From the NCBI GenBank assembly GCA_030064935.1, contig JASJEA010000002.1, positions 1 to 61,838 of the forward strand: 61,838 nt of DNA, given 5' to 3'. Shown one piece after another: positions 1 to 61,838 of this stretch. The notes under the pieces were generated by a model that made no database searches, was not told the DNA's origin, and saw only the letters and a program-made list of their open reading frames with translations. The position numbers were made by a program, and so were the translations under genes. Position 1 is the first letter of the stretch. Each line of letters starts with the position of its first letter. Source of the DNA: Crocosphaera sp. (GTDB lineage Bacteria; Cyanobacteriota; Cyanobacteriia; Cyanobacteriales; Microcystaceae).

Positions 1-178
1 CTGGGGCTCCCCCAGGAAGTGACGACTAACCCTGAATCGGCAGGGTGTCTGGAAACAGATGGATGTATGACCTAGCAAGGTAAGTACCAGTCAGCCTAGT
101 AAACCTCGTAAGAGAGTAGGTTTCAGTGAGTAATAACTGAATCAGAATCCACTCGCCATAAGGGCAGTGGAGTATGTC
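1..178 (+). mobile_element. Right end of an IS200/IS605-type (TnpB) element, partial
   Basis: The first 178 bases form a chain of short stems: CTGGGG/CCCCAG (1-6/10-15), ACCCTG/CAGGGT (29-34/41-46), TCTG-GAAA-CAGA with a GAAA tetraloop (48-59), and a terminal hairpin TCCAC..GCC/GGC..GTGGA (148-171) followed by TATGTCAA. A terminal hairpin followed by GTCAA just before host DNA is what I recall for the right ends of cyanobacterial tnpB elements, where the transcript acts as the guide-carrying RNA of TnpB. The transposase gene would lie to the left, outside the window. The element would end at about 178, one base from the Shine-Dalgarno of the next gene. A group II intron is the alternative, but no domain V is visible. 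Confidence 0.5.
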
Positions 179-191
179 AAGGAGGACTTCT

Positions 192-782
192 ATGAGTAGT
201 CAATTAAGCGAAAGAGCTAAACAATTAATTCCCAAAGCGAGAATTGTCAGTTTTCAGCGTTGGAAAAGCTTACATTCCGATGAAATCTTGCAAATTTTTC
301 AGCAAGCAGACGATCAAGGTCGCTATTTGACAGATGAGGACCTAGCACAGATCAAAGCCCTCTCTCCACAGCAGTCATCAGCCGTTGAGCGAGCTAGATT
401 GTTGCGAGATCAGGCGGATGCAATTGTCAATTACGCCAGAGAACAAGTGTTGGCAACCTATCCTAAAATTACAGAAGTAGGAGGTGGTCTTTACCCTCCT
501 CAACGAGCCGAGGCTTGTTGGAGGGATTTCTGGCATTTTCTACGCTGTATCACCTACGGAATTGCGGGAAACAGTTCTCAATTTACTAGTCTCGAAGGAC
601 TCAAAAATCTTGCATTGCTCTATCAAGAATTGCAAGTTCCCCTAGATGCCATGATCTGTGGCTTAGAAAACTTGAAAATTTATAGCTTAGAGCAGTTTGG
701 GGCGGAACAAGAGGAGAAATTAGCTACGTATTTTGACCATTTAATTAGTCATTTGAAGGATTTTCATAGGGAATCAGCTTAA
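192..782 (+). CDS. Orphan phycobiliprotein-like (allophycocyanin-fold) protein
   Basis: A 196-residue protein of the phycobilisome globin family (PF00502). The C-terminal two thirds align with allophycocyanin alpha: EACWRDFWHFLRCITYGI corresponds to the bilin-binding helix region, followed by the LDAMICGLENLK and YFDHLISHL segments. Cys109, Arg111 and Asp112 match the chromophore-contacting Cys-x-Arg-Asp of true phycobiliproteins, so a bilin could be bound. About 25-30 extra N-terminal residues precede the fold. The ATG at 192 is chosen because a perfect AAGGAGG sits at 179-185; the in-frame ATG at 174 lies upstream of that ribosome site. The gene stands alone, apart from apc or cpc genes, directly after a mobile-element end. 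It may be a linker, a sensor or a specialised core subunit. Confidence 0.75.
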   Translation: MSSQLSERAKQLIPKARIVSFQRWKSLHSDEILQIFQQADDQGRYLTDEDLAQIKALSPQQSSAVERARLLRDQADAIVNYAREQVLATYPKITEVGGGLYPPQRAEACWRDFWHFLRCITYGIAGNSSQFTSLEGLKNLALLYQELQVPLDAMICGLENLKIYSLEQFGAEQEEKLATYFDHLISHLKDFHRESA

Positions 783-812
783 TTAGCTAAAGGTCGCTAT
801 TAACATAAAACG

Positions 813-844
813 AGTGGGGAATCGACAGGTTCCCCACTGTCTTT
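813..844 (+). terminator. Hairpin after the phycobiliprotein-like gene
   Basis: A perfect 9-bp stem, AGTGGGGAA (813-821) with TTCCCCACT (830-838), and an 8-nt loop, 30 bases after the stop codon. The T-run that follows is weak (GTCTTTAAA). It could terminate transcription from the left; the convergent gene ends about 80 bases further on. Confidence 0.5.
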
Positions 845-924
845 AAATGCAAAAAGAGGACAAGCCCTCACTGTAGGAATCATTTCGGTATCCGAAGTCG
901 TCACCAATCGTCAAAAATCTTCCC

Positions 925-1746
925 CTAAGAACAGCCAAGACTCTTAGCTGTGTTTGAGCGGGTAAATGGGTTCCAAGTTCCTAATTCTTGGGCCGGACGA
1001 CTGCATAAACAAACCCGATCTAACTCACTCAATCCTTGAACCCCTGTAAAATCTGCTCCTGCAATGCTCTGTAACTGCTCCCAACTAACCTCAGTCAAGT
1101 CGGCTCCTCGGAAGTCGACCCCCTGTAATTCTGTACTGATTAGTCGGGCTTGACGCAGGTAAGCTCCTGTAAGAAAGGCTCCTTGAAGATTAGCACCACT
1201 TAGGGCGGCTCCTTGCAAATTTGCCCCGGTTAAATCAGCCCCACTCAAGTAAGCTCCTCTCAAGTTAGCAAAACGGAGATCCGCACCTTTGAGATTGGCT
1301 GTATTAAGGAAAACTCCTCCCAAGTTTGCGTAAGGACCTACTGCGCCGCAATTACGATAGTCATAGCCTTCAGGCCAAACAGTGAGGGAATCGTAGCTTG
1401 CCAGTTGCAGTTTAGCGGATTCGAGCTTTGCTCCACTCAAATCACAACCTTGTAACTGAACGCGATGTAAATAACTCTCTTGTAGATCAGTATCGGTTAG
1501 GTTAGCCCCCCGTAAGTCAGCCCCTCGTAAGTCAACCCCCTGTAAGTTAGCCCCTTGTAAGTTGGTTCCTTGAGCGTTGATACCAATTAGGACAGCACCA
1601 CTTAAATTAGTTTCGGATAAATCCATTTGACTTAGATCGAGCCCTTGTAAATTCTGATGGGCAAGACTTTGGCCCTTGGTCAGAGCGTCTTGTATTTCGT
1701 CATGAGAAAGAGGAACAGAGGTAATGTGAACAGCAAGGGATTTCAT
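925..1746 (-). CDS. Pentapeptide-repeat protein
   Basis: 273 residues, mostly tandem A(D/N)LxG-type pentapeptides (for example NLQGANLQGVDLRGADLRGA), which fold as a right-handed beta-helix. Residues about 113-140 interrupt the helix with a WPEGYDYRNCGAVGP segment, an insert I associate with cyanobacterial pentapeptide proteins. No signal peptide or membrane segment is visible, so it is probably cytoplasmic. The N-terminal 40 residues are not repetitive and the last 40 are a non-repeat tail. It is divergent from the bilin lyase gene, about 70 bases separating the two starts, so they share a promoter region. Function unknown; such proteins act as scaffolds or DNA mimics in other systems. Confidence 0.85.
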   Translation of the reverse strand: MKSLAVHITSVPLSHDEIQDALTKGQSLAHQNLQGLDLSQMDLSETNLSGAVLIGINAQGTNLQGANLQGVDLRGADLRGANLTDTDLQESYLHRVQLQGCDLSGAKLESAKLQLASYDSLTVWPEGYDYRNCGAVGPYANLGGVFLNTANLKGADLRFANLRGAYLSGADLTGANLQGAALSGANLQGAFLTGAYLRQARLISTELQGVDFRGADLTEVSWEQLQSIAGADFTGVQGLSELDRVCLCSRPAQELGTWNPFTRSNTAKSLGCS

Positions 1747-1815
1747 GGGAAAATGAGTTAGTAGAGTGATACTTCTATCATTAAGGATAAAACATAAATG
1801 TTACTGACATCTCCG

Positions 1816-2379
1816 ATGACCATGATGGATTTTTTTCGTAAAAGTGAGGGAATCTGGTTTTCCCAGCGCACAGTCCATCGTTTTGATTCTCTAGCTGATG
1901 AATCAGGGATCTCTAATGTGATTATTAAAGTGTTGGAAAAAGATGACAAAAGGGTTTTGGAGGTTTGTCAAGAACAAGATGTTGATCCAGCTTTGGTCAG
2001 TGGCGGTGCCAGTTTTGCCTGGCAGGACAATTTAGAGGAGAAAGAACCTAACCCTAACTATGCTGCGATTTTAGTAGATATTCCCTATGATCCTAATCCA
2101 CGCTCAGGGAAATTTTTACGAAACCGAGGTTATGTAGAAGGGATTCCTGTTGTCAGTGCCTACCATTTTGCTGATGATGGAGTCTTGACCATCGAAACGG
2201 AATATGAAAGGAACCAAGGTCAAGAGCGCGCTTGGTTTCTTACGGATGATTTTCGTGTCAGGGTGACTACCGTTAAGATGATGAACGGTGTTAATTTGAT
2301 GGGTTACTGTTCTGAGCGTCGTTGTGTTTCTGCTTCTCAACTATCGGAATTAATGGAACAGCATCGCTCTTATCTTTAA
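1816..2379 (+). CDS. cpcS: CpcS/CpeS-family phycobiliprotein lyase
   Basis: A lipocalin-fold chromophore lyase that attaches phycocyanobilin or a related bilin to a Cys of phycobiliprotein subunits in the cytoplasm. The N-terminal MMDFFRKSEGIWFSQRTVH is the family signature (MxxFFxxSxGxWxSQRTxH). The rest carries the usual pattern, including GGASFAW, RGYVEGIPVVSAYHF and a conserved C-terminal ERRC. About 188 residues, normal length. Several ATGs are possible (1798, 1816, 1822); 1816 or 1822 best fits the family start. I cannot separate the CpcS, CpcU and CpeS subgroups by eye, so the bilin and Cys specificity are open. Confidence 0.85.
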   Translation: MTMMDFFRKSEGIWFSQRTVHRFDSLADESGISNVIIKVLEKDDKRVLEVCQEQDVDPALVSGGASFAWQDNLEEKEPNPNYAAILVDIPYDPNPRSGKFLRNRGYVEGIPVVSAYHFADDGVLTIETEYERNQGQERAWFLTDDFRVRVTTVKMMNGVNLMGYCSERRCVSASQLSELMEQHRSYL

Positions 2380-2393
2380 ATAATATTTTTTGA

Positions 2394-2525
2394 TGGGGAT
2401 GAAAAGCGGTCGAGGGATGGCGAGGTTTCCTCGCCATCCCTCGACCAAGAGAAGAAGAATTTTCCTTGTTTCAAGCCTCCAATTTAAGAAGTCGGTAATT
2501 TGCGCATTTGCGCATTCTGATTGAC
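2394..2525 (-). repeat. Dispersed repeat, copy R1, with perfect 18-bp hairpin
   Basis: Read on the minus strand it starts GTCAATCAGAATG, continues through TTGGAGGCTTGAAACAAGG and ends near GCTTTTCATCCCC. Inside it lies a perfect 18-bp inverted repeat, GGTCGAGGGATGGCGAGG (2408-2425) and its complement (2429-2446) around a 3-nt loop. A second full-length copy lies at 4683-4810. Shorter copies are at 20067, 32729, 44636 and 55251, with a trace at 16648. It may also terminate cpcS transcription. Confidence 0.8.
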
Positions 2526-2551
2526 CACAATTGGGACAAGTCTGGGATGGT

Positions 2552-2800
2552 CTAATTTTTTCTACTAGATGATTCGACCTTGACTTGAATAGCACTGAGA
2601 ATAGGAGTTTTGAACTTCAGAAGAATAATTAAACTTAAAATATGGATTAGCCAATGAGAAATAACTAGCCCCCAGATGACACAAGCCAAAGCACTGGCAA
2701 CGGCTAAAACCCCAAAAATATCATTCCCTGTTCGTTGATACCAGAAAACACTACCGATGGAAGTGATTAAGAATAAGAGCGGAAAAATAGGGAGTATCAT
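2552..2800 (-). CDS. Small two-helix membrane protein, unknown
   Basis: About 82 residues with two clear hydrophobic segments: MILPIFPLLFLITSIGSVFW, and a second at about residues 28-60 that is rich in Val, Ala, Ile and Leu, separated by a short polar loop (YQRTGNDIFG). The end is basic and polar. The ATG at 2800 is preceded by AGAAGGTG at suitable spacing; a GTG nine bases upstream is the longer alternative. No family recognised. It lies alone between repeat R1 and the RecB-like gene. Confidence 0.5.
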   Translation of the reverse strand: MILPIFPLLFLITSIGSVFWYQRTGNDIFGVLAVASALACVIWGLVISHWLIHILSLIILLKFKTPILSAIQVKVESSSRKN

Positions 2801-3054
2801 AGCAATCACCTTCTAGTTTTTGGGAGTCATCAAAAACACAATAATTCATTCCTGTTTGTCTGATCCCCAAGTTGTTTGCGTTCTGATATCAAGGATAACA
2901 TTACCTTTTAAAAAACCCTCAGAATATAAATAACTGAAGGGGTATCTTGTAAAAAATCTTTGCATAACTTTAAATTTTAAGGTAATTAACCCTCAAATTA
3001 GACTTTTTATGTGAATAAATGTTGAGTATTTTCAAGACTTTTAGGGGTTTATTC

Positions 3055-4506
3055 CTAGAAGTCAAATTCAGTTTTACTAAAGAATTCAAACAACCAATTT
3101 TTGAGGTGAAGGGTGGCTAAACAATCATCCTCGTTATAACGTAAAATAGAAGCCAACAAACTACGATCGCCTGTGGTTAACCATTGGTCATACCAGCAAA
3201 CGCATTGATCCCCGTTAATACCAGGATCACGCCAATGAAATCCTAACCAGTTAGCTAAGGACTTGAGGGAGTAATTTTCTACAGGGAAGATCACGGAGGT
3301 AATCACATAATGATGAAGATCAATAAAACGGGAGAGTAAATGCTCAATTTCCTCCTCAGGAGTTTGATATAAGTTTCCTAAGCGTTTTATGGTGTCGACT
3401 TCGTATTCAGAAAAGTGAAAAATCGGGGCATTTTGATAGCGATTCACTAAATCAAGAAATTGATACCAAATCTTTTCTTCTTCGTGAGGGGTTTCTGCCA
3501 GAAAACCAAAGAAGGTTCTGGTTTGAGTGAGATAATCAACCACCACAACCCCTAATAAGTAATCTAAGTTCCGCTCCGGCTCGGCTTCAATATCAAAATA
3601 TAGTTCCACCGTAGCAGGGGCAATCTTCTTCTCCATATCAGGATGATGAGATGAACGAGGCAGAGCAAAATTATGAATCAGAGCATATGCTTGTTGTTGT
3701 AGTTTTCTTCCCAAGCTTTTGCCGATGCCTTCCTCTAAGGTGTGAACATCCGCCTCGGCTAAGGAAGGGGTGTTATGAATACCTAATTCTTGTAATGTCT
3801 GATAACGACTGGGGGTAACCCCTGGCACTAAGGAGAGATGTTTTTGAGCGTGAGCGATCGCATAACAATGACTGTACCACTGACAAAGATTGCAGCGTTG
3901 TCGTGTAATAAAAACCTCTGGTTGTTCATCTTTATCAAGGATGGTGACACATTCTTCTAAAATAAGCTGTAATTTTGGTAACCACTGCATTACATCCACA
4001 GAGGAATGTTTTAGAGGGCGAATCACCAGTTGCGGGTTGGAGGGGCTAGTTTCTTGGATAATGGCTAATAAGTAAGCATAAAATGTCCCCATTAGTTTAT
4101 ATTCTGGTTTAGCACGACGGCCCAGGTGTATACTCACAGGGTAATAATACCAATTGCCAAATTTAGACTCACCAGGTTGTTTAATCAATAAATGGGGCCT
4201 CCCCAGATATTCATAAGATAGGTTTGAACACCACAAAGTTCCTTGATAGATACATTCCACACCTTGCCCCATTAATGCTTCGGTTGCTTGGGCTTTTTCT
4301 CGCCAACTATTGCCAGAAGGGGAAGGACATTGATAATGGGGATAAAACGCTTCCAAAACTGAGTCAATATGACGTTGGTTTTCTTGTCGTAGTTTCAGCA
4401 GAAAATCCCGTTTAAAATCTTTTTGTTTGGGATCACCATGAATATTAAGAAAGGCACGGCGTGAACATCTTTTATAATCTAGTAATAAAGAATCAGTGAT
4501 CAGCAT
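3055..4506 (-). CDS. TM0106-type RecB-like nuclease with RNase H-like domain
   Basis: 483 residues from the ATG at 4506; a longer open frame to 4626 has no supporting start. The first half is a RecB/Cas4-like module ending in the Cys cluster CNLCQWYSHC, which in relatives can hold an iron-sulfur cluster. A helix-hairpin-helix-like linker (LQELGIHNTPSLAEADV) follows. The C-terminal half is an RNase H-like 3'-5' exonuclease fold: YFDIEAEPERN (first acidic pair), HFSEYEVDTI and RYNEDDCLATLHLKNWL (last acids). The usual Asp-x-Lys of the RecB core reads PVSIHLGRRAKPEY, so that site looks degenerate. Likely a DNA repair or processing nuclease of unknown substrate. Confidence 0.75.
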   Translation of the reverse strand: MLITDSLLLDYKRCSRRAFLNIHGDPKQKDFKRDFLLKLRQENQRHIDSVLEAFYPHYQCPSPSGNSWREKAQATEALMGQGVECIYQGTLWCSNLSYEYLGRPHLLIKQPGESKFGNWYYYPVSIHLGRRAKPEYKLMGTFYAYLLAIIQETSPSNPQLVIRPLKHSSVDVMQWLPKLQLILEECVTILDKDEQPEVFITRQRCNLCQWYSHCYAIAHAQKHLSLVPGVTPSRYQTLQELGIHNTPSLAEADVHTLEEGIGKSLGRKLQQQAYALIHNFALPRSSHHPDMEKKIAPATVELYFDIEAEPERNLDYLLGVVVVDYLTQTRTFFGFLAETPHEEEKIWYQFLDLVNRYQNAPIFHFSEYEVDTIKRLGNLYQTPEEEIEHLLSRFIDLHHYVITSVIFPVENYSLKSLANWLGFHWRDPGINGDQCVCWYDQWLTTGDRSLLASILRYNEDDCLATLHLKNWLFEFFSKTEFDF

Positions 4507-4682
4507 TTTGGTGCAGTCCGATTTAGTTGAGGAAGCGAATAGAGACAAGTAAACTCTCCCAATTTCTATAAATTGAGCTATTCTTTTTGTGTTTCTGGTT
4601 TTTGCTTGATGATGAAACAGTAACATCCTATCGTGAGGTAGGGAAGCCCGCGCTGTACCAACTGGCTCAGCGTTGGTAGGAG

Positions 4683-4810
4683 TGTCAATCAGAATGTAGA
4701 ATTACCTCCACCTCAAGTTGGAGGCTTGAAACAAGGAAAATTCTTTTTCTGTTGGTCGATTGGATATTGCTCTGAAACCTCGCCATCCCTCGACAGCTTT
4801 TCATCCCCTT
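4683..4810 (+). repeat. Dispersed repeat, copy R2
   Basis: Full-length plus-strand partner of R1. It shares GTCAATCAGAATG, TTGGAGGCTTGAAACAAGG and AAATTC, then CCTCGCCATCCCTCGAC and GCTTTTCATCCCC. The left arm of the long hairpin is eroded, so the 18-bp stem of R1 is not kept. It contains its own small hairpin, CCTCCA..TGGAGG. Confidence 0.8.
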
Positions 4811-4819
4811 GAAAGAGGA

Positions 4820-5205
4820 GGCTTGAGGACGGACATTCCTAAAGAACCGAGGGTGTCAAAAATAATAGTAGAAAATCTAGCGGTTAAAAACACCCTCAAA
4901 AATCATCAGAAAATTGGTTAGAAACCCGTTGCTTATAGGACGGCTTTACAATTAGAGTGCTTCGCTATAGACTAAAGAGGCAGTGGAACACCCTGACGAT
5001 GTAAGCAACTCAAAAGCATCAACTTAGACAACTTAGCCAGCAGAAATTTTTAGCCCTGAGTGTTTTTTGTCTTTGGCGTAATAATTGTCTTCGAGACTAT
5101 CTTAATAAATCGGCTCGAATAATAATTAACCATTGCTTGAACCGTCAAATTGGTAAGTTGATAGTTGGGTATAACCCTGGTAACCAACAAGCAATTAATA
5201 AATGA
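4820..5205 (+). pseudogene. Decayed TnpB (IS605 OrfB) fragments
   Basis: Two separate reading-frame pieces resemble TnpB. The first (4820-4921) contains SKIIVENLAVKNTLKNHQK, like the catalytic-Glu region of TnpB (IVxEDLxVKxMxKN). The second (5020-5205) reads LRDYLNKSARIIINHCLNRQ and then IGKLIVGYNPGNQQAIN, like another conserved TnpB segment. Stops and frame changes lie between them and no start or end is intact. The two pieces may come from different tnpB subtypes. Repeat R2 lies just upstream in the same orientation. The rest of the 730-base stretch between 4507 and 5236 shows no other gene. Confidence 0.6.
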
Positions 5206-5236
5206 TAAAATGTCTAATTAGCATTTTAATTTCCCA

Positions 5237-6538
5237 ATGCAAGTTTTTCTTTTAATCTGGTTTGGACAATTAGTCTCTCTAATAGGATCAGGCTTGACGA
5301 ACTTCGCGTTAGGAGTCTGGGTTTATCAAACGACTGGTTCAACTACTCAGTATGCACTGATTTCTCTATTTACAACCTTACCTCTTGTCTTGATTTCTCC
5401 TTTTGCTGGGGTTCTTGTTGATCGCTGGGATCGTAGGTTGGCTCTCATTCTGAGTGATTCAGGAGCGGCCTTGAGTACCTTCGTTATTGCACTTTTGTTG
5501 ATTACAGGTAACTTACAAATTCCCTATATTTATCTCATGACGGCAGTAGGCTCTGCGTTTAGTGCGTTCCAATGGCCGGCCTATAGTGCGGTTAGTACCC
5601 TCTTAGTTCCCAAACAACATCTTAGTCGTGCCAGAGGCATGATCAGTATGGGAAGAGCGATCGCCCAACTCATTTCCCCTGTGTTGGCAGGGGTTGTCTT
5701 GACCATCATCTCTTTAAAAGGAGTTATCTTAACAGATTTCGCGACTTTTTTGACTTCCTTACTGATTTTGTGCCTTATTCGCTTGCCCAAACTCCCAAAG
5801 ACTCCCTCCGTGGAGGTGAAACATTCTTCTTTACTAAATGATTTGCGAGATGCTTGGGATTATCTTTATGATCGTCGTGGCTTACTGGCATTAGTAATTT
5901 TTTTTACTATCAATAATTTCTTAACGGGGATTGTTATTGTACTGGCTACCCCTTTGATTCTTTCTTTTGCTTCAGCCTCGGTATTGGGCACTGTTATGTC
6001 TATTAGCAGTAGTGGGATGCTTTTTGGTGGTCTAATTATGAGTGTCTGGGGCGGGCCCAAACGTTATATTCAGACTGTTTTTACATTTACCCTACTATCA
6101 AGACTATGTCTGATAAGTGCAGGATTACGTCCCTCTATTCCTCTGATCACTTTGTCTGCCTTTTTATACTTCCTGAGTTTGCCAATTATTGGCAGTTGTT
6201 GTGAAGTTTTGTTTCAAAAGAAGGTACCTTCTCATCTCCAAGGGCGTGTGTTTGCGCTAAACCAGGCACTTTTAACTGCTTGTCTCCCTGCTGCCTATGC
6301 TGTTGCTGGCCCATTGGCTGATCATATTTTTGAACCTTTTATGTCTTCGGATAGTGTATTGGCTCAGATGATCGGCCGAGTTTTAGGTGGTGTGGGTCCA
6401 GGGAGGGGGATTGGTCTCTTGATGGTGGTTTTTGGATTTGTTTCCATCCTATTAACGGTTGCAGCCTATCAATACCCTCGTCTCCAGAGAGTCGAGTCAG
6501 AAGTACCTGATGCCATAGAGGGAGAATTATCCAATTAG
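5237..6538 (+). CDS. Major facilitator superfamily exporter
   Basis: 433 residues, about 12 hydrophobic segments, inner membrane. The N-terminus (FLLIWFGQLVSLIGSGLTNF) and the loop GVLVDRWDRRLAL (MFS motif A-like, GxLaDRxxRR) place it in the MFS group of EntS-type or macrolide-efflux-type exporters. In cyanobacteria similar proteins often sit beside, or are fused to, peptide synthetases, but none is present here. The central loop (about residues 190-215) is hydrophilic, as expected between the two six-helix bundles. The start at 5237 matches the family N-terminus. Substrate unknown; export is more likely than uptake. Confidence 0.8.
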   Translation: MQVFLLIWFGQLVSLIGSGLTNFALGVWVYQTTGSTTQYALISLFTTLPLVLISPFAGVLVDRWDRRLALILSDSGAALSTFVIALLLITGNLQIPYIYLMTAVGSAFSAFQWPAYSAVSTLLVPKQHLSRARGMISMGRAIAQLISPVLAGVVLTIISLKGVILTDFATFLTSLLILCLIRLPKLPKTPSVEVKHSSLLNDLRDAWDYLYDRRGLLALVIFFTINNFLTGIVIVLATPLILSFASASVLGTVMSISSSGMLFGGLIMSVWGGPKRYIQTVFTFTLLSRLCLISAGLRPSIPLITLSAFLYFLSLPIIGSCCEVLFQKKVPSHLQGRVFALNQALLTACLPAAYAVAGPLADHIFEPFMSSDSVLAQMIGRVLGGVGPGRGIGLLMVVFGFVSILLTVAAYQYPRLQRVESEVPDAIEGELSN

Positions 6539-6638
6539 ATAAGGGAACATTAGATAAGGGAACAGAATCTAGACCATTCCCCACACAACTTGATTGTACA
6601 GTTCAATCCCAATTCCTTTGGGACTGCACAAAGTTGAC

Positions 6639-7559
6639 TTAAACTTTTTTACTGTTTTTCCGAACTAAGGACGCACCTAAACCAACTGCAATCAAACCAA
6701 TAATACTAGAGGGCTCAGGAACTGCTTTGACCTCGACAAAAGTTGAAAATGAAGCAGTAGTGGCATTGGTAACACCATCGCCACCAAAGACGTCAGCAGT
6801 TGAACAGTCGGGATTATTAATCGCAGTGGGGAATGGCACAGCGCTACCATCTCCATCAGAAACGCAGTCAAATAAAAATTGACCTGTGGTACTATAGCTC
6901 ACGTGAGCTTCATCTAGTAGTTCATCGGTCATTAAGTCAAAAGCCCCAACCTTTCCGTCACCGTTAAAGAGGAAGAAACCGGTATCTAAACCAGGAATGG
7001 CTCCAACAGGGTTAACTGCAAATAGGGGAACGGAAGTGAGAGAGAAACTGTAGTATCGACCAGCAGCGGGATCATCGACTCTAATGTAGTTATTGGTAGA
7101 ACTCAGAAAGTCATTAACTTCATTAAGATTGTCAGCAGGACCAACGCCAAGTCCAGTTCCATCAAAGCTGCGGACATCACCAAGAACATTGAAAAGGAGA
7201 TTGGCAAATGCTCCAGTACCTGCACTAGCAGTCGTTGAGCCTAGATCACCAGGGCGGCAGTCAACACCCATTGGTCCATTACAATCAAAAACACGGTTAT
7301 TAACATCTATAGGAGAAACGGTTGTGGGAAGAAAAAGAACATCAATAGATCCATCAGCCCCACCGCTTACGTCATCGCCTGGTGTAGATAAATCAGGAAT
7401 GGGAAAACTGGGGTTTCCTGCGTTGTTTAATTGTACTAAGGAGTTGAAATTGAGTTGATCTCCTGGGGTAAAAATAGCAGCATTAGCAGAGCCAGCTAAG
7501 CTAAGAGGAGCAATAGCGAGCAAAGACATAATTGTCTTTGATAAAGACGAAATTTTCAT
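6639..7559 (-). CDS. PEP-CTERM sorted surface protein
   Basis: 306 residues. A Sec signal peptide (ISSLSKTIMSLLAIAPLSLA, cleavage near GSANA) opens the protein, and a PEP-CTERM sorting tail closes it: VPEPSSIIGLIAVGLGASL followed by the basic end RKNSKK. In organisms with exosortase, that tail is cut and the protein is delivered to the envelope or outside. The body is acidic, Gly/Asp-rich and low in Lys. Two close Cys residues (CNGPMGVDC) could form a disulfide. No enzymatic motif recognised. No exosortase gene lies in this window. Confidence 0.85.
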   Translation of the reverse strand: MKISSLSKTIMSLLAIAPLSLAGSANAAIFTPGDQLNFNSLVQLNNAGNPSFPIPDLSTPGDDVSGGADGSIDVLFLPTTVSPIDVNNRVFDCNGPMGVDCRPGDLGSTTASAGTGAFANLLFNVLGDVRSFDGTGLGVGPADNLNEVNDFLSSTNNYIRVDDPAAGRYYSFSLTSVPLFAVNPVGAIPGLDTGFFLFNGDGKVGAFDLMTDELLDEAHVSYSTTGQFLFDCVSDGDGSAVPFPTAINNPDCSTADVFGGDGVTNATTASFSTFVEVKAVPEPSSIIGLIAVGLGASLVRKNSKKV

Positions 7560-7714
7560 TTGATTTCTTGGTTCAAAAATTTACACATACATGATAACGA
7601 CAGTCAACAAAAAAGGCAAGAACTTATTGTAAATTCATAGAAATTTTTGTAGCTGTTTAGTATCTTTGCAAAATAACATAAACTGTAAACATTAGGTAAA
7701 GATTTGATGAATTA

Positions 7715-8863
7715 ATGAGAATTCCCTTAGCTTGGTTTCAACTATCCCGTGAGCGTGTGCGCTTGTTAGTCGCCTTAGCCGGTATTAGTTTCGCCGATAT
7801 CCTCATGTTTATGCAACTGGGATTTCAAGATGCTCTATTTGAAAGTAATACTAAGGTACATCAAACCTTTTTGGGGGATCTCATTTTGATTAGCTCTTCC
7901 TCAAAGGCACTGCACAGTCTCAAGCCATTTTCTCGCCGTCGTTTGTACCAGAGTTTGGGGCTACAAGAAGTTAAATCCGTTGCCCCTTTATATACCATTG
8001 CCGGAGCTTGGAAAAATCCCGACACTGGTAATGAGCGCATTATTGGCGTTTTTGGTTTAGATCCCAGTCAACCTACTTTGAACTTGCCAGAGGTTAATCA
8101 ACAACTCAATCAACTTAAACTGGCTAACGTAATACTATACGACAGAGCTTCCCGGCCAGAATTTGGGCCCATTGCGACAAAAATAGAAGAAGGTAAGATT
8201 ATTAGAACCGAATTAAACAAGCATCAAGTCAAAGTTGGAGGGTTAATTACTTTAGGAACCTCTTTTGCATTTGATGGTACCGTCTTGCTCAGTGCAGAAA
8301 GTTTCGTTAATATTTTTTCTAATAGGGAGATCAACAACATCAGCTTAGGACTGGTTAGACTCGAAGAAAACGCTGATGTTGAAAAAGTGCGTCAAGACTT
8401 GGTGAGACTGCTACCAAAAGATATCAAAATCTTAACCCATCAAGAGTTTATCGAGTTCGAGAAACATTATTGGGCAACCAGCACTCCCATTGGTTTTATC
8501 TTTATTGCTGGTACCATCATGGGCTTTGTTGTTGGGATGATTATCGTTTATCAGATCCTCTACACTGATATCTCCAATCATCTGCCTGAGTATGCCACCT
8601 TAAAAGCGATCGGTTATACCCAAAAATATTTACTGGGGGTAGTCTTTCAGTCAGCGATCATCTTAGCTGTTTTAGGATATATTCCTGGGTTTGCCCTTTC
8701 TTGGGGATTATATCACTTAACTAGGGATGCAACGCAACTGCCAATTACCATGAAAACAGATCGCTCAGCAATGGTTTTAGTGCTGACAGTTGCTATGTGT
8801 ACTCTTTCAGGCTCTCTAGTGGTACGAAGATTACAAGATGCAGATCCAGCCGATATTTTCTAA
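7715..8863 (+). CDS. devC: DevC-type ABC exporter permease
   Basis: 382 residues, MacB/FtsX-like permease: one N-terminal transmembrane helix (ALAGISFADILMFMQLGF), a large periplasmic domain (about 45-260), then three helices near 262-282, 305-330 and 345-365. The N-terminus is characteristic of DevC. With DevB (membrane fusion) and DevA (ATPase), and a TolC-type outer membrane channel encoded elsewhere, it forms a tripartite efflux pump. In heterocyst formers DevBCA exports the envelope glycolipid; in unicellular species the substrate is unknown. First gene of a devC-devB-devA operon. Confidence 0.9.
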   Translation: MRIPLAWFQLSRERVRLLVALAGISFADILMFMQLGFQDALFESNTKVHQTFLGDLILISSSSKALHSLKPFSRRRLYQSLGLQEVKSVAPLYTIAGAWKNPDTGNERIIGVFGLDPSQPTLNLPEVNQQLNQLKLANVILYDRASRPEFGPIATKIEEGKIIRTELNKHQVKVGGLITLGTSFAFDGTVLLSAESFVNIFSNREINNISLGLVRLEENADVEKVRQDLVRLLPKDIKILTHQEFIEFEKHYWATSTPIGFIFIAGTIMGFVVGMIIVYQILYTDISNHLPEYATLKAIGYTQKYLLGVVFQSAIILAVLGYIPGFALSWGLYHLTRDATQLPITMKTDRSAMVLVLTVAMCTLSGSLVVRRLQDADPADIF

Positions 8864-8967
8864 GTTGTGTTATTTTACAGAGACAACAAATTATCTATTT
8901 TTATACGATTTTCGGGAATACTAGGTTAACTGGTAGCACTGTGAATACATTTAAAGCATTCAAATTT

Positions 8968-10683
8968 ATGAAAACCCCTATCCAGCGTCAGATAAGGAAT
9001 TCCGATTCATTCCTAGTTGAGCAATACCTAAGTCATAATCTCTCCTCAAACGCCTTAGAGGAGATGATAGAAGCCCTAAAACAAGATCGGCAATGTTCGC
9101 AGGATTTTGTGAGGCAACAAGAAGCAGAATTGGCCAAACAGTGTCAAAGATTAGCCGAATTAGAAGTTAAACTCAAAAGTGCTAATAAATCAGATTATGA
9201 TCTATTAGCCACTGAAAAAGCCCATGAGCAAAAACGCAAAGAAACCCTAGAGAAAATTATCACTCGCCAACGACATAAACTCGCAGATTGCGAAGCACAG
9301 TTGGAGCAATATCAACAGTCTCTACAACAGCGACAAGAAATACAAGAAACATCTGTTGACCAAATTAACTTTCCTCAGAGCTTGATAAACAGTGCAGAGT
9401 TTCTGCCCCAACGTTTGCCGTTGAAATGGACTGTTAGTTTATTAATTTTGGCATTTCTGGGCATTGGCTCTGTTCCCTTCCTCTTCCATCGCCAGCAACC
9501 CCAAGCCTCTGAAGTTACCACAGAGGAAAGCTATGAACCTCAAGCAGTTGCTGCTTTAGGCTATATTAAACCCGCAGGAGAAGTCATCGAAGTCTCAGCC
9601 CCTGTTTTTACTGATGGTGCTCCTAGAGTAGAGAAATTATTAGTTAAGCAGGGAGATAAGGTGAAAGCACAACAAGTAGTGGCTATTCTCGATGTTCGCA
9701 ATCGTCTTAACGCTATTGTAGAGGAAGCTAAACAAAAGGTAAAAATTGCTGAGGCTCGTTGGGAACAGATAAAAGCAGGGGAGAAAACTGGCAATATTGA
9801 GGCACAAATGGCTCGATATCAGAACACACAAGCAGAATTACAAGGACAAATTTCCGCACAAAAATCAGCCATTAGCCATTTAAACGCTCAATTAAACGGG
9901 GAACAGCAAGCGCAAAAGGCCACCATTGAACGCATTGAAGCTGAACTGAAAAATAGAAAAGTCGATTGTGATCGCTATCAAAAGTTGTTTCAGGATGGGG
10001 CAGTTTCGGCTCAGGAACAGGAGGAGGTGTGTTTAGAGGTGGCTACAACACAACAAAGATTAAATGAAGCCAAAGCCGAACTAACTCGAATTGTCACTAC
10101 TCTCAACAGTCGTATTCAAGAGGCTAAAGCCAATTTACAAAGAACGAGGGTGACTTTAGAACAACAAATCAAAGAAGATAAAGCGATGTTAAATGCTTTA
10201 GCAGAAGTTAGACCGGTGGATCTAAAAATTGCTGAAGCCGAATTAGAATCGGCTCAAGTGGCTGTTAAAAAAGCCGAAGTTGATTTGTCTCAAGCCTATG
10301 TTCGAGTTCCGACAGATGGACAAATCTTGAAAGTGTTAACTTGGCCAGGGGAAATGGTCAATAATCAAGGGATTGTAGAATTAGCTCAAACCCATCAGAT
10401 GTACGTTAAAGCCGAAATCTATGAAACCGATATCAAGCAAGTTAAAACTGGCCAACCGGTAACCATTAGTAGTGATCAGGTGATCGATAAGTTACAAGGA
10501 ACCGTTGAAGAGATTGGCCTACAAATTGAAAAACAAAAGGTCATGGGAGTTGACCCGGGCGAAAATACCGATGGTAGAGTAGTGGAAGTGGGCATTCGTC
10601 TTGCTCCTGAAGATAGCCAAAAAGTAGCCCAATTAACTAATTTACAGGTTAACGTTATTATAGATACAACAACACCCCAATGA
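8968..10683 (+). CDS. devB: DevB-type membrane fusion protein (HlyD family)
   Basis: 571 residues from the ATG at 8968; an in-frame GTG at 8941 is possible, and the open frame runs back into devC. Residues 1-130 are a charged, Gln/Glu/Lys-rich coiled coil on the cytoplasmic side. One transmembrane helix follows (LPLKWTVSLLILAFLGIGSV, about 155-178). The periplasmic part has a split biotinyl-lipoyl domain (VEKLLVKQGDKVKAQQVVAI ... TDGQILKVLTWPGEMV) around a long coiled-coil hairpin, which is the TolC-docking element. The long N-terminal coiled coil is unusual. It overlaps devA by 4 bases (ATGA). Confidence 0.9.
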   Translation: MKTPIQRQIRNSDSFLVEQYLSHNLSSNALEEMIEALKQDRQCSQDFVRQQEAELAKQCQRLAELEVKLKSANKSDYDLLATEKAHEQKRKETLEKIITRQRHKLADCEAQLEQYQQSLQQRQEIQETSVDQINFPQSLINSAEFLPQRLPLKWTVSLLILAFLGIGSVPFLFHRQQPQASEVTTEESYEPQAVAALGYIKPAGEVIEVSAPVFTDGAPRVEKLLVKQGDKVKAQQVVAILDVRNRLNAIVEEAKQKVKIAEARWEQIKAGEKTGNIEAQMARYQNTQAELQGQISAQKSAISHLNAQLNGEQQAQKATIERIEAELKNRKVDCDRYQKLFQDGAVSAQEQEEVCLEVATTQQRLNEAKAELTRIVTTLNSRIQEAKANLQRTRVTLEQQIKEDKAMLNALAEVRPVDLKIAEAELESAQVAVKKAEVDLSQAYVRVPTDGQILKVLTWPGEMVNNQGIVELAQTHQMYVKAEIYETDIKQVKTGQPVTISSDQVIDKLQGTVEEIGLQIEKQKVMGVDPGENTDGRVVEVGIRLAPEDSQKVAQLTNLQVNVIIDTTTPQ

Positions 10684-11363
10684 AACCCGTCATTTCTATT
10701 CAGAACCTGAATCATTTTTTTGGAAAAGACAAGTTAAGAAAACAAGTTTTATTTAATATTAATTTAGAAATTAATGCGGGGGAAATTGTGATTATGACCG
10801 GTCCTTCGGGATCGGGAAAAACCACACTTTTATCCTTAATCGGGGCGTTGAGATCGGTGCAAGAGGGTAGCCTACAAACCATTGGTCAAGAACTTAACGG
10901 TGCTAGGGAAAATAAGTTAGTGCAAGTTCGTCGCTATATGGGTTACATTTTCCAAGCCCATAACCTGTTACCTTTTTTAACCGCCCGTCAAAATGTCCAG
11001 ATGTCCATCGAACTCCATAACCATATTCTTCAAAAAGAAGCGATCGCCCAATCTAAAGCCATGTTAGAAATGGTGGGGTTAGGAGAAAGACTCGATTATT
11101 ACCCTGATCAACTCTCAGGGGGACAAAAACAACGAGTGGCCATTGCCCGGGCCTTAGTTAGTCATCCTCGGTTAGTCTTAGCCGATGAGCCAACAGCCGC
11201 TTTAGATAGTAAAACAGGGCGAGATGTGGTAGATATCATGGAAAGACTAACCAAAGAACAAGGCTGTACCATTCTTCTAGTAACCCACGATAATCGTATC
11301 CTAGATATGGCTGATCGAATCATCCATATGGAAGATGGCCATTTAAAATTCATCCCCACCTAA
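10680..11363 (+). CDS. devA: DevA-type ABC exporter ATPase
   Basis: 227 residues, LolD/MacB-type nucleotide-binding subunit that powers the DevC permease from the cytoplasm. Walker A is GPSGSGKTT (about 41-49), the signature is LSGGQKQRVAIARAL, Walker B is LVLADEPTAALD, and the switch His is in VTHDNR. All catalytic residues are present and the length is normal. The start overlaps the devB stop by four bases, so translation is coupled. A strong hairpin begins within its last codons. Confidence 0.95.
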   Translation: MKPVISIQNLNHFFGKDKLRKQVLFNINLEINAGEIVIMTGPSGSGKTTLLSLIGALRSVQEGSLQTIGQELNGARENKLVQVRRYMGYIFQAHNLLPFLTARQNVQMSIELHNHILQKEAIAQSKAMLEMVGLGERLDYYPDQLSGGQKQRVAIARALVSHPRLVLADEPTAALDSKTGRDVVDIMERLTKEQGCTILLVTHDNRILDMADRIIHMEDGHLKFIPT

Positions 11364-11408
11364 AATATGGATGTTTCTGATAGTATTTTTAGGTGGGGAC
11401 TTCTTTTG
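11354..11408 (+). terminator. Terminator of the dev operon
   Basis: A 12-bp perfect stem, CCCCACCTAAAA (11354-11365) with TTTTAGGTGGGG (11387-11398), and a 21-nt loop. It begins inside the last codons of devA and is followed by ACTTCTTTTGAC. This separates the dev operon from dnaJ. Confidence 0.75.
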
Positions 11409-11479
11409 ACATTTTTGTTAAAGTTACTATTAAGCCCATTACTCAACCATTAAGCACAAGCAAGCAAAACTAACGATCT

Positions 11480-12610
11480 ATGCCAGGTGACTACTACGAA
11501 ATTCTTGGGGTTGACCGTAACGCCAGTAAAGAAGATTTGAAACAAGCTTATCGCCGTCTTGCGCGAAAATATCATCCTGATGTTAACAAAGAACCAGGAG
11601 CCGAAGAACGCTTCAAAGAAATTAATCGCGCTTACGAAGTGCTATCCGAACCAGAAACCCGTGGTCGTTATGACCAGTTTGGAGAAGCAGGGGTCAGTGG
11701 TGCTGGCGGCTTCAACTACGGCGATATGGGAGATATGGGTGGCTTTGCCGATATTTTCGAGACGATTTTTGGTGGCTTTGGTGGCGGTGTAGGAACCACA
11801 GGAACCCGTCGTCGTACGGGTCCAACCAAAGGGGATGATTTACGCCTGGATCTTAGATTAGATTTTCGTGAGGCTGTTTTTGGGGGAGAAAAAGAAATTC
11901 GCATTCCCCATTTAGAAACTTGTCAAGTATGTAAGGGAACCGGTGCAAAACCTGGAACAGGGGCCAAAACCTGTCCCACTTGTAACGGTCAAGGACAAGT
12001 CCGCCGCGCTACGCGTACCCCCTTTGGCAGTTTCGCTCAAGTGTCTACCTGTCCTACTTGTAATGGACAAGGACAAATAATTGAGGAAAAATGTGAGGTC
12101 TGTATGGGGGCAGGGCGCAGACAGGTGACGGAAAAGGTCAAAATTACCATTCCCGCCGGGGTAGATGATGGAACTCGTCTGAGGGTCTCCCGTAAAGGGG
12201 ATGCTGGACTTAGAGGGGGACCTGCAGGGGATCTCTACGTTTACTTATACGTTGAGCCTGATAAGGTATTTACCCGTGAGAAGATGAATATCCTTTCGGA
12301 GATTAAGATTAGTTATCTCCAAGCGATTTTAGGATGTACGGTGACGGTGGATACGGTAGATGGAGAACAAGAGTTATCCATTCCCGCAGGGACTCAACCC
12401 AATACTGTCCTAACTCTGGAAAATTTAGGGGTTCCTAAACTGGGTAATGATGCCATTCGTGGAGACCATATGATCACAGTAAAAGTGAACATTCCTAATC
12501 ATATCAATGCTGAAGAACGAGAACTATTAGAAAAATTAGCCCATATTAAGGGTCAAAGTCATGGAAAGGGGGGACTTGAAGGATTTTTAGGGAGCTTATT
12601 TCACCGATGA
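11480..12610 (+). CDS. dnaJ: Chaperone DnaJ
   Basis: 376 residues, type I Hsp40 that delivers substrates to DnaK and stimulates its ATPase. J domain at 1-70 with the HPD motif (KYHPDVNK), a Gly/Phe-rich stretch (about 75-120), a zinc-finger region with four Cys motifs ([32 protein letters not shown]), then the C-terminal substrate domains. Complete. It overlaps the TusA-like gene by four bases; rsgA follows in the same direction. dnaJ-sirA/tusA-rsgA after grpE-dnaK is an order I know from other cyanobacteria, but grpE-dnaK are not upstream here, where the dev operon is. Confidence 0.95.
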
Positions 12611-12849
12611 ACCTTTCTGCTTCTGAAATATCGCGCTTGGATCTTCGGGGAACCCCTTGCCCCATTAATTTTATTCGCACTAAACTCAAATTAGAGCAAA
12701 TGTCTCCAGGATCTTTACTGGAAGTTTGGTTAGATCCTGGAGAGCCCATTGAGCAGGTTCCTGATAGTTTGACGATGGAGGGCTATCAGGTGGAAACCAT
12801 TGATGAATGTCAAGGGTTTTTCTCCCTCAAAGTTCGTCGGCTTGAATAG
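12607..12849 (+). CDS. TusA/SirA-family sulfur-carrier-like protein
   Basis: 80 residues, two-layer alpha/beta fold of the TusA family. The family Cys is present in [17 protein letters not shown], but the usual Cys-Pro-x-Pro reads CPIN, so the second Pro is missing. TusA relays persulfide sulfur for thiouridine formation; whether this variant does so is unclear. The ATGA overlap with dnaJ and 32-base spacing to rsgA suggest one transcript linked to protein folding and ribosome assembly. Confidence 0.85.
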
Positions 12850-12881
12850 ACTTCCCACATCGCCTAGAAACCTGTTAGCTT

Positions 12882-14006
12882 GTGCATGATATAACGTCCC
12901 TTAACCCTTCATCTACCCCCGCCGTCTCAGACATTATTGGGACAGTGGTGGCGGTGCAGGCCAATTTTTATCAAGTTCGTTTAGATCAACCGCTTATAAA
13001 CTTGAATGATAGCCCCATCTCCCATTTGCTTTGTACTCGACGGACTCGTTTAAAGAAAATTGGACAACAGATTATGGTGGGGGATTGCGTTACAGTTGAA
13101 GAGCCTGACTATCAAGATGCAAGGGGTGCGATCGCTAAGGTGTTCCCCCGCAAAACAGAATTATCCCGTCCACCTGTGGCTAATGCGGATCAGATTCTCT
13201 TAGTTTTTGCTTTAGGTGAACCTGTTTTAGAACCTTGGCAACTCAGTCGTTTTTTAGTTAAGGCTGAGTCCACAAAGATTCCGTTTTTATTGTGTTTGAA
13301 TAAGGCTGATTTGCTGACATCTGATGAGAAAAAAAAATGGCAAGAAAGGCTTTCGAGATGGGGTTATCAGCCTTTTTTTATTAGTTTGAGAACCTGCCAA
13401 GGTCTGGATGAAGTTAGGGATAGTTTGAAGAGAAAAATTAGTATCTTAGCAGGTCCTTCTGGGGTGGGTAAATCGAGTTTAATTAATGCCTTGATTCCTC
13501 AGGTTGAACAACGAGTGAATAGAGTATCAGGAAAGTTACAAAAAGGTCGTCATACCACTCGTCATGTGGAACTTTTTGAGTTACCAGAAGGAGGCTTGAT
13601 TGCAGATACTCCCGGATTTAATCAACCTAATTTACAGTGTCATCCGTCTCAATTAATTGAATATTTCCCTGAAGTTAGGCAACAGTTAAAACAGGAAACT
13701 TGCCAGTTTAGTGACTGTTTTCATAGAGAAGAACCTAATTGTAGCCTTGATAAAAATTGGGAAAGATATGAGCATTATTTAACTTTTTTAGAAGAGGCGA
13801 TCAGACAACAAGAAGCAAGTCGCAAAATGGGCGAGCAAGAATCAACAGTTAAATTGAAATTTAAAGCGTCGGGACAAGAATATTATGAGCCTAAATTAGA
13901 AACTAAAAAATATCGTCGCACTTCTCGTCGAGAAAAGCATCAAAACCTACAAGAATTGTACGAAAATCAAAGTTTAGAAGAATTAGAAAGGCTTCAAGAT
14001 GATTGA
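12882..14006 (+). CDS. rsgA: Ribosome small-subunit biogenesis GTPase RsgA
   Basis: 374 residues, circularly permuted GTPase that checks late 30S maturation. N-terminal OB domain (IGTVVAVQANFYQVRLD), then motifs in permuted order: G4 LNKADL, G1 AGPSGVGKSSLINAL, G3 DTPGF. The C-terminal zinc knuckle is CQFSDCFHREEPNC, followed by a charged tail longer than usual. The predicted start is GTG at 12882, with no clear Shine-Dalgarno, so the exact start is uncertain. Third gene of the dnaJ transcript; a hairpin follows. Confidence 0.93.
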   Translation: MHDITSLNPSSTPAVSDIIGTVVAVQANFYQVRLDQPLINLNDSPISHLLCTRRTRLKKIGQQIMVGDCVTVEEPDYQDARGAIAKVFPRKTELSRPPVANADQILLVFALGEPVLEPWQLSRFLVKAESTKIPFLLCLNKADLLTSDEKKKWQERLSRWGYQPFFISLRTCQGLDEVRDSLKRKISILAGPSGVGKSSLINALIPQVEQRVNRVSGKLQKGRHTTRHVELFELPEGGLIADTPGFNQPNLQCHPSQLIEYFPEVRQQLKQETCQFSDCFHREEPNCSLDKNWERYEHYLTFLEEAIRQQEASRKMGEQESTVKLKFKASGQEYYEPKLETKKYRRTSRREKHQNLQELYENQSLEELERLQDD

Positions 14007-14015
14007 GATCAATAA

Positions 14016-14039
14016 AAAAGAGCAGTTTTCTGCCCTTTT
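14016..14039 (+). terminator. Terminator after rsgA
   Basis: AAAAGAGCAG (14016-14025), loop TTTT, CTGCCCTTTT (14030-14039): a 10-bp stem with one A-C mismatch ending in a T-run, ten bases after the rsgA stop. Confidence 0.6.
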
Positions 14040-14139
14040 ACTGTTAGGAGAGTGAGGTCCGCCGGCTAAATCTCATTTATTCTTGGTGATGCAGATTTTA
14101 GCTAGGGACTTCTGTCAACATTCTCTTAAGGAAAAAAGA

Positions 14140-14625
14140 TTATCTTAGGGGATCAACACCCATGTCACAAACCGCATTACGTAAAACTGTAATTTGTTCG
14201 TTAAAGTTTAAACTTTGGATCGCTACTAAAGTTTGATTTGCTGGCTGGCTTAGCTGATAGTATGAAGGAACAGGAACAACATCACCACTTTCCATCAATT
14301 CGGCGAGTTGATACCAAAACCCTAACTTGGTATTGTTTGTAAAGACCCCATAAGCGCGAGTGATGGGGGTGCTAACTTTGTTGGCGATGTCTCTCATGGC
14401 CTGCAGTTGCTCATCTTCAGACATCTGCTTGATTTGATTAATTAGCCCTTCAGCAAACTGTAAACGAGCAGCACCAGGAGCAGCAGGGGTGATGGAACGC
14501 CCGATTTCTGTGTAAGCCACCCAAAGTAGTCCCAGTTTGTCATCGGTACTAAGCGTTTTAAATTGTTCGGTGACAGAAGTAACGTCAAAGGCCTGAATGT
14601 TAAAATTGGGTGCTGTATAAACCAT
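14140..14625 (-). CDS. Helical carotenoid protein (OCP N-terminal domain homologue)
   Basis: 161 residues covering only the carotenoid-binding N-terminal domain of orange carotenoid protein; the light-sensing C-terminal domain is absent. Matching landmarks: AAPGAARLQFAEGLINQIKQ, TKLGFWYQLAELM and ITVLRNAVCDMG. Trp35, Tyr38 and Trp104 sit where OCP has Trp41, Tyr44 and Trp110 around the carotenoid, and Arg149 where OCP has the Arg that contacts phycobilisomes. HCPs quench singlet oxygen or phycobilisome energy, depending on clade; I cannot assign the clade. Single gene, convergent with rsgA, with a 229-base AT-rich upstream region. Confidence 0.92.
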   Translation of the reverse strand: MVYTAPNFNIQAFDVTSVTEQFKTLSTDDKLGLLWVAYTEIGRSITPAAPGAARLQFAEGLINQIKQMSEDEQLQAMRDIANKVSTPITRAYGVFTNNTKLGFWYQLAELMESGDVVPVPSYYQLSQPANQTLVAIQSLNFNEQITVLRNAVCDMGVDPLR

Positions 14626-14854
14626 GATTTAGTTTAGAATCTTTGTACACTTATATCTTTTTGAGAGTGAGGACTGTTGAAAGTTCCCTTGCTCTCTTCT
14701 CTTTTATTATGTAACATTTTTTTACATTTTGCAAATAACTATTACATATACTTGACATAGATTTTTTTTTATTGTAAACAACAATACATAGTTAAGAATA
14801 GGGAATCTATCCTTATAATGGGGGAGAATAGTGGCAAAGATGGGCTAAGGGCTG

Positions 14855-15637
14855 ATGGAACAACGGGTGCAAAAAATTTTATCTCAGTGGGGAATTGCCT
14901 CTCGTCGTCGTGGGGAAGCATTAATTCTAGCCGGGCGAGTCCGTTTGAATGGCCAAGTTGTAACCTTAGGGGACAAGGCTGATCCCAGTTGCGATCGCCT
15001 GGAAATTGATGGCAAAGTTATTCAGCCCAATCAACGGCCTCAATTAGTTTATATCCTCGTCAATAAACCAGTGGGGGTGGTTTCTACTTGTGATGATCCC
15101 CAAAATCGCTCGATTGTCTTGGATTTATTACCAAAAAGTCTAAGTCAAGGAACAGGAGTTCATCCTGTGGGTAGACTAGATGTTAACTCTTCTGGGGCAT
15201 TATTATTGACAAATGATGGAGAATTGACTCTAAGATTAACTCATCCTCGCTACCATTTACCCAAAACCTATGAAGTTGAGATTAAAGGCCATCCTACAGA
15301 AGAAATGTTACAACAATGGCGCGAAGGTGTTATGCTAATGGGCAAAAAGACATTACCTGCTCAGATAGAGGTTATTCGTCGTTGTCGTCAAAAGACTTGC
15401 TTGAAAGTGATTCTGACTGAGGGAAGAAATCGCCAAATTCGCCGTATCGTTGAACAGCTTGGTTTTGATATTTTGCGACTCCATCGCACTGCGATTGGTT
15501 CACTTGTTTTATCTCCTGCTAATGGAAACAGCTTACCCACGGGCCATTATCGCTTGCTGATCCCTTCGGAAATTCGTTTTCTCAAGCATTGTACCAACCT
15601 AATCATTGAAACGGAAGGGAAGCTGACTCATCAATAG
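14855..15637 (+). CDS. rluB: 23S rRNA pseudouridine synthase (RluB/RsuA family)
   Basis: 260 residues. An S4 RNA-binding domain at 1-60 ([20 protein letters not shown]) is followed by the RsuA-type catalytic core with [20 protein letters not shown]; the Asp in GRLD is the nucleophile. The [12 protein letters not shown] motif is typical. RluB modifies 23S U2605 in E. coli, RsuA 16S U516; cyanobacteria usually have one family member, so target specificity is inferred. Followed after two bases by the RodZ-like gene, so probably co-transcribed. Confidence 0.9.
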
Positions 15638-15639
15638 AT

Positions 15640-16620
15640 ATGTCCAGGAATCAATCATCACTCAATTCGCCTTCTCACAAGACAAATCACACCAAGACAC
15701 CTCATTCTCCTTTAGCTGTGGTGCCAGGAAGTAGGTCATGGCAACAATTATGGAGTAAAGTGATTTTAAAGGGCTATCAGGCTCATCAAGAACCCGAAGA
15801 CGAACCAGAATCTCCCACTTCTCTTCCTCCGAAAAAAGCCAGTTATTTGAAGGTATTCCTGAAGCTATTATCAAAATTTTCAAGACGACACAAACACTCT
15901 TTTGATCCCAAACAGTTACAACGAGAAATCTTAGAAGATATTGGTCAAAAGTTATATTATGCTCGACAAAAACAAGAGTTAACCCTTGAGTTTATTTCCC
16001 AGGAGACTCGCATTGCTGTCGCATTATTAGAGGCTATTGAAAAGGGAAGATTGGAAGAGTTACCTGAAGCTATTTACACCCGCAGTTTTATTAAAAAGTT
16101 TGCTGATTTTTTAGGGTTAGATGGCAAACATTTATCGGAAAGTTTTCCCATAGATATTGAATCAAAGTCTCATAATAAAGCGCGGCTTCGCTTTTGGTTA
16201 CCTGTTTTACAGTTTCGGCCGCTTCATCTTTATTTTCTCTACATCATTATTGTTATACTTTCGGTACAGAGCATTTCTAATAGTTTAAAAAGGGCTGCTT
16301 TGGAAGGCTCCTTGGAGACTCTTCCTACTACGATTGATGTTTCTCCGTCTCCCTCTCAAGAACTTGAAAAGAACATCAGTGTTAAGGTTCATAGTAAGGG
16401 AGAATTAACTTTAAAAGTGATGGTGGATGGTAAAGTTGTCTTTGAAGGAGTGCTGGAAAAAGAAACACAAAAAACTTGGAACGCTGATAATAATATTATA
16501 GTGGAAGCGAGTAATGCTGGTTTAGTTTTAGTTACATTTAACAACGAAAAAGCCAAGCGTTTGGGTAAGTTAGGAGAGCAAAAAAAAGTGACTTATAAAT
16601 TAAACGAAATTGCTCAATAA
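15640..16620 (+). CDS. RodZ-like HTH membrane protein
   Basis: 326 residues. A basic, Ser/Pro-rich N-terminal region (1-90) precedes a RodZ-type helix-turn-helix (about 95-170: DIGQKLYYARQKQELTLEFI, then PEAIYTRSFIKKFADFLGLD). One transmembrane helix (about 195-212, LYFLYIIIVILSV) follows, then a periplasmic beta domain (DUF4115-like) at 240-320. RodZ anchors MreB and shapes the cell; whether this homologue does so in a coccoid cyanobacterium is inference. It lies two bases after rluB. Confidence 0.8.
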   Translation: MSRNQSSLNSPSHKTNHTKTPHSPLAVVPGSRSWQQLWSKVILKGYQAHQEPEDEPESPTSLPPKKASYLKVFLKLLSKFSRRHKHSFDPKQLQREILEDIGQKLYYARQKQELTLEFISQETRIAVALLEAIEKGRLEELPEAIYTRSFIKKFADFLGLDGKHLSESFPIDIESKSHNKARLRFWLPVLQFRPLHLYFLYIIIVILSVQSISNSLKRAALEGSLETLPTTIDVSPSPSQELEKNISVKVHSKGELTLKVMVDGKVVFEGVLEKETQKTWNADNNIIVEASNAGLVLVTFNNEKAKRLGKLGEQKKVTYKLNEIAQ

Positions 16621-16647
16621 TTAATTGTAAGTTTGTTGAAGAAAAAT

Positions 16648-16671
16648 GTCAATCAGAATTTAGAATTTAGG
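16648..16671 (+). repeat. Partial trace of the dispersed repeat (R7)
   Basis: GTCAATCAGAATTTAGAATT matches the first 20 or so bases of the R family (compare R2 and R5) but the hairpin part is absent. Either an eroded copy or a chance match to the start. Confidence 0.4.
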
Positions 16672-16835
16672 AAATAACTAGGTAGGCATAAATAAAGAAA
16701 GCTTTGTGATAAGTTATGAAAGGGGTTAAAAGTGTTGTATCATCTAAAGCTTTTACTATGAACTTTTGTATTTTGACACTGATTCTGTATACCTACTTAT
16801 TAAGTCATGAGATGGGTGGATTCTTGTGAACCATA

Positions 16836-18680
16836 TTAGTCAATATTATCAGAATCAAGGGTTTTGTGATTGACAGATAAAAAACGATTTGCTTCCTCTT
16901 TGTTTAGGGGCTTACTTAATAAATAGCCTTGCATTTCTTGGCAATCTAAATGGCTCAGTGCTTCTTGTTGCTCTTGGGTTTCTACTCCTTCAATTATTGC
17001 TCTAATTTGTAAAGTTTTGGCTAAGTTTAAAGCAGCAGAAATCATGAGCAGTTTTTGCTCATTTTTATTGATGTCTTTGACACAAGATTGAGCAATTTTA
17101 ATGGTGTCAAAAGGCAACTCAATCAGATGACTAAGAGAAGAATAACCACTTCCAAAATCATCGAGACACAGTTTAATTCCTAATTCTTTTAAATGATTTA
17201 GAGTTTCATGAATAATGTCCGTATTTTCTAAAATGGCTTGTTCTGTAAGTTCAAATTGCAACCACTGAGGCTCAATTTTTGTCTCTTCTAAAATTTTTTG
17301 AACACTTTTTAAAAAATCAGGGTTTTTCAACTGAATAGATGAGATATTAACTGAGATTGTTATGGTAGATAAACCCATATTTTTCCAAGCGATATGTTGA
17401 TCACAAGCTGCTTTTAAAACCCACTCACCTAAAGAATGAATTACCTCAGTTTGTTCAGCTACAGAAATGAATTTATTGGGTAAAATAAGACCTAATTCCT
17501 GATTATTCCAACGGACAAGAGCTTCCATTCCAGTAACTTCTCCTGTCTTGATATTAATCTGGGGTTGATAGTGTAAAAGGAATTTTTCTTGTTGCAGTTC
17601 TTTTTGTAAGACTGATTTGATTTTTGATAATTTTGCAGCTTTATCTTTAACAACTAATTGATTGAGAGAACGGTTAGTAACCATTTCTTTTTGATGATTT
17701 GATAAATTAAATTCTGCCTTACTTAAAAGTATTTCACTATCTTGACCATCTTGGGGATAAATAGCTATTCCTTGAGAAAATTCTAAATAAAATCTATTTT
17801 CTGAAATTACTAAGGGATGTTGAATTGTTTTAAGAATTCGTTGAGAAATTACATTTATCTCTTTAATATACTCAATTTGTGTAAATAGAATAGCAAATTG
17901 ATCATCTCGCCAACGGGCGATCATATCGCTGCCTCTTAAACTATTATTTAATCGTCTTGCTACTTCTTCTAAAATATGATCTCCTGTTTCGTAGCCCCAA
18001 CGATTATTAATCTCGCGAAAATGGTTAATATCTAAGAACATAATACCTAGATGAAACTCATTACGTGTGGCATTTTTAAGGGCAATGGATAAGGATTCTT
18101 TGAAGAGGTTTTGATTAGCTAATTTAGTTAAGGGATCTTGATAGTCTTCTCCTTGAAGAGTAATCAAAGGATTAATAGTCGATTGATGATCAAATTTTGG
18201 TTTTACATTGAGTATTTCAGAAGAAGAAACTTCCATACTCGCCAGAGAAACCTGGATGCTTTGAGAAGATAAACAGGTGGCGGGTTCTGATTGAATATGG
18301 TTATGGTTAATAGGAGTAATGGTTTGACAGGGTTTATTCATGACATAAAATGTGGCATTTACCTCGCAGCCAAAGTTGACCAAATCCCCTTGTTTTAGTT
18401 CTCTAACCAAGCATTTTTCGCCATTAACATAAATACCGTTACAACTTTTATTGCCATCAATGTCTCCGTCAAGAATCCAATAGGTTTCTTCATTGTTTAC
18501 CCGACTTGTTCGACGCATCAGGGTAGCATGATGACGTGAAGCTTGTTCAGAGTTAATCACAATCGAACTACGTTTACTGCGGCCAATGGAGTAAATTTCT
18601 TCTTCTAAAGATAAGGTTTGGCGATATTTTTTATCTTCGATGATCAAGAGGTAGCGATTACGTTGATTAGAGGTTTTCAT
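16836..18680 (-). CDS. FHA-GGDEF-EAL signalling protein
   Basis: 614 residues, no membrane segment. FHA domain at about 27-112 (IGRSKRSSIVI, SRHHATL, GIYVNGE), which binds phosphothreonine. GGDEF domain at about 180-345, with the signature replaced by RWRDDQF, so it should not make c-di-GMP. EAL domain at about 360-605 with MEALVRW, FELTE, LDDFGSGYSSL and EGVET intact, so a working c-di-GMP phosphodiesterase is likely, perhaps with the GGDEF as a GTP sensor. The FHA domain suggests control by a Ser/Thr kinase; such kinases occur at 38-40 kb. Single gene. Confidence 0.9.
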   Translation of the reverse strand: MKTSNQRNRYLLIIEDKKYRQTLSLEEEIYSIGRSKRSSIVINSEQASRHHATLMRRTSRVNNEETYWILDGDIDGNKSCNGIYVNGEKCLVRELKQGDLVNFGCEVNATFYVMNKPCQTITPINHNHIQSEPATCLSSQSIQVSLASMEVSSSEILNVKPKFDHQSTINPLITLQGEDYQDPLTKLANQNLFKESLSIALKNATRNEFHLGIMFLDINHFREINNRWGYETGDHILEEVARRLNNSLRGSDMIARWRDDQFAILFTQIEYIKEINVISQRILKTIQHPLVISENRFYLEFSQGIAIYPQDGQDSEILLSKAEFNLSNHQKEMVTNRSLNQLVVKDKAAKLSKIKSVLQKELQQEKFLLHYQPQINIKTGEVTGMEALVRWNNQELGLILPNKFISVAEQTEVIHSLGEWVLKAACDQHIAWKNMGLSTITISVNISSIQLKNPDFLKSVQKILEETKIEPQWLQFELTEQAILENTDIIHETLNHLKELGIKLCLDDFGSGYSSLSHLIELPFDTIKIAQSCVKDINKNEQKLLMISAALNLAKTLQIRAIIEGVETQEQQEALSHLDCQEMQGYLLSKPLNKEEANRFLSVNHKTLDSDNID

Positions 18681-19108
18681 GGTTTTAAAAATATGATAAA
18701 TAACTAAATGAGGGTTAAGGTTCTTGGAATAATTATATATCTATTCAAGGGCAGTGGTAAAAGAATAGTTCTTGCTCAAATTCTTTAATAGTCATGTCAT
18801 AGATATGATTAAGTTTATGATTTCCTGATATTAGGAGCAAGTTAGTAAAAACTGAAACAATTAAGAGTAATCGATAGATGCTTTTGTCTAGGGATGGAAA
18901 TAAGCTGATGTTTTTCATTATTTTTTGTTGATGGCTTCCTTTATTTTTTAATTGAATCATGATTAAACCTTAGATATAACGTTAGTGAGGAGTTATGATT
19001 GTTTAAACGGGACCATGAGGGTGGGAAACTTCTGAATTTGAATCAGTTATCTATCAATTGCTTTCTATCCAACTCAGGTTAGATACAAAAGACGGTTGGA
19101 TAAAGTGG
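18681..19108. other. Gene-poor stretch with one doubtful small ORF
   Basis: A 71-codon minus-strand frame (18745-18960) has one hydrophobic segment (SIYRLLLIVSVFTNLLLISG) but no recognised family and no clear ribosome site. It could be a small membrane protein or chance. Nothing else is visible here. Confidence 0.3.
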
Positions 19109-19882
19109 TTAGCGAGCTTCTATGCTTCGGTAAGACAAAATGTTGTCTATATAGGGTTTAGGGATGCCACTGTCTCCCGGCAAAGCTTTTATTGTGCCGA
19201 TATCCATTTGTTTAATAGAGCGATCGCAACCGGAACCCCCACCACTATTAGAAGCATCCATACTTTTGACCCAAGCGGTACCCCTGAGTTGACCTTGAGA
19301 TATCTTTAAATCAGTATCTGGTGCGTCAACAAAAGCACTAATCATAGTGGTGTCACTAATATCGATAGGTTGAAAAGTAGAGTGACTATAGACTTCTAAT
19401 TTACTGGGATCATCGGGATCACCGATATAGGTAGTCACTGGATCTAAGGCCCCTGCACAACTGGTAGAGGAACCATGAGAGACTCCCTTACCTGACATGG
19501 TGAGGACTCCACTGACATGAATGACGACTTTGGTTCCTTCCGGGGGATTAATACGAATTTGTGAGTTACTAAGAATGACATCTCCTGTGAAGTGATAATG
19601 GTAAACGCCATCGAGAGGAACATCACTGGTGCGATCATTAATGGTTTCACATTCAGAGCCCGCATCACCCCCCCAACTATTATCCGAAGTGCGAGGTAAG
19701 GTAATGTAACAGTTACTGGCGTTGAGAGAACTCAAGTCATAAGCACCAGCAGGAATCGAGGGAAGAGCAGGTAAATCTTCTGTGACTTGTGTCACCTCTG
19801 CAGGGGGAATTATCTTAGCTCCATTTATAGCGATGGCCGTAGTATCTATTCTTTTAGATATTAATTTATTTTGACGTTTCAT
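19109..19882 (-). CDS. Surface/pilus-type beta protein (DUF7305-like), N-terminally truncated
   Basis: 257 residues. The C-terminal part resembles the beta-rich domain found in PilX-like and secreted cyanobacterial proteins: GTKVVIHVSGVLTMSGKG, LEVYSHSTFQPIDIS, MISAFVDAPDTDLKI and LRGTAWVKSMDASN. The N-terminus lacks a signal peptide or prepilin leader, and an in-frame stop lies about 15 codons upstream of the first ATG. The gene therefore appears to have lost its export signal, or is a remnant. A Gly-rich loop with two Cys (GGGSGCDRS) may form a disulfide. Neighbours give no clue. Confidence 0.55.
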   Translation of the reverse strand: MKRQNKLISKRIDTTAIAINGAKIIPPAEVTQVTEDLPALPSIPAGAYDLSSLNASNCYITLPRTSDNSWGGDAGSECETINDRTSDVPLDGVYHYHFTGDVILSNSQIRINPPEGTKVVIHVSGVLTMSGKGVSHGSSTSCAGALDPVTTYIGDPDDPSKLEVYSHSTFQPIDISDTTMISAFVDAPDTDLKISQGQLRGTAWVKSMDASNSGGGSGCDRSIKQMDIGTIKALPGDSGIPKPYIDNILSYRSIEAR

Positions 19883-20244
19883 AGCTTGTACGGATCTATT
19901 TAAAATAATTTTTTTGTTATATCAGTGAATATAATGATATTGTCCTTGCAATTAAACAGGCTGTGATCAAAATCTCATAAGTTATGTATTTTTCGTCCTT
20001 GTCAAATTTTCTATCTTAAGTGCAAAAAGAGGACTCCGGTTACAGCGACAGCTTAAGGGTGAGAGTGTCAATTAGAATGTAGAATTACCTCCACCTCAAG
20101 TTGGAGGCTTGCAACCCTTTTTTTCGGTCAATTCTGGTTAATCAGTTTAAAAATAAGTTGCAAAAAAACCTCCAGAGGATGAAACAAGCATCATCACCCT
20201 AGGGGTTTGATCATAATATTTATAGGTTTAAGTGTGTTTTCGTG
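19883..20244. other. Intergenic stretch holding repeat R3
   Basis: No gene seen in 362 bases. It contains R3 (20067-20130) and otherwise AT-rich sequence. Confidence 0.6.
20067..20130 (+). repeat. Dispersed repeat, copy R3
   Basis: GTCAATTAGAATG, then a near-identical run to R2 through CCTCCACCTCAAGTTGGAGG and CTTG, then CCCTTTTTTTCGGTCA, a 3' tail shared with R4 rather than R1/R2. This is the short subtype. Confidence 0.75.
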
Positions 20245-20553
20245 CTATCGATTTTTCTGATATTCTTCTAATAAATCCAATAAATTCATTTGACATTGCA
20301 TGGGTAATAGTTCGATCAAAGGCACTTCTTTTCTTCCTCCCCCCAAAGAAACGGGGATATCACGGAGAATATCAATAACAGTGTCTTCTGTTAAGTGATC
20401 ATTTTCCAGCAAAGAATAGACTTTTTCGGCCACCGTAGTATGTAAATGAGCATCTGATAGATATAAATGCCATTTCGCCACATCAATATAGATATTTTCC
20501 CCAATTTCGGCTGCCAGAGCTTCAACCGCTTGGGTAACATTAGAATTAGCCAT
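20245..20553 (-). CDS. Conserved cyanobacterial protein (DUF3181-type)
   Basis: 102 residues from the ATG at 20553, chosen because the conserved family start is MANSNVTQAVEALAAEIGEN; an 11-codon longer frame exists. The sequence IYIDVAKWHLYLSDAHLHTT is the recognisable core. Soluble, mostly helical, function unknown. It overlaps the upstream 2TM gene by eight bases, so the two are translationally coupled. Confidence 0.8.
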   Translation of the reverse strand: MANSNVTQAVEALAAEIGENIYIDVAKWHLYLSDAHLHTTVAEKVYSLLENDHLTEDTVIDILRDIPVSLGGGRKEVPLIELLPMQCQMNLLDLLEEYQKNR

Positions 20554-20797
20554 GAGATTTTTGAGAGTAGTCGGCGATCGCTGCAATATAGAGTAAATGT
20601 CCCAATAAAATCAACCCCCAAATACCTGAAAACCAGATAATCCAGTTCCAGTCTGCTTGTTTAACATTATGGACAAACCAAACTCCTGAATTACAAGCTA
20701 AGAAAGCAGCCACATGAACAGCAAACGTCATGCGATCATCAAGACGACGAAACTCAGGATCGGCGCGATCGGGTTTACGAGGCCAACGAGGGGGCAT
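20546..20797 (-). CDS. 2TM-domain small membrane protein
   Basis: 83 residues. A basic N-terminus (PRWPRKPDRADPEFRRLDDR) is followed by two membrane helices, about 24-44 and 52-73, with the NWIIWFSGIWGLILLGHLL pattern of the 2TM family. Function unknown. First gene of a two-gene unit with the DUF3181-type gene; divergent from fabZ. Confidence 0.8.
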   Translation of the reverse strand: MPPRWPRKPDRADPEFRRLDDRMTFAVHVAAFLACNSGVWFVHNVKQADWNWIIWFSGIWGLILLGHLLYIAAIADYSQKSHG

Positions 20798-20924
20798 AGG
20801 GATTAAACATATATATAACTTCCATTTCCCATCCTATCAGAAATTTTCCCTTAGCAACTGCTAAGAAATATGAAATGATCTCAAAGTTTGCTCGAATATG
20901 AAACAATGAGAAAGGATTATTTAT

Positions 20925-21434
20925 ATGGATGGCTCATTAATTACTATGTCTAATGTAACTGATAACTCGGTTGAGAAAACCTCTGAAAATCAGGATATTC
21001 AAACCACCTTTACAGTTCAAGAAATAAGAGAATTATTACCCCATCGTTATCCCTTTGCTTTGGTGGATCGTATCATTGATTATGTTCCTGGTCAAAAAGC
21101 AGTTGGAATTAAAAATGTAACTATTAACGAGCCATTTTTTCCTGGGCATATCCCTAGTTTACCCCTGATGCCGGGAGTGTTAATTGTAGAATCGATGGCA
21201 CAAGTTGGAGGAGTTGTTCTAACATTATTACCAGGAATGAAAGGAGTATTTTTTGCTTTTGCTGGTATTGATAAAGTGCGTTTTCGTCGTCCGGTGGTTC
21301 CCGGAGATCAATTAATTATGACGGTGGAATTATTAACCTTAAAACGAAATCGAATTGCCAAAATGCAAGGAAAGGGCACTGTAGATGGAGAGGTTGCTGT
21401 TCAAGGAGAAATGTTATTTTCTCGGATTGATTGA
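20925..21434 (+). CDS. fabZ: 3-hydroxyacyl-ACP dehydratase FabZ
   Basis: 169 residues, hot-dog fold enzyme that dehydrates 3-hydroxyacyl-ACP in fatty acid elongation. The catalytic His is in [20 protein letters not shown] and the catalytic Glu in the same ES pair; [14 protein letters not shown] is the family N-terminal signature. The GHIPSLP stretch differs slightly from the common GHFPxxP. The ATG at 20925 has AAAGGA eight bases upstream; an ATG at 20946 is an alternative. Apparently monocistronic; divergent from the 2TM gene. Confidence 0.95.
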
Positions 21435-21528
21435 TAGCTGGTAAATGGATAATGAATTAAGGAACAATTTATTTTAAAATCCTGCTCATTATCCATGATT
21501 AAATCTTTACTATTTACTTTAAATATCA

Positions 21529-22869
21529 TCAGTTTAATCGGTTAGTAACTCTCATCTTAAAATTACTAGGAGGAGCAACAGTTATCCCCCGACGAACTGC
21601 TTTAATAGGACGGTTAGAGTTGAGTTTTAATTGATAGTTGGATAAAAAAGTAGCCAAGACAATTTTCATTTCCATTTTAGCTAATTCCATACCAATACAA
21701 CGATGAATTCCTCCCCCAAAAGGAAAGTATTCATAGGGGGAAAATTGCCTTTCTAAAAATCTTTCGGGACGAAATTGTTGCGGTTGAGGATAAATATCTT
21801 CTCGATGATGAACTAAATAAATAACGGGGGCAAAAACAGTACCTGCTTGAAACTGATACCCCATTAATTCTAAGGGAGTTTTTAAAATGCGAAGAAAAGT
21901 CATTAAAACCACTGGATAAATACGCAGTGTTTCACTACAAACTGCATCTAAATAGGGTAAGTTCATGATGGATATTAAATTAGTCTCATTTTCGATATTA
22001 TCAAGATGCCATCGCAGTTTAGTTTCAATTTCTGGATAATAATGAATCCAATACAACGCCCATGTTAAACTAGAAGCAGTTGTTTCATGACCGGCAACTA
22101 AAAGAGTGATTAATTCATCGTGTAATTCTTGATCTGTTAGGGGTTTTCCTGTTTCATCTTTGGCCAGCATTAACAGGCTCAAAATATCTTCTCCTTGATA
22201 TTTTTTTTGTTGACGACGCTGTTTGATTTCGTCATAAATTAAGTAATCAATTTTAGCTTTAATGCTTAAAAAACGCCCCCAAGGTGTCCATTCACCCCAA
22301 TCTTTTTGAAGAAATGGCAAAAAAATAACAGCAGCACTCACGGGAGAATCAAAAAAAGATAACCAGACTTTTAACAAGTTTTTTAACTGTTCATAACGTT
22401 CTCCTGTTGTCATGCCAAACACCGCTTTTAAAATTACTTTTAAAGTAATTTCTTGCATAATATCACGAACATTAAAATTTTGATTAATTGTTAGATATTG
22501 AGTTACTTCATTAGTAATATCATGAATTAACTGACGATAGTTTTCTAGTCTTTCTCCATGAAAGGGTGGCATCAGTAATTTTCGCTCTCTTTGATGTTTA
22601 TCTCCTTGTAAAAATAGGATAGAGTTCTCACCTAAAAAAGTTTTTAAAAAACCCCCTCCTATCGGGGTTCTAAATTGTGTTTTATCCTTAGTAAAAATTT
22701 CTTTAATAGCTTCAGGATTACTCAGATAAACAAAAGGGGTTTCTACACTGCCACTACAAAATATATCCCCATACTTCTGATAATTTAACTCTAAATCTTG
22801 CAAAGGGTAAAAAATAAATTTAAACGTTCTTAACAGTCTTGGTGTAGAGACAAAAGGGGGTAAATTCAT
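21529..22869 (-). CDS. Cytochrome P450 (CYP110-like)
   Basis: 446 residues, soluble P450. Visible landmarks: the I-helix LLVAGHETTASSLTW, the K-helix ETLR (ExxR), and the heme loop FPFGGGIHRCIGMELAKMEM with the Cys ligand. CYP110 enzymes are the common cyanobacterial P450s and include fatty-acid omega-hydroxylases; assignment rests on overall resemblance (PPFVSTPRLLRTFKFIFYPL start). It needs a ferredoxin/FNR electron source, encoded elsewhere. Convergent with fabZ. Confidence 0.9.
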   Translation of the reverse strand: MNLPPFVSTPRLLRTFKFIFYPLQDLELNYQKYGDIFCSGSVETPFVYLSNPEAIKEIFTKDKTQFRTPIGGGFLKTFLGENSILFLQGDKHQRERKLLMPPFHGERLENYRQLIHDITNEVTQYLTINQNFNVRDIMQEITLKVILKAVFGMTTGERYEQLKNLLKVWLSFFDSPVSAAVIFLPFLQKDWGEWTPWGRFLSIKAKIDYLIYDEIKQRRQQKKYQGEDILSLLMLAKDETGKPLTDQELHDELITLLVAGHETTASSLTWALYWIHYYPEIETKLRWHLDNIENETNLISIMNLPYLDAVCSETLRIYPVVLMTFLRILKTPLELMGYQFQAGTVFAPVIYLVHHREDIYPQPQQFRPERFLERQFSPYEYFPFGGGIHRCIGMELAKMEMKIVLATFLSNYQLKLNSNRPIKAVRRGITVAPPSNFKMRVTNRLN

Positions 22870-23098
22870 AGCAGTTTTTCACAATTGTTATCAATTTAAA
22901 CTTCGATTTTTAATATTTACTGAATTACAATTAATGTAATAAATCATAACATAAAAAATATTGATTTGCAAAACTTTAGTAAAAAAATAAAATCTTAATG
23001 ATTTGAAAAATAATCATCATTTGTCCACAAAAAATAGATACAATTTTTCCCTAGTCGGTTACAATGACTACAGAATTCTCTGCTAAGGTAAAGTCACT

Positions 23099-23437
23099 AT
23101 GAATCAAAGCAGTAGTCAAGGGATGCACATACACAAACTCACTGGATTAGAGCCGAGACATTTTGCTGATTTAGTGAGAGCATCACAATTAGTTTTTGAT
23201 CCTACAGGTGGTGTATTTGGAAGACATTTAAAGGTAGATTGGTCTTGGTTTGATATCTCGCCCCATATTCTCGATAACTTGAGAAAATTAGGAGAAAAAT
23301 ATCAATATTCATCTCCTCATGTTCCCATGGAAATTATTTGGGTTCAATTAACCCCAGAAACCCGTAGTTGGTTTATTGATCACAAAGAGAGTTTATGGCA
23401 AATAGAAGAAGCATTGCCACCAATTGACGAAGATTAG
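23099..23437 (+). CDS. Conserved hypothetical protein
   Basis: 112 residues, soluble, acidic end (EEALPPIDED). Trp-rich centre: VDWSWFDISPHILDNLRKLG, IIWVQLTPETRSWFIDHKE. I do not recognise a named domain. AAGGTAAAG before the ATG offers a ribosome site. Coding-like composition and an intact frame support a real gene. It stands alone after a 229-base AT-rich spacer. Confidence 0.65.
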   Translation: MNQSSSQGMHIHKLTGLEPRHFADLVRASQLVFDPTGGVFGRHLKVDWSWFDISPHILDNLRKLGEKYQYSSPHVPMEIIWVQLTPETRSWFIDHKESLWQIEEALPPIDED

Positions 23438-23522
23438 ATGTTCCTAGACTTAGTTATCTAATTCCGCAAATTTTTGAAACTATTTTCTACAATATCGATC
23501 AGAAAAATGCGGACTTTTTTTC

Positions 23523-23777
23523 TTACTTATATTTAAGTTTTAACACAAGAATAGGAAAGGCTAAAATAAAGGTGGCAACATTGGTCATAATGACGGGAAT
23601 ATCTTCTAGAAAGAATCCATAAATGATCCACAATAATACCCCGCTACAAAACATCAGAAACATCCCTAGAGAAATGTCCTTAGTAGAGCGAGTTTTCCAA
23701 GTTTTTAGCATTTGGGGAAAAAAAGAAATGGTGGTTAAGTTTCCTGCCAATAAACCGATCCAAGTAATAGAAGTCAT
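23523..23777 (-). CDS. SemiSWEET (PQ-loop) sugar transporter
   Basis: 84 residues with three membrane helices, one half of a SWEET transporter, working as a dimer in the inner membrane. The PQ motif is in TTISFFPQMLKTWKTRSTKD; the second helix begins MFLMFCSGVLLWIIYGFF, and ATFILAFPILVL forms the third. The ATG at 23777 is preferred over a TTG two codons upstream. Substrate is probably a small sugar (inference from family). Confidence 0.88.
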   Translation of the reverse strand: MTSITWIGLLAGNLTTISFFPQMLKTWKTRSTKDISLGMFLMFCSGVLLWIIYGFFLEDIPVIMTNVATFILAFPILVLKLKYK

Positions 23778-23906
23778 AACCAATAAATAATACTCAATTA
23801 ATCATTACCAAAGAATAATAATAACAAAAATATGATCATCATCATTCCTATAACCAAATTAAGGTAAACTCAAAATGATTGCTATGAAATCATTATATTA
23901 ACCTTT

Positions 23907-24599
23907 ATGAACCAGTCTGCTACTTATTCCACTAACCAAGCAAAATTACGTGAGTTAATGCAGCAAGCAGGAATTGTTAGCTTTGAAGAATTAAGCCAAG
24001 TTTCCGGTGTTTCTCAATGGCAGTTAAACCGACTATTAGCGGGCTTACTTCCTAACCTATCCATTGCCATGCTACTCCAAATCTCGAAAGCCTTACAAGT
24101 ACCTTTACAACAATTATTAACAGAGTTTGAAACTGCTCAATCTTTAAAAGAAGATTGGACAATTGTTAGTGCAGATATTTCCGAAATAACGGCTACGGAA
24201 TCAACGGAATTTCAACAAGAATATCAACAATTGCAACAGCAACTAAACAACCAAAAAGAGAGTCTAGAAAAAGACTTTCAATCCTCTACTATAGCCACCT
24301 TAGAATCCTGGTTACTGCAATGGCCAACGGCTGCTATTGTTGCTCAAAAAAACCCTGAGATTTCCGCCGTTAAATTATTACCCCTGGTTAAACCTGTTTT
24401 TGAATTATTAAAAAAATGGGGGCTGGAAATGAAAGGAACTGTTGGAGAAGTGGTTCCCTACGATCCTCAATTTCATCAACTCTTAGAAGGAGGAGGGGCA
24501 GCTACATCAGGAGATCCCGTCATCATTCGTTATGTGGGCTATACTCAAGGAGAAAAATTGTTATATAGAGCTAAAGTTACTCCTGTGAAAGAAGATTAA
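23907..24599 (+). CDS. Helix-turn-helix / GrpE-like fusion protein
   Basis: 230 residues. N-terminal XRE-type helix-turn-helix at about 10-70 (FEELSQVSGVSQWQLNRLLA ... LLQISKALQVPLQQLL). Residues 95-125 are a Gln/Glu-rich coiled coil. The C-terminal part (about 165-228) resembles the GrpE beta domain: VVPYDPQFHQLLEGGG corresponds to FDPNLHEAV of GrpE, and GYTQGEKLLYRAKVTPV to KGYxLGDRVLRPAxVxV. GrpE is the nucleotide exchange factor of DnaK. This protein may couple DNA binding or protein contacts to an Hsp70-type partner. Single gene, followed by a large hairpin. Confidence 0.75.
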   Translation: MNQSATYSTNQAKLRELMQQAGIVSFEELSQVSGVSQWQLNRLLAGLLPNLSIAMLLQISKALQVPLQQLLTEFETAQSLKEDWTIVSADISEITATESTEFQQEYQQLQQQLNNQKESLEKDFQSSTIATLESWLLQWPTAAIVAQKNPEISAVKLLPLVKPVFELLKKWGLEMKGTVGEVVPYDPQFHQLLEGGGAATSGDPVIIRYVGYTQGEKLLYRAKVTPVKED

Positions 24600-24667
24600 A
24601 GTTAATGATACATTTCTGATTTTTCGTTACAAATATTCATAAAAAAGGAACTTTTCTCCATTTTTAG

Positions 24668-24702
24668 GGAGGTTTTTGTCAAGATAGTTTGACATTTCCT
24701 CC
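24668..24702. terminator. Imperfect hairpin after the HTH-GrpE-like gene
   Basis: GGAGG (24668-24672) pairs with CCTCC (24698-24702) and, inside a symmetric T-rich internal loop, GTCAA pairs with TTGAC. It lies about 70 bases after the stop and may terminate transcription or stabilise the 3' end. Confidence 0.4.
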
Positions 24703-24828
24703 AAAAACTCTATTCCGTTACATTTGATACTTACATTTCTAGTGACATCTTCTTATGCTTAATGGCTAAGGCTGCTGTTGAATTTGGCTTGAGAGCATCC
24801 TTTTGTTGAATTGGTAATCATAAACTTT

Positions 24829-25278
24829 ATGGCCCATCACGGAATTTTCATGTTATTAGAAAAATATCCTCAACTACGGCCAACTATTAAGCAGGGTCGC
24901 TATTTGCTAGGGTATACGGACGGAAGTGGGGACGATCAAGAGATTCCTGTCTTTTTATTGCGTTCCCCCTGGACTCAATTTTGTATTTGGGCCACCACAG
25001 ATGAAGTGGCCATACCCGCCGGCGGTGTTTTAGTTGTTACTGATGATTTAGAGTGGAGTGTGGAAAGTCATTGGAAAGCTTACAGTTTAGTCACCCCGGC
25101 TGTTTCCAACCCATCTCCAAAACGGACTCATCAAAAACAGTCTCAAACCATGACAACCCTGGCCGCCAAAATAGCTAGAGAAGAAGTCCAAAATGCCTCT
25201 TCTGAAGCCTTGGAGGGCAGAATGCAGGGCTTAGGAGACACCAGAACGAAACAAGGCCAGGTTTCTTCCCCATTGTGA
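24829..25278 (+). CDS. Conserved cyanobacterial hypothetical protein
   Basis: 149 residues from the ATG at 24829 (a TTG at 24811 opens the frame). Residues 1-95 look like a folded domain (HGIFMLLEKYPQLRPTIKQG, RYLLGYTDGSGDDQEIPVFL, FCIWATTDEVAIPAGGVLVV); residues 96-149 are a polar, probably disordered tail. No named family recognised. It is convergent with hypE, 53 bases apart. Confidence 0.65.
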   Translation: MAHHGIFMLLEKYPQLRPTIKQGRYLLGYTDGSGDDQEIPVFLLRSPWTQFCIWATTDEVAIPAGGVLVVTDDLEWSVESHWKAYSLVTPAVSNPSPKRTHQKQSQTMTTLAAKIAREEVQNASSEALEGRMQGLGDTRTKQGQVSSPL

Positions 25279-25331
25279 AGCGTACCCCAGAAGGTTTTTC
25301 CTCAATTCCTGTTTCCAACCGCCTGCTGCCT

Positions 25332-26378
25332 TCAACAAATTCTCGGTAACTGTTCTCCACTCAACATATCAACAATGCGTTGAGAACCGATTTTACTTTC
25401 TAGGGTAACTAAACCCATCCCTGTTCCCTTTCCAGTAACTTCACCAATGAGGGAAGCATCTGGGGAAAAAGATTGCATAATTTCTAAAGCTTTTTTAGCT
25501 GAATTTTTAGGAATAAAAGCAATGAATCTGCCCTCATTGGCCACATAGAGAGGATCGAAACCCAAAATTTCACAGGCCCCTTGTACATCCTCTCTAATAG
25601 CAATCATTATTTCCTTAATATTGATAGTAACACCAGCACTAGCAGCAATTTCATTTAAAGCACTGGCTAACCCCCCTCTGGTCAAATCTCTTAAACAATG
25701 AATTTCTATCCCTTGATTGAGCATTTCTAGGATAACTTGATGAAGAGGAGCGCAGTCACTTTCGATAGTCGTTTCTAACTCCAATCCGTCTCTAACTGCC
25801 ATAATAGAAATACCATGACGACCGATATCTCCACTAATTAAAATAGCATCTCCCGGTTGCACACTTTGGGGAGCAATTGTCTGCTCATGTTCAATAATTC
25901 CTACCCCTGTACTGTTAATAAAAATGCCATCTCCCTTGCCTCTATCAACTACTTTAGTATCTCCTGTAACTACTTTTACATTAGCTATTTCGGCTGCTTT
26001 TTTTAAAGATTGAATAACTCGCCATAAGGTTTCCATAGGCAGACCTTCTTCGATAATAAAACCTAAACTTAAATAAAGGGGACGTGCGCCACTCATCGCT
26101 AGATCATTGACCGTTCCGTTAATAGCTAAACTGCCAATATCCCCCCCAGGAAAAAAGAGCGGATGGATCACATAAGAATCTGTTGTAAAAGCAATTTTAG
26201 ACCCAGGAAGATTGATTACAGCAGAGTCGTGAGGGGGGATATGTTCTGGTAATTTAAAGACGGAAAAAACCATTTTTTCTAGTAGCTGCTGCATCAGTTT
26301 TCCCCCTCCCCCATGAGCTAATAAAACTTGAGGATATTGATCGAGAGGAATAGGGCAAGCTATATTGAAATCGTTCAT
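25332..26378 (-). CDS. hypE: Hydrogenase maturation protein HypE
   Basis: 348 residues, PurM-like ATPase. With HypF it converts carbamoyl phosphate into the cyanide ligands of the [NiFe] active site. Landmarks: [20 protein letters not shown] near the N-terminus, [12 protein letters not shown], and the C-terminal PRIC whose Cys carries the carbamoyl and then cyano group. Complete. No other hyp or hox/hup gene is in the window, so the maturation genes are scattered, as is common in unicellular cyanobacteria. Confidence 0.95.
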
Positions 26379-26669
26379 TTTTAATTATCAAAAAAAAATT
26401 TATGTATATAAATTATAGAAATTGATGATAGTGGAAGTATCTAGAAAAAAGCTTAAAATCTAACTCTTGCCCAATCTTATACTCCTACTTTTCGTTGAGA
26501 AGATGACTATTAAGTATTTTTGTTTTAATGCAAAAGATGAGTTGATAGACTGCTTCGTGCTAAAAAGAAAAGGAGAACAAAAAGAAAAATATCTTTGTCA
26601 GATGAGGTCAAATAGATGTAGCATAGGGCAAAGCATTTTATAAAAATCAAGATAAACTCAACTTAACTG
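26379..26669. other. Intergenic stretch between hypE and a thioredoxin-like gene
   Basis: AT-rich, divergent promoter region. A 46-codon plus-strand frame at 26503-26643 (MTIKYFCFNAKDELIDCFVL start) is open but has no recognisable family or good ribosome site; I do not call it. Confidence 0.4.
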
Positions 26670-27020
26670 ATGATGTTGTCTGTTAACAAGCAAAATTTTT
26701 CCCGTGTTGTTCTCAACTCTCCGAACCCTGTTCTCGTTAACTTTTGGGCCCCTTGGTGTGGTTTATGTCTCTTAATTAACCCATCTCTGCACACCATTCA
26801 AAGGGAGTGGGATGCTCCTCCAGAAGTGGTGAGTGTTAATGCTGATGAAAATTTTCAATTGGCGAACACATATCGTTTAAAAAACCTACCCACCCTAATT
26901 CTATTCAATCAAGGCCAAATCATCCATCGTATTGAAGGAATCAAAGAAAGGCATGAACTAAGACAACAGTTAAATCAGTTGAGACTTATCAATCAACAGT
27001 TAAATCCGAAAGTGTGTTAG
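26670..27020 (+). CDS. Thioredoxin-like protein with WCGLC active site
   Basis: 116 residues, thioredoxin fold (VLVNFWAPWCGLC, NLPTLILFNQG with the cis-Pro). The active site is Cys-Gly-Leu-Cys instead of Cys-Gly-Pro-Cys, which should alter the redox potential. No signal peptide, so it is cytoplasmic. Substrates unknown. Its stop codon overlaps that of the opposing transporter gene (TTAG at 27017-27020). Confidence 0.88.
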   Translation: MMLSVNKQNFSRVVLNSPNPVLVNFWAPWCGLCLLINPSLHTIQREWDAPPEVVSVNADENFQLANTYRLKNLPTLILFNQGQIIHRIEGIKERHELRQQLNQLRLINQQLNPKVC

Positions 27021-29263
27021 TTTTCTCCCAAAACCTCTTGGAAATTGAACTCAGGTGCAGCCAGAACAAAAACCGTTGTGGGTAAGTCTTGGGTCCATTG
27101 TTGTAGCCTTTCATAGTTAGGCACAAACAACCTTTCATCATGGGGGGAGGGCATACCCAAAAATATAAAATCAGCCCCTTGAGAAGATTGTTTGAGAATG
27201 GTGGCAAAAGTTCGGCCATCGGACAAAATAACCTCAGAGACAGCATCAATACGTAAATCTTGCACTAATTTATCTAAATTTTGCTGTGCTTCATGAACCC
27301 CAGTCTCATCCATCACGACTAACTTGAGATGGATCTCACCCTTTTGCCATTGGGGATTAGAATGGAGCAAATAAGCCAAAATTAACATTAAACTGCCATT
27401 GCCTTGAATTCCACCTCCCCACCAGACATCAATGCGACAACGACGATTTTTTGACTCATGCCAGGGATCGTAAAGTAAATCAGGGTTTTCTCGCAAGACA
27501 ATCACACTGCGTTGGGCTTTATAAAGATTGGCGATCATTTGACAATAACGATCGCGATGGGTGCTTTGTTGAGAATCTCCCAGTAAAATTGTATTAGGTA
27601 CAATTGACCCCAAGCCGTAGGTTTCCACCAATCTTTCTGCCCCGTCAAAGGGATCGGGAGCGGTAATCAAGCGAACCAAAGCCTCTACCCCACGGCGTTG
27701 TAAATAGTCACGAATGCGTTTTTCTAAAACCGCTTGGCCGGCAATATCTCGTGAGCCCACTGGTAGAACACTCGATACCGTAATTAAGCCACGATTATGA
27801 GTTAAGGCTTGTGCCAACTGGATCAACGGCCATCTTTTTGTCGGCGCACCAGAAAGAACCAAAAATTGAGGTCGCCAGTTTTTGGTATCATCTGTGTGAT
27901 CCGTTTGTAAAATAGCCATCCGTAAGATCGCCATCCAGATTCCCCGTCTAACATCCCCCCAAGTCACCAAGAGTTCTCGTTGGCGAACCCAAAAATAGAT
28001 GGCAATCACTACTATCCCTGCAACACAGGTGGCGAGGGCATCAATAAGAAACATCACCCCCAAACAGCCCGCCGCCCCTAACCAAGACAATGCCCAATGC
28101 ACCTTAAAAGAAGGACGAAACGAGGGACTATTTAATAAACCTTCCAACCCCGCAGAAATATTTAACACCAGATAAGTCGTTAAGAAAAACATGGTTAACA
28201 CCGGGGCAATTAAATTTAAGTCCCCAATACAAACCGCAGCGATGGCCACCACCAAAGTAACTAAAGTACCATTTTTTGGCTCATCGTTAGCCCCACTCCC
28301 CTGTCCTAAAAATCGCATCCAAGGGGGTAGAATACCATCCCTAGCTAAAGCTTGTAAAATACGCGGGGCACCAAGAATACTGCCAATGGCACTACTGAGA
28401 GTTGCTCCCCAAACCCCTAAAGAGATGGCAGGTCCCCATAAAGCCATTCTTTGCATAATTAGGGGTTCATCAATCAAGGTAGTGCTATTGGCCCGCATCG
28501 CGAGAAATAGGGGCAGAATGAGATAAATAAGGAATCCTGTTCCTACTGCAGCTAAAGTCCCTATAGGTAAAGCTTTAATGGGATCACGTAAGTCTCCCGA
28601 CATATTAACCCCGGCCATGATGCCAGTAACGGCGGGAAAAAATACGGCGAAGACAGCCCAAAACGACTCTTTGTTCATAACCCAAAGTTCAACTTGAGTC
28701 TCCTCAACCGAATGACCAAAGAAAAAAGACAACAAAGAAAGGGCGATGGCTGCCATGATGAAATATTGCGCTTTAATAGCAATATCCGCCGAAGTGAAAG
28801 CCAGAATACCTACCCCAACCGTCACAATTAAAGCAATATAGATTTGGTTCAAATTTAGGTCAGGAAAAGCTGTTACCAAACTTTCGGCAAAACCAATGGT
28901 GTACAGTGCCACCGATAACGCTTGAGCAAAATAAAGCGGAATGCCCACTGCCCCACCAGTTTCGATTCCCAAAGAGCGACTAATCATATAATAAGCCCCC
29001 CCTGTCCTCACCACTCGATCCGTGGCGATCGCACACACAGAAAGTGCGGTTAAAAAAGTGATACTGTTAGCTAAGACAACAATAAGAATTGTCCCAATTA
29101 ACCCTGCATTGCCAACTACCCAACCAAAACGTAGATACATGATTACGCCTAGGATCGTTAGGATAGAAGGGGTATAAACACCACCAAAGGTTCCTAACCC
29201 TGAAGGGGTGTTTTCCGTTGGCGGTTTAGGGGTAAGGAGAGGAAAACGAAAAGGCAATTTCAC
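27017..29263 (-). CDS. SLC12-type cation-chloride cotransporter homologue
   Basis: 748 residues. About 12 membrane helices in the first 430 residues with the APC/SLC12 pattern (LGTFGGVYTPSILTILGVIM, IMYLRFGWVVGNAGLIGTIL). The cytosolic C-terminal domain (about 440-748) resembles the SLC12 tail (FLVLSGAPTKRWPLIQLAQ). Eukaryotic members move Na, K and Cl together; ion use in bacteria is largely unproven. The start is a GTG at 29263. It fits a marine cell with ion-balance demands, as does ggpS further on. Confidence 0.85.
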   Translation of the reverse strand: MKLPFRFPLLTPKPPTENTPSGLGTFGGVYTPSILTILGVIMYLRFGWVVGNAGLIGTILIVVLANSITFLTALSVCAIATDRVVRTGGAYYMISRSLGIETGGAVGIPLYFAQALSVALYTIGFAESLVTAFPDLNLNQIYIALIVTVGVGILAFTSADIAIKAQYFIMAAIALSLLSFFFGHSVEETQVELWVMNKESFWAVFAVFFPAVTGIMAGVNMSGDLRDPIKALPIGTLAAVGTGFLIYLILPLFLAMRANSTTLIDEPLIMQRMALWGPAISLGVWGATLSSAIGSILGAPRILQALARDGILPPWMRFLGQGSGANDEPKNGTLVTLVVAIAAVCIGDLNLIAPVLTMFFLTTYLVLNISAGLEGLLNSPSFRPSFKVHWALSWLGAAGCLGVMFLIDALATCVAGIVVIAIYFWVRQRELLVTWGDVRRGIWMAILRMAILQTDHTDDTKNWRPQFLVLSGAPTKRWPLIQLAQALTHNRGLITVSSVLPVGSRDIAGQAVLEKRIRDYLQRRGVEALVRLITAPDPFDGAERLVETYGLGSIVPNTILLGDSQQSTHRDRYCQMIANLYKAQRSVIVLRENPDLLYDPWHESKNRRCRIDVWWGGGIQGNGSLMLILAYLLHSNPQWQKGEIHLKLVVMDETGVHEAQQNLDKLVQDLRIDAVSEVILSDGRTFATILKQSSQGADFIFLGMPSPHDERLFVPNYERLQQWTQDLPTTVFVLAAPEFNFQEVLGEN

Positions 29264-29401
29264 AGACGACTATGACCGAATCTAGTGGATCATCGTTATT
29301 ATGGCAGATTTTCTTAGCATTCAAAACCTCAATAGACTAGAATAATTGAGGCTATCATGGCAAGTATGGTTGCTTGATCGTTCAAATCTATTAATATTAA
29401 T

Positions 29402-30583
29402 ATGCAGGGTTTACTACAACGCTTCTGGCAGTGGATACAACAATTTTTTACTCAGGTTTTTGGTTCTTCTTCCTTAGGGGGAGGAATAGGGAGAAAAACT
29501 GAAAAATTATCCCAACAGCCCTTGAGCGACACTGACTATGAGTTTTTATTTAGCCAACTCCTCGATGGAGTGGCTCATGGATGGCACGAAGGACGTATTC
29601 TCAAGTATTTTGAAGATTTGGGAGAGCGAGGAAAACCTAAATTGTGGGTGGCTTGGTTAGAAAGATTTGGAGAAAAAGCCCTCTCTTCAGCAGCCCCTAA
29701 TTTGCAACTAGCCTCAAGAATGATGCGTCTTGGAGAGTTAGCCCAGTCTTTTCAAGCGATTGAAGTGATCGGTAAAACTACCTACGAAATTGGCAGAAAA
29801 CTATACACCAGAGAAGCTGATAGTGCGGTTTGGGAATATGTTGGACCGGATACCAAAGTAACCGATATCATGGCAACAGATGTCACTCCCCCTAGCATTG
29901 AAGACAACTTGCCCCCAGAAAATACTCTTTCCCCTCCCCCTCAAACGCCCCAAACAGAAACCCTAACCATTGACGAACTAACGACGAGATTACAACAAGA
30001 TCCAGAATTGGCCAATCAATTATCTCAACAATTAGGGATTGACTCAACTGATCCTGAAACCTTGATTAATGCCCTCATTGCCCAGTTTGAAGAACAAGAC
30101 ACATCAACGGAAAGTCAACCCGCCTCTGAAACCGTTGAAACCTATTTTAACCAAGGTATTGAACAAGCCAACTTAGGGGATCTAGAAGCGGCAATTGCTC
30201 TCTGGGATCAAGCCTTGGCTATTGATGCCAACTTTGCTCCTGCTTGGCATAACCGAGGCAGTGCCCTGGGAACTCTGGGACAAACAGAAGAGGCGATCGC
30301 TAGTTTTGATCGGGTTTTAGCCCTCAATGCTCAAGATATCGAAGCTCTTAATGCCAAAGGACAAGTTTTATATAGTTCACAAAAATGGCCAGAGGCGATC
30401 GCCTGTTGGGATCAAGTTCTAAGTCTTCAACCGAATTATTACCTAGCTTGGTACAATCGGGGAAGTGCTTTGGAATTAATGGAACAAAAATCGGAAGCCA
30501 TTGCCAGTTATCAAAAGGCTCTCGATATCGAGCCTAGCTTTGAATTGGCTCAAAATCGTCTTCAAGACTTATCTCAGGAATAA
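29402..30583 (+). CDS. TPR-repeat protein
   Basis: 393 residues. N-terminal amphipathic/hydrophobic start (LLQRFWQWIQQFFTQVFGSS), a helical domain to about residue 155 (WHEGRILKYFEDLGERGKPK), a Pro/Thr/Gln-rich linker, and three to four TPRs at about 240-390 (FNQGIEQANLGDLEAAIALW, WHNRGSALGTLGQTEEAIAS, WYNRGSALELMEQKSEAIAS). TPRs bind other proteins. The N-terminus could peripherally attach to membranes. Function unknown. upp follows after 42 bases. Confidence 0.8.
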   Translation: MQGLLQRFWQWIQQFFTQVFGSSSLGGGIGRKTEKLSQQPLSDTDYEFLFSQLLDGVAHGWHEGRILKYFEDLGERGKPKLWVAWLERFGEKALSSAAPNLQLASRMMRLGELAQSFQAIEVIGKTTYEIGRKLYTREADSAVWEYVGPDTKVTDIMATDVTPPSIEDNLPPENTLSPPPQTPQTETLTIDELTTRLQQDPELANQLSQQLGIDSTDPETLINALIAQFEEQDTSTESQPASETVETYFNQGIEQANLGDLEAAIALWDQALAIDANFAPAWHNRGSALGTLGQTEEAIASFDRVLALNAQDIEALNAKGQVLYSSQKWPEAIACWDQVLSLQPNYYLAWYNRGSALELMEQKSEAIASYQKALDIEPSFELAQNRLQDLSQE

Positions 30584-30625
30584 ATTCCTCTTGCCCCTAC
30601 TCGACTCCTCTATTTTCCTAAAATT

Positions 30626-31276
30626 ATGCCCTCCCAACTTCGCGTTTATGTTCCGGATCATCCTTTAATTAAACATTGGTTAGCCATCGCCCGTGATGTC
30701 AATACCCCTGGTGTATTGTTTAAAACAGCCATGAGTGAGTTAGGCCGTTGGTTAACCTACGAAGCCACCCGTTATTGGTTTCCTACCCTAGATACTACCT
30801 TACAAACCCCCCTAGCGACTTGTCAGGGTACCCTAATTAACCCCGAAGTTCCCATTGCCATTATTCCCATTCTTAGGGCGGGCTTAAGTTTATTAGATGG
30901 GGCGCAAACTTTGCTCCCTTTAGCCTCTATTTACCATCTGGGGTTAGCACGTAATGAGGAAACCTTAGACAACCATTGTTATCTCAACAAATTACCTGAA
31001 AAGTTCGCCGCCAATACTCAAATCATTATCTTAGAACCCATGTTGGCAACGGGCGGCTCAATTATGAAGGCAATGGATGAAATTGCTCGAAGAGGGGCTG
31101 ATATTAGTTTGATTCGTATTATTTCTGTTGTTGCTGCTCCTCCTGCTCTGCAACAATTAAATACACATTATGCTAGTCTGAATATCTATACGGCTATTAT
31201 TGATGAAGGGCTTAACGAGAAAGGGTATATTGTTCCTGGCTTAGGCGATGCGGGCGATCGTGCTTTTGGAACCTAA
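30626..31276 (+). CDS. upp: Uracil phosphoribosyltransferase
   Basis: 216 residues. Makes UMP from uracil and PRPP in pyrimidine salvage. The PRPP loop appears as LEPMLATGGSIMKAMDEI, and the uracil-binding C-terminus as VPGLGDAGDRAFGT. IIPILRAGLSLLDG is also diagnostic. Full length. Confidence 0.95.
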   Translation: MPSQLRVYVPDHPLIKHWLAIARDVNTPGVLFKTAMSELGRWLTYEATRYWFPTLDTTLQTPLATCQGTLINPEVPIAIIPILRAGLSLLDGAQTLLPLASIYHLGLARNEETLDNHCYLNKLPEKFAANTQIIILEPMLATGGSIMKAMDEIARRGADISLIRIISVVAAPPALQQLNTHYASLNIYTAIIDEGLNEKGYIVPGLGDAGDRAFGT

Positions 31277-31333
31277 GATTAGCGTTAGGCATTCGCTCCT
31301 CAAACCATTAGTTATTATTAGTAGGTTAAGATT

Positions 31334-31633
31334 ATGAGTCAACGAGACGGATTTACAGGCGGATTTTTAACAGGTACAATCGTTGGTGGTATTGTTGGTG
31401 GTATCATTGGCGCAGTAGTTGCTTCTCGTCTGGATGAGAAGGAAGACAAAGGTCAATCTTCTTTATTTGAGTCTGAGCAAAAAGACGGTTTAAGTTCAGA
31501 GGAAAGCATTGAAATCGCTCGTCATCGCTTAGAAGATAAGATTGCTCAACTTAATCATGCCATCGATGATGTTCGTCAACAGTTGGCTCCAGTTGAAAAA
31601 CATTCTCTTGAACAAGAAGTTTCCTTAGATTAA
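31334..31633 (+). CDS. Small Gly-zipper membrane protein with coiled coil
   Basis: 99 residues. A Gly-rich membrane helix (GGFLTGTIVGGIVGGIIGAV), reminiscent of YtxH-like proteins, is followed by an acidic linker and a coiled coil (IARHRLEDKIAQLNHAIDDV). The helix probably packs into oligomers. Function unknown. It follows upp by 57 bases. Confidence 0.7.
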   Translation: MSQRDGFTGGFLTGTIVGGIVGGIIGAVVASRLDEKEDKGQSSLFESEQKDGLSSEESIEIARHRLEDKIAQLNHAIDDVRQQLAPVEKHSLEQEVSLD

Positions 31634-32017
31634 AGTTGATCAATCATTCTGCTATTCTATGTCTCAATAAGAAATTATAGTGACTTTCCGGCATGAATAG
31701 CGGGTTAGTGATTATTATTTTTTTTTATGAGTTGGGAATTGATTTATTTGATAAACTAAAATCATTCTGGAAATAGTTTTTAGTCGAATCTAATTTATTT
31801 GTTTCTCGTTATTTTAGTGGTTAATCTAAAAAGTTACCACTATATTTTTTATAGATTCCCTTCGATCAACTTATTTACTGATAGCCATTGATTGATCCCC
31901 ACCTTATAGAAGGATGGGGACAAATGGATGAATAGGATAGCTCAATGATTTGATATTGAGCTACCATCACAGTTAAAATGAAATTAGTCTTTGTCTTATT
32001 TGACCCAAAATAAATAG
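31634..32017. other. Intergenic stretch with an imperfect hairpin
   Basis: 384 AT-rich bases without a gene. CCCCACCTT (31897-31905) pairs with AAGGATGGGG (31910-31919) around an ATAG loop with one bulged A, about 100 bases before cpcT; it may act in the cpcT leader or terminate upstream transcription. Confidence 0.45.
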
Positions 32018-32608
32018 ATGTCTCACGCTACAGATATAACAACTCTAGCCCGTTGGATGTGTTCTGATTTTAGTAATCAAGAACAAGCTTTTGAAAATCC
32101 ACCTTTGTATGCTCATATTCGGGTTTGTATTCGTCCTTTACCTTTAGCAAATTTTCCCGAACCGAGTTTATTTTTAGAGCAGGCTTATGATTTTATGTTG
32201 AACCAGCCTTATCGAGTCAGGGTACTTAAACTCAACATTATTAACAAGAGAATAGAATTAGAAAATTATAAACTAAAAGAAGATGACCGATTTTTAGGAG
32301 CATCCCGTGACTTAGAAAAATTGCAAAAACTTACCCCTGATTATATAGAATTAATGGAGGGTTGTGATATGTTTGTAGATTGGACAGGAAGCAGTTTTAA
32401 AGGAGTGGTTAAACCTGGTAAAAACTGTCGTGTTGTCCGTAATGGAAAAGAAAGCTATTTAGAAAATAGTTTTGAAGTGGATGAGCAAAAATTAATCAGT
32501 CTAGATCGGGGTTACGATCCTGTTACCCATGAATTGCTTTGGGGCTCAGTTGCGGGTGCTTTTAATTTTAAACGTCGACAAAGTTTTGCTAATGAGGTGG
32601 AATTCTAA
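32018..32608 (+). CDS. cpcT: CpcT-type phycobiliprotein lyase
   Basis: 196 residues, calycin-fold lyase that attaches phycocyanobilin to Cys-153/155 of beta-phycocyanin. The N-terminus TLARWMCSDFSNQEQAFENP, then YAHIRVCIRPLPL, FVDWTGSSFKG and the tail YDPVTHELLWGSVAGAF match the CpcT family throughout. Length normal. With the CpcS-type lyase at 1.8 kb it supplies bilin ligation for the phycobilisome; the phycocyanin genes are outside the window. Confidence 0.92.
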   Translation: MSHATDITTLARWMCSDFSNQEQAFENPPLYAHIRVCIRPLPLANFPEPSLFLEQAYDFMLNQPYRVRVLKLNIINKRIELENYKLKEDDRFLGASRDLEKLQKLTPDYIELMEGCDMFVDWTGSSFKGVVKPGKNCRVVRNGKESYLENSFEVDEQKLISLDRGYDPVTHELLWGSVAGAFNFKRRQSFANEVEF

Positions 32609-32728
32609 ACAATTTTTTTAGCTAGTTTAGGTAACTTTGACCTCTATTAAATACTTTAAAAACTGTGATTTAATGGGGAATGGGGATTTTTTGAGAATTT
32701 ATTCTCTCTTCCTATCATTGCGGTAACA

Positions 32729-32799
32729 GTTAATCAGAATGTAAAATTTAGAATTACTGATCCCTCAATTTGGAGGCTTGGAACCCTTTTTTCGGTCAG
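32729..32799 (+). repeat. Dispersed repeat, copy R4
   Basis: GTTAATCAGAATGTAAAATT, then CCCTCAATTTGGAGGCTTGG and ACCCTTTTTTCGGTCAG. It shares the 3' tail with R3 (short subtype) and lies between cpcT and the next gene on the opposite strand. Confidence 0.7.
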
Positions 32800-32817
32800 A
32801 CGAATAAAACAAACTGT

Positions 32818-33090
32818 TCAATCTTTTTGAGATTCTTCTTTATTGGAAACTTCTGATCTTTGATTCTGATTTAAACCTGTTATTTCTTCAGGGCTGTTGT
32901 TAGTTTTAATAAAAGAAGAGGGAATCGAACTAGGGTTAGAGGCAGGGGAACATAAAGAAGATGAATCAATATTATTTCCCCTTTGACTAACTCCATAACA
33001 ACTAGGAGAAGCATGAACATTACTGATAATCATTGTAGCTCCAAGCAAAGAAGAAATGATGATAATTCCCGTTGTTAAAAGTGGTTTCAT
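32818..33090 (-). CDS. Small secreted protein with CY-x-LC motif
   Basis: 90 residues. A signal peptide (PLLTTGIIIISSLLGATMII, cleavage near VHASP) precedes a short motif, CYGVSQRGNNIDSSSLC, whose two Cys probably form a disulfide. The rest is Ser/Asn/Pro-rich and disordered. I have seen the Cys-Tyr...Leu-Cys motif in other exported cyanobacterial proteins. Function unknown. Confidence 0.65.
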   Translation of the reverse strand: MKPLLTTGIIIISSLLGATMIISNVHASPSCYGVSQRGNNIDSSSLCSPASNPSSIPSSFIKTNNSPEEITGLNQNQRSEVSNKEESQKD

Positions 33091-33201
33091 AACATTGACC
33101 TATCATTTAGATAATTATTCATTGCGATCCTAATCGTTAACGCAATCATAGACATCGCCAAATTTACTGAAAATAGTTCAGTTCCAATTTTTGGTTATTT
33201 C

Positions 33202-33738
33202 TCACTTAGGTTGAATTACTGTGGGAACTAATTCTAAGATTTGAGCCACAATTTCCTCAGGGGTTTGTTCTTCATTAATGATAATTTGTAAATCGCTTTG
33301 GGCATATAAAGAACGACGTTTTTCTAATAAAGATTGTAACTTTGAACTTAAATCAGTTTCTTGTAATAGGGGACGAGTATTATCTCTAGCTAGACGTTTG
33401 GTTAGAATAGGAATAGAGGTATCTAACCAAACAATCAAACCATGATGTAAATAACCCCAATTTTTAGGTTTTGAAACGATACCTCCTCCCGTCGCAATTA
33501 CGCTTTTAGTACAAGCGGATAACTCTGACAAGATCTGACTTTCAATCTGACGAAACTCTTCCTCTCCTTGGGTGGCAAAAATATCATTAATACTTTGTTG
33601 TGTCACTCGTTCAATTAACACATCACTATCAAAAAAACGATAATTTAAACGTTGGGCTAACTTTTGTCCCACCGTAGTTTTACCGGTTCCCATCATACCA
33701 ACTAAAAAAATACTAAGCCCTTGGAGTAATTGCTGCAT
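33202..33738 (-). CDS. aroK: Shikimate kinase
   Basis: 178 residues, fifth step of the chorismate pathway. Walker A is GMMGTGKTTVGQ, substrate contacts are in FDSDVLIE and TGGGIV, and the lid is RDNTRPLL. Complete; apparently monocistronic and divergent from petB. Confidence 0.95.
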   Translation of the reverse strand: MQQLLQGLSIFLVGMMGTGKTTVGQKLAQRLNYRFFDSDVLIERVTQQSINDIFATQGEEEFRQIESQILSELSACTKSVIATGGGIVSKPKNWGYLHHGLIVWLDTSIPILTKRLARDNTRPLLQETDLSSKLQSLLEKRRSLYAQSDLQIIINEEQTPEEIVAQILELVPTVIQPK

Positions 33739-34223
33739 GATTATGATCTGTTCTATGCGTAAACCTAGGTCAATTATCCTTCCAAACCTGCCAATACTGG
33801 GCAGGTTTTAACTAAAATTTATGTTGTAGGGAAAATTTAGAATTCAGAAGGCACAAGTTTAGAAGTTTTAAAAATAACAAGAATAAATTGTTTGTTTTTT
33901 TATTTCCATAAATTATTGATAACTTAATGCCATTTAGTGAGCAATAATAGTCAATTTAAAAATCATTGAAACTTAATTATAGACTCTACATTCTACATTC
34001 TACATTGCCCGAATGAAGTCATTTTAGATCAAAACTTAGGTGCGATTGCTAACTCCCCTTGGAACTCAGGCAAGAATTATGTTAAATTTCCTAATGAGGT
34101 ACTCTGCTTACTTAAATCTCGACTTTAGACTTTCAGTTGAGATGCTCAAACAAGCAACGGCATAGTAAACTATCCATACCATTCAATTATCCATCGTTCA
34201 TTCGAGAGCGGATTATAGCTTAA
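33739..34223. promoter_or_regulatory. Divergent aroK/petB upstream region
   Basis: 485 bases without a gene. Two structures are visible. A 9-bp perfect inverted repeat, AAACCTGCC/GGCAGGTTT (33784-33792/33800-33808), lies close to the aroK start. Three tandem copies of CTACATT occupy 33986-34006. The petB leader itself is long and no ribosome site is obvious immediately before its ATG. Confidence 0.5.
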
Positions 34224-34892
34224 ATGTTCTCTAAACAAGTCACAGATTCCCCAGTTTATAAGTGGTTCAATGATCGTCTAGAAATACAAGCCATTTCCGA
34301 CGATATTACCAGTAAATACGTGCCCCCCCACGTTAATATCTTCTACTGTCTTGGTGGTATTACCCTAGTATGCTTTCTGATTCAGTTTGCTACTGGGTTC
34401 GCCATGACCTTCTACTACAAACCTACTGTAACCGAAGCCTTTGCTTCTGTTCAGTACATCATGAACGAAGTTAACTTCGGTTGGTTGATTCGTTCTATCC
34501 ATCGCTGGTCCGCTAGTATGATGGTATTAATGATGATTCTTCACGTCTTCCGCGTGTATTTAACTGGTGGCTTTAAAAAGCCCCGTGAGTTAACCTGGAT
34601 GACAGGTGTTATCTTAGCGGTTATTACCGTTTCCTTCGGGGTAACAGGATACTCCCTGCCTTGGGACCAAGTAGGTTACTGGGCGGTTAAAATCGTCTCT
34701 GGTGTCCCTGCTGCGATTCCCGTGGTTGGAGATCAAATGGTAGAACTCCTCAGAGGTGGTCAAAGTGTTGGGCAAGCAACCTTAACCCGTTTCTATAGTC
34801 TCCATACCTTCGTTTTCCCTTGGTTAATTGCAGTCTTCATGTTAGCCCACTTCTTAATGATTCGTAAGCAAGGGATTTCTGGTCCTTTGTAA
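34224..34892 (+). CDS. petB: Cytochrome b6
   Basis: 222 residues, four-helix heme-bearing core of the thylakoid cytochrome b6f complex. The heme-ligating His residues are in [18 protein letters not shown], and, in the last helix, SLHTFVFPW and [16 protein letters not shown]. The conserved Cys that binds heme cn is in [10 protein letters not shown]. Full length. petD follows in the same direction after 132 bases containing a large hairpin. Confidence 0.97.
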
Positions 34893-34916
34893 AGCGTATC
34901 TGAAGTAACAAACGGT

Positions 34917-34967
34917 GATCAGTGAACAGTTAATTATGGGAAAATATTGCATAATTAATCACTGATC
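34917..34967 (+). repeat. Long hairpin in the petB-petD spacer
   Basis: GATCAGTGA (34917-34925) pairs with TCACTGATC (34959-34967), and TTAATTATG (34930-34938) with CATAATTAA (34950-34958): 18 perfect pairs interrupted only by a 4-nt bulge (ACAG). No T-run follows, so it is more likely a processing or stability element than a terminator. TGATCAGTGAACAGTTA-like strings are also a common dispersed repeat type in cyanobacteria. Confidence 0.8.
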
Positions 34968-35024
34968 ATCCGTATTCGGATAAAAACCTGCTGATCCTCT
35001 ATTTCGATAAGGAGAAATCTATAA

Positions 35025-35507
35025 ATGGCCATTGAAAAAAAGCCAGATCTAAGCGATCCTAAATTGCGTGCCAAGTTAGCCCAAGGAATGGGTCACAACT
35101 ATTACGGTGAACCCGCTTGGCCTAATGACTTACTCTATGTATTCCCTGTCGTTATCTTCGGAACAATTGGTTTAGTAACTGGTTTAGCGGTACTTGATCC
35201 CGCTTTAATCGGTGAACCTGCTGATCCCTTTGCGACTCCCCTAGAAATTTTACCTGAATGGTACTTATACCCCGTTTTCCAAATTTTACGGGTTCTTCCT
35301 AACAAGTTACTCGGAATTGCTTGTCAAGCAGCTGTTCCTTTAGGTTTATTGTTGATTCCTTTCATTGAAAGTGTCAATAAGTTCCAAAACCCTTTCCGTC
35401 GTCCCGTTGCTACTGCAGTTTTCCTCTTCGGAACTGTAGTAACTCTGTGGTTGGGTGCGGGTGCAACTTTCCCCATTGATGAGTCTTTAACCTTAGGCTT
35501 ATTCTAA
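35025..35507 (+). CDS. petD: Cytochrome b6f complex subunit IV
   Basis: 160 residues, three membrane helices, partner of cytochrome b6 in the plastoquinol-oxidising site; [21 protein letters not shown] carries the PEWY motif of the Qo site. An AAGGAG ribosome site precedes the ATG. Full length. Confidence 0.97.
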
Positions 35508-35530
35508 GATCACCAACCCATAAGGTTTTG

Positions 35531-35583
35531 TACCTGTGATTGATGCTACTCCTATTTAGGAAAAATCAATCACAGGTATTTTG
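35531..35583 (+). terminator. Terminator of petBD
   Basis: A 14-bp perfect stem, TACCTGTGATTGAT (35531-35544) with ATCAATCACAGGTA (35565-35578), followed by TTTTGG, 24 bases after the petD stop. Confidence 0.8.
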
Positions 35584-35598
35584 GTTAGGGTTTGCTAA

Positions 35599-35718
35599 AT
35601 ATCCCTCTTCTGTCACTTTCCTAAATTATGACGAATTTCCGTCATTACAGCCAAGGATACCTAACGAGAGAATCAGGGTTTGATCCCCATTTTTCGGAGT
35701 CTGACAGAAGAGGGATAT
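35599..35718. mobile_element. MITE-like element with 17-bp perfect terminal inverted repeats
   Basis: ATATCCCTCTTCTGTCA (35599-35615) and its exact complement TGACAGAAGAGGGATAT (35702-35718) bound 86 bases with no coding capacity. Flanking bases GCTA/TAGC extend the symmetry with one insertion. TA-rich ends suggest an IS630/mariner-type non-autonomous element, by inference. Confidence 0.6.
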
Positions 35719-35760
35719 AGCGTTTCTCACTCTCATGAGGTACACTGATATCTTATTCCT
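35716..35760 (+). repeat. Second copy of a MITE end
   Basis: TATAGCGTTTCTCACTCTCA and the following 25 bases closely match the left end of the MITE at 55724 (TATAGTGTTTCTCACTCTCA). The matching right end is not present here, so this is a solo end next to the 35599 element and just after the uvrB 3' end. Confidence 0.6.
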
Positions 35761-35770
35761 AATAAATTCC

Positions 35771-37777
35771 TTAATGTCCCAATATTTTATCTCGAAGATG
35801 TTGAATTTTATCTCTATAAGTAGCAGCTTCTTCAAAAGCTAAGTTCTTCGCTGCTTCTTGCATTTTTTCTTCTAGTTGTTGAATCAATTCAGGGATTTTA
35901 TCTAAAGGTAAATCGTCTGCTTGGGTATAAACTTCTTCTAATTGTTGATTATTCAAACGACGAGAGATATCTAGGAAGGATAAAATGGCATTGCTAGAAT
36001 TTTTAATGATTGGTTTAGGGGTAATATTATGACGTTTATTATAAGCCATTTGAATGTTTCTTCTTCTTTCCGTTTCTTCTATGGCTTTAATCATACTATC
36101 TGTTAAATTATCAGCATATAAAATGGCTTGGCCATTAATATGACGCGCCGCCCTACCAATAGTTTGAATTAAGGATTTTTCTGCCCTTAAAAAACCTTCT
36201 TTATCAGCGTCTAAAATAACCACCAAAGATACTTCTGGTAAGTCTAATCCTTCCCTTAATAAATTGACTCCAATTAAAACATCAAATTCCCCATTTCTTA
36301 AAGCCTGTAAAATTTCGATACGTTCAATAGATTTAATCTCTGAATGTAAATACTGTACTTTAACCTCTCTTTCTTGAAAATAATCTGTTAAATCCTCTGC
36401 CATACGTTTTGTTAAGGTTGTGATCAATACTCTTTCTTTTAGTTGAACTCTTTGTTTAATTTCCCCTAATAAATCATCTACTTGCCCTTCGGTTGGACGA
36501 ACAAAAATTTCAGGATCTAATACTCCTGTGGGACGAATAATTTGTTCAATAATTCTGTCTTCTGATTGTTCTATTTCCCAGTTTCCAGGTGTAGCAGAAA
36601 CAAAGATACATTGATTAACTTTTTTCCAAAATTCTTCAGCTTTTAAAGGGCGATTATCCGCCGCACTCGGTAATCTAAAACCATGATCAATTAATACTTT
36701 TTTCCTAGCTTGATCACCGTTATACATTCCCCTAATTTGAGGTACAGTTACATGAGATTCATCGACAATTAATAACCAATCTTTGGGGAAATAATCAACT
36801 AAACATTCTGGTGGTGAACCAGATTCTCTTCCTGCTAAATGACGGGAATAATTTTCAACTCCATTACAATAACCCACCTCTCTTAAAAGCTCTAAATCAT
36901 AACGGGTTCTTTGATCAATTCTTTGTGATTCTAACAGTTTTCCTGCTGTTTCTAAGGATTCTACTTGTTCTTTTAATTCTATTTCTATCCCTTGACAAGC
37001 TGCTTCTAGTTGTTCTTCCGGCGTTACAAAATGTCGTGCGGGATAGATATTAATAGTTTTCAGACTGTTTAAAATATCTCCTGTAACCGGATCTAGATAA
37101 CGAATAGCATCAATTTCATCTCCAAAAAATTCAACTCTAATTACCCTATCTTCATAAGCAGGAACAATCTCTAAAACATCTCCTTTGACTCGAAACTTTC
37201 CTCGTTGCAATTCCAGATCATTACGAGAATATTGAATAGTAACTAAAGCTTTTAAAAGTTGTCTTTGATCCATTTCTTTTCCCACAACTAAAGGAACCGA
37301 AGCTTTTAAATATTCGGCTGGCATTCCTAAGCCATAAATACAACTAATAGAAGCAACAACAATCACATCTTTTCGCTCAAATAATGATCGAGTTGCTGAG
37401 TGTCTTAACATATCAATTTCATCGTTGATAGAAGCACTTTTTTCGATATAAGTATCACTAACAGGAATATAAGCTTCAGGTTGATAATAATCGTAATAAC
37501 TAATGAAATATTCTACAGCATTATCAGGAAAAAATTGTCTTAATTCGTTACATAATTGAGCAGCTAAGGTTTTATTATGGGCTAAAACTAAAGTTGGTTT
37601 GCCGATGTTTTCAATCACGGAAGCAATAGAAAAGGTTTTACCTGTTCCCGTTGCCCCTAATAGGGTTTGAAACCTATTTTTTTCTTGTATAGATTTTGTT
37701 AATTGCTTAATGGCTTGGGGTTGATCCCCTGTGGGTTGAAAAGGAGCTTTTAGGTTAAAAATAGTGGAAGTAATCAT
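35771..37777 (-). CDS. uvrB: Excinuclease ABC subunit B
   Basis: 668 residues from the ATG at 37777. Damage-verifying helicase of nucleotide excision repair. Walker A is [14 protein letters not shown], the beta-hairpin [16 protein letters not shown]-like box VDESHVT, helicase motif [11 protein letters not shown], and a C-terminal UVR domain ([19 protein letters not shown]) that contacts UvrC. Complete. Confidence 0.96.
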
Positions 37778-37815
37778 CAAAAATAATTAATAATTTTTAT
37801 CAATTTTTAGTTAGT

Positions 37816-37905
37816 TTATTCTTCTTTATTTCCTCTACTTAAATAACGAACTTCTTCGAGTAAAATATTGGTTTGTGTACTGAAATCGTCATGATCTTCT
37901 AGCAT
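37816..37905 (-). CDS. Possible 29-residue ORF before uvrB
   Basis: A short open frame starting MLEDHDDFSTQTNILLEEVR and ending in RGNKEE, 38 bases upstream of uvrB. It has coding-like amino acid use (acidic, amphipathic helix) but no clear ribosome site; the frame is open further upstream without an ATG. Could be a remnant or a leader peptide. The remaining 120 bases to 38037 hold nothing recognised. Confidence 0.25.
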   Translation of the reverse strand: MLEDHDDFSTQTNILLEEVRYLSRGNKEE

Positions 37906-38037
37906 CTTATTAACTAGTTTCTTGCTTTTAAAAATTAAACATAAATGCTCAAAGTTTATTGATGTAAGTATTTTTTATACTCAGTTTATTCTTGGCTAAA
38001 GTTTACCTTGAAATATTTTGAGGGAACAAAAATTGGA

Positions 38038-39138
38038 TTAGAAATTAGTATTAATTCCCTGAATTAGTATCACAGGGTGGGCGCGAGGATATGGTGATCC
38101 TGGAAATTGTGAAAAGCAAACACGACTACCCACGGTAGGTTTATTGCCGTAAACGCTATCAAAATGGAAAAATATTTTTTGCTTTTTATCATCACTTTCA
38201 ATGCTTCCCCAATTATATTTGGGATGCAAATATCCACAAGTCCCTGTTTGGCGTTTGACAATTGGATAACACAATTTTTCACATAATTGAACTAACTCTT
38301 GGGCAGTTGGACGATCATCAGATTTTTTTTGTAAACATTTTATGATCAATTGATATAATTCGTTTCCAAGAGATTGAAATTGTATATTTTTATCAATATA
38401 AGTTGGTTTTGAAGGCGTTTTTGCTACCAGAATATTAGGAACAGCAGCTAAACCAAAACCGAAAGGTTTTTGTCCACTAATTAACTCATACATCATTGCC
38501 CCTAAAGCCCAAATATCTGAAGGTTTACCGGCATTACGAGAGTCTTGAATCATTTCAGGTGCCATGTATGGCAAGGCTCCCATAACTGTAGCAGATGCAG
38601 AGGTGGATGAGTCACCACCTTCAACAGCATTGACAATTTCTTCTTCAGCCATTTTTGCAATGCCAAAGTCCGTAATTTTAATCTCTGACAAATCAAAATC
38701 CCCCACAAACATGACATTACTTGGCTTAAGATCTCGATGAATCACACCAGCATCATGAGAAGCAGCAATACCTTTAGCTAGATAATGAAGAATTTTAGCA
38801 GTCAAATAGGGATCAATTAATCCAAGTTGTTGTAAAAGTCCTTCTTTTAAATCTTTTCCTGATATAAATTCTTCAATCAAGTAGGAAGAGGAGGATGTTT
38901 CAATATAATCTAATGTTTTTGCCACATTGGGATGATTAACCCTTGCACTAACGACAGCACTACGTTTAAAACGTTTCTGAGCAGATGAATTTTTAGGAAC
39001 TTTCAGAGCAACTTCTCTTGTTAAAACTGAATCTGTTGCACAGTATACTTGCTGCATTCCTCCTTCTCCAACAAAACGGAGAATTTCATATCTGTTATCA
39101 ATACGATCCCCTAATTTATGAAGTTTATCCCCTGTCAT
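38038..39138 (-). CDS. Ser/Thr protein kinase with C-terminal cold-shock-like domain
   Basis: 366 residues. Hanks-type kinase domain at about 15-280: FVGEGGMQQVY (Gly loop), VALKVPKN (Lys), VIHRDLKPSN (catalytic Asp), ITDFGIAKM (Mg Asp) and GALPYMAPEM, all intact. No membrane helix. The tail from about residue 300 (CGYLHPKYNWGSIES, then KIFFHFDSVYGNKPTVGSRV) looks like a cold-shock/OB domain: IFFHF fits RNP2 and VGSRVCF the next strand. That would let the kinase bind single-stranded nucleic acid. Last gene of a tight three-gene operon; overlaps the preceding kinase by four bases. Confidence 0.85.
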   Translation of the reverse strand: MTGDKLHKLGDRIDNRYEILRFVGEGGMQQVYCATDSVLTREVALKVPKNSSAQKRFKRSAVVSARVNHPNVAKTLDYIETSSSSYLIEEFISGKDLKEGLLQQLGLIDPYLTAKILHYLAKGIAASHDAGVIHRDLKPSNVMFVGDFDLSEIKITDFGIAKMAEEEIVNAVEGGDSSTSASATVMGALPYMAPEMIQDSRNAGKPSDIWALGAMMYELISGQKPFGFGLAAVPNILVAKTPSKPTYIDKNIQFQSLGNELYQLIIKCLQKKSDDRPTAQELVQLCEKLCYPIVKRQTGTCGYLHPKYNWGSIESDDKKQKIFFHFDSVYGNKPTVGSRVCFSQFPGSPYPRAHPVILIQGINTNF

Positions 39139-40205
39139 AAAACAACCTCTGGATTAGATATATCAAATGTAATAAATAATCTTGAAGAATCTTTTTCTCC
39201 AAGTGTAATAACACAGTCTTTGGGAAGTGAACGTCCTTTTTGAGCAGGAATATTATTGATAAAAACGGCTCCCTTAACTAGATCAATAATAAAGTTTAAG
39301 CCATCATATTTGATATGTATTGACCCATAATTAGGAACATCAAGTTTAGCAACTTGCTTTATCTTTTCGATCACATATTCTTGATTACCTGAAATTAATA
39401 AACCACGATGTTGCCCTAATAGTAAATAATTACCAATTAAGTTTTTAACCTCTAACATTGTAGGACGATTAACTGGATTTTCAGCTAATGTTTTATCAAG
39501 AATATCACAAATTGCACTGGGAAGATCCAACCCAAAAGATGAAAAACTGGGAATTTGTTCAATTTCTGGAGGAATTCTTAATAACTGTTTTGGAAAATGT
39601 TGTCCGGAAATATACCAAGCTATTATTCCAAAAGCATAAACATCTATGGCGTTTGTAAATGATACCTGACCTGATTTATATAATTCAGGAGCAGCAAACC
39701 CAGGTGTGCCAGTAAATCCCAGAGTAGAATCATTTTGTCCAGAAAACCTAGCTAACCCAAAATCAAAAAGTTTAATAATTCGTGATTGATCAAATTTCAT
39801 ATTATTCGGTTTAATATCTCTATGAATTAAACCTTGAAAATGAATATCACTAATTCCAGAAGATATTTGATAAAGAAGTTTTAAATAATCATTACTAGAT
39901 AAAGTATTGTTCTCAACAAAAGAAGTTAAATCTTCTCCTGGAACATATTCCTGGACAATACCAATCTGTTGATCAGATTGGCTCATAAAAATATCATAAA
40001 TTTGAACAACGTGCTTTGATCTAATTTTTTGTAAAGCAGCTATTTCATCTAGTAATCGTCTCTGATTTTCTACTTCATTAATAAATTTAATAGCCACAAT
40101 TCGCTCAAGATTTTGATCTTTGCAACAAATTACTTTGCCCATTCCACCTACAAATGCAGTTGGTGTATCAATGGGTATATACCGAGGTGGTATTTGACTA
40201 GACAT
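39135..40205 (-). CDS. Ser/Thr protein kinase with C-terminal FHA-like domain
   Basis: 356 residues. Kinase domain at about 12-270: IVAIKFINE, LIHRDIKPNN, KLFDFGLARF and GTPGFAAPELY are intact. The Gly loop is atypical (AFVGGMGKV) and comes unusually close to the N-terminus. Residues 285-350 (YGSIHIKYDGLNFIIDLVKG, FINNIPAQKGRSLPKDCVIT) resemble an FHA-type beta sandwich. A GGAGG ribosome site precedes the ATG. Middle gene of the cassette, five bases after the phosphatase gene. Confidence 0.85.
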   Translation of the reverse strand: MSSQIPPRYIPIDTPTAFVGGMGKVICCKDQNLERIVAIKFINEVENQRRLLDEIAALQKIRSKHVVQIYDIFMSQSDQQIGIVQEYVPGEDLTSFVENNTLSSNDYLKLLYQISSGISDIHFQGLIHRDIKPNNMKFDQSRIIKLFDFGLARFSGQNDSTLGFTGTPGFAAPELYKSGQVSFTNAIDVYAFGIIAWYISGQHFPKQLLRIPPEIEQIPSFSSFGLDLPSAICDILDKTLAENPVNRPTMLEVKNLIGNYLLLGQHRGLLISGNQEYVIEKIKQVAKLDVPNYGSIHIKYDGLNFIIDLVKGAVFINNIPAQKGRSLPKDCVITLGEKDSSRLFITFDISNPEVVL

Positions 40206-40210
40206 AATAA

Positions 40211-41311
40211 TTAAGCCTCCTCAGAAAGTTCAATATTAACTTTCGGAGTCTGTTTTTCATCATCTTCCTTGTTGTGATTCACTGTTGTATTCTTAGTCAT
40301 TTTTCTATTCGATTTATTCATCGGTTTATTTGATTCTTTTACACCTACTGTGTTCGACGCTGTTTTACTAATTGTTTTATGTTGGGTGCGATTAGAAGGT
40401 TCTAGCTTTGGTTTATTAGAGCCATTGGATTCTCTTGGTTGGGGGAAAAAAGTAGCTTGTCCATTAATACTGAATACATCAATAAAATCAATTTCTGATG
40501 TTTCTTTCCCGTGGGGAAAAATGTGATCGGTTCTTAAAATTGCTGCGGTAGCATTATCTTTTCCCCCAATCCATTCTGAAAACTGTGTTAGTCTAGTCAC
40601 TGTTTCTTTGGCATTATGAGCATGACTAATTAATGCTCTAAATACATCATTAGTAATACCGTGAGAACCGTCAGAAGTAAGAAGTAACCATTCAATATTA
40701 TCAAAAGATTGGAGATCGACACGATTAATGATTATACCTTCTCCCATCCCTATGAATTGTACTAATTGTCTAAACTCAGGAGGAGGAGACTTAATATTAT
40801 GTTCAGCGAGTTGTTCTTCGAGGGTATCATCAGTGCTAATTTGTTTTATTTCACCACTTTTAAGAACAGCATAAATTCGACTGTCTCCCACATTGATAGC
40901 GGCATATTCATCTGTTCCTCTAAAAGCGATTGCCGATAAGGTTGAACCTCCCTCACTTTTAAATTCTGTATGTACTGTTTGATTAGCGTACATAGCAGCT
41001 TGTTGAAGTTTTTCCGCTAGTTTAGAAGCTTCACTATGATAAAGACTAGAAATAAAAGCACTAACGGCTAAAGTTGCACAACGACCTCCCGCAACCATAC
41101 CTCCCATTCCATCACATAACACCAGAGCGATAATGGAGGGTTGCTTCTGATTAGAAAATTGCATCTTAACAAAAACCGTTCGGTCTTGATTTTCAGAACG
41201 TTGACCCAATGAACTACTGAGGGCAATTCGTCCCGATTCCAGTATAATAGAGCCGTTTTTCTCTCCATTACTTAACCAATTGGATATTCTGTCCTTTATA
41301 TACTTATACAA
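40211..41311 (-). CDS. PP2C-family Ser/Thr phosphatase
   Basis: 366 residues. PP2C core at about 28-265 with all metal-site motifs: GQRSENQDR, LCDGMGGMVAGG, INVGDSRIYAV, LLTSDGSHGI and GGKDNATAAIL. The C-terminal 100 residues are Ser/Asn/Lys-rich and disordered. No ATG is available before the core; TTG at 41311 with GAGGA four bases upstream is the likely start. It should reverse phosphorylation by the two downstream kinases, with which it forms one operon. Confidence 0.85.
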   Translation of the reverse strand: MYKYIKDRISNWLSNGEKNGSIILESGRIALSSSLGQRSENQDRTVFVKMQFSNQKQPSIIALVLCDGMGGMVAGGRCATLAVSAFISSLYHSEASKLAEKLQQAAMYANQTVHTEFKSEGGSTLSAIAFRGTDEYAAINVGDSRIYAVLKSGEIKQISTDDTLEEQLAEHNIKSPPPEFRQLVQFIGMGEGIIINRVDLQSFDNIEWLLLTSDGSHGITNDVFRALISHAHNAKETVTRLTQFSEWIGGKDNATAAILRTDHIFPHGKETSEIDFIDVFSINGQATFFPQPRESNGSNKPKLEPSNRTQHKTISKTASNTVGVKESNKPMNKSNRKMTKNTTVNHNKEDDEKQTPKVNIELSEEA

Positions 41312-41382
41312 TTGATCCTCTGCTACGCTTAATTTGCCAGTTTTTGCAATTTGTGACCAACACTTATTCCATTATACTTAAT

Positions 41383-41967
41383 TTAACCTTTCTCATCAAA
41401 ATTAACTCGTTTATATAACTCATCTAAACTAATTTGAAAACTAACGGAATTTAAAGATAAATTAGCATCTTTGGTTTCATATTCAGTCAACATCCATTGA
41501 TGTTCAGAAGTTTTCACAAAATGCTCAACTAAAACACTATATTGATCGATTAAAACATACTCCTTAAACTCACGAATCGAGCGATAAAAACGAAACTTAT
41601 CTCCCCTATCTCTTGCTTGAGTTGACTTAGATAAAACCTCTACAATAATCTTAGGATTCGTAATCGTAGTTGTTCCTGGGGCTTTATAAACAGGTTGTTC
41701 TTGAACTACCATAATATCAGGATAGGTATACTCACTATAATCAGGAATCCATAAACGAACATCTCCCATATAAACTTCATGATTTTGGTCTTCTAAAGCA
41801 AGTAAAAGTCTTGCATAAAGTTTTCCAGCTAATTTATTATGATTAGTGGTTCCTCCAGTCATCAGAATAATTTCCCCATTACGATATTCATGTTTTTCAA
41901 TTGACTCCTCTTCTAACTCTAAATATTCTTCTGGGGTATAATTTTTTTTTTCTGATGCAATGGTCAT
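41383..41967 (-). CDS. Uma2-family (DUF820) nuclease-fold protein
   Basis: 194 residues from the ATG at 41967, which has GAGGAA upstream; a TTG at 41982 opens the frame. PD-(D/E)XK fold: YTPEEYLELEEESIEKHEYR at the N-terminus, the acid pair in YTYPDIMVV, and KIIVEVLSKSTQARDRGDKF with the catalytic Glu. All expected residues are present. The family is greatly expanded in cyanobacteria, function unknown, possibly toxin-, transposon- or repair-linked. Confidence 0.88.
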   Translation of the reverse strand: MTIASEKKNYTPEEYLELEEESIEKHEYRNGEIILMTGGTTNHNKLAGKLYARLLLALEDQNHEVYMGDVRLWIPDYSEYTYPDIMVVQEQPVYKAPGTTTITNPKIIVEVLSKSTQARDRGDKFRFYRSIREFKEYVLIDQYSVLVEHFVKTSEHQWMLTEYETKDANLSLNSVSFQISLDELYKRVNFDEKG

Positions 41968-42002
41968 CATACGTTTCCTCAATTTTTTAAATAATCATCA
42001 CT

Positions 42003-42683
42003 TTATTTTAACAAATTTTTTCTAAAATTTTGGTACTCTTTCGTTTTCATACCTTGTTGTAATACTTCTAGAACTTTCAATAAATTGCCTGTTAATAATG
42101 CTTGTATATCAAGCCATAAACCAGGATAAATATCACTCTTGATAACGCCATCTTGATTCGCAATCAGTTGAATATATTTCCCTTTTTTGAAAGAAAACCA
42201 ATCAATTTCATTGTCATAAACTCGCCATACTAAATATTCTTGAACTTGATTCCGTTCGTATGCTTTAAATTTATCATGTAAATCAATAGAAACCGTACTA
42301 GCCGCCATTTATACTATTAATTCTGGCGCGCATTCTACATAATCATCTTCACTAATGCTTGATTTTCCTTCGTGATCTATACGCAGTAAAGCATCAGGTT
42401 GAGGAACATTTTTTTGATCTAATCTTACCGTTGCATTATCAGCTAATTCAACTCCTGGGGTTGCTGCTTCATACTGGGCTAACCAACCAATAATATGAGC
42501 ATGGGGTTTACCATGTTGTCTAAATCTTAAGGCAGCCGGCATATAAACTAAACCCTCAATTAATTCAGCTTTTTTAACATTAGACATTAATTGATAGCGA
42601 TTTTCAAATTCTAAAGCAGTTAAGCGATCGCCATTTTCTAAAGGGGGAATATCTGGAGCAGATTTTATTAAATTTGAATTCAT
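42003..42683 (-). pseudogene. Uma2-family gene broken by an in-frame stop at the catalytic Glu
   Basis: One continuous frame of 227 codons with a single TAA at 42309-42311. The upstream part (124 residues) ends CAPELIV and the downstream part begins MAASTVSIDLHDKFKAYERN. Intact relatives read ELIVEVAAST, so the stop stands where the Glu codon (GAA) should be, and the following ATG replaces GTG. PQPDALLRID gives the first acid. Both halves are otherwise well conserved, so the break is recent or a sequencing error. The end of the upstream reading overlaps no other gene. Confidence 0.85.
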
Positions 42684-42750
42684 AACTAGAGTTAAAGCTA
42701 AACTAATGAATCAATAATATTATCATTTTTTTATTTTCAAAATTAAGTAA

Positions 42751-42767
42751 GGTGGGCAATGCCCACC
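42751..42767 (-). terminator. Terminator of pgi
   Basis: GGTGGGCA (42751-42758) and TGCCCACC (42760-42767) form a perfect 8-bp stem with almost no loop, 8 bases beyond the pgi stop. Similar GGTGG..CCACC hairpins follow nrdA. Confidence 0.55.
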
Positions 42768-42774
42768 CGAACCA

Positions 42775-44361
42775 TTAACTAGCAGAAACTTTCAAGGTTT
42801 TTAGATCAGTTAAATCTCCTTCTAAAGCCACACCTCGACCATTAGCAAAGAGATGACGGACAATTTTATAAACAGATTCTACCTCATCAGGAGAACCTGC
42901 TTTTGCTGCTAAAGTTGCCATATCTAAAGGTGATGATGTTTCTTTAATCACCGTTTGTACTTGAGTTTGTAATTCCAAAATAGATGCAGCCATCTTCTTA
43001 CCAGCTTCTACCCCAGGCTGATGATAAGCATTAATATTTACCAAAGAAGCATAGAAACTAACCGTTCTTTCATACAAAGCAATTAATGCTCCAACGGTAC
43101 GAGGATTAACTTGAGGAATGGTAATGGTAATAGAATCACGGTTGTTCTCATATAATGCTTGTCTGGTTCCTTGTAAAAACCCTGATAAAAAGTCCCCTGA
43201 TGTTACTCCAGGTTCCAACTCAAAAACCTTTTCCCTCCCATCTTCTAATACTTCAATCAAGGTAGCAAAAAAGTTAGGCACCCCTTCCCTTAATTGCTGT
43301 ACATAAGCGTGTTGATCTGTCGATCCTTTGTTACCATAAACTGCAATTCCTTGATAAACAGTATTACCATCAAGATCCTTTTCTTTCCCCAAAGATTCCA
43401 TCACTAATTGCTGTAAATAACGACTAAACAACAGCAAACTATCTTTATAGGGAAGAACCACCATATCTTTTGCTCCCTTACCATTGCCCGAATAATACCA
43501 AGCCAAAGCCAATAAAGCTGCGGGGTTGGTTTTGAGATCCTTAACCCTTGTCGCCTCGTCCATTTCCTTGGCACCGGCCAACATTCCATCAATATTGATC
43601 CCTTGTAGGGCTGCGGGTAATAAACCGACGGCAGACAGTTCCGAAGTTCTTCCCCCCACCCAGTCTTGCATAGGAAACCTAACCAACCAGTTATCCTTGA
43701 CTGCGATTTGATCCATTTTACTGCCTGGCATAGTGACGGCCACTGCATGGGGTTCAAACTCTAATCCTTTGCTTTCGTAAGCGTGTTTGACTTCTAACAT
43801 CCCGTTACGGGTTTCTGGGGTTCCTCCCGATTTGCTGGTAATGAGAACTAGGGTACTTTTTAGGTTATCTCCAATCTTCATCAGGGTACTATCGATACCC
43901 GCAGGATCGGTATTATCGATAAAATGAATGGTCATGGGTGGCTCATCAGAGGTTAAAGCCTCAGCTACAAACTGGGGTCCGAGGGCTGAGCCCCCAATAC
44001 CGACAGACAGGATATCCGTAAATTTCTCTGCTGTGGGAGGTTTGATAGTTCCCTGATGTACTTTTTGAACAAATTGAGCAATATTAGCTAAAGGTTCGGT
44101 AATTTCTTTTTTTGCTTCTTCATTGGGGGCTAATTCTGGGTCCCGCAACCAATAATGTCCCACCATCCGCCCTTCATCAGGGTTAGCGATCGCCCCACTT
44201 TCTAGGGCTTCCATATCTGCAAACGCTTTCTCAAATTTCGGGGTCAGTTGTTTCACCAAGTCTTCATCGAAGCGCATTCGGCTAATATCAACGTAAATTC
44301 CTAATCCTTCGTGATAATAAAGCCAGTCTTGGTAACGTTGCCACAATTGTTGTTTATCCAT
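42775..44361 (-). CDS. pgi: Glucose-6-phosphate isomerase
   Basis: 528 residues. Interconverts glucose-6-phosphate and fructose-6-phosphate in glycolysis, the oxidative pentose phosphate route and glycogen metabolism. [28 protein letters not shown] and [10 protein letters not shown] are family signatures; the catalytic His/Lys region is near [15 protein letters not shown]. Cyanobacterial-type length. Complete. Confidence 0.95.
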
Positions 44362-44793
44362 AGAAAATATTGCGCCAGTTCTTTACGAATGGGGAATTTT
44401 TTCACACTCCCTCAATCAATCATAGATATATTTGCTAGGGAAATGGGGTTAAGATTTCGTTATTTTTTTAACGATTACTTATTAATTTTTAGTTATCAAT
44501 TGATTGAATTTTCTATTTTTTTGTAAACTATTGATCATAATTTCTATTTTTCTTAACACCAATTCATTCTGATACCACAAAAAAACTCACTTGTTAGATT
44601 TATAATCTTTTTTTAATAAAGCAATCTAACCTTTGACAGAAAAACAAAATTTCAAGCCTCCAACTTGAGGGCTCGGTAATTCTAAATTCTGATTTACTCT
44701 CTAGCATAAACTTGAAAAAAAAGATAGATTATTGTAAAGTTTATTAAGACTGCATTAAATTCACAATTTAATATTTGCCTTTATCCAATTTCA
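44362..44793. other. Intergenic stretch holding repeat R5
   Basis: 432 AT-rich bases between divergent genes. Apart from R5 (44636-44697) nothing is recognised. Confidence 0.6.
44636..44697 (-). repeat. Dispersed repeat, copy R5
   Basis: On the minus strand: AAATCAGAATTTAGAATTAC, then CCCTCAAGTTGGAGGCTTGA and a T-rich end. Short subtype, closest to R3/R4. Confidence 0.7.
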
Positions 44794-45405
44794 ATGAATT
44801 TATTAGATCACAGCCAACCCATATTTAGACAAAAACAGAAGAATCTCTATTATCAGGAATATCAATCGTTAGTAAATTTTTACTTAAAAATTGCCGGAAA
44901 GACCGTATATTCTGGACTTTATAGCTGCTTAGACCAAGTTTTTATCATTTGGGGCTTGATCACGGCTGCCATTTTTGTCACAGCCCAATTTTCTACTCTT
45001 AGCTGGACAACTCAAGCTATCATCTGGTCAATTTTGACAATAGCAGGAACCTTGGCGATGATGATTCTTACCCATTTTTGGGTTCGTCTCAGAAAGCTTA
45101 ACTGGCTTTTATATACCTGGGTGATTTTAATGATAGGGGGTGTTATTCTGACAGACTGTGGTATTTTCCTAGGATGGGGTTGGGTGTTGATCAACCTATC
45201 TCATTTGTGGTTAGGATTGTGTAGTATTGGTTATATTATTACCAGTGTCGCACTTCATTCCCGTGCTTTATTGTTAGTGGGGTTAGGGCATTTACTGGGT
45301 GTGGCCATATTACCCTACGTTATGGGTTGGCAATTTTTAGCGACAGCTATCATCATGGCAGCAAGCCTACTCATTTTGGCAGAAACTCAATGGGATCATA
45401 GCTAA
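44794..45405 (+). CDS. Conserved integral membrane protein
   Basis: 203 residues with about six membrane helices (from about residue 48 to 195) after a charged N-terminus. No catalytic motif seen; two Cys and few charged residues within the membrane part. Family not recognised. Its TAA overlaps the stop of the opposing Nudix gene (CTAA at 45402-45405). Confidence 0.65.
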   Translation: MNLLDHSQPIFRQKQKNLYYQEYQSLVNFYLKIAGKTVYSGLYSCLDQVFIIWGLITAAIFVTAQFSTLSWTTQAIIWSILTIAGTLAMMILTHFWVRLRKLNWLLYTWVILMIGGVILTDCGIFLGWGWVLINLSHLWLGLCSIGYIITSVALHSRALLLVGLGHLLGVAILPYVMGWQFLATAIIMAASLLILAETQWDHS

Positions 45406-45863
45406 TCGAGAACCGTTAGCCCCTGTAAATAATCACTTAACTGACGATCATGATCGTGAGAGAGATTGCCCAGAGGTAGATTATCCCTAGAAAAAGCCTC
45501 AATTCCCATCACTTCCAACTTATCTTCTATCTTAAATTCTCCCGTGACTTCTGCTTCAATGAGAACGGAGATCGAGTGGATTCGAGGATCTCGGTCGACA
45601 GAAGAATAAACCCCGACTAAACGACGAACCTTAAATAAATCTAAACCCGTCTCTTCCTTCAATTCACGCGTAGCCGCCGTTAAAATATCCTCTCCCCAGT
45701 CTACAATACCTCCAGGAAGTCCCCATCGTCCCGTATCTTTTCGTTGGATCAAAACAATACGCCCATCAGAAAGGATAGGAATAACCGTTGCACCTGTAAT
45801 GGGATGGCGAAAAATAATGCCCATAACAGTTTTTGCGTATCGCCATATTTGACCTATCTCCAT
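45402..45863 (-). CDS. Nudix hydrolase
   Basis: 153 residues. Complete Nudix box in two parts: GGIVDWGEDILTAATRELKE and ETGLDL (Gx5Ex7REUxEExGU). Hydrolyses a nucleoside diphosphate linked to another group; the substrate cannot be read from sequence. Last gene downstream of the CHASE2-GGDEF gene, 66 bases apart. Confidence 0.88.
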   Translation of the reverse strand: MEIGQIWRYAKTVMGIIFRHPITGATVIPILSDGRIVLIQRKDTGRWGLPGGIVDWGEDILTAATRELKEETGLDLFKVRRLVGVYSSVDRDPRIHSISVLIEAEVTGEFKIEDKLEVMGIEAFSRDNLPLGNLSHDHDRQLSDYLQGLTVLD

Positions 45864-45929
45864 ACCATAAGCCCATTAAAGTTTGGCAGAATTAATTATA
45901 GCAATCCATTCATCATTGTGCTAGAAAAG

Positions 45930-47690
45930 TTACGGGGTTGGATAAGAACGATTACGGCCTTCCATTTTAGCCCGATAGAGGGCTTGATCCGCTTTTTCTA
46001 GGAGGGTTTTGCGGGAAAACGATTTATCGGGAACCATGCTGGCTGAGCCACAACTGACGGTAACATAGTCGCCTATTTGAGAGGCAGTATGTTCTAGCTT
46101 TAATGAGCGAATTTGTTCACAAATTCTTTGAGCAACCTGCATGGTTGCAGCCGGGTTAGAATTCGGTAAAACAACAATAAACTCCTCTCCGCCAAAACGG
46201 GCAGCCAAATCTGTTTTTCTTACTGCTTGTAAAATCCCTTTGCTAACTTTTTGAAGACATTTATCACCAGTGGGATGACCATAATGATCATTATAAAGTT
46301 TAAAGTAATCCACATCACATAAAATAATCGATAAAGGGCTCTTTTTTTCCTTATGCTGTTCCCATAATTTGGCAAAATGACTATCAAAATAACGACGGTT
46401 ATGAAGGGTGGTTAAAGAATCAATAGAAGCTAATTTTTGCAAAGCAAAATTCTGATAACTAGGAATGGCTAGGACTGATACCCCTAAGGCAAAACCGGGA
46501 GCAATTAGTATCACCCATAAACCATTCAAAAAAGCATAATAGGAAACGCCCATTAAAATCAAACTAGGCATTACTAAACTGAGCAACAGAAAAGCAAGAA
46601 AGACAAAAATATTAAATTTGCTATCACGGTTAATGACTAAATGCCAGCTTACCATTCCCCCAATCAAAGACCAAGTTAAAATCCATAACCATTCTAAAGT
46701 CTCTGGCATTACCTTGATTAAAGGTCGTCCTTCTAAAGCCGCCGCCAAGATTTGACTACTGATATTAGCATGAATGATGACTCCTCCTGTCCGTAAAGGA
46801 TAAGGGTTGAAGAAACTACTGTAAGGGGTAAAAAATTGATCGTTTAAACTCTCAGCAGTCGAGCCGATAAAGACAATACGATCGCGAATTAGATGAGGAG
46901 CAAACTGATTCCTTAATAAATCTTGCAGAGGAATTTTTGAAAATACGTTTTTAACTCCTCGATAATTTAAAAGAATTTGATACCCCCCATCATCGGCCCT
47001 TAAGTAACCACCGTCATTCTTTCTTAAGGGTTTAATGATAGCTTTTCCTAACTTTAGTGTCGACCCATTTGTATCAGGGACAGAGGTCAACTCAATACCC
47101 TCTTTTTCCAAATATTGTAGGGCAGCTTTGGTTCCCAAAGATAATTGAATGTCTCCTTCTTTTCGTCGAACTGATAGTAAAGCCCGACGGACTTTACTAT
47201 CAGGATCAACAACGATATCAGCCAAAGCAACTTGTCCTTTTTCCGCTAGAATTGGGGGAGGGGCAACCGGTCGCCCACTGACTTTTTCCACACCAATTAA
47301 ATTGGGAGTTGTCTGAAAAACAGCCTCAATCTCATCTCTTCCAGGTTCTACCACTAAATCTCGATAAATATCTAAGGCAATGATGCGAGGATTTTCTGCT
47401 TTAATAATGTTGATGGCTTGGGCAATGGTTTGATCTGATAAAGGCCATTGATTTAACTCGGTTAAATCTGCTTCATCGATGGTAACAATGGTAATTCTTG
47501 GGGAGATTGTTTCTGGGGGACGAAGGCGAAAGAAGTTATCATAAGCTGCCCATTCCAGAATTTGAAAAATACCTACATGATTAATAGTAAGGGTAATTAG
47601 AGTGACAGTAGGACAGGTAATCAAAACGGCTTGCCAGTCTTGATAAAATTGTTGAATTTTTGAGCCAATATTTACAAATAATCGTCTCAT
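45930..47690 (-). CDS. CHASE2-domain diguanylate cyclase
   Basis: 586 residues. N-terminal membrane anchor (about 20-40), extracytoplasmic CHASE2 sensor at about 45-330 (FFRLRPPETISPRITIVTID, then LIRDRIVFIGSTAESLNDQF), three membrane helices (about 335-415), then GGDEF at about 425-585. The signature is AARFGGEEFIVVLP, intact, with DVDYFKLYND for metal binding; no RxxD inhibitory site stands out. It should make c-di-GMP in response to an external or membrane signal. CHASE2 proteins often accompany CHAT and DUF928 genes in cyanobacteria, as here. Confidence 0.92.
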   Translation of the reverse strand: MRRLFVNIGSKIQQFYQDWQAVLITCPTVTLITLTINHVGIFQILEWAAYDNFFRLRPPETISPRITIVTIDEADLTELNQWPLSDQTIAQAINIIKAENPRIIALDIYRDLVVEPGRDEIEAVFQTTPNLIGVEKVSGRPVAPPPILAEKGQVALADIVVDPDSKVRRALLSVRRKEGDIQLSLGTKAALQYLEKEGIELTSVPDTNGSTLKLGKAIIKPLRKNDGGYLRADDGGYQILLNYRGVKNVFSKIPLQDLLRNQFAPHLIRDRIVFIGSTAESLNDQFFTPYSSFFNPYPLRTGGVIIHANISSQILAAALEGRPLIKVMPETLEWLWILTWSLIGGMVSWHLVINRDSKFNIFVFLAFLLLSLVMPSLILMGVSYYAFLNGLWVILIAPGFALGVSVLAIPSYQNFALQKLASIDSLTTLHNRRYFDSHFAKLWEQHKEKKSPLSIILCDVDYFKLYNDHYGHPTGDKCLQKVSKGILQAVRKTDLAARFGGEEFIVVLPNSNPAATMQVAQRICEQIRSLKLEHTASQIGDYVTVSCGSASMVPDKSFSRKTLLEKADQALYRAKMEGRNRSYPTP

Positions 47691-47768
47691 TAGCTTAAAT
47701 AATTATAATAAATAATTAATTAAAAGGAATTCATAATTAGTATTTTTAAAAGTTTTCAAAGGTTGAGG

Positions 47769-47802
47769 GTAAAAAGTAATAAGTTGACTCATTACTTTTT
47801 AC
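47769..47802 (-). terminator. Terminator after the DUF928 gene
   Basis: GTAAAAAGTAAT (47769-47780) and ATTACTTTTTAC (47791-47802): a perfect 12-bp AT-rich stem, 17 bases past the DUF928 stop. It suggests the CHASE2 gene has its own promoter. Confidence 0.5.
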
Positions 47803-47818
47803 TAACGACTTATTTGAG

Positions 47819-48577
47819 TTATTTACTAGCAATAATGGGCTGAGAAGCAATATCACCTAAATTGCCAGAGTTGAGAACAGTAGACCAAATACGATTTAAC
47901 TGAGCATTATGAGGATCTTTTGTCTTCATTGCCATGAGAACAGCTAACATATCATACCAGAGTCCCTCATTTCCTAACAAGTTAGCTTGTTCTAAAGAAG
48001 GATTTTGCTGCCAATTATTTAACTGAGTGGTCAAATTTTGAGTAGGATTAACTCGACGAATGGTTCCCGTCACTGTAGGACTATCAGGGAGTAATTTATC
48101 GCCACAGATTATGGCAAAAGACCATTTATACTCAGTTCCCACGGCCAAAGGAGGAGCCTCTGCCGGCAAAGAAATTTTGACAATCCCTCCTTTGTTGTTT
48201 AAAGATAAAAAGGTTTGATAATGGTGTTGATTTTTGTCGTCTTGTAAACTAACAAAAGCTTTTTTCGCCGTAGTTTGGGGAATATAAACAAAAAGGGAAG
48301 CTTGGGGTTGCATTGTCAATCTTTGGACATTTGGGGGAACCACTGCCGTTAAATAAGGGTTGAGATTTTTATCATCTCCAGGACATTTTCCTCCATCACG
48401 GGAGGCTCCCCCTTGAGAGTCTTTCGGGCGATCGCCACTGGGAGGAACAAAAGTCACATTACTGGCAAACAATTCTCCTTGAGTAGCGTTGGCCTGAACA
48501 ACTGCCAGAGGATTAAGGAACAGTGTGGTAGATAGGAGACTAAAGACAAAAGAAGTTTGTAAAGGTTTCAGTGTCAT
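47819..48577 (-). CDS. DUF928 secreted protein
   Basis: 252 residues with a signal peptide (FVFSLLSTTLFLNPLAVVQA, cleavage near ANA). The body matches DUF928: GGKCPG, NPYLTAVVPPN, LFVYIP and YKWSFAIICGD. Probably periplasmic or outer-surface; function unknown. The gene starts 39 bases after the CHAT gene, so the two are likely co-transcribed. Confidence 0.85.
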   Translation of the reverse strand: MTLKPLQTSFVFSLLSTTLFLNPLAVVQANATQGELFASNVTFVPPSGDRPKDSQGGASRDGGKCPGDDKNLNPYLTAVVPPNVQRLTMQPQASLFVYIPQTTAKKAFVSLQDDKNQHHYQTFLSLNNKGGIVKISLPAEAPPLAVGTEYKWSFAIICGDKLLPDSPTVTGTIRRVNPTQNLTTQLNNWQQNPSLEQANLLGNEGLWYDMLAVLMAMKTKDPHNAQLNRIWSTVLNSGNLGDIASQPIIASK

Positions 48578-48616
48578 CGCGTAAAAAAGAGTGAGGTTAA
48601 ATCATGTCAGCCCCGT

Positions 48617-51205
48617 CTAAAGCCAATTACCGACTAAGATAAAAGCTGACCAATAAAAAGGATGAGAAAATTCAGGCGAGTGCAATAGGGAAAGTTGCGC
48701 TTGACGCAACGCTTCTGCTTTGTTTTGTGATGCAACCGTAGGTTGATTGAGGTTCCGATAGAGTTCGGTCATCAATTGTGCCGTTGATTGGTCTTTAACG
48801 GACCACAGGGTTGCGATGGTACTGCGGGCTCCAGAACGAACGGCCATACCTGCTAATCCCAGCGCCGCTTGTTTATCGCCGCTAGCGGTTTGACAGGCAC
48901 TTAAGACCAATAATTCCACAGGATTATCGGTATTTTGTTCACGAGTCCGCAGAATCCTTTGAAAGTCCCGAACCCTGATGGTATCTTCCCAGGCAAGCAC
49001 AAAGGTTTCATCAGGGTTGGAACTAAACTGTCCGTGAGTTGCTAAATGCACCACCGCTAATGGGGAGAGAGTGAGGGCATCTTGAAACTGACGACGGGTA
49101 AATTGTTGATTGAGAAGTTGTTCGGTGGGGATTTCTTGACCAATTTCTTGTACTTCGATTTCTACTCCAGGTAAGGCAGAAAACCCTTGATTAGCTTCAC
49201 TGACTCCTGCGACTACCGCTTGTAATAATTCCGGGGCTAAATTTCTAGGATCAACCAATTGTAATCCTGGGGCTAAGGCCACTTGATAGTTTTCGATTAA
49301 ATATTGTTGCCCATCGTGAAGGGCTGCCATAGGTAGGTTACGAAAAACCCCATCTAAGACAAAGACTAGGGTTTGGATTTCTGCTTGAGCGAGTTGGGGT
49401 TCAATAGGTCGAATTAGCCAATCATACATCTGTTGGGATAGGGTGAGACGTATTTGATTAGAAAAGGCAGGGTTGAGGGCTTGTAGGAGTTCTTCTAAGG
49501 TGTTTTCTACGGCTGTTTGAGATTGGGGAATTTCGTGATAGGTGAGGGGTTGACCGGCAACAGAAACAATAACCCCCAGGCGATCGCTTAAAATAATGGG
49601 ATAAATTACCGCAGCCTTGGCATCAATCTCATCAATTTGTTTCGGTTGTGCATCTAAACAGGCTTCACGAAAGAAATTTTCCAGTTCTGCTAGTTGTAAG
49701 GATTCAATCACCTCTCTGGCTTGGATTAAATTGGTTTGAGGAATGGCTTGGCCTGGGGTTTCTGGAGTTAAGAGCAGACTAACTAAGTTTCGATATACAG
49801 GTTCAACGCTGTTACGGAAGGAAAATTGTACCCCGGCATCGATGGCTACTAAATCGTTACGAATGGTTTGTAGGGTTTGCACGGCTGCTTTATTGGTAGC
49901 GATGGCCCCTTGACGGTTTCCTTGTACTTTGAGCAGTCGACTGAGTTGCCATTGCCATTGATAGGCCATATCATTGCCTTTAATATCTTGAGCTAGTTGT
50001 AAGGCTTGTTCGGTCAAGGGTTGGGCTGTTTGCCATTCTTGTTGCTGTTCGTATAATTTTCCTAGGGTTCCCAAAGCATAAGATGTTGCGCGAGCATCGT
50101 TTAAGTCTTTTGCCTGTTCTACGGCTTGGCTTAGGGGTTCAAAAACGGTTTGGGGGGAAACCTTTTGGGTTGCCAATAATTTCAGTAAACTTTCTCCTAA
50201 GTTAACGTAGGCGTAAACAGTGCGACGACTGGGGGGTAAGTTGGCCATTTTCCGTTGTAGAGAAGGCAACAGGGTTAAGGCTGTTTGCTCTTGATCTTGA
50301 TTAATTAAGAGACGAAATTGATTGAGTTGCGCTTCAATTTGTAATCCAGGGTTGAGAGCAGTTTGCCCTGCTTGTTGATAGAAATTGAGGGCTTGAGTGG
50401 TTTGTTTGGCCGCTTGAGAGACGTTCCCCAGGTTGAGTAAGGCCGCCCCTTGATCATCGGCACTATTGAGGGTTCGAGCCAGGGTTAAGGCTTCTTCTAG
50501 GATAGTTTGTGCCTGTTCTAAGTTACCCACAGCTTGTAAGGCTAATCCTAAACCCTGTAATCCTCTGAGTTTGAGAATAGAATCTGCTTGCTCATCTAAC
50601 TGTTGTTTGATCTGGGTTAATTGTTCTAAGGAACGACGATAAAGCCCTAAATTTTGTAGAGCCTGGGCCCGATTAATTCGAGTTCCTAAAACCCCGATTT
50701 GGTCTTGTCCTTGTTGATAGTATGTTTCGGCTTTCTTCCAGGTTTCTATGGCGGTTTGGGGTTCTCCTAAATTGAGGTATAAACTGCCTTGGGTGTTGAG
50801 ACTTTGGCCATGAATGAGGGTGAGACGAGGGGTGTTAGGGGATAGGGTGTTAATGAGCCTTAGACTCTCTGTAATGGTACTTTGGGCTTCTTCCCATTGT
50901 CCTAGGGCCTGATGGGCTAAGGATAGGTAGTTTAAAGTAACAATTTGAGTGAGGGTATTTTCTGCTTTTTGAGCCGATTGTAATGCTTCTTGCCAATAGG
51001 CTATCGCTTGGCTATATTGTCCTTGTTGATAGAATTCTTGGCCTTGTTGCAAACTGCCTGTATTTTGAGTTTGGACGGTTTCTAGGGCAATCATCAAAGG
51101 TTTCTGTTGTGCTCTAGAGGGCAACCAAGGGTTTAAACTCATCACAAAAGTTACCAGTCCTAGGGTTAAACTAGAGACAAGGGGGGAGGATTCAAAAGAT
51201 ATCAT
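48617..51205 (-). CDS. Exported TPR-CHAT caspase-like protease
   Basis: 862 residues. Signal peptide (LVSSLTLGLVTFVMSLNPWL, cleavage near SRAQQ). About ten TPRs occupy 50-440 (FYQQGQYSQAIAYWQEALQS and similar), a helical linker follows, and the CHAT domain fills about 560-862. The caspase-like dyad is present: His in VVHLATHGQF and Cys in LVLSACQTASGDKQAALGL. So an active Cys protease outside the cytoplasm is plausible, with TPRs recruiting a substrate or partner. The TPS exoprotein upstream and DUF928 protein downstream are the obvious candidates. Confidence 0.92.
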   Translation of the reverse strand: MISFESSPLVSSLTLGLVTFVMSLNPWLPSRAQQKPLMIALETVQTQNTGSLQQGQEFYQQGQYSQAIAYWQEALQSAQKAENTLTQIVTLNYLSLAHQALGQWEEAQSTITESLRLINTLSPNTPRLTLIHGQSLNTQGSLYLNLGEPQTAIETWKKAETYYQQGQDQIGVLGTRINRAQALQNLGLYRRSLEQLTQIKQQLDEQADSILKLRGLQGLGLALQAVGNLEQAQTILEEALTLARTLNSADDQGAALLNLGNVSQAAKQTTQALNFYQQAGQTALNPGLQIEAQLNQFRLLINQDQEQTALTLLPSLQRKMANLPPSRRTVYAYVNLGESLLKLLATQKVSPQTVFEPLSQAVEQAKDLNDARATSYALGTLGKLYEQQQEWQTAQPLTEQALQLAQDIKGNDMAYQWQWQLSRLLKVQGNRQGAIATNKAAVQTLQTIRNDLVAIDAGVQFSFRNSVEPVYRNLVSLLLTPETPGQAIPQTNLIQAREVIESLQLAELENFFREACLDAQPKQIDEIDAKAAVIYPIILSDRLGVIVSVAGQPLTYHEIPQSQTAVENTLEELLQALNPAFSNQIRLTLSQQMYDWLIRPIEPQLAQAEIQTLVFVLDGVFRNLPMAALHDGQQYLIENYQVALAPGLQLVDPRNLAPELLQAVVAGVSEANQGFSALPGVEIEVQEIGQEIPTEQLLNQQFTRRQFQDALTLSPLAVVHLATHGQFSSNPDETFVLAWEDTIRVRDFQRILRTREQNTDNPVELLVLSACQTASGDKQAALGLAGMAVRSGARSTIATLWSVKDQSTAQLMTELYRNLNQPTVASQNKAEALRQAQLSLLHSPEFSHPFYWSAFILVGNWL

Positions 51206-51432
51206 CGGGTTAATTACTTTATTTCATGGATGATTAAGATCAGATTTAATGTTAACGATTTAGATTTAAAATGGGTATATGAATACCATGTCAATTGTAG
51301 AGAAAATAGATATTTTTAAGGATATCTAGAATTTTAAAAATATTAATTCTAAATTCTTAATTCTAAATTCATTTTGTATCTATTTTGTAACATCCCATAC
51401 TAGCTTTTGACGAGACGGAATTCAACTAAATT

Positions 51433-54400
51433 TTAAAACTTAGATATTTCTAATTCAGTACAACTACGGAGGCTTTTATCCCTATTAGACTGTGGAGAAT
51501 GCGGAGTTCTTTCTTGCTCATCCCCTTCTATTAAATTTCGCAAATCTTCCCAAATATTACGCCATCTTAAAGGTTGTTCTGGGTTATCAGGAATGCCACC
51601 TTTTCCGGTGCGAATAAATACATTGCCTTCATCAGCCGCACAAGCAATAACGATGAGATCACGGGGATCGATGGTATTTTCGGGTAGTCGATTAAACCCA
51701 GAGGTGGGATCTCCTTCTGGAACCCGAATTAATACCTCTCCACTAAAGGCCGGTCCCAACTCGGAGGTTACGGTAATATCAGATAATCGGGTTAAAAAGT
51801 CTCGAAACTCAATACCAAACACCCCTAAAGCATCAATAATAACCCTTCCTCCTTGACTTTGTTGAGCATTAGCGGTGATATCATTGTTTTCTGTGGGGAA
51901 ACTCAAGAGAAAGTTTGTTGTAATGTTGATATTGCCCCCAGGTTCGGTTCCCAACCCATTTGTACTGATTAAACTGCCATTGCGTAAAAAGATTAAGGGT
52001 GATCTAATCGTAATGTTCCCTTCTCCTCCCGTTGCTGAGATAGTTCCTGAGTTTTGGGTGAAGGTTTGGGGGGAGGTGACTTGAATATTAATATTGCCCC
52101 CTGATGTCTCACTTGCGTTAGCAGTAATTTCGCTATTACTGAGGATATCTAAGCTTCCTGTGACTAACTCAATATTACCACCTCGGCCCACACCTTGGGC
52201 ATTGGTACTAATGAGACTATTATTGCCCAGAGTCAGGCCGTTGGTGCGGATGGAGATGTTGCCATTACTGCCTACCAACGTATCGGCTGTAATCGTTCCA
52301 CTATTGTCGAGAACAATGTTGTTAGCCTCGATATTAATGTTACCTGGTGCGCCCTGTCCGGGGGAGACATTTGTGTTACGACTGGGAAAATTCCCCACGT
52401 TAATCGTTGCCCCATTATCAATCTCTAAATTCCCCGTTGTGATGTTAACACTACCACCATTGCCTGTACTATTAATAGCATTGGCAAACAATCCACTGGC
52501 CCCGAAGCTAGTTTCTCCTGAGAGTTCCGTGGTTTGAGCAACAATGTCTAAATTCCCCCCATTGCCAAACCCGGCTGTACTAACAACAATTTGACCCCCT
52601 TCTTGAACGGTTAATTGTTGAGTATTAAGGCGAATATTACCCCCATTCCCTTGAGCATTTTCCAGAACGGCACTAAACAAACCACTGGCCGTCTGAGGAA
52701 CTCCTCCAATGACTTGCACTTTTTGGGCATTAACAGTAATGTTACCCGCTTGACCTAACTCCGTGGTACTGGTGTTGATTTGACCCCCATCTCTGAGACT
52801 GAGGAGATTGGTATTAATGTTGATTTGACCTCCATTCCCTGTGAGATCATTGTCCGTGTCCTCAACACTTCCCACTTCGGAAATGATAGCACTAGGACGA
52901 AAATTTGAGATCCCCTGGATATCAATACTGTTAGCTTGGATGTCAATGGTTCCCCCATTGCCTGAACCCAGGGTTAAAGAACCAATTTGTGCCCCATTGG
53001 TAATCACTAAACCGCCTGTGTTGATCCGTAAACTTCCTCCATTGCCTGTGGCATCTGTTTCCACATTGCTCAAAATACCTGTGGGGTTCCCATTAGGGGC
53101 GTTTCCCGTTAAGGAAATGTTAGACGCATTGATAGTTGCACTGCCAGCGTTGCCGTTGGTAAAGGTATTAACGCTAATATTCGCTCCACCGCTCAAGGTA
53201 AGGTTGCCAGTATTGATTAATAGATTGCCCCCATTGCCTGTGGCTTCTGGTTGTACATTACCAAAAATCCCCGTCTGTGAGCCTGTAATGGGTGAAGTAC
53301 CCCTCAAATCTATGTTATAAGCGTTTATGGTGGCACTGCCAGCATCCCCACTGCTAAAGGTGTTAACCCCAATATTAGCCCCATCGCTTAAGGTAAGGTT
53401 GCCAGTGTTGATTAACAGATTGCTCCCATTCCCTGTGGCACCAGTCTCCACATTACCAAAAATCCCTGTGGGTAGATTCGTAAGGGCTGAAATTCCTGAC
53501 AAATAGATATTAGAAGCGTTAATGACGGCAACCCCTCCATCCCCACTGCCAAAGGTTCCGACGTTGATATTGGCTCCCCCTGACATTTGTAGGGTATTGG
53601 TATTAATGGTTAAGCTTCCCCCTGTTCCTGATGCGTTGACGGCGACAGCCCCAAATAAGCCACTCGGTACTGTTAATTGAGCGAATGGTAAAAAAGATGC
53701 TCCACTCATTAGAATATCTTGGGCATTTACCGTGAGGCTGCCTGCTTGCCCTGCACCAAAGGTATTCGCCCCTATTTGACCTCCATCACTGACAATTAAG
53801 CGTCCTGTATTTAATTGAATCGTGCCACCTTGTGCGCTAGGGGTACTACTGGAAGAAACATTGGCAAATAGGCCGCTAAAAACGTCTTGAGCAAATAGGT
53901 TTGGAGGAATTCCAAAGGGAGGGGTATTACCAATCCCACTAACCTGGATAGACTCTGTGGTGGTTACTTTCAATTCACCCCCCACTCCACCTCCTGTGGT
54001 ATTGGCTAAGATAACCGAACCCTCTGTTAAGCTTAAATTTCGTCCTTGAACTTGGACACTGCCCCCAAGATTGCCACTTACATCCACAGAGGAGGCTCCT
54101 CTCATATTAATATTGTTGTAGCCAATGGCACCAGTGGGAGGGCTTAATTGTATTTGCCCATTTTGATTGCTAAACTCTACCAGGCCATTACTAAAGGCCC
54201 CTAGTTCGATCCTTCCGTCTAGTGCGTTAATATTACCTCCATCGAAGATAATATCACCCCCAACCAGGGCTAGGGTTTCCCCTGAGTTAACGGCAAAACG
54301 GTTCACCGGATCAAACGGCCCATTGGGGAAGCTCGGCAATCTAGTGATTTCAAAGTTATTGGGATTGGTGGCTAGATTATTGCCAAACCCCTGAACTGTT

Positions 54401-54942
54401 ATGCTTCCTGGGTTCGGACCCATTTGTAGCCCTAGGGGGGCTGTCATGGTTAAGAGGGTTCCAGAAGCAGTTGAGTTTCTGGCACTAAATAGCCCTCCGC
54501 CCACAAATTCAATACTATCGGCTGTACTGGCTACAAAGGAACCACCAATATCAATGGTGGCATTGGGTCCGAAGATAATGCCATTGGGGTTAATAAGAAA
54601 AAGGTTGGCGGTGCCGTTAGCTGTAATGGTTCCTTGAATATCTGAGATGCTGGTGCCGGTGACACGACTAATAATATTGGCGATCGCTGCTGCATTGCCG
54701 AAGTTGGCACTGCCAGGGTTAGGAACTGAGAATTGAGAAAAACTATGAAATAAGTTACCTCCTACAGTTGTCCCTCCTGTAATGGTATAGTTGTTACCCA
54801 TCTGATTCACCACTGAGTTATTGGGCAGGGTTCCATCAGCTTGAATGGCCTGTGCTAAGACATGGGTTTCAGAAACGAAGAATGTTATGCCTGTTGCTAG
54901 GTATAAACAAAGGGAGGGCAGGGAGAAAGGGAACTTAACCAT
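51433..54942 (-). CDS. Filamentous-haemagglutinin-type TPS exoprotein
   Basis: 1169 residues. Signal peptide (residues 1-31), TPS secretion domain at about 32-280 with the NPNG motif in NLFLINPNGIIFGPNATI, then a long Gly/Asn/Ser-rich beta-helix of imperfect repeats of about 40 residues (GNGGxLxINTGxLxLSxGAxI pattern). The C-terminus (LIVIACAADEGNVFIRTGKG, GIPDNPEQPLRWR) is the cap I know from cyanobacterial members. It should cross the outer membrane through a TpsB pore and form surface fibres. No TpsB gene is nearby. First gene of the CHAT/DUF928 set, 227 bases upstream of CHAT. Confidence 0.92.
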   Translation of the reverse strand: MVKFPFSLPSLCLYLATGITFFVSETHVLAQAIQADGTLPNNSVVNQMGNNYTITGGTTVGGNLFHSFSQFSVPNPGSANFGNAAAIANIISRVTGTSISDIQGTITANGTANLFLINPNGIIFGPNATIDIGGSFVASTADSIEFVGGGLFSARNSTASGTLLTMTAPLGLQMGPNPGSITVQGFGNNLATNPNNFEITRLPSFPNGPFDPVNRFAVNSGETLALVGGDIIFDGGNINALDGRIELGAFSNGLVEFSNQNGQIQLSPPTGAIGYNNINMRGASSVDVSGNLGGSVQVQGRNLSLTEGSVILANTTGGGVGGELKVTTTESIQVSGIGNTPPFGIPPNLFAQDVFSGLFANVSSSSTPSAQGGTIQLNTGRLIVSDGGQIGANTFGAGQAGSLTVNAQDILMSGASFLPFAQLTVPSGLFGAVAVNASGTGGSLTINTNTLQMSGGANINVGTFGSGDGGVAVINASNIYLSGISALTNLPTGIFGNVETGATGNGSNLLINTGNLTLSDGANIGVNTFSSGDAGSATINAYNIDLRGTSPITGSQTGIFGNVQPEATGNGGNLLINTGNLTLSGGANISVNTFTNGNAGSATINASNISLTGNAPNGNPTGILSNVETDATGNGGSLRINTGGLVITNGAQIGSLTLGSGNGGTIDIQANSIDIQGISNFRPSAIISEVGSVEDTDNDLTGNGGQININTNLLSLRDGGQINTSTTELGQAGNITVNAQKVQVIGGVPQTASGLFSAVLENAQGNGGNIRLNTQQLTVQEGGQIVVSTAGFGNGGNLDIVAQTTELSGETSFGASGLFANAINSTGNGGSVNITTGNLEIDNGATINVGNFPSRNTNVSPGQGAPGNINIEANNIVLDNSGTITADTLVGSNGNISIRTNGLTLGNNSLISTNAQGVGRGGNIELVTGSLDILSNSEITANASETSGGNINIQVTSPQTFTQNSGTISATGGEGNITIRSPLIFLRNGSLISTNGLGTEPGGNINITTNFLLSFPTENNDITANAQQSQGGRVIIDALGVFGIEFRDFLTRLSDITVTSELGPAFSGEVLIRVPEGDPTSGFNRLPENTIDPRDLIVIACAADEGNVFIRTGKGGIPDNPEQPLRWRNIWEDLRNLIEGDEQERTPHSPQSNRDKSLRSCTELEISKF

Positions 54943-55037
54943 GTTTCTCTAGTCTTTTGGGAGCAATGAAACTGTTGATGATTACTTAAGTTCATAACAG
55001 CCCCATTATTCTAACCAAAATCATAAGATCGAGCATT

Positions 55038-55190
55038 TTAATAATCGTCGTCAGCGACACAAATGCCTTTACACTTAATCCCATTGCTGGCGGTGCGTTT
55101 ACAGTGGGGACAAAGGATTTTTTCTTCTTGAGGCTGATTAGCCAAGTTTTCAGTGATGACTTTGTTAGAAGTTTGTTTATCAATTGACAT
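55038..55190 (-). CDS. 50-residue zinc-ribbon-like protein
   Basis: A short gene read directly from the sequence: starts MSIDKQTSNKVITENLANQP, contains CPHC and, 13 residues later, CKGIC, and ends VADDDY. Two CxxC-type knuckles suggest one bound zinc. The N-terminal half is polar and flexible. The composition is clearly coding, and a longer overlapping frame (54992-55183) is a shadow of it. Likely a small regulatory or ribosome-associated protein, by inference only. Confidence 0.7.
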   Translation of the reverse strand: MSIDKQTSNKVITENLANQPQEEKILCPHCKRTASNGIKCKGICVADDDY

Positions 55191-55250
55191 TGATGAGACC
55201 ATAACTGCTTTCTCTGATTATTTTATCCAATATTAAGTATTGTAAACAAA

Positions 55251-55307
55251 GTTTCAAGTCTCTACCTCAAGGTGGAGGTAATTTCCAATTTGCGCATTCT
55301 GATTGAC
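55251..55307 (-). repeat. Dispersed repeat, copy R6
   Basis: On the minus strand GTCAATCAGAATGCGCAAAT, then CCTCCACCTTGAGG and GACTTGAAAC. Shares the GCGCAAAT variant with R1. Confidence 0.75.
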
Positions 55308-55723
55308 TATGTGATCTAGAGAGATTTAATATCATATTTTTCTTGATTTTTATATGATATTAATCACTGGATATAATGATTAATATCACTGTCTTGATTT
55401 TACAATATGTTAGTATATTTTTCAGTATTAATAATTAAAAAACAAAATATGTTTACTCCCATTCCTAAACATTTTTACTTAATTAAAAAGCAAGCCAATT
55501 TAGATTCATTTTTGTTTCCATTATTGTCAACTTTTAATTATTTTTTAGAATCAATAAATGAATTTTTCAAGACTATAAACGTTATATTTTTTTGGTTATT
55601 GTTAATCCTAATATACTTATTTTTAGCCAACACTGGGAAATGTATCTCTAGTATCAGTACAGACAATAAATTGTTATCAAAAAAAACTTCTAATGGGATG
55701 ATTCAAAAGATTTCAGGTTAATC

Positions 55724-55834
55724 TATAGTGTTTCTCACTCTCATGAAGTAGACTGATTTCTTCTTCCCCAACTCTGCACTCCGAACTACCAAAGCTCAAA
55801 AATTTTGTACCTCACAAGTATGGGAAATGCTATA
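55724..55834. mobile_element. MITE with imperfect 28-bp terminal inverted repeats
   Basis: Left end TATAGTGTTTCTCACTCTCA (and on to GTAGAC); right end, read in reverse complement, TATAGCATTTCCCATACTTG (and on to GGTAC). Total 111 bases, no coding capacity, TA at both termini. The left end recurs at 35716. Probably a non-autonomous IS630/mariner-type element, by inference. Confidence 0.65.
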
Positions 55835-55847
55835 TTATTTAATTAAC

Positions 55848-55876
55848 AAAAAAAATCCTGCAATTTTTGTGCAGGA
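55848..55876 (-). terminator. Intrinsic terminator of ggpS
   Basis: On the minus strand TCCTGCA, a 7-nt loop, TGCAGGA, then a run of eight T residues (arms 55856-55862 and 55870-55876). Textbook rho-independent form, 33 bases after the ggpS stop. Confidence 0.85.
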
Positions 55877-55908
55877 AATTAACAGTATGCAAATAATGAA
55901 TAAAGGGA

Positions 55909-57420
55909 TTAGTTAAGAATACGTTCTTTATCTTCTAGCACTTCATGGGTCATGTTCTCGAAGTAATTTAAGAGGCGATCCGCCCAATATTTAACATCAT
56001 AGATGGTAACTGTTTCATACATAATAGCCATTTTTTCTTGTTGTTCTTCAGGAGACATATCTAAAGCTTTATCAATTGCCTCATCCATCAATTTAACTGA
56101 ATAAGGGTTAGTTAAAATTGCTTGAGGAAGTTCAGTCGCTGCGCCAACGAACTCAGATAAAACTAATACGCCATCTTTTCCTTCGTGAGCAACAATGTAC
56201 TCTTTAGCGACTAAATTCAAACCATCTCTTAAGGGAGTTGTCCAGCAAATATCAGCCGCTTTGTAATAACAGAATAAATCTAATAGGGGAATAGGCTGAG
56301 TGTAAAGCTTCACAGGAGTCCAGTCCAATTGAGCAAACCGTCCATTGATTTTACCTACTAATTGCTCGATTTCATTTTGGGCTGCTTTATAAACTCGCAT
56401 TCCTGGGGCTGCTTGTACACAAGTCATGACAAAGTTAACTTTTCCATGTAAGTCAGGACGACGTTCTAATAACCGACCAAAGGCTTCTAATTTTTCTTTA
56501 TTTCCTTTAACGTAGTCAATACGACCAGCAGCAATAATCAATTTACGCTCATGCAAACTCTCTTTAATTTCCTTAATTCTAGCTTCTGCTTCTGGAGAGT
56601 GTAACACCTCTAAAATATTTTTGGGGTTGGTTCCCACTGGAAAGGCATCGATTTTGACAATCTGATTTTTGTACTTTAACTTGGTAGTGACTTCTGGTTC
56701 AGCCAAAGCAATGCCCACAGGGGTTAAATGTCCCGATACTTTCTGCGTTTCGACGATCTCAACCGCACGTAAACTGCGGACAACGTTGACAAAGTTTTCT
56801 GAATAACGAGGGATATGAAAACCCACTACATCACAACAAAGCAGACTATCAACAATGGCTTCTCTCCAGGGCAAAATATTGAAGACATCCACTGAGGGAA
56901 ACGGGGTATGGTGGAAGAAGGCAATACGTACATTGGGCTTTTTCTGGCGAATGAAGTGAGGAGCCAGCCATAAATTGTAATCATGTACCCAGATTAAGGC
57001 ATCATCTGATGCTTCCTCGCAAGCTGCTTCAGCAAACAGACGATTAATTTCGATGAAGTTATCCCAGTCCGAAGACTCACTGGTAAAGTGATAGGGAAAT
57101 GAATGCAGAATGGGCCAAAAGGCTTCCTTTGAGGTAATGTGATAGAAATGTTTAACTTGGTCGGCACTTAGGGGGATACGAGAAACTTGATAGTTTCCAT
57201 CGTCTTCGACAACAATATTTTTAACAAACTTATTTCGTTGTTTAGCGTTAACTTGTTTCCAGGCTATCCAAGTTCCCTGATTATTCTCATCTGCAAAAAA
57301 GCTTTTTAATGTAGGTACAATGCCATTAGGACTTTTTTTCGGTAAATATCTTATTTGTCCATTCTCAACAATTTCATCATAAGGTTCACGGTGATACAGG
57401 ATAACAAGTGAAGATTTCAT
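55909..57420 (-). CDS. ggpS: Glucosylglycerol-phosphate synthase
   Basis: 503 residues, GT20 glycosyltransferase that makes glucosylglycerol phosphate from ADP-glucose and glycerol-3-phosphate. Its product is the main compatible solute of moderately salt-tolerant cyanobacteria. The N-terminus SSLVILYHREPYDEIVENGQ, the ITSKEAFWPILHSFPYHF stretch and LIWVHDYNLW, FFHHTPFPS match GgpS rather than trehalose-6-phosphate synthase. Catalytic-region motifs GRIDYVKG and PLRDGLNLVAKEY are intact. Single gene with its own terminator; the phosphatase gene ggpP is not in the window. Confidence 0.93.
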   Translation of the reverse strand: MKSSLVILYHREPYDEIVENGQIRYLPKKSPNGIVPTLKSFFADENNQGTWIAWKQVNAKQRNKFVKNIVVEDDGNYQVSRIPLSADQVKHFYHITSKEAFWPILHSFPYHFTSESSDWDNFIEINRLFAEAACEEASDDALIWVHDYNLWLAPHFIRQKKPNVRIAFFHHTPFPSVDVFNILPWREAIVDSLLCCDVVGFHIPRYSENFVNVVRSLRAVEIVETQKVSGHLTPVGIALAEPEVTTKLKYKNQIVKIDAFPVGTNPKNILEVLHSPEAEARIKEIKESLHERKLIIAAGRIDYVKGNKEKLEAFGRLLERRPDLHGKVNFVMTCVQAAPGMRVYKAAQNEIEQLVGKINGRFAQLDWTPVKLYTQPIPLLDLFCYYKAADICWTTPLRDGLNLVAKEYIVAHEGKDGVLVLSEFVGAATELPQAILTNPYSVKLMDEAIDKALDMSPEEQQEKMAIMYETVTIYDVKYWADRLLNYFENMTHEVLEDKERILN

Positions 57421-57757
57421 AATTTGATTTTTCGTGGGTTGGTACTTAAATTAACTGAAAGCTTCAGTTATTGGGGAAAAGTTCTTATTCTTTTGCTAAT
57501 GATATTAACACATAGTAGTTGCCATACTGGTGAGACAGATAATTTATCGCTTTGAGGCAGAAGGCATAGAGAAAAAATTTTCAGCTATTTTAGTGAATTG
57601 AAAATTACTGTAATAATTAGAGTTATGTTATGTTTTGTCTCAACATCTAATAATATCTAATATCTGCACTTGAGAATTAAAAGAAGAAATGATATATTAC
57701 TACAAATGTCTACATGAGAGTTGTCCTCGCCTAAACTTAAACTCAGGCTAATAAATT
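57421..57757. promoter_or_regulatory. Divergent ggpS / thioredoxin upstream region
   Basis: 337 AT-rich bases. A perfect 8-bp palindrome, TAACTGAA-AGC-TTCAGTTA (57452-57470), lies 32-50 bases upstream of the ggpS ATG and is a candidate operator or leader hairpin for salt control. No small gene resembling ggpR was found. Nothing else recognised. Confidence 0.45.
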
Positions 57758-58075
57758 ATGGCAATTAAAAAACAGTTTTCCAGTTTTGAAGAACTTTTGT
57801 CCACCTCTTCGGTCCCGATTCTGGTTGATTTTTATGCGACTTGGTGTGGCCCTTGTCAAATGATGTCCCCAATTTTAGAACAAGTGGGCACACAGATGAG
57901 AAGTCGCATACAAGTGGTTAAAATTGACACTGATAAATACCCAGGAATTGCCTCTAAATATGGTATTCAATCTCTACCAACTTTGGTTTTATTTAAAAAA
58001 GGACAGCCAGTAGAACGCATTGAAGGAGCGATGCAAGCCTCCCAATTAATGCAACATCTCAATCTTTTAGTTTAA
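57758..58075 (+). CDS. Thioredoxin (y-type-like)
   Basis: 105 residues. Classic active site FYATWCGPCQMMSPILEQV and cis-Pro in SLPTLVLFKKGQPVERIEG. The sequence as a whole resembles plant/cyanobacterial y-type thioredoxins, which reduce peroxiredoxins; subtype is my judgement. Cytoplasmic, complete, single gene. Confidence 0.92.
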   Translation: MAIKKQFSSFEELLSTSSVPILVDFYATWCGPCQMMSPILEQVGTQMRSRIQVVKIDTDKYPGIASKYGIQSLPTLVLFKKGQPVERIEGAMQASQLMQHLNLLV

Positions 58076-58847
58076 TCCTTCACTTCCTAAACCATCGCCG
58101 ATGTCAAAATCGAAAATATACAACTGTGGATCAACTTACTCAAACTACACAGTTATTCACTCGCCGATGGTTTGCGTTAAGGTACTCTGGAAATCTCTCT
58201 TTTTCTGCTGCTTTATCGAGTCAAAATCATTTTATTCTCCAATTAATTGAACCTAAAGACGTTTCCTAGAAACAGCTAAGGACTTGATTTTAATATACGT
58301 AGCCAACTATTTAAGCCAATCAAATAAGGAAGAAACATAATGGTTTCAATTCTTACAATTAGAGCTTATAATATACACTATTTCGAGATAAGTTCCTAAC
58401 CACGGTTGCTGATTTGTAGCAACATTATACATAATCATCACACTTAAAAAATCTCTTCCATTTTCATGGTTACAATGATTGCATACATGATAACGAATTT
58501 CTGTGGTTGCTTGATGCTGCCAATTTTTTCATGGTAAAAAAATAGCATTTTAGATAGGTATTTTGAATCTCAACATCCAGCTTTATTAAAGGTAATAGAT
58601 AAAACTTTTTTGTCAACTAATTCACAATTTTTATTTCTTGATTGTTTATTGTAGTCTAAATCACAATCATGAAAACAAAAACAAGCTATGGTAAAAATCC
58701 ACATAGTCCATATATAGGGTGACTGCTCGAACATTGTTCAAGACATAACACCATATCTGTGGTATAACCAAAAAGTGTCCTTTTCCAATTGACATCTATT
58801 TCGACACAAATTAAGTACAAAGTTATTAGTCTTCTGATTAGTCCTAA
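58076..58847. other. 772-base intergenic stretch before nrdA with relic frames
   Basis: No intact gene. A minus-strand frame at 58346-58524 reads WQHQATTEIRYHVCNHCNHE then NVATNQQPWLGTYLEIVYII, coding-like with a Cys-x-x-Cys, but lacks a start and follows a stop: probably a gene remnant. AACCATCGCCGATG near 58090 and CGCCGATGGTTT near 58176 form an imperfect inverted repeat. The last 150 bases carry the nrdA control region. Confidence 0.45.
58705..58763 (+). promoter_or_regulatory. Candidate NrdR-type boxes and palindrome upstream of nrdA
   Basis: AGTCCATATATAGGGT (58705-58720) and ACACCATATCTGTGGT (58748-58763) loosely resemble the NrdR box ACAC-W-ATATAT-W-GTGT. Their centres are about 43 bases apart, near four helical turns; the second match is poor. 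Between them GAACATTGTTC (58729-58739) is a short palindrome. Confidence 0.3.
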
Positions 58848-61160
58848 ATGATGCAACCCACCATCTTAACTTCCTCTGAACAAACTTACTTTGGCAACAC
58901 CCAACCTTCTCATCCTAGTTACCATTCACAGCTAGGAGAGAATAAGATTAGAGTAAGACGACGGGATGGATCTTCGACAGCCTTAAACATTAGTAAGATA
59001 CGTGCTGTTGTGGACTGGGCTTGTGCCGAGAAAGAGGTGAATAGTATTGCCTTAGAAGCCGGGTTAACCACTCGTTTACGGGATGGCATTACTACTAGAG
59101 AGATCCAGGACAACTTAATTAACTGTGCTTTGGAAATGTGTAGTCCTGCTGAGCCAGACTGGCGTTACGTTGCGGGTAGACTCCATATATGGAGTCTCTG
59201 GAAAGATGTTCTAGTCAGTCGGGGTTATCAGTACGGGAATTATGAAACTACGGTGAGAACCAAAGTAGAATCGGGGCAATATGATAATCGTCTCTTAACC
59301 TATTCTACAACAGAATTAGAAGAAGCAGGAACGTGGATTAATTCAGACTGGGATACCGATTATGACTATGCTGGGGCAGTCTTATTGACAAGTCGTTATC
59401 TCTTGTCTGATGAACTGCCGCAAGAAGCTTTGTTAAGCTGTGCCTTACTTTTGGCGACGGTAGAAAGTCCAGAGAATCGATTGCTTTGGGCAAGACGATT
59501 TTACGAAGCCATCGCCAAGCGAAAAGTGTCCCTAGCTACCCCTATTCTAGCCAATTTACGGGTTCCTGGGGGGTCGTTGACCAGTTGTTTTATTTTGTCT
59601 ATTGATGACAACCTAGAGAGCATTTTTGAAGAGATTACCAATACCGCTAGAATCTCCAAAAATGGGGGTGGTGTCGGGGTGAATGTTAGTCGTATTCGCG
59701 CTACGGGTAGCTGGGTGATGGGTAAGTCTAACGCCTCTGGTGGTATTATTCCCTGGATTAAGTTATTAAATGATACTGCGATCGCTGTTAATCAAGGGGG
59801 GAGACGTGCCGGGGCTGTTACTGTTGGGGTTGATATTTGGCATTTAGATGTCCCAGAATTTTTGGAAATACAGACGGAAAATGGGGATCAAAGACGGAAG
59901 GCTTATGATGTCTTTCCTCAGTTAATTTTGACTGACGAATTTATGCGTCGCGTAGAAAATAAGGAAGAATGGACATTAGTTGATCCTTATCAGGTACGGG
60001 AAAAGTTTGGCATTGAATTAGCAGAGTTATGGGGGGAGAAGTTTGAGGCAGCTTATCGTTTAATTGAGGCAGAATTAGATCGAGAAATTACTCTTTATAA
60101 GCGGGTGAATGCCCGTGAATTGTTTAAAAGTATCATGCGATCGCAGGTAGAAACAGGGATGCCTTATTTAGCGTTTAAAGATACCATTAACAAGGCGAAT
60201 CCGAATAAGCATGATGGTTATATTCCTGGTGTCAATTTATGCACAGAGAGCTTTTCCAATGTGTCTTCTGGAAAGTATAGTCATTGTTGTAATTTAGTTA
60301 GCTTGAATTTAGCGAATCTTGAGGAAGAGGAACTTAATTATCTCTGTAATATTTCTGTTCGGATTCTTGATAATACCATTGATATTACTAACCCTCCTTT
60401 TGACGATGCTAAGGCCCATAATGATAGATACCGTACTATTGGTGTCGGTTGTATGGGTTTAGCTGACTGGTTAGCTAAGAAGGGTTTAACTTACGAAAAT
60501 ATAGCAGAAATTAGTGACTTATTTGAAGAGGTGGGTTATTGGTGTACTCATACCTCTATGGAGTTGGCCAAGGAAAGAACTCCTTATGATGCGTTTGAGG
60601 GAAGTGATTGGAGTAAGGGGTTATTAATTGGCTCTAAATCGGTTGATTGGTTCGTTGAAAATGCTGCCAAAAAAGAGCGTTGGTTACAATTATCAGAAGA
60701 TATAAAAAGTTATGGTATTCGTAACTCTCATATTACAGCGATCGCTCCTAATACTTCCTCATCTTTAGTGCAAGGTTGTACGGCAAGTATTCTCCCCGTT
60801 TATAGTCGTTTCTTCTATGATAAATGGGCTAAGGGAACTGTACCCATTGCCCCTCCTTTTATTAAGGAATCTTTCTGGTTTTATCACGAAAATAAAACCT
60901 TAGAACAGCAAAAAGTAGTTAAGGCGGTTTCCACTATTCAACAATGGATAGATACAGGAATTTCCATGGAATTGTTATTTAATTTGAATCAGGGGATTTA
61001 CTTTCCCAATGAACCGGAACGCTGTTTGACGGCTAAGGATATTTTTGAGACGTTACTGTTAGCATGGAAGGAAGGTTGTAAGGCAATATATTACGTTAGG
61101 ACCGTACAGAAAGACGATTTTAAGGAGTCTGATAATAATTGTACTGCTTGTGCTAATTAA
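58848..61160 (+). CDS. nrdA: Ribonucleoside-diphosphate reductase alpha subunit (class I)
   Basis: 770 residues. ATP-cone allosteric domain at about 32-120 (IRVRRRDGSSTALNISKIRA). Catalytic barrel with GGGVGVNVSRIRATGS, the radical-site motif GVNLCTESF (Asn-x-Cys-x-Glu), redox Cys partners in TSCFILS and SHCCNLVSLN, and a C-terminal Cys pair in NNCTACAN for thioredoxin or glutaredoxin. Reduces ribonucleotides to deoxyribonucleotides with NrdB, which is not in the window. The C-terminal tail and motifs fit class I, not the B12-dependent class II. A hairpin follows. Confidence 0.93.
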   Translation: MMQPTILTSSEQTYFGNTQPSHPSYHSQLGENKIRVRRRDGSSTALNISKIRAVVDWACAEKEVNSIALEAGLTTRLRDGITTREIQDNLINCALEMCSPAEPDWRYVAGRLHIWSLWKDVLVSRGYQYGNYETTVRTKVESGQYDNRLLTYSTTELEEAGTWINSDWDTDYDYAGAVLLTSRYLLSDELPQEALLSCALLLATVESPENRLLWARRFYEAIAKRKVSLATPILANLRVPGGSLTSCFILSIDDNLESIFEEITNTARISKNGGGVGVNVSRIRATGSWVMGKSNASGGIIPWIKLLNDTAIAVNQGGRRAGAVTVGVDIWHLDVPEFLEIQTENGDQRRKAYDVFPQLILTDEFMRRVENKEEWTLVDPYQVREKFGIELAELWGEKFEAAYRLIEAELDREITLYKRVNARELFKSIMRSQVETGMPYLAFKDTINKANPNKHDGYIPGVNLCTESFSNVSSGKYSHCCNLVSLNLANLEEEELNYLCNISVRILDNTIDITNPPFDDAKAHNDRYRTIGVGCMGLADWLAKKGLTYENIAEISDLFEEVGYWCTHTSMELAKERTPYDAFEGSDWSKGLLIGSKSVDWFVENAAKKERWLQLSEDIKSYGIRNSHITAIAPNTSSSLVQGCTASILPVYSRFFYDKWAKGTVPIAPPFIKESFWFYHENKTLEQQKVVKAVSTIQQWIDTGISMELLFNLNQGIYFPNEPERCLTAKDIFETLLLAWKEGCKAIYYVRTVQKDDFKESDNNCTACAN

Positions 61161-61167
61161 TATGTAG

Positions 61168-61196
61168 GGTGGGCTAAATGTCCACCTTATTAATTT
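61168..61196 (+). terminator. Terminator after nrdA
   Basis: GGTGGGC (61168-61174), loop TAAAT, GTCCACC (61180-61186), with one G-T pair, then TTATTAATTTTT, eight bases after the nrdA stop. Confidence 0.6.
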
Positions 61197-61253
61197 TTAT
61201 TTAATTCTGATAATAATTGATAAAGCAAAAAATTAGAGTTAATAGAAAATAGT

Positions 61254-61748
61254 ATGAATGAAAACTATCATAAAAATAAGTTTAATCATACAATTGGATT
61301 AGGATTACTAATTTTTATATTGCTTATTATCATAACTTTGATCCTGAGACTTGTTTTTGAAGATAGTAAATGGTATTTCGAGACATTTACTCAACCATTT
61401 GCTGTTTTTGCAACAGGTTGGTTTATTCAGAAAGGAATAGCTAATGAGCAAAATAAAATTAATAATAATCATCAACAAGAAAAATGTTTAAAAGACTACT
61501 TACAAGAAATAAAAGAGTTAACAATTAATGAAAAGTTAGGAACAAAAGATGCTAAAAAAGAAGTCATAGAAGTAGCAAGAATAATAACGGAATCTACCAT
61601 AAGGAATCTTGATGGAAAACGTAATGCAAGTTTAACTTATTTTTTATCTAAATTAACACTAACTAAAAAGACATATAATGATGAACCAAATTTTTTGACT
61701 CTATTACGTGATCTTAACTGGGATGTCGGGCTAAGTCCCACGCTATAA
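61254..61748 (+). pseudogene. Start of a membrane-anchored pentapeptide-repeat-type gene, interrupted
   Basis: 164 codons. Membrane helix at about 13-34 (IGLGLLIFILLIIITLILRL), a second hydrophobic stretch at 45-60, then IARIITES-type helices with STIRNLDGKRNASLTYFLSK. The last block is the linker that precedes pentapeptide repeats in many cyanobacterial proteins (xxxLRxLDGxRKxxLxxFLxxxxL). The native reading stops near LTLLRDLNW at about 61722; the final residues DVGLSPTL come from inserted structured DNA. The repeats expected downstream are missing, so the gene was cut by an insertion. Confidence 0.6.
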
Positions 61749-61838
61749 ACGAGGGGGACGCATCGAACCGTAGGTGAGTACCCCCAAGGTTTTAGCGTGC
61801 GGATAAAGCCCGACCAATATATTAACGTGCGACAGCAC
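61725..61838 (+). ncRNA. Nested-stem structured RNA, candidate HEARO/IscB-type guide RNA at an element's left end
   Basis: Three perfectly nested stems: GTCGGGCT (61725-61732) with AGCCCGAC (61807-61814); CACGCTA (61739-61745) with TAGCGTG (61793-61799); GGGGG (61753-61757) with CCCCC (61781-61785). A small ACC-GTA-GGT hairpin lies inside, and GTGC-GACA-GCAC closes the window (61827-61838). Such a compact nested structure directly after an interrupted gene fits the 5' RNA of IscB elements, where the guide is the flanking host sequence just upstream. The protein gene would lie beyond the window. A TnpB element end or a group II intron is the alternative. Confidence 0.45.

Follow-up and report, generated by a model that had tools for sequence, protein, structure and literature searches.

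A chromosomal PP2C phosphatase and two serine/threonine kinases of Crocosphaera sp. as a probable KKP-type toxin–antitoxin and anti-phage module

Three minus-strand open reading frames fill positions 38038–41311 of the window, the 61,838-nucleotide stretch of Crocosphaera sp. DNA analysed here, and encode a PP2C phosphatase and two kinases, one with an FHA tail and one whose tail is a cold-shock domain, CSD (Table 1). They are referred to below as PfpC, PfkB and PfkA. Open reading frames and Pfam matches bear out what the first-pass annotation had said of their spacing and of their content of one PP2C and two kinases: PfpC and PfkB are separated by 5 bases (40206–40210), and PfkB and PfkA overlap by 4 bases (39135–39138). 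PfpC starts at a TTG codon with GAGG 5 nt upstream, and a promoter scan returned sites no commoner than by chance (24 vs 23.1 expected). All three genes are under purifying selection, with pN well below pS in each alike, and since dS is near or at saturation the dN/dS values are qualitative only.

Table 1. Features of the phosphatase–kinase–kinase locus, in window coordinates. Bit scores are from Pfam, with cut-offs in brackets.
Feature	Position	Strand	Size or basis
PfpC-like PP2C phosphatase (presumed antitoxin)	40211..41311	-	366 aa, 1101 bp; PP2C_2 (PF13672) 34.6 bits (24)
PfpC variable linker, residues 263-356	40244..40525	-	low identity to relatives
PfpC C-terminal motif KVNIEL (family consensus QLxIxF)	40226..40243	-	tail pattern
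PfkB-like Ser/Thr kinase, FHA-fold tail	39135..40205	-	356 aa, 1071 bp; Pkinase 144.6 bits (31.7)
FHA-fold domain of PfkB-like kinase, residues ~267-350	39156..39407	-	model and fold search
PfkA-like Ser/Thr kinase, cold-shock tail	38038..39138	-	366 aa, 1101 bp; Pkinase 161.4 bits (31.7)
Ser60 at αC-Glu position of PfkA-like kinase	38959..38961	-	alignment to PknA
Cold-shock (OB-fold) domain, residues 298-359	38062..38247	-	model, fold, profile
Changed RNP1-like motif W310-G311-S312 (family GF(I/A))	38203..38211	-	alignment

Among PDB structures, PfpC is matched best by bacterial PP2Cs, PstP and Stp1 among them, and the DGMGG, TSDG and DNAT residues are kept across the PfpC family. Residues 29–262 share 40–60% identity with six other cyanobacterial PfpCs, and residues 263–366 share 13–24%. 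Within this divergent tail, a QLxIxF-like pattern, picked after the tails were inspected, recurs in 23 of the 27 non-redundant PfpC tails, against 0.41 expected from shuffles. We infer from this pattern that the C-terminal motif would serve as a docking peptide tethering PfpC to the kinases.

PfkB keeps the αC glutamate (Glu54), as do all 33 scorable rows of its 34-row alignment, and the earlier statement that this kinase has intact catalytic residues holds. Its tail is FHA by predicted fold, not by sequence. With the tail model (pLDDT 90.4), all 50 matches listed by VIA-align were FHA-domain entries, some of them presumed to be such, at Z 7.1–8.9; eight chains among them reached at least Z 8, below which, by the tool’s own warning, a match may reflect a common arrangement. 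Foldseek matches were weak, starting at E 0.004, and those ranked highest were mostly FHA. Sequence searches with the tail, including one with a sequence profile, returned no FHA match, and PF00498 is non-discriminating, as it matches neither this tail nor the tails of 15 KKP PfkBs, proteobacterial ones included (E 5). The canonical FHA motif is GR...SxxH; none was seen in the PfkB tail alignment.

PfkA is 39–79% identical to 11 homologues. The claim of intact catalytic residues fails for this kinase, which has Ser60 where PknA has the αC glutamate. Serine occupies the position in 34 and glycine in 1 of the 35 scorable rows among 39 locus entries, a set that keeps near-duplicates (L009/L010, L020/L021, L014/L068, L071/L072 and L075/L076) and thus overstates independence. 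The genome has 25 kinase matches over the cut-off, of which a sequence pattern picked out 19 rows; two of these proved to be fragments of kinases already counted. Of the 17 distinct kinases aligned in this way, 16 carry the glutamate, PfkA being the sole exception. PfkA may be completed by PfkB; should a single active kinase be enough for the pair, PfkA could be catalytic despite the missing residue.

The cold-shock/OB-like tail proposed for PfkA turned out to be a genuine CSD. The Pfam match to CSD (PF00313) stays below the cut-off (E 0.0036 for whole PfkA; E 2.9e-4 for the tail alone, 21.1 vs 27 bits), and an 18-sequence profile of the tail matched solved CSDs at E values down to 2.5e-6. Structure prediction with AlphaFold2 gave a CSD fold with a mean pLDDT of 87, for which CSD proteins made up nearly all of the 50 Foldseek matches listed. 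At the phenylalanine of the GF(I/A) motif, 33 of the 39 rows (near-duplicates counted) have Phe, one has Trp and five have a non-aromatic residue; these five are all cyanobacterial, from among eight distinct cyanobacterial loci, and the window reads GSI. With its motif so changed, this CSD may still sense nucleic acid.

A system of this architecture was published in 2024 as KKP (PfkA–PfkB–PfpC), a tripartite toxin–antitoxin and anti-phage module known from the Pf6 prophage of Pseudomonas aeruginosa MPAO1 and from more than 1200 clusters, with Cyanobacteria already named among its carriers (PMC11341870). The module is therefore not undescribed, as the first-pass annotation had supposed. Its picture of a coherent set of phosphatase, FHA-kinase and CSD-kinase is upheld. 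Because gene order, sizes and domains match the published PfpC–PfkB–PfkA, the trio is in all likelihood a KKP, a phosphorylation-based toxin–antitoxin most likely acting in anti-phage defence (abortive infection or growth arrest). The PP2C gene is followed by the two kinase genes, adjacent and on the same strand, as in the Pf6 KKP, and the gene lengths of 1101, 1071 and 1101 bp all lie inside the published search filter of 900–1300 bp for each gene (PMC11341870). PfpC is a PP2C by its PF13672 match, PfkB joins a kinase to an FHA domain by fold, and PfkA joins a kinase to a CSD.

The window trio differs from the published KKPs in having GSI in place of GF(I/A) and in being chromosomal, without a visible prophage. 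GF(I/A) is described there as conserved in the CSD and is not part of the search filter, and its mutation in two KKPs studied by experiment led to loss of toxicity or of defence; a prophage location applies to about 90% of the clusters and is not required (PMC11341870). Among the papers searched, no functional data on a cyanobacterial KKP were found.

Other kinase families match the trio through what they share with it. MADS kinase MAD6 (125.9 and 112.3 bits vs an NCBIfam cut-off of 460), PASTA kinase PknB/Stk1 (202 and 112.2 bits vs 450) and PD-T4-6, as matched in PADLOC and NCBIfam, have the Hanks kinase domain in common with PfkA and PfkB, and the matches are mainly confined to that part. 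In the TerY-P triad, a TerY-type vWA protein stands beside a PP2C and a kinase; no vWA match occurred among the trio, three Uma2 ORFs and ten further neighbours.

Besides other cyanobacteria, a Klebsiella phage, a P2-like element of E. coli and plasmids of rhizobia carry homologous trios. Homology was measured against such KKP-type trios rather than against the experimentally tested KKP proteins, PfkA of Pf6 among them: PfkA is 51% identical to its counterpart in the E. coli element (L007), 48% in Klebsiella phage Kp4865-2 (L005) and 52% in Rhizobium indicum plasmid pPR13E04 (L006), PfkB is 44, 41 and 43% identical, respectively, with full-length homology, and PfpC only 29% (L005) and 27% (L006). 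These three trios lie on phages or plasmids and keep GFI, whereas the window trio is chromosomal with GSI. Among the best 30 and 40 matches listed for phage and plasmid records, the full-length relatives (39–53%) come first, next a single partial hit at 44%, and then kinases with roughly 35% identity or below. Queried with the CSD tail as a single sequence, viral contigs gave no match, and the 18-row tail profile gave 8 loci. A PfkA-type tail is present in 39 locus entries (near-duplicates counted; L015, L065 and L016 stand in, as longer stretches, for L002, L003 and L004), and 33 of them have all three genes. Of the six incomplete entries, four are truncated by contig ends (two of them, L014 and L068, being the same contig), and the remaining two seem broken or partial. 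In other genomes KKP neighbours include Shedu, ABC-three-component genes, RelE/ParE, phage structural and conjugation genes, a setting near mobile elements and defence genes that agrees with the published KKPs.

Within the order, the trio occurs in 6 of 388 genomes and within the class in 4 of 291, the present genome included in both counts, and in none of eight congeners. Weak CSD matches in 15 genomes of the order resemble ordinary cold-shock-domain proteins, and their loci of about 3 kb contain no match to the PfkB-tail or PfpC profiles. This patchy distribution marks the trio as accessory and refutes a core housekeeping kinase/phosphatase locus, a reading suggested by its position between uvrB and pgi and now barely credible; in each of five congeners inspected, uvrB and pgi themselves are on separate contigs. 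The congener stretches that were compared do not preserve the gene order near these two genes, so that an insertion site is not definable.

The surroundings raise the question of whether a KKP-derived set has become a host signalling or stress circuit, with a regulatory rather than toxic kinase output and an altered CSD that no longer senses nucleic acid. The window trio is surrounded by ordinary chromosomal genes, with no phage domain in ten neighbouring ORFs (of 45 ORFs of at least 130 aa in the window; Pfam, E 1e-5), and the inspected cyanobacterial copies likewise have mostly ordinary chromosomal neighbours, many of whose names are our presumptions from translations. Such a circuit would also fit the loss of the GF(I/A) aromatic residue in five cyanobacterial rows with the gene still under purifying selection, and the PfkB tree, in which a moderately supported branch (78) sets the cyanobacterial rows apart from the rest; the PfkA tree requires two changes for them, and both trees come from short searches with long branches and ten near-duplicate or partial rows left out. 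On the other hand, the patchy occurrence, with no copy in eight congeners, does not resemble that of a host regulator, the trio is kept whole, in line with a toxin–antitoxin set, and in one locus (L016) it is followed by two transposases. We therefore regard a host circuit as unlikely.

A defence role, as proposed at first, is probable for this accessory locus; the nuclease link that accompanied the proposal does not stand. Upstream of PfpC, at a distance of 71 bases, there is a Uma2 gene, with a second, broken one beyond it; L066 has a Uma2 gene some 1.5 kb away from its trio, and in L016 PfpC is preceded by a NERD-kinase gene, so that a defence system composed of Uma2, kinases and phosphatase could be imagined. 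We reject it because two (L060 and L061) of the four congeners inspected have the adjacent Uma2 next to pgi and no KKP, and because Uma2 is abundant, with 34 copies above the cut-off here and 23–128 matches in seven other genomes. A single-sequence search through 402.6 kb of other KKP loci, 30 entries with near-duplicates included, brought up Uma2 fragments in only one (L067); it missed the divergent copies in L066. A nuclease-linked system is thus very improbable.

Read as a KKP, the trio would work as follows. PfpC would keep the two cytoplasmic kinases dephosphorylated, and PfkB, with its FHA tail, and PfkA, with its CSD tail, would act as a pair. A phage product that inhibits or removes PfpC would allow the pair to autophosphorylate, and the active pair would then phosphorylate many host proteins, so that growth and phage replication stop. 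Toxicity, defence and triggering via PfpC are carried over by analogy from the published KKPs (PMC11341870). A kinase-based toxin–antitoxin and anti-phage module would thereby be placed on a cyanobacterial chromosome, outside any visible prophage, and a motif held essential in proteobacterial KKPs, GF(I/A), would not be universal.

More tentatively, and with considerable doubt, KKP may be an obligate asymmetric pair in which PfkB completes a PfkA lacking the αC glutamate family-wide, with PfpC held by the QLxIxF peptide and with a cyanobacterial branch whose CSD has a rebuilt nucleic-acid face (WG[SKLT]I). If true, the asymmetric pair would explain why neither kinase works alone; QLxIxF would be a β-strand-like C-terminal peptide, and a phage would need only to displace or degrade the tethered PfpC; and the rebuilt cyanobacterial CSD face would change or drop the signal that is read. 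The αC loss in PfkA, the changed CSD motif and the PfpC end motif look to go beyond the published KKP descriptions consulted. The first and the last of these would offer mutational handles on the need for two kinases and on the targeting of the antitoxin.

The PP2C phosphatase and two protein kinases described by the first-pass annotation were all recovered at their coordinates, on the minus strand, with a 5-base gap between the phosphatase and the middle kinase and a 4-base overlap between the middle and last kinases. The phosphatase starts at a TTG codon, with GAGG 5 nt upstream. With 27 matches to Pkinase in the genome, 25 of them above the cut-off, kinases by themselves are not unusual here, and what is specific to the locus is the trio plus its tails, not kinases as such.

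Genes of the trio
Gene	Coordinates	Strand	Pfam
PP2C phosphatase (PfpC)	40211-41311	minus	over cut-off
Middle kinase (PfkB, FHA-fold tail)	39135-40205	minus	over cut-off
Last kinase (PfkA, CSD tail)	38038-39138	minus	over cut-off

The locus is real and belongs to an already known kind, the tripartite toxin-antitoxin and anti-phage module KKP, so that the candidate undescribed module first proposed is, by the available text, one published in 2024 (PMC11341870). The trio fits the KKP architecture apart from a changed GF(I/A) motif and the lack of a discriminating PF00498 (FHA) match in the PfkB tail, the tested KKPs being compared by their published description. In the text available, co-expression of the two kinases was toxic and PfpC neutralising, four heterologous KKPs gave protection (PMC11341870), and, in a 2026 paper, RepG4 of Pf4 activates KKP via PfpC degradation (PMC13048266). 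Among the papers examined from literature searches for KKP, cyanobacterial KKP came up only as a mention in the 2024 paper (PMC11341870); the passages checked in a review summarising KKP (PMC12593503) hold nothing bearing on it, and in those of PMC13299392 KKP is an unrelated phage name.

Among the best 30 and 40 matches in phage and plasmid records, full-length PfkA relatives share 39–53% identity, followed by one partial match at 44% and then matches at about 35% or less; the neighbourhoods of the full-length relatives are KKP trios. Such trios were found in Klebsiella phage Kp4865-2, an E. coli P2-like element and Pantoea, in Rhizobium indicum adjoining a Shedu gene, in Agrobacterium and Rhizobium adjoining ABC-three-component genes, and in Xanthobacter adjoining RelE/ParE, with IS5 between PfpC and PfkB. 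Profile scans gave 18 loci in GTDB genomes and 8 in viral contigs. All three genes are present in 33 of 39 locus entries having a PfkA-type tail, a count that keeps near-duplicates and so overstates independence; the others are broken or partial (L012, L023) or cut by a contig end (L014 and L068, which are one contig, L019 and L024). Relatives of the kinase pair of the E. coli P2-like element occur in 18 of 5,426 E. coli genomes. One trio (L018, 219-3546) comes from a contig of 8.6 kb that bears the label Candidatus Aenigmatarchaeota archaeon; the label is probably due to misbinning, but if correct it would make this a KKP of an archaeon. Another (L030, 3957-7231), on a contig labelled Verrucomicrobiales, falls in trees near Acidovorax and Variovorax copies. 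In Phormidium tenue (L016), the gene directly before PfpC (2243-3661) codes for a protein kinase joined to a NERD nuclease-related domain; an IrrE/M78 peptidase gene lies farther upstream, and the trio is followed by two transposases.

The PfkA tail was found in 4/291 genomes of the class and, as a strong match, in 6/388 of the order (each count includes the own genome), and in none of the eight other genomes of the genus in the order sample. This patchiness marks the trio as an accessory module, not the core housekeeping locus that the first-pass annotation had set against its own proposal. Weak tail matches in 15 further genomes of the order look like other CSD proteins. Cyanobacterial copies lie on one side of a branch in the PfkB tree (support 78) and near each other, needing two changes, in the PfkA tree, which with moderate support makes exchange or descent inside the phylum more likely than fresh transfer from Proteobacteria.

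The PfkA tail is, by sequence and predicted structure, a true cold-shock domain, as its first reading had suggested. The Pfam CSD match is weak (E 0.0036 for whole PfkA, 2.9e-4 when the tail is scanned by itself). A PDB search with 18 aligned tails retrieved Unr and CspB cold-shock domains (best two E 2.5e-6 and 5.5e-5), AlphaFold2 predicted five strands (pLDDT 87), and Foldseek returned CSD proteins nearly throughout the 50 matches listed (53 at E <= 0.001). The PfkB tail has no FHA match by sequence; its model (pLDDT 90.4) resembles FHA domains, weakly in Foldseek (best E 0.004) and in 50/50 matches listed by VIA-align (Z 7.1–8.9). FHA domains canonically bind phosphothreonine through Gly-Arg and Ser-x-x-His. 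Neither is visible in an alignment of 15 PfkB tails, so the FHA-like fold claimed earlier stands, but phosphopeptide binding is not to be assumed.

We consider the kinase asymmetry and an altered CSD, rather than the module itself, to be noteworthy. In an alignment with PknA, PfkA Ser60 falls opposite a Glu that in kinases is the alphaC Glu. Of 35 scorable PfkA rows, 34 have Ser at this position, one has Gly and none has Glu; all 33 scorable PfkB rows have Glu. Among the 17 distinct kinases of the own genome that could be aligned, 16 carry Glu, the window PfkA with its Ser being the sole exception. In the active state of a kinase this Glu is normally paired with the beta3 Lys, so PfkA on its own is probably inactive or atypical. 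This fits the available text of PMC11341870, where host targets were not appreciably phosphorylated by either kinase alone. If the ambiguous published mutant data mean that one live kinase of the pair is enough, PfkA would be catalytic when paired, with PfkB completing it as partner, not enzyme.

The GF(I/A) motif of the CSD, on which toxicity or defence depends in two tested KKPs (PMC11341870, available text), is replaced by GSI in the window. Across 39 rows (near-duplicates kept), the changed position is occupied by Phe 33 times, by Trp once and by a non-aromatic residue five times (Ser, Lys, Leu, Thr, Ile). These five rows are all cyanobacterial, out of a total of eight distinct loci from cyanobacteria, and in four of them a Trp stands two residues before. 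Decay is unlikely because the trio genes are still under purifying selection; for PfkA, four comparisons gave pN 0.13–0.21 vs pS 0.67–0.72.

PfpC residues 263-366 share 13–24% identity with six cyanobacterial PfpCs, vs 40–60% for residues 29-262, and the variable linker terminates in a conserved motif (KVNIEL here, typically QLxIxF). A QLxIxF-type pattern, picked after tail inspection and among related rows, occurs in 23 of 27 non-redundant tails vs 0.41 expected from shuffling, and the motif is a candidate docking peptide for the kinases. PfpC identity to the trios of the Klebsiella phage and the Rhizobium indicum plasmid is 27–29%. Identities to L013 and L015, loci from other genomes, are 46% for PfpC, 63–65% for PfkB and 79% for PfkA; that PfpC changes fastest would be expected if phages act on it, and much of this divergence sits in its variable tail. 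The alphaC-Glu loss, the changed GF(I/A) motif, and the PfpC linker and end motif go beyond the KKP description in the main text of PMC11341870, from which the terms salt bridge, pseudokinase, glutamate, alpha-C, helix, allosteric, disordered and docking are absent.

Most likely, by analogy, PfpC restrains the kinase pair until phage interference frees it and the cell arrests: tethered PfpC would hold PfkA and PfkB dephosphorylated, interference with it would release them, and their broad phosphorylation would cause arrest. The parts, homology, selection and patchiness come from this analysis, toxicity, defence and trigger would carry over from published KKPs, and we propose PfkB completion of PfkA, the docking peptide and altered CSD recognition.

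A Uma2 gene lies 71 bases upstream of PfpC, and a nuclease link to the trio had been suggested from it. This link is not supported, because two of four KKP-less congeners have a counterpart of the gene next to pgi and Uma2 is abundant, passing the cut-off 34 times in the own genome with 23 to 128 matches in each of seven others. The window genes petB, petD, uvrB and pgi are presumptive identities, judged by their translations. BLASTN gave no match to the KKP region in eleven stretches around uvrB or pgi from five congeners and one other relative. A second Uma2 (42003-42683, minus) is split by an in-frame TAA into ORFs 42003-42308 and 42309-42683, and two congeners lack these roughly 0.7 kb in the interval from pgi to the first Uma2. 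Ten neighbour ORFs scanned comprise a TPR protein, uracil phosphoribosyltransferase, CpeT, shikimate kinase, NUDIX, CHASE2-GGDEF, DUF928, CHAT-TPR and TPS-domain proteins and one without match; the CHASE2-GGDEF cyclase, DUF928, CHAT-TPR and TPS-domain genes belong to one minus-strand run past pgi (45930-54942).
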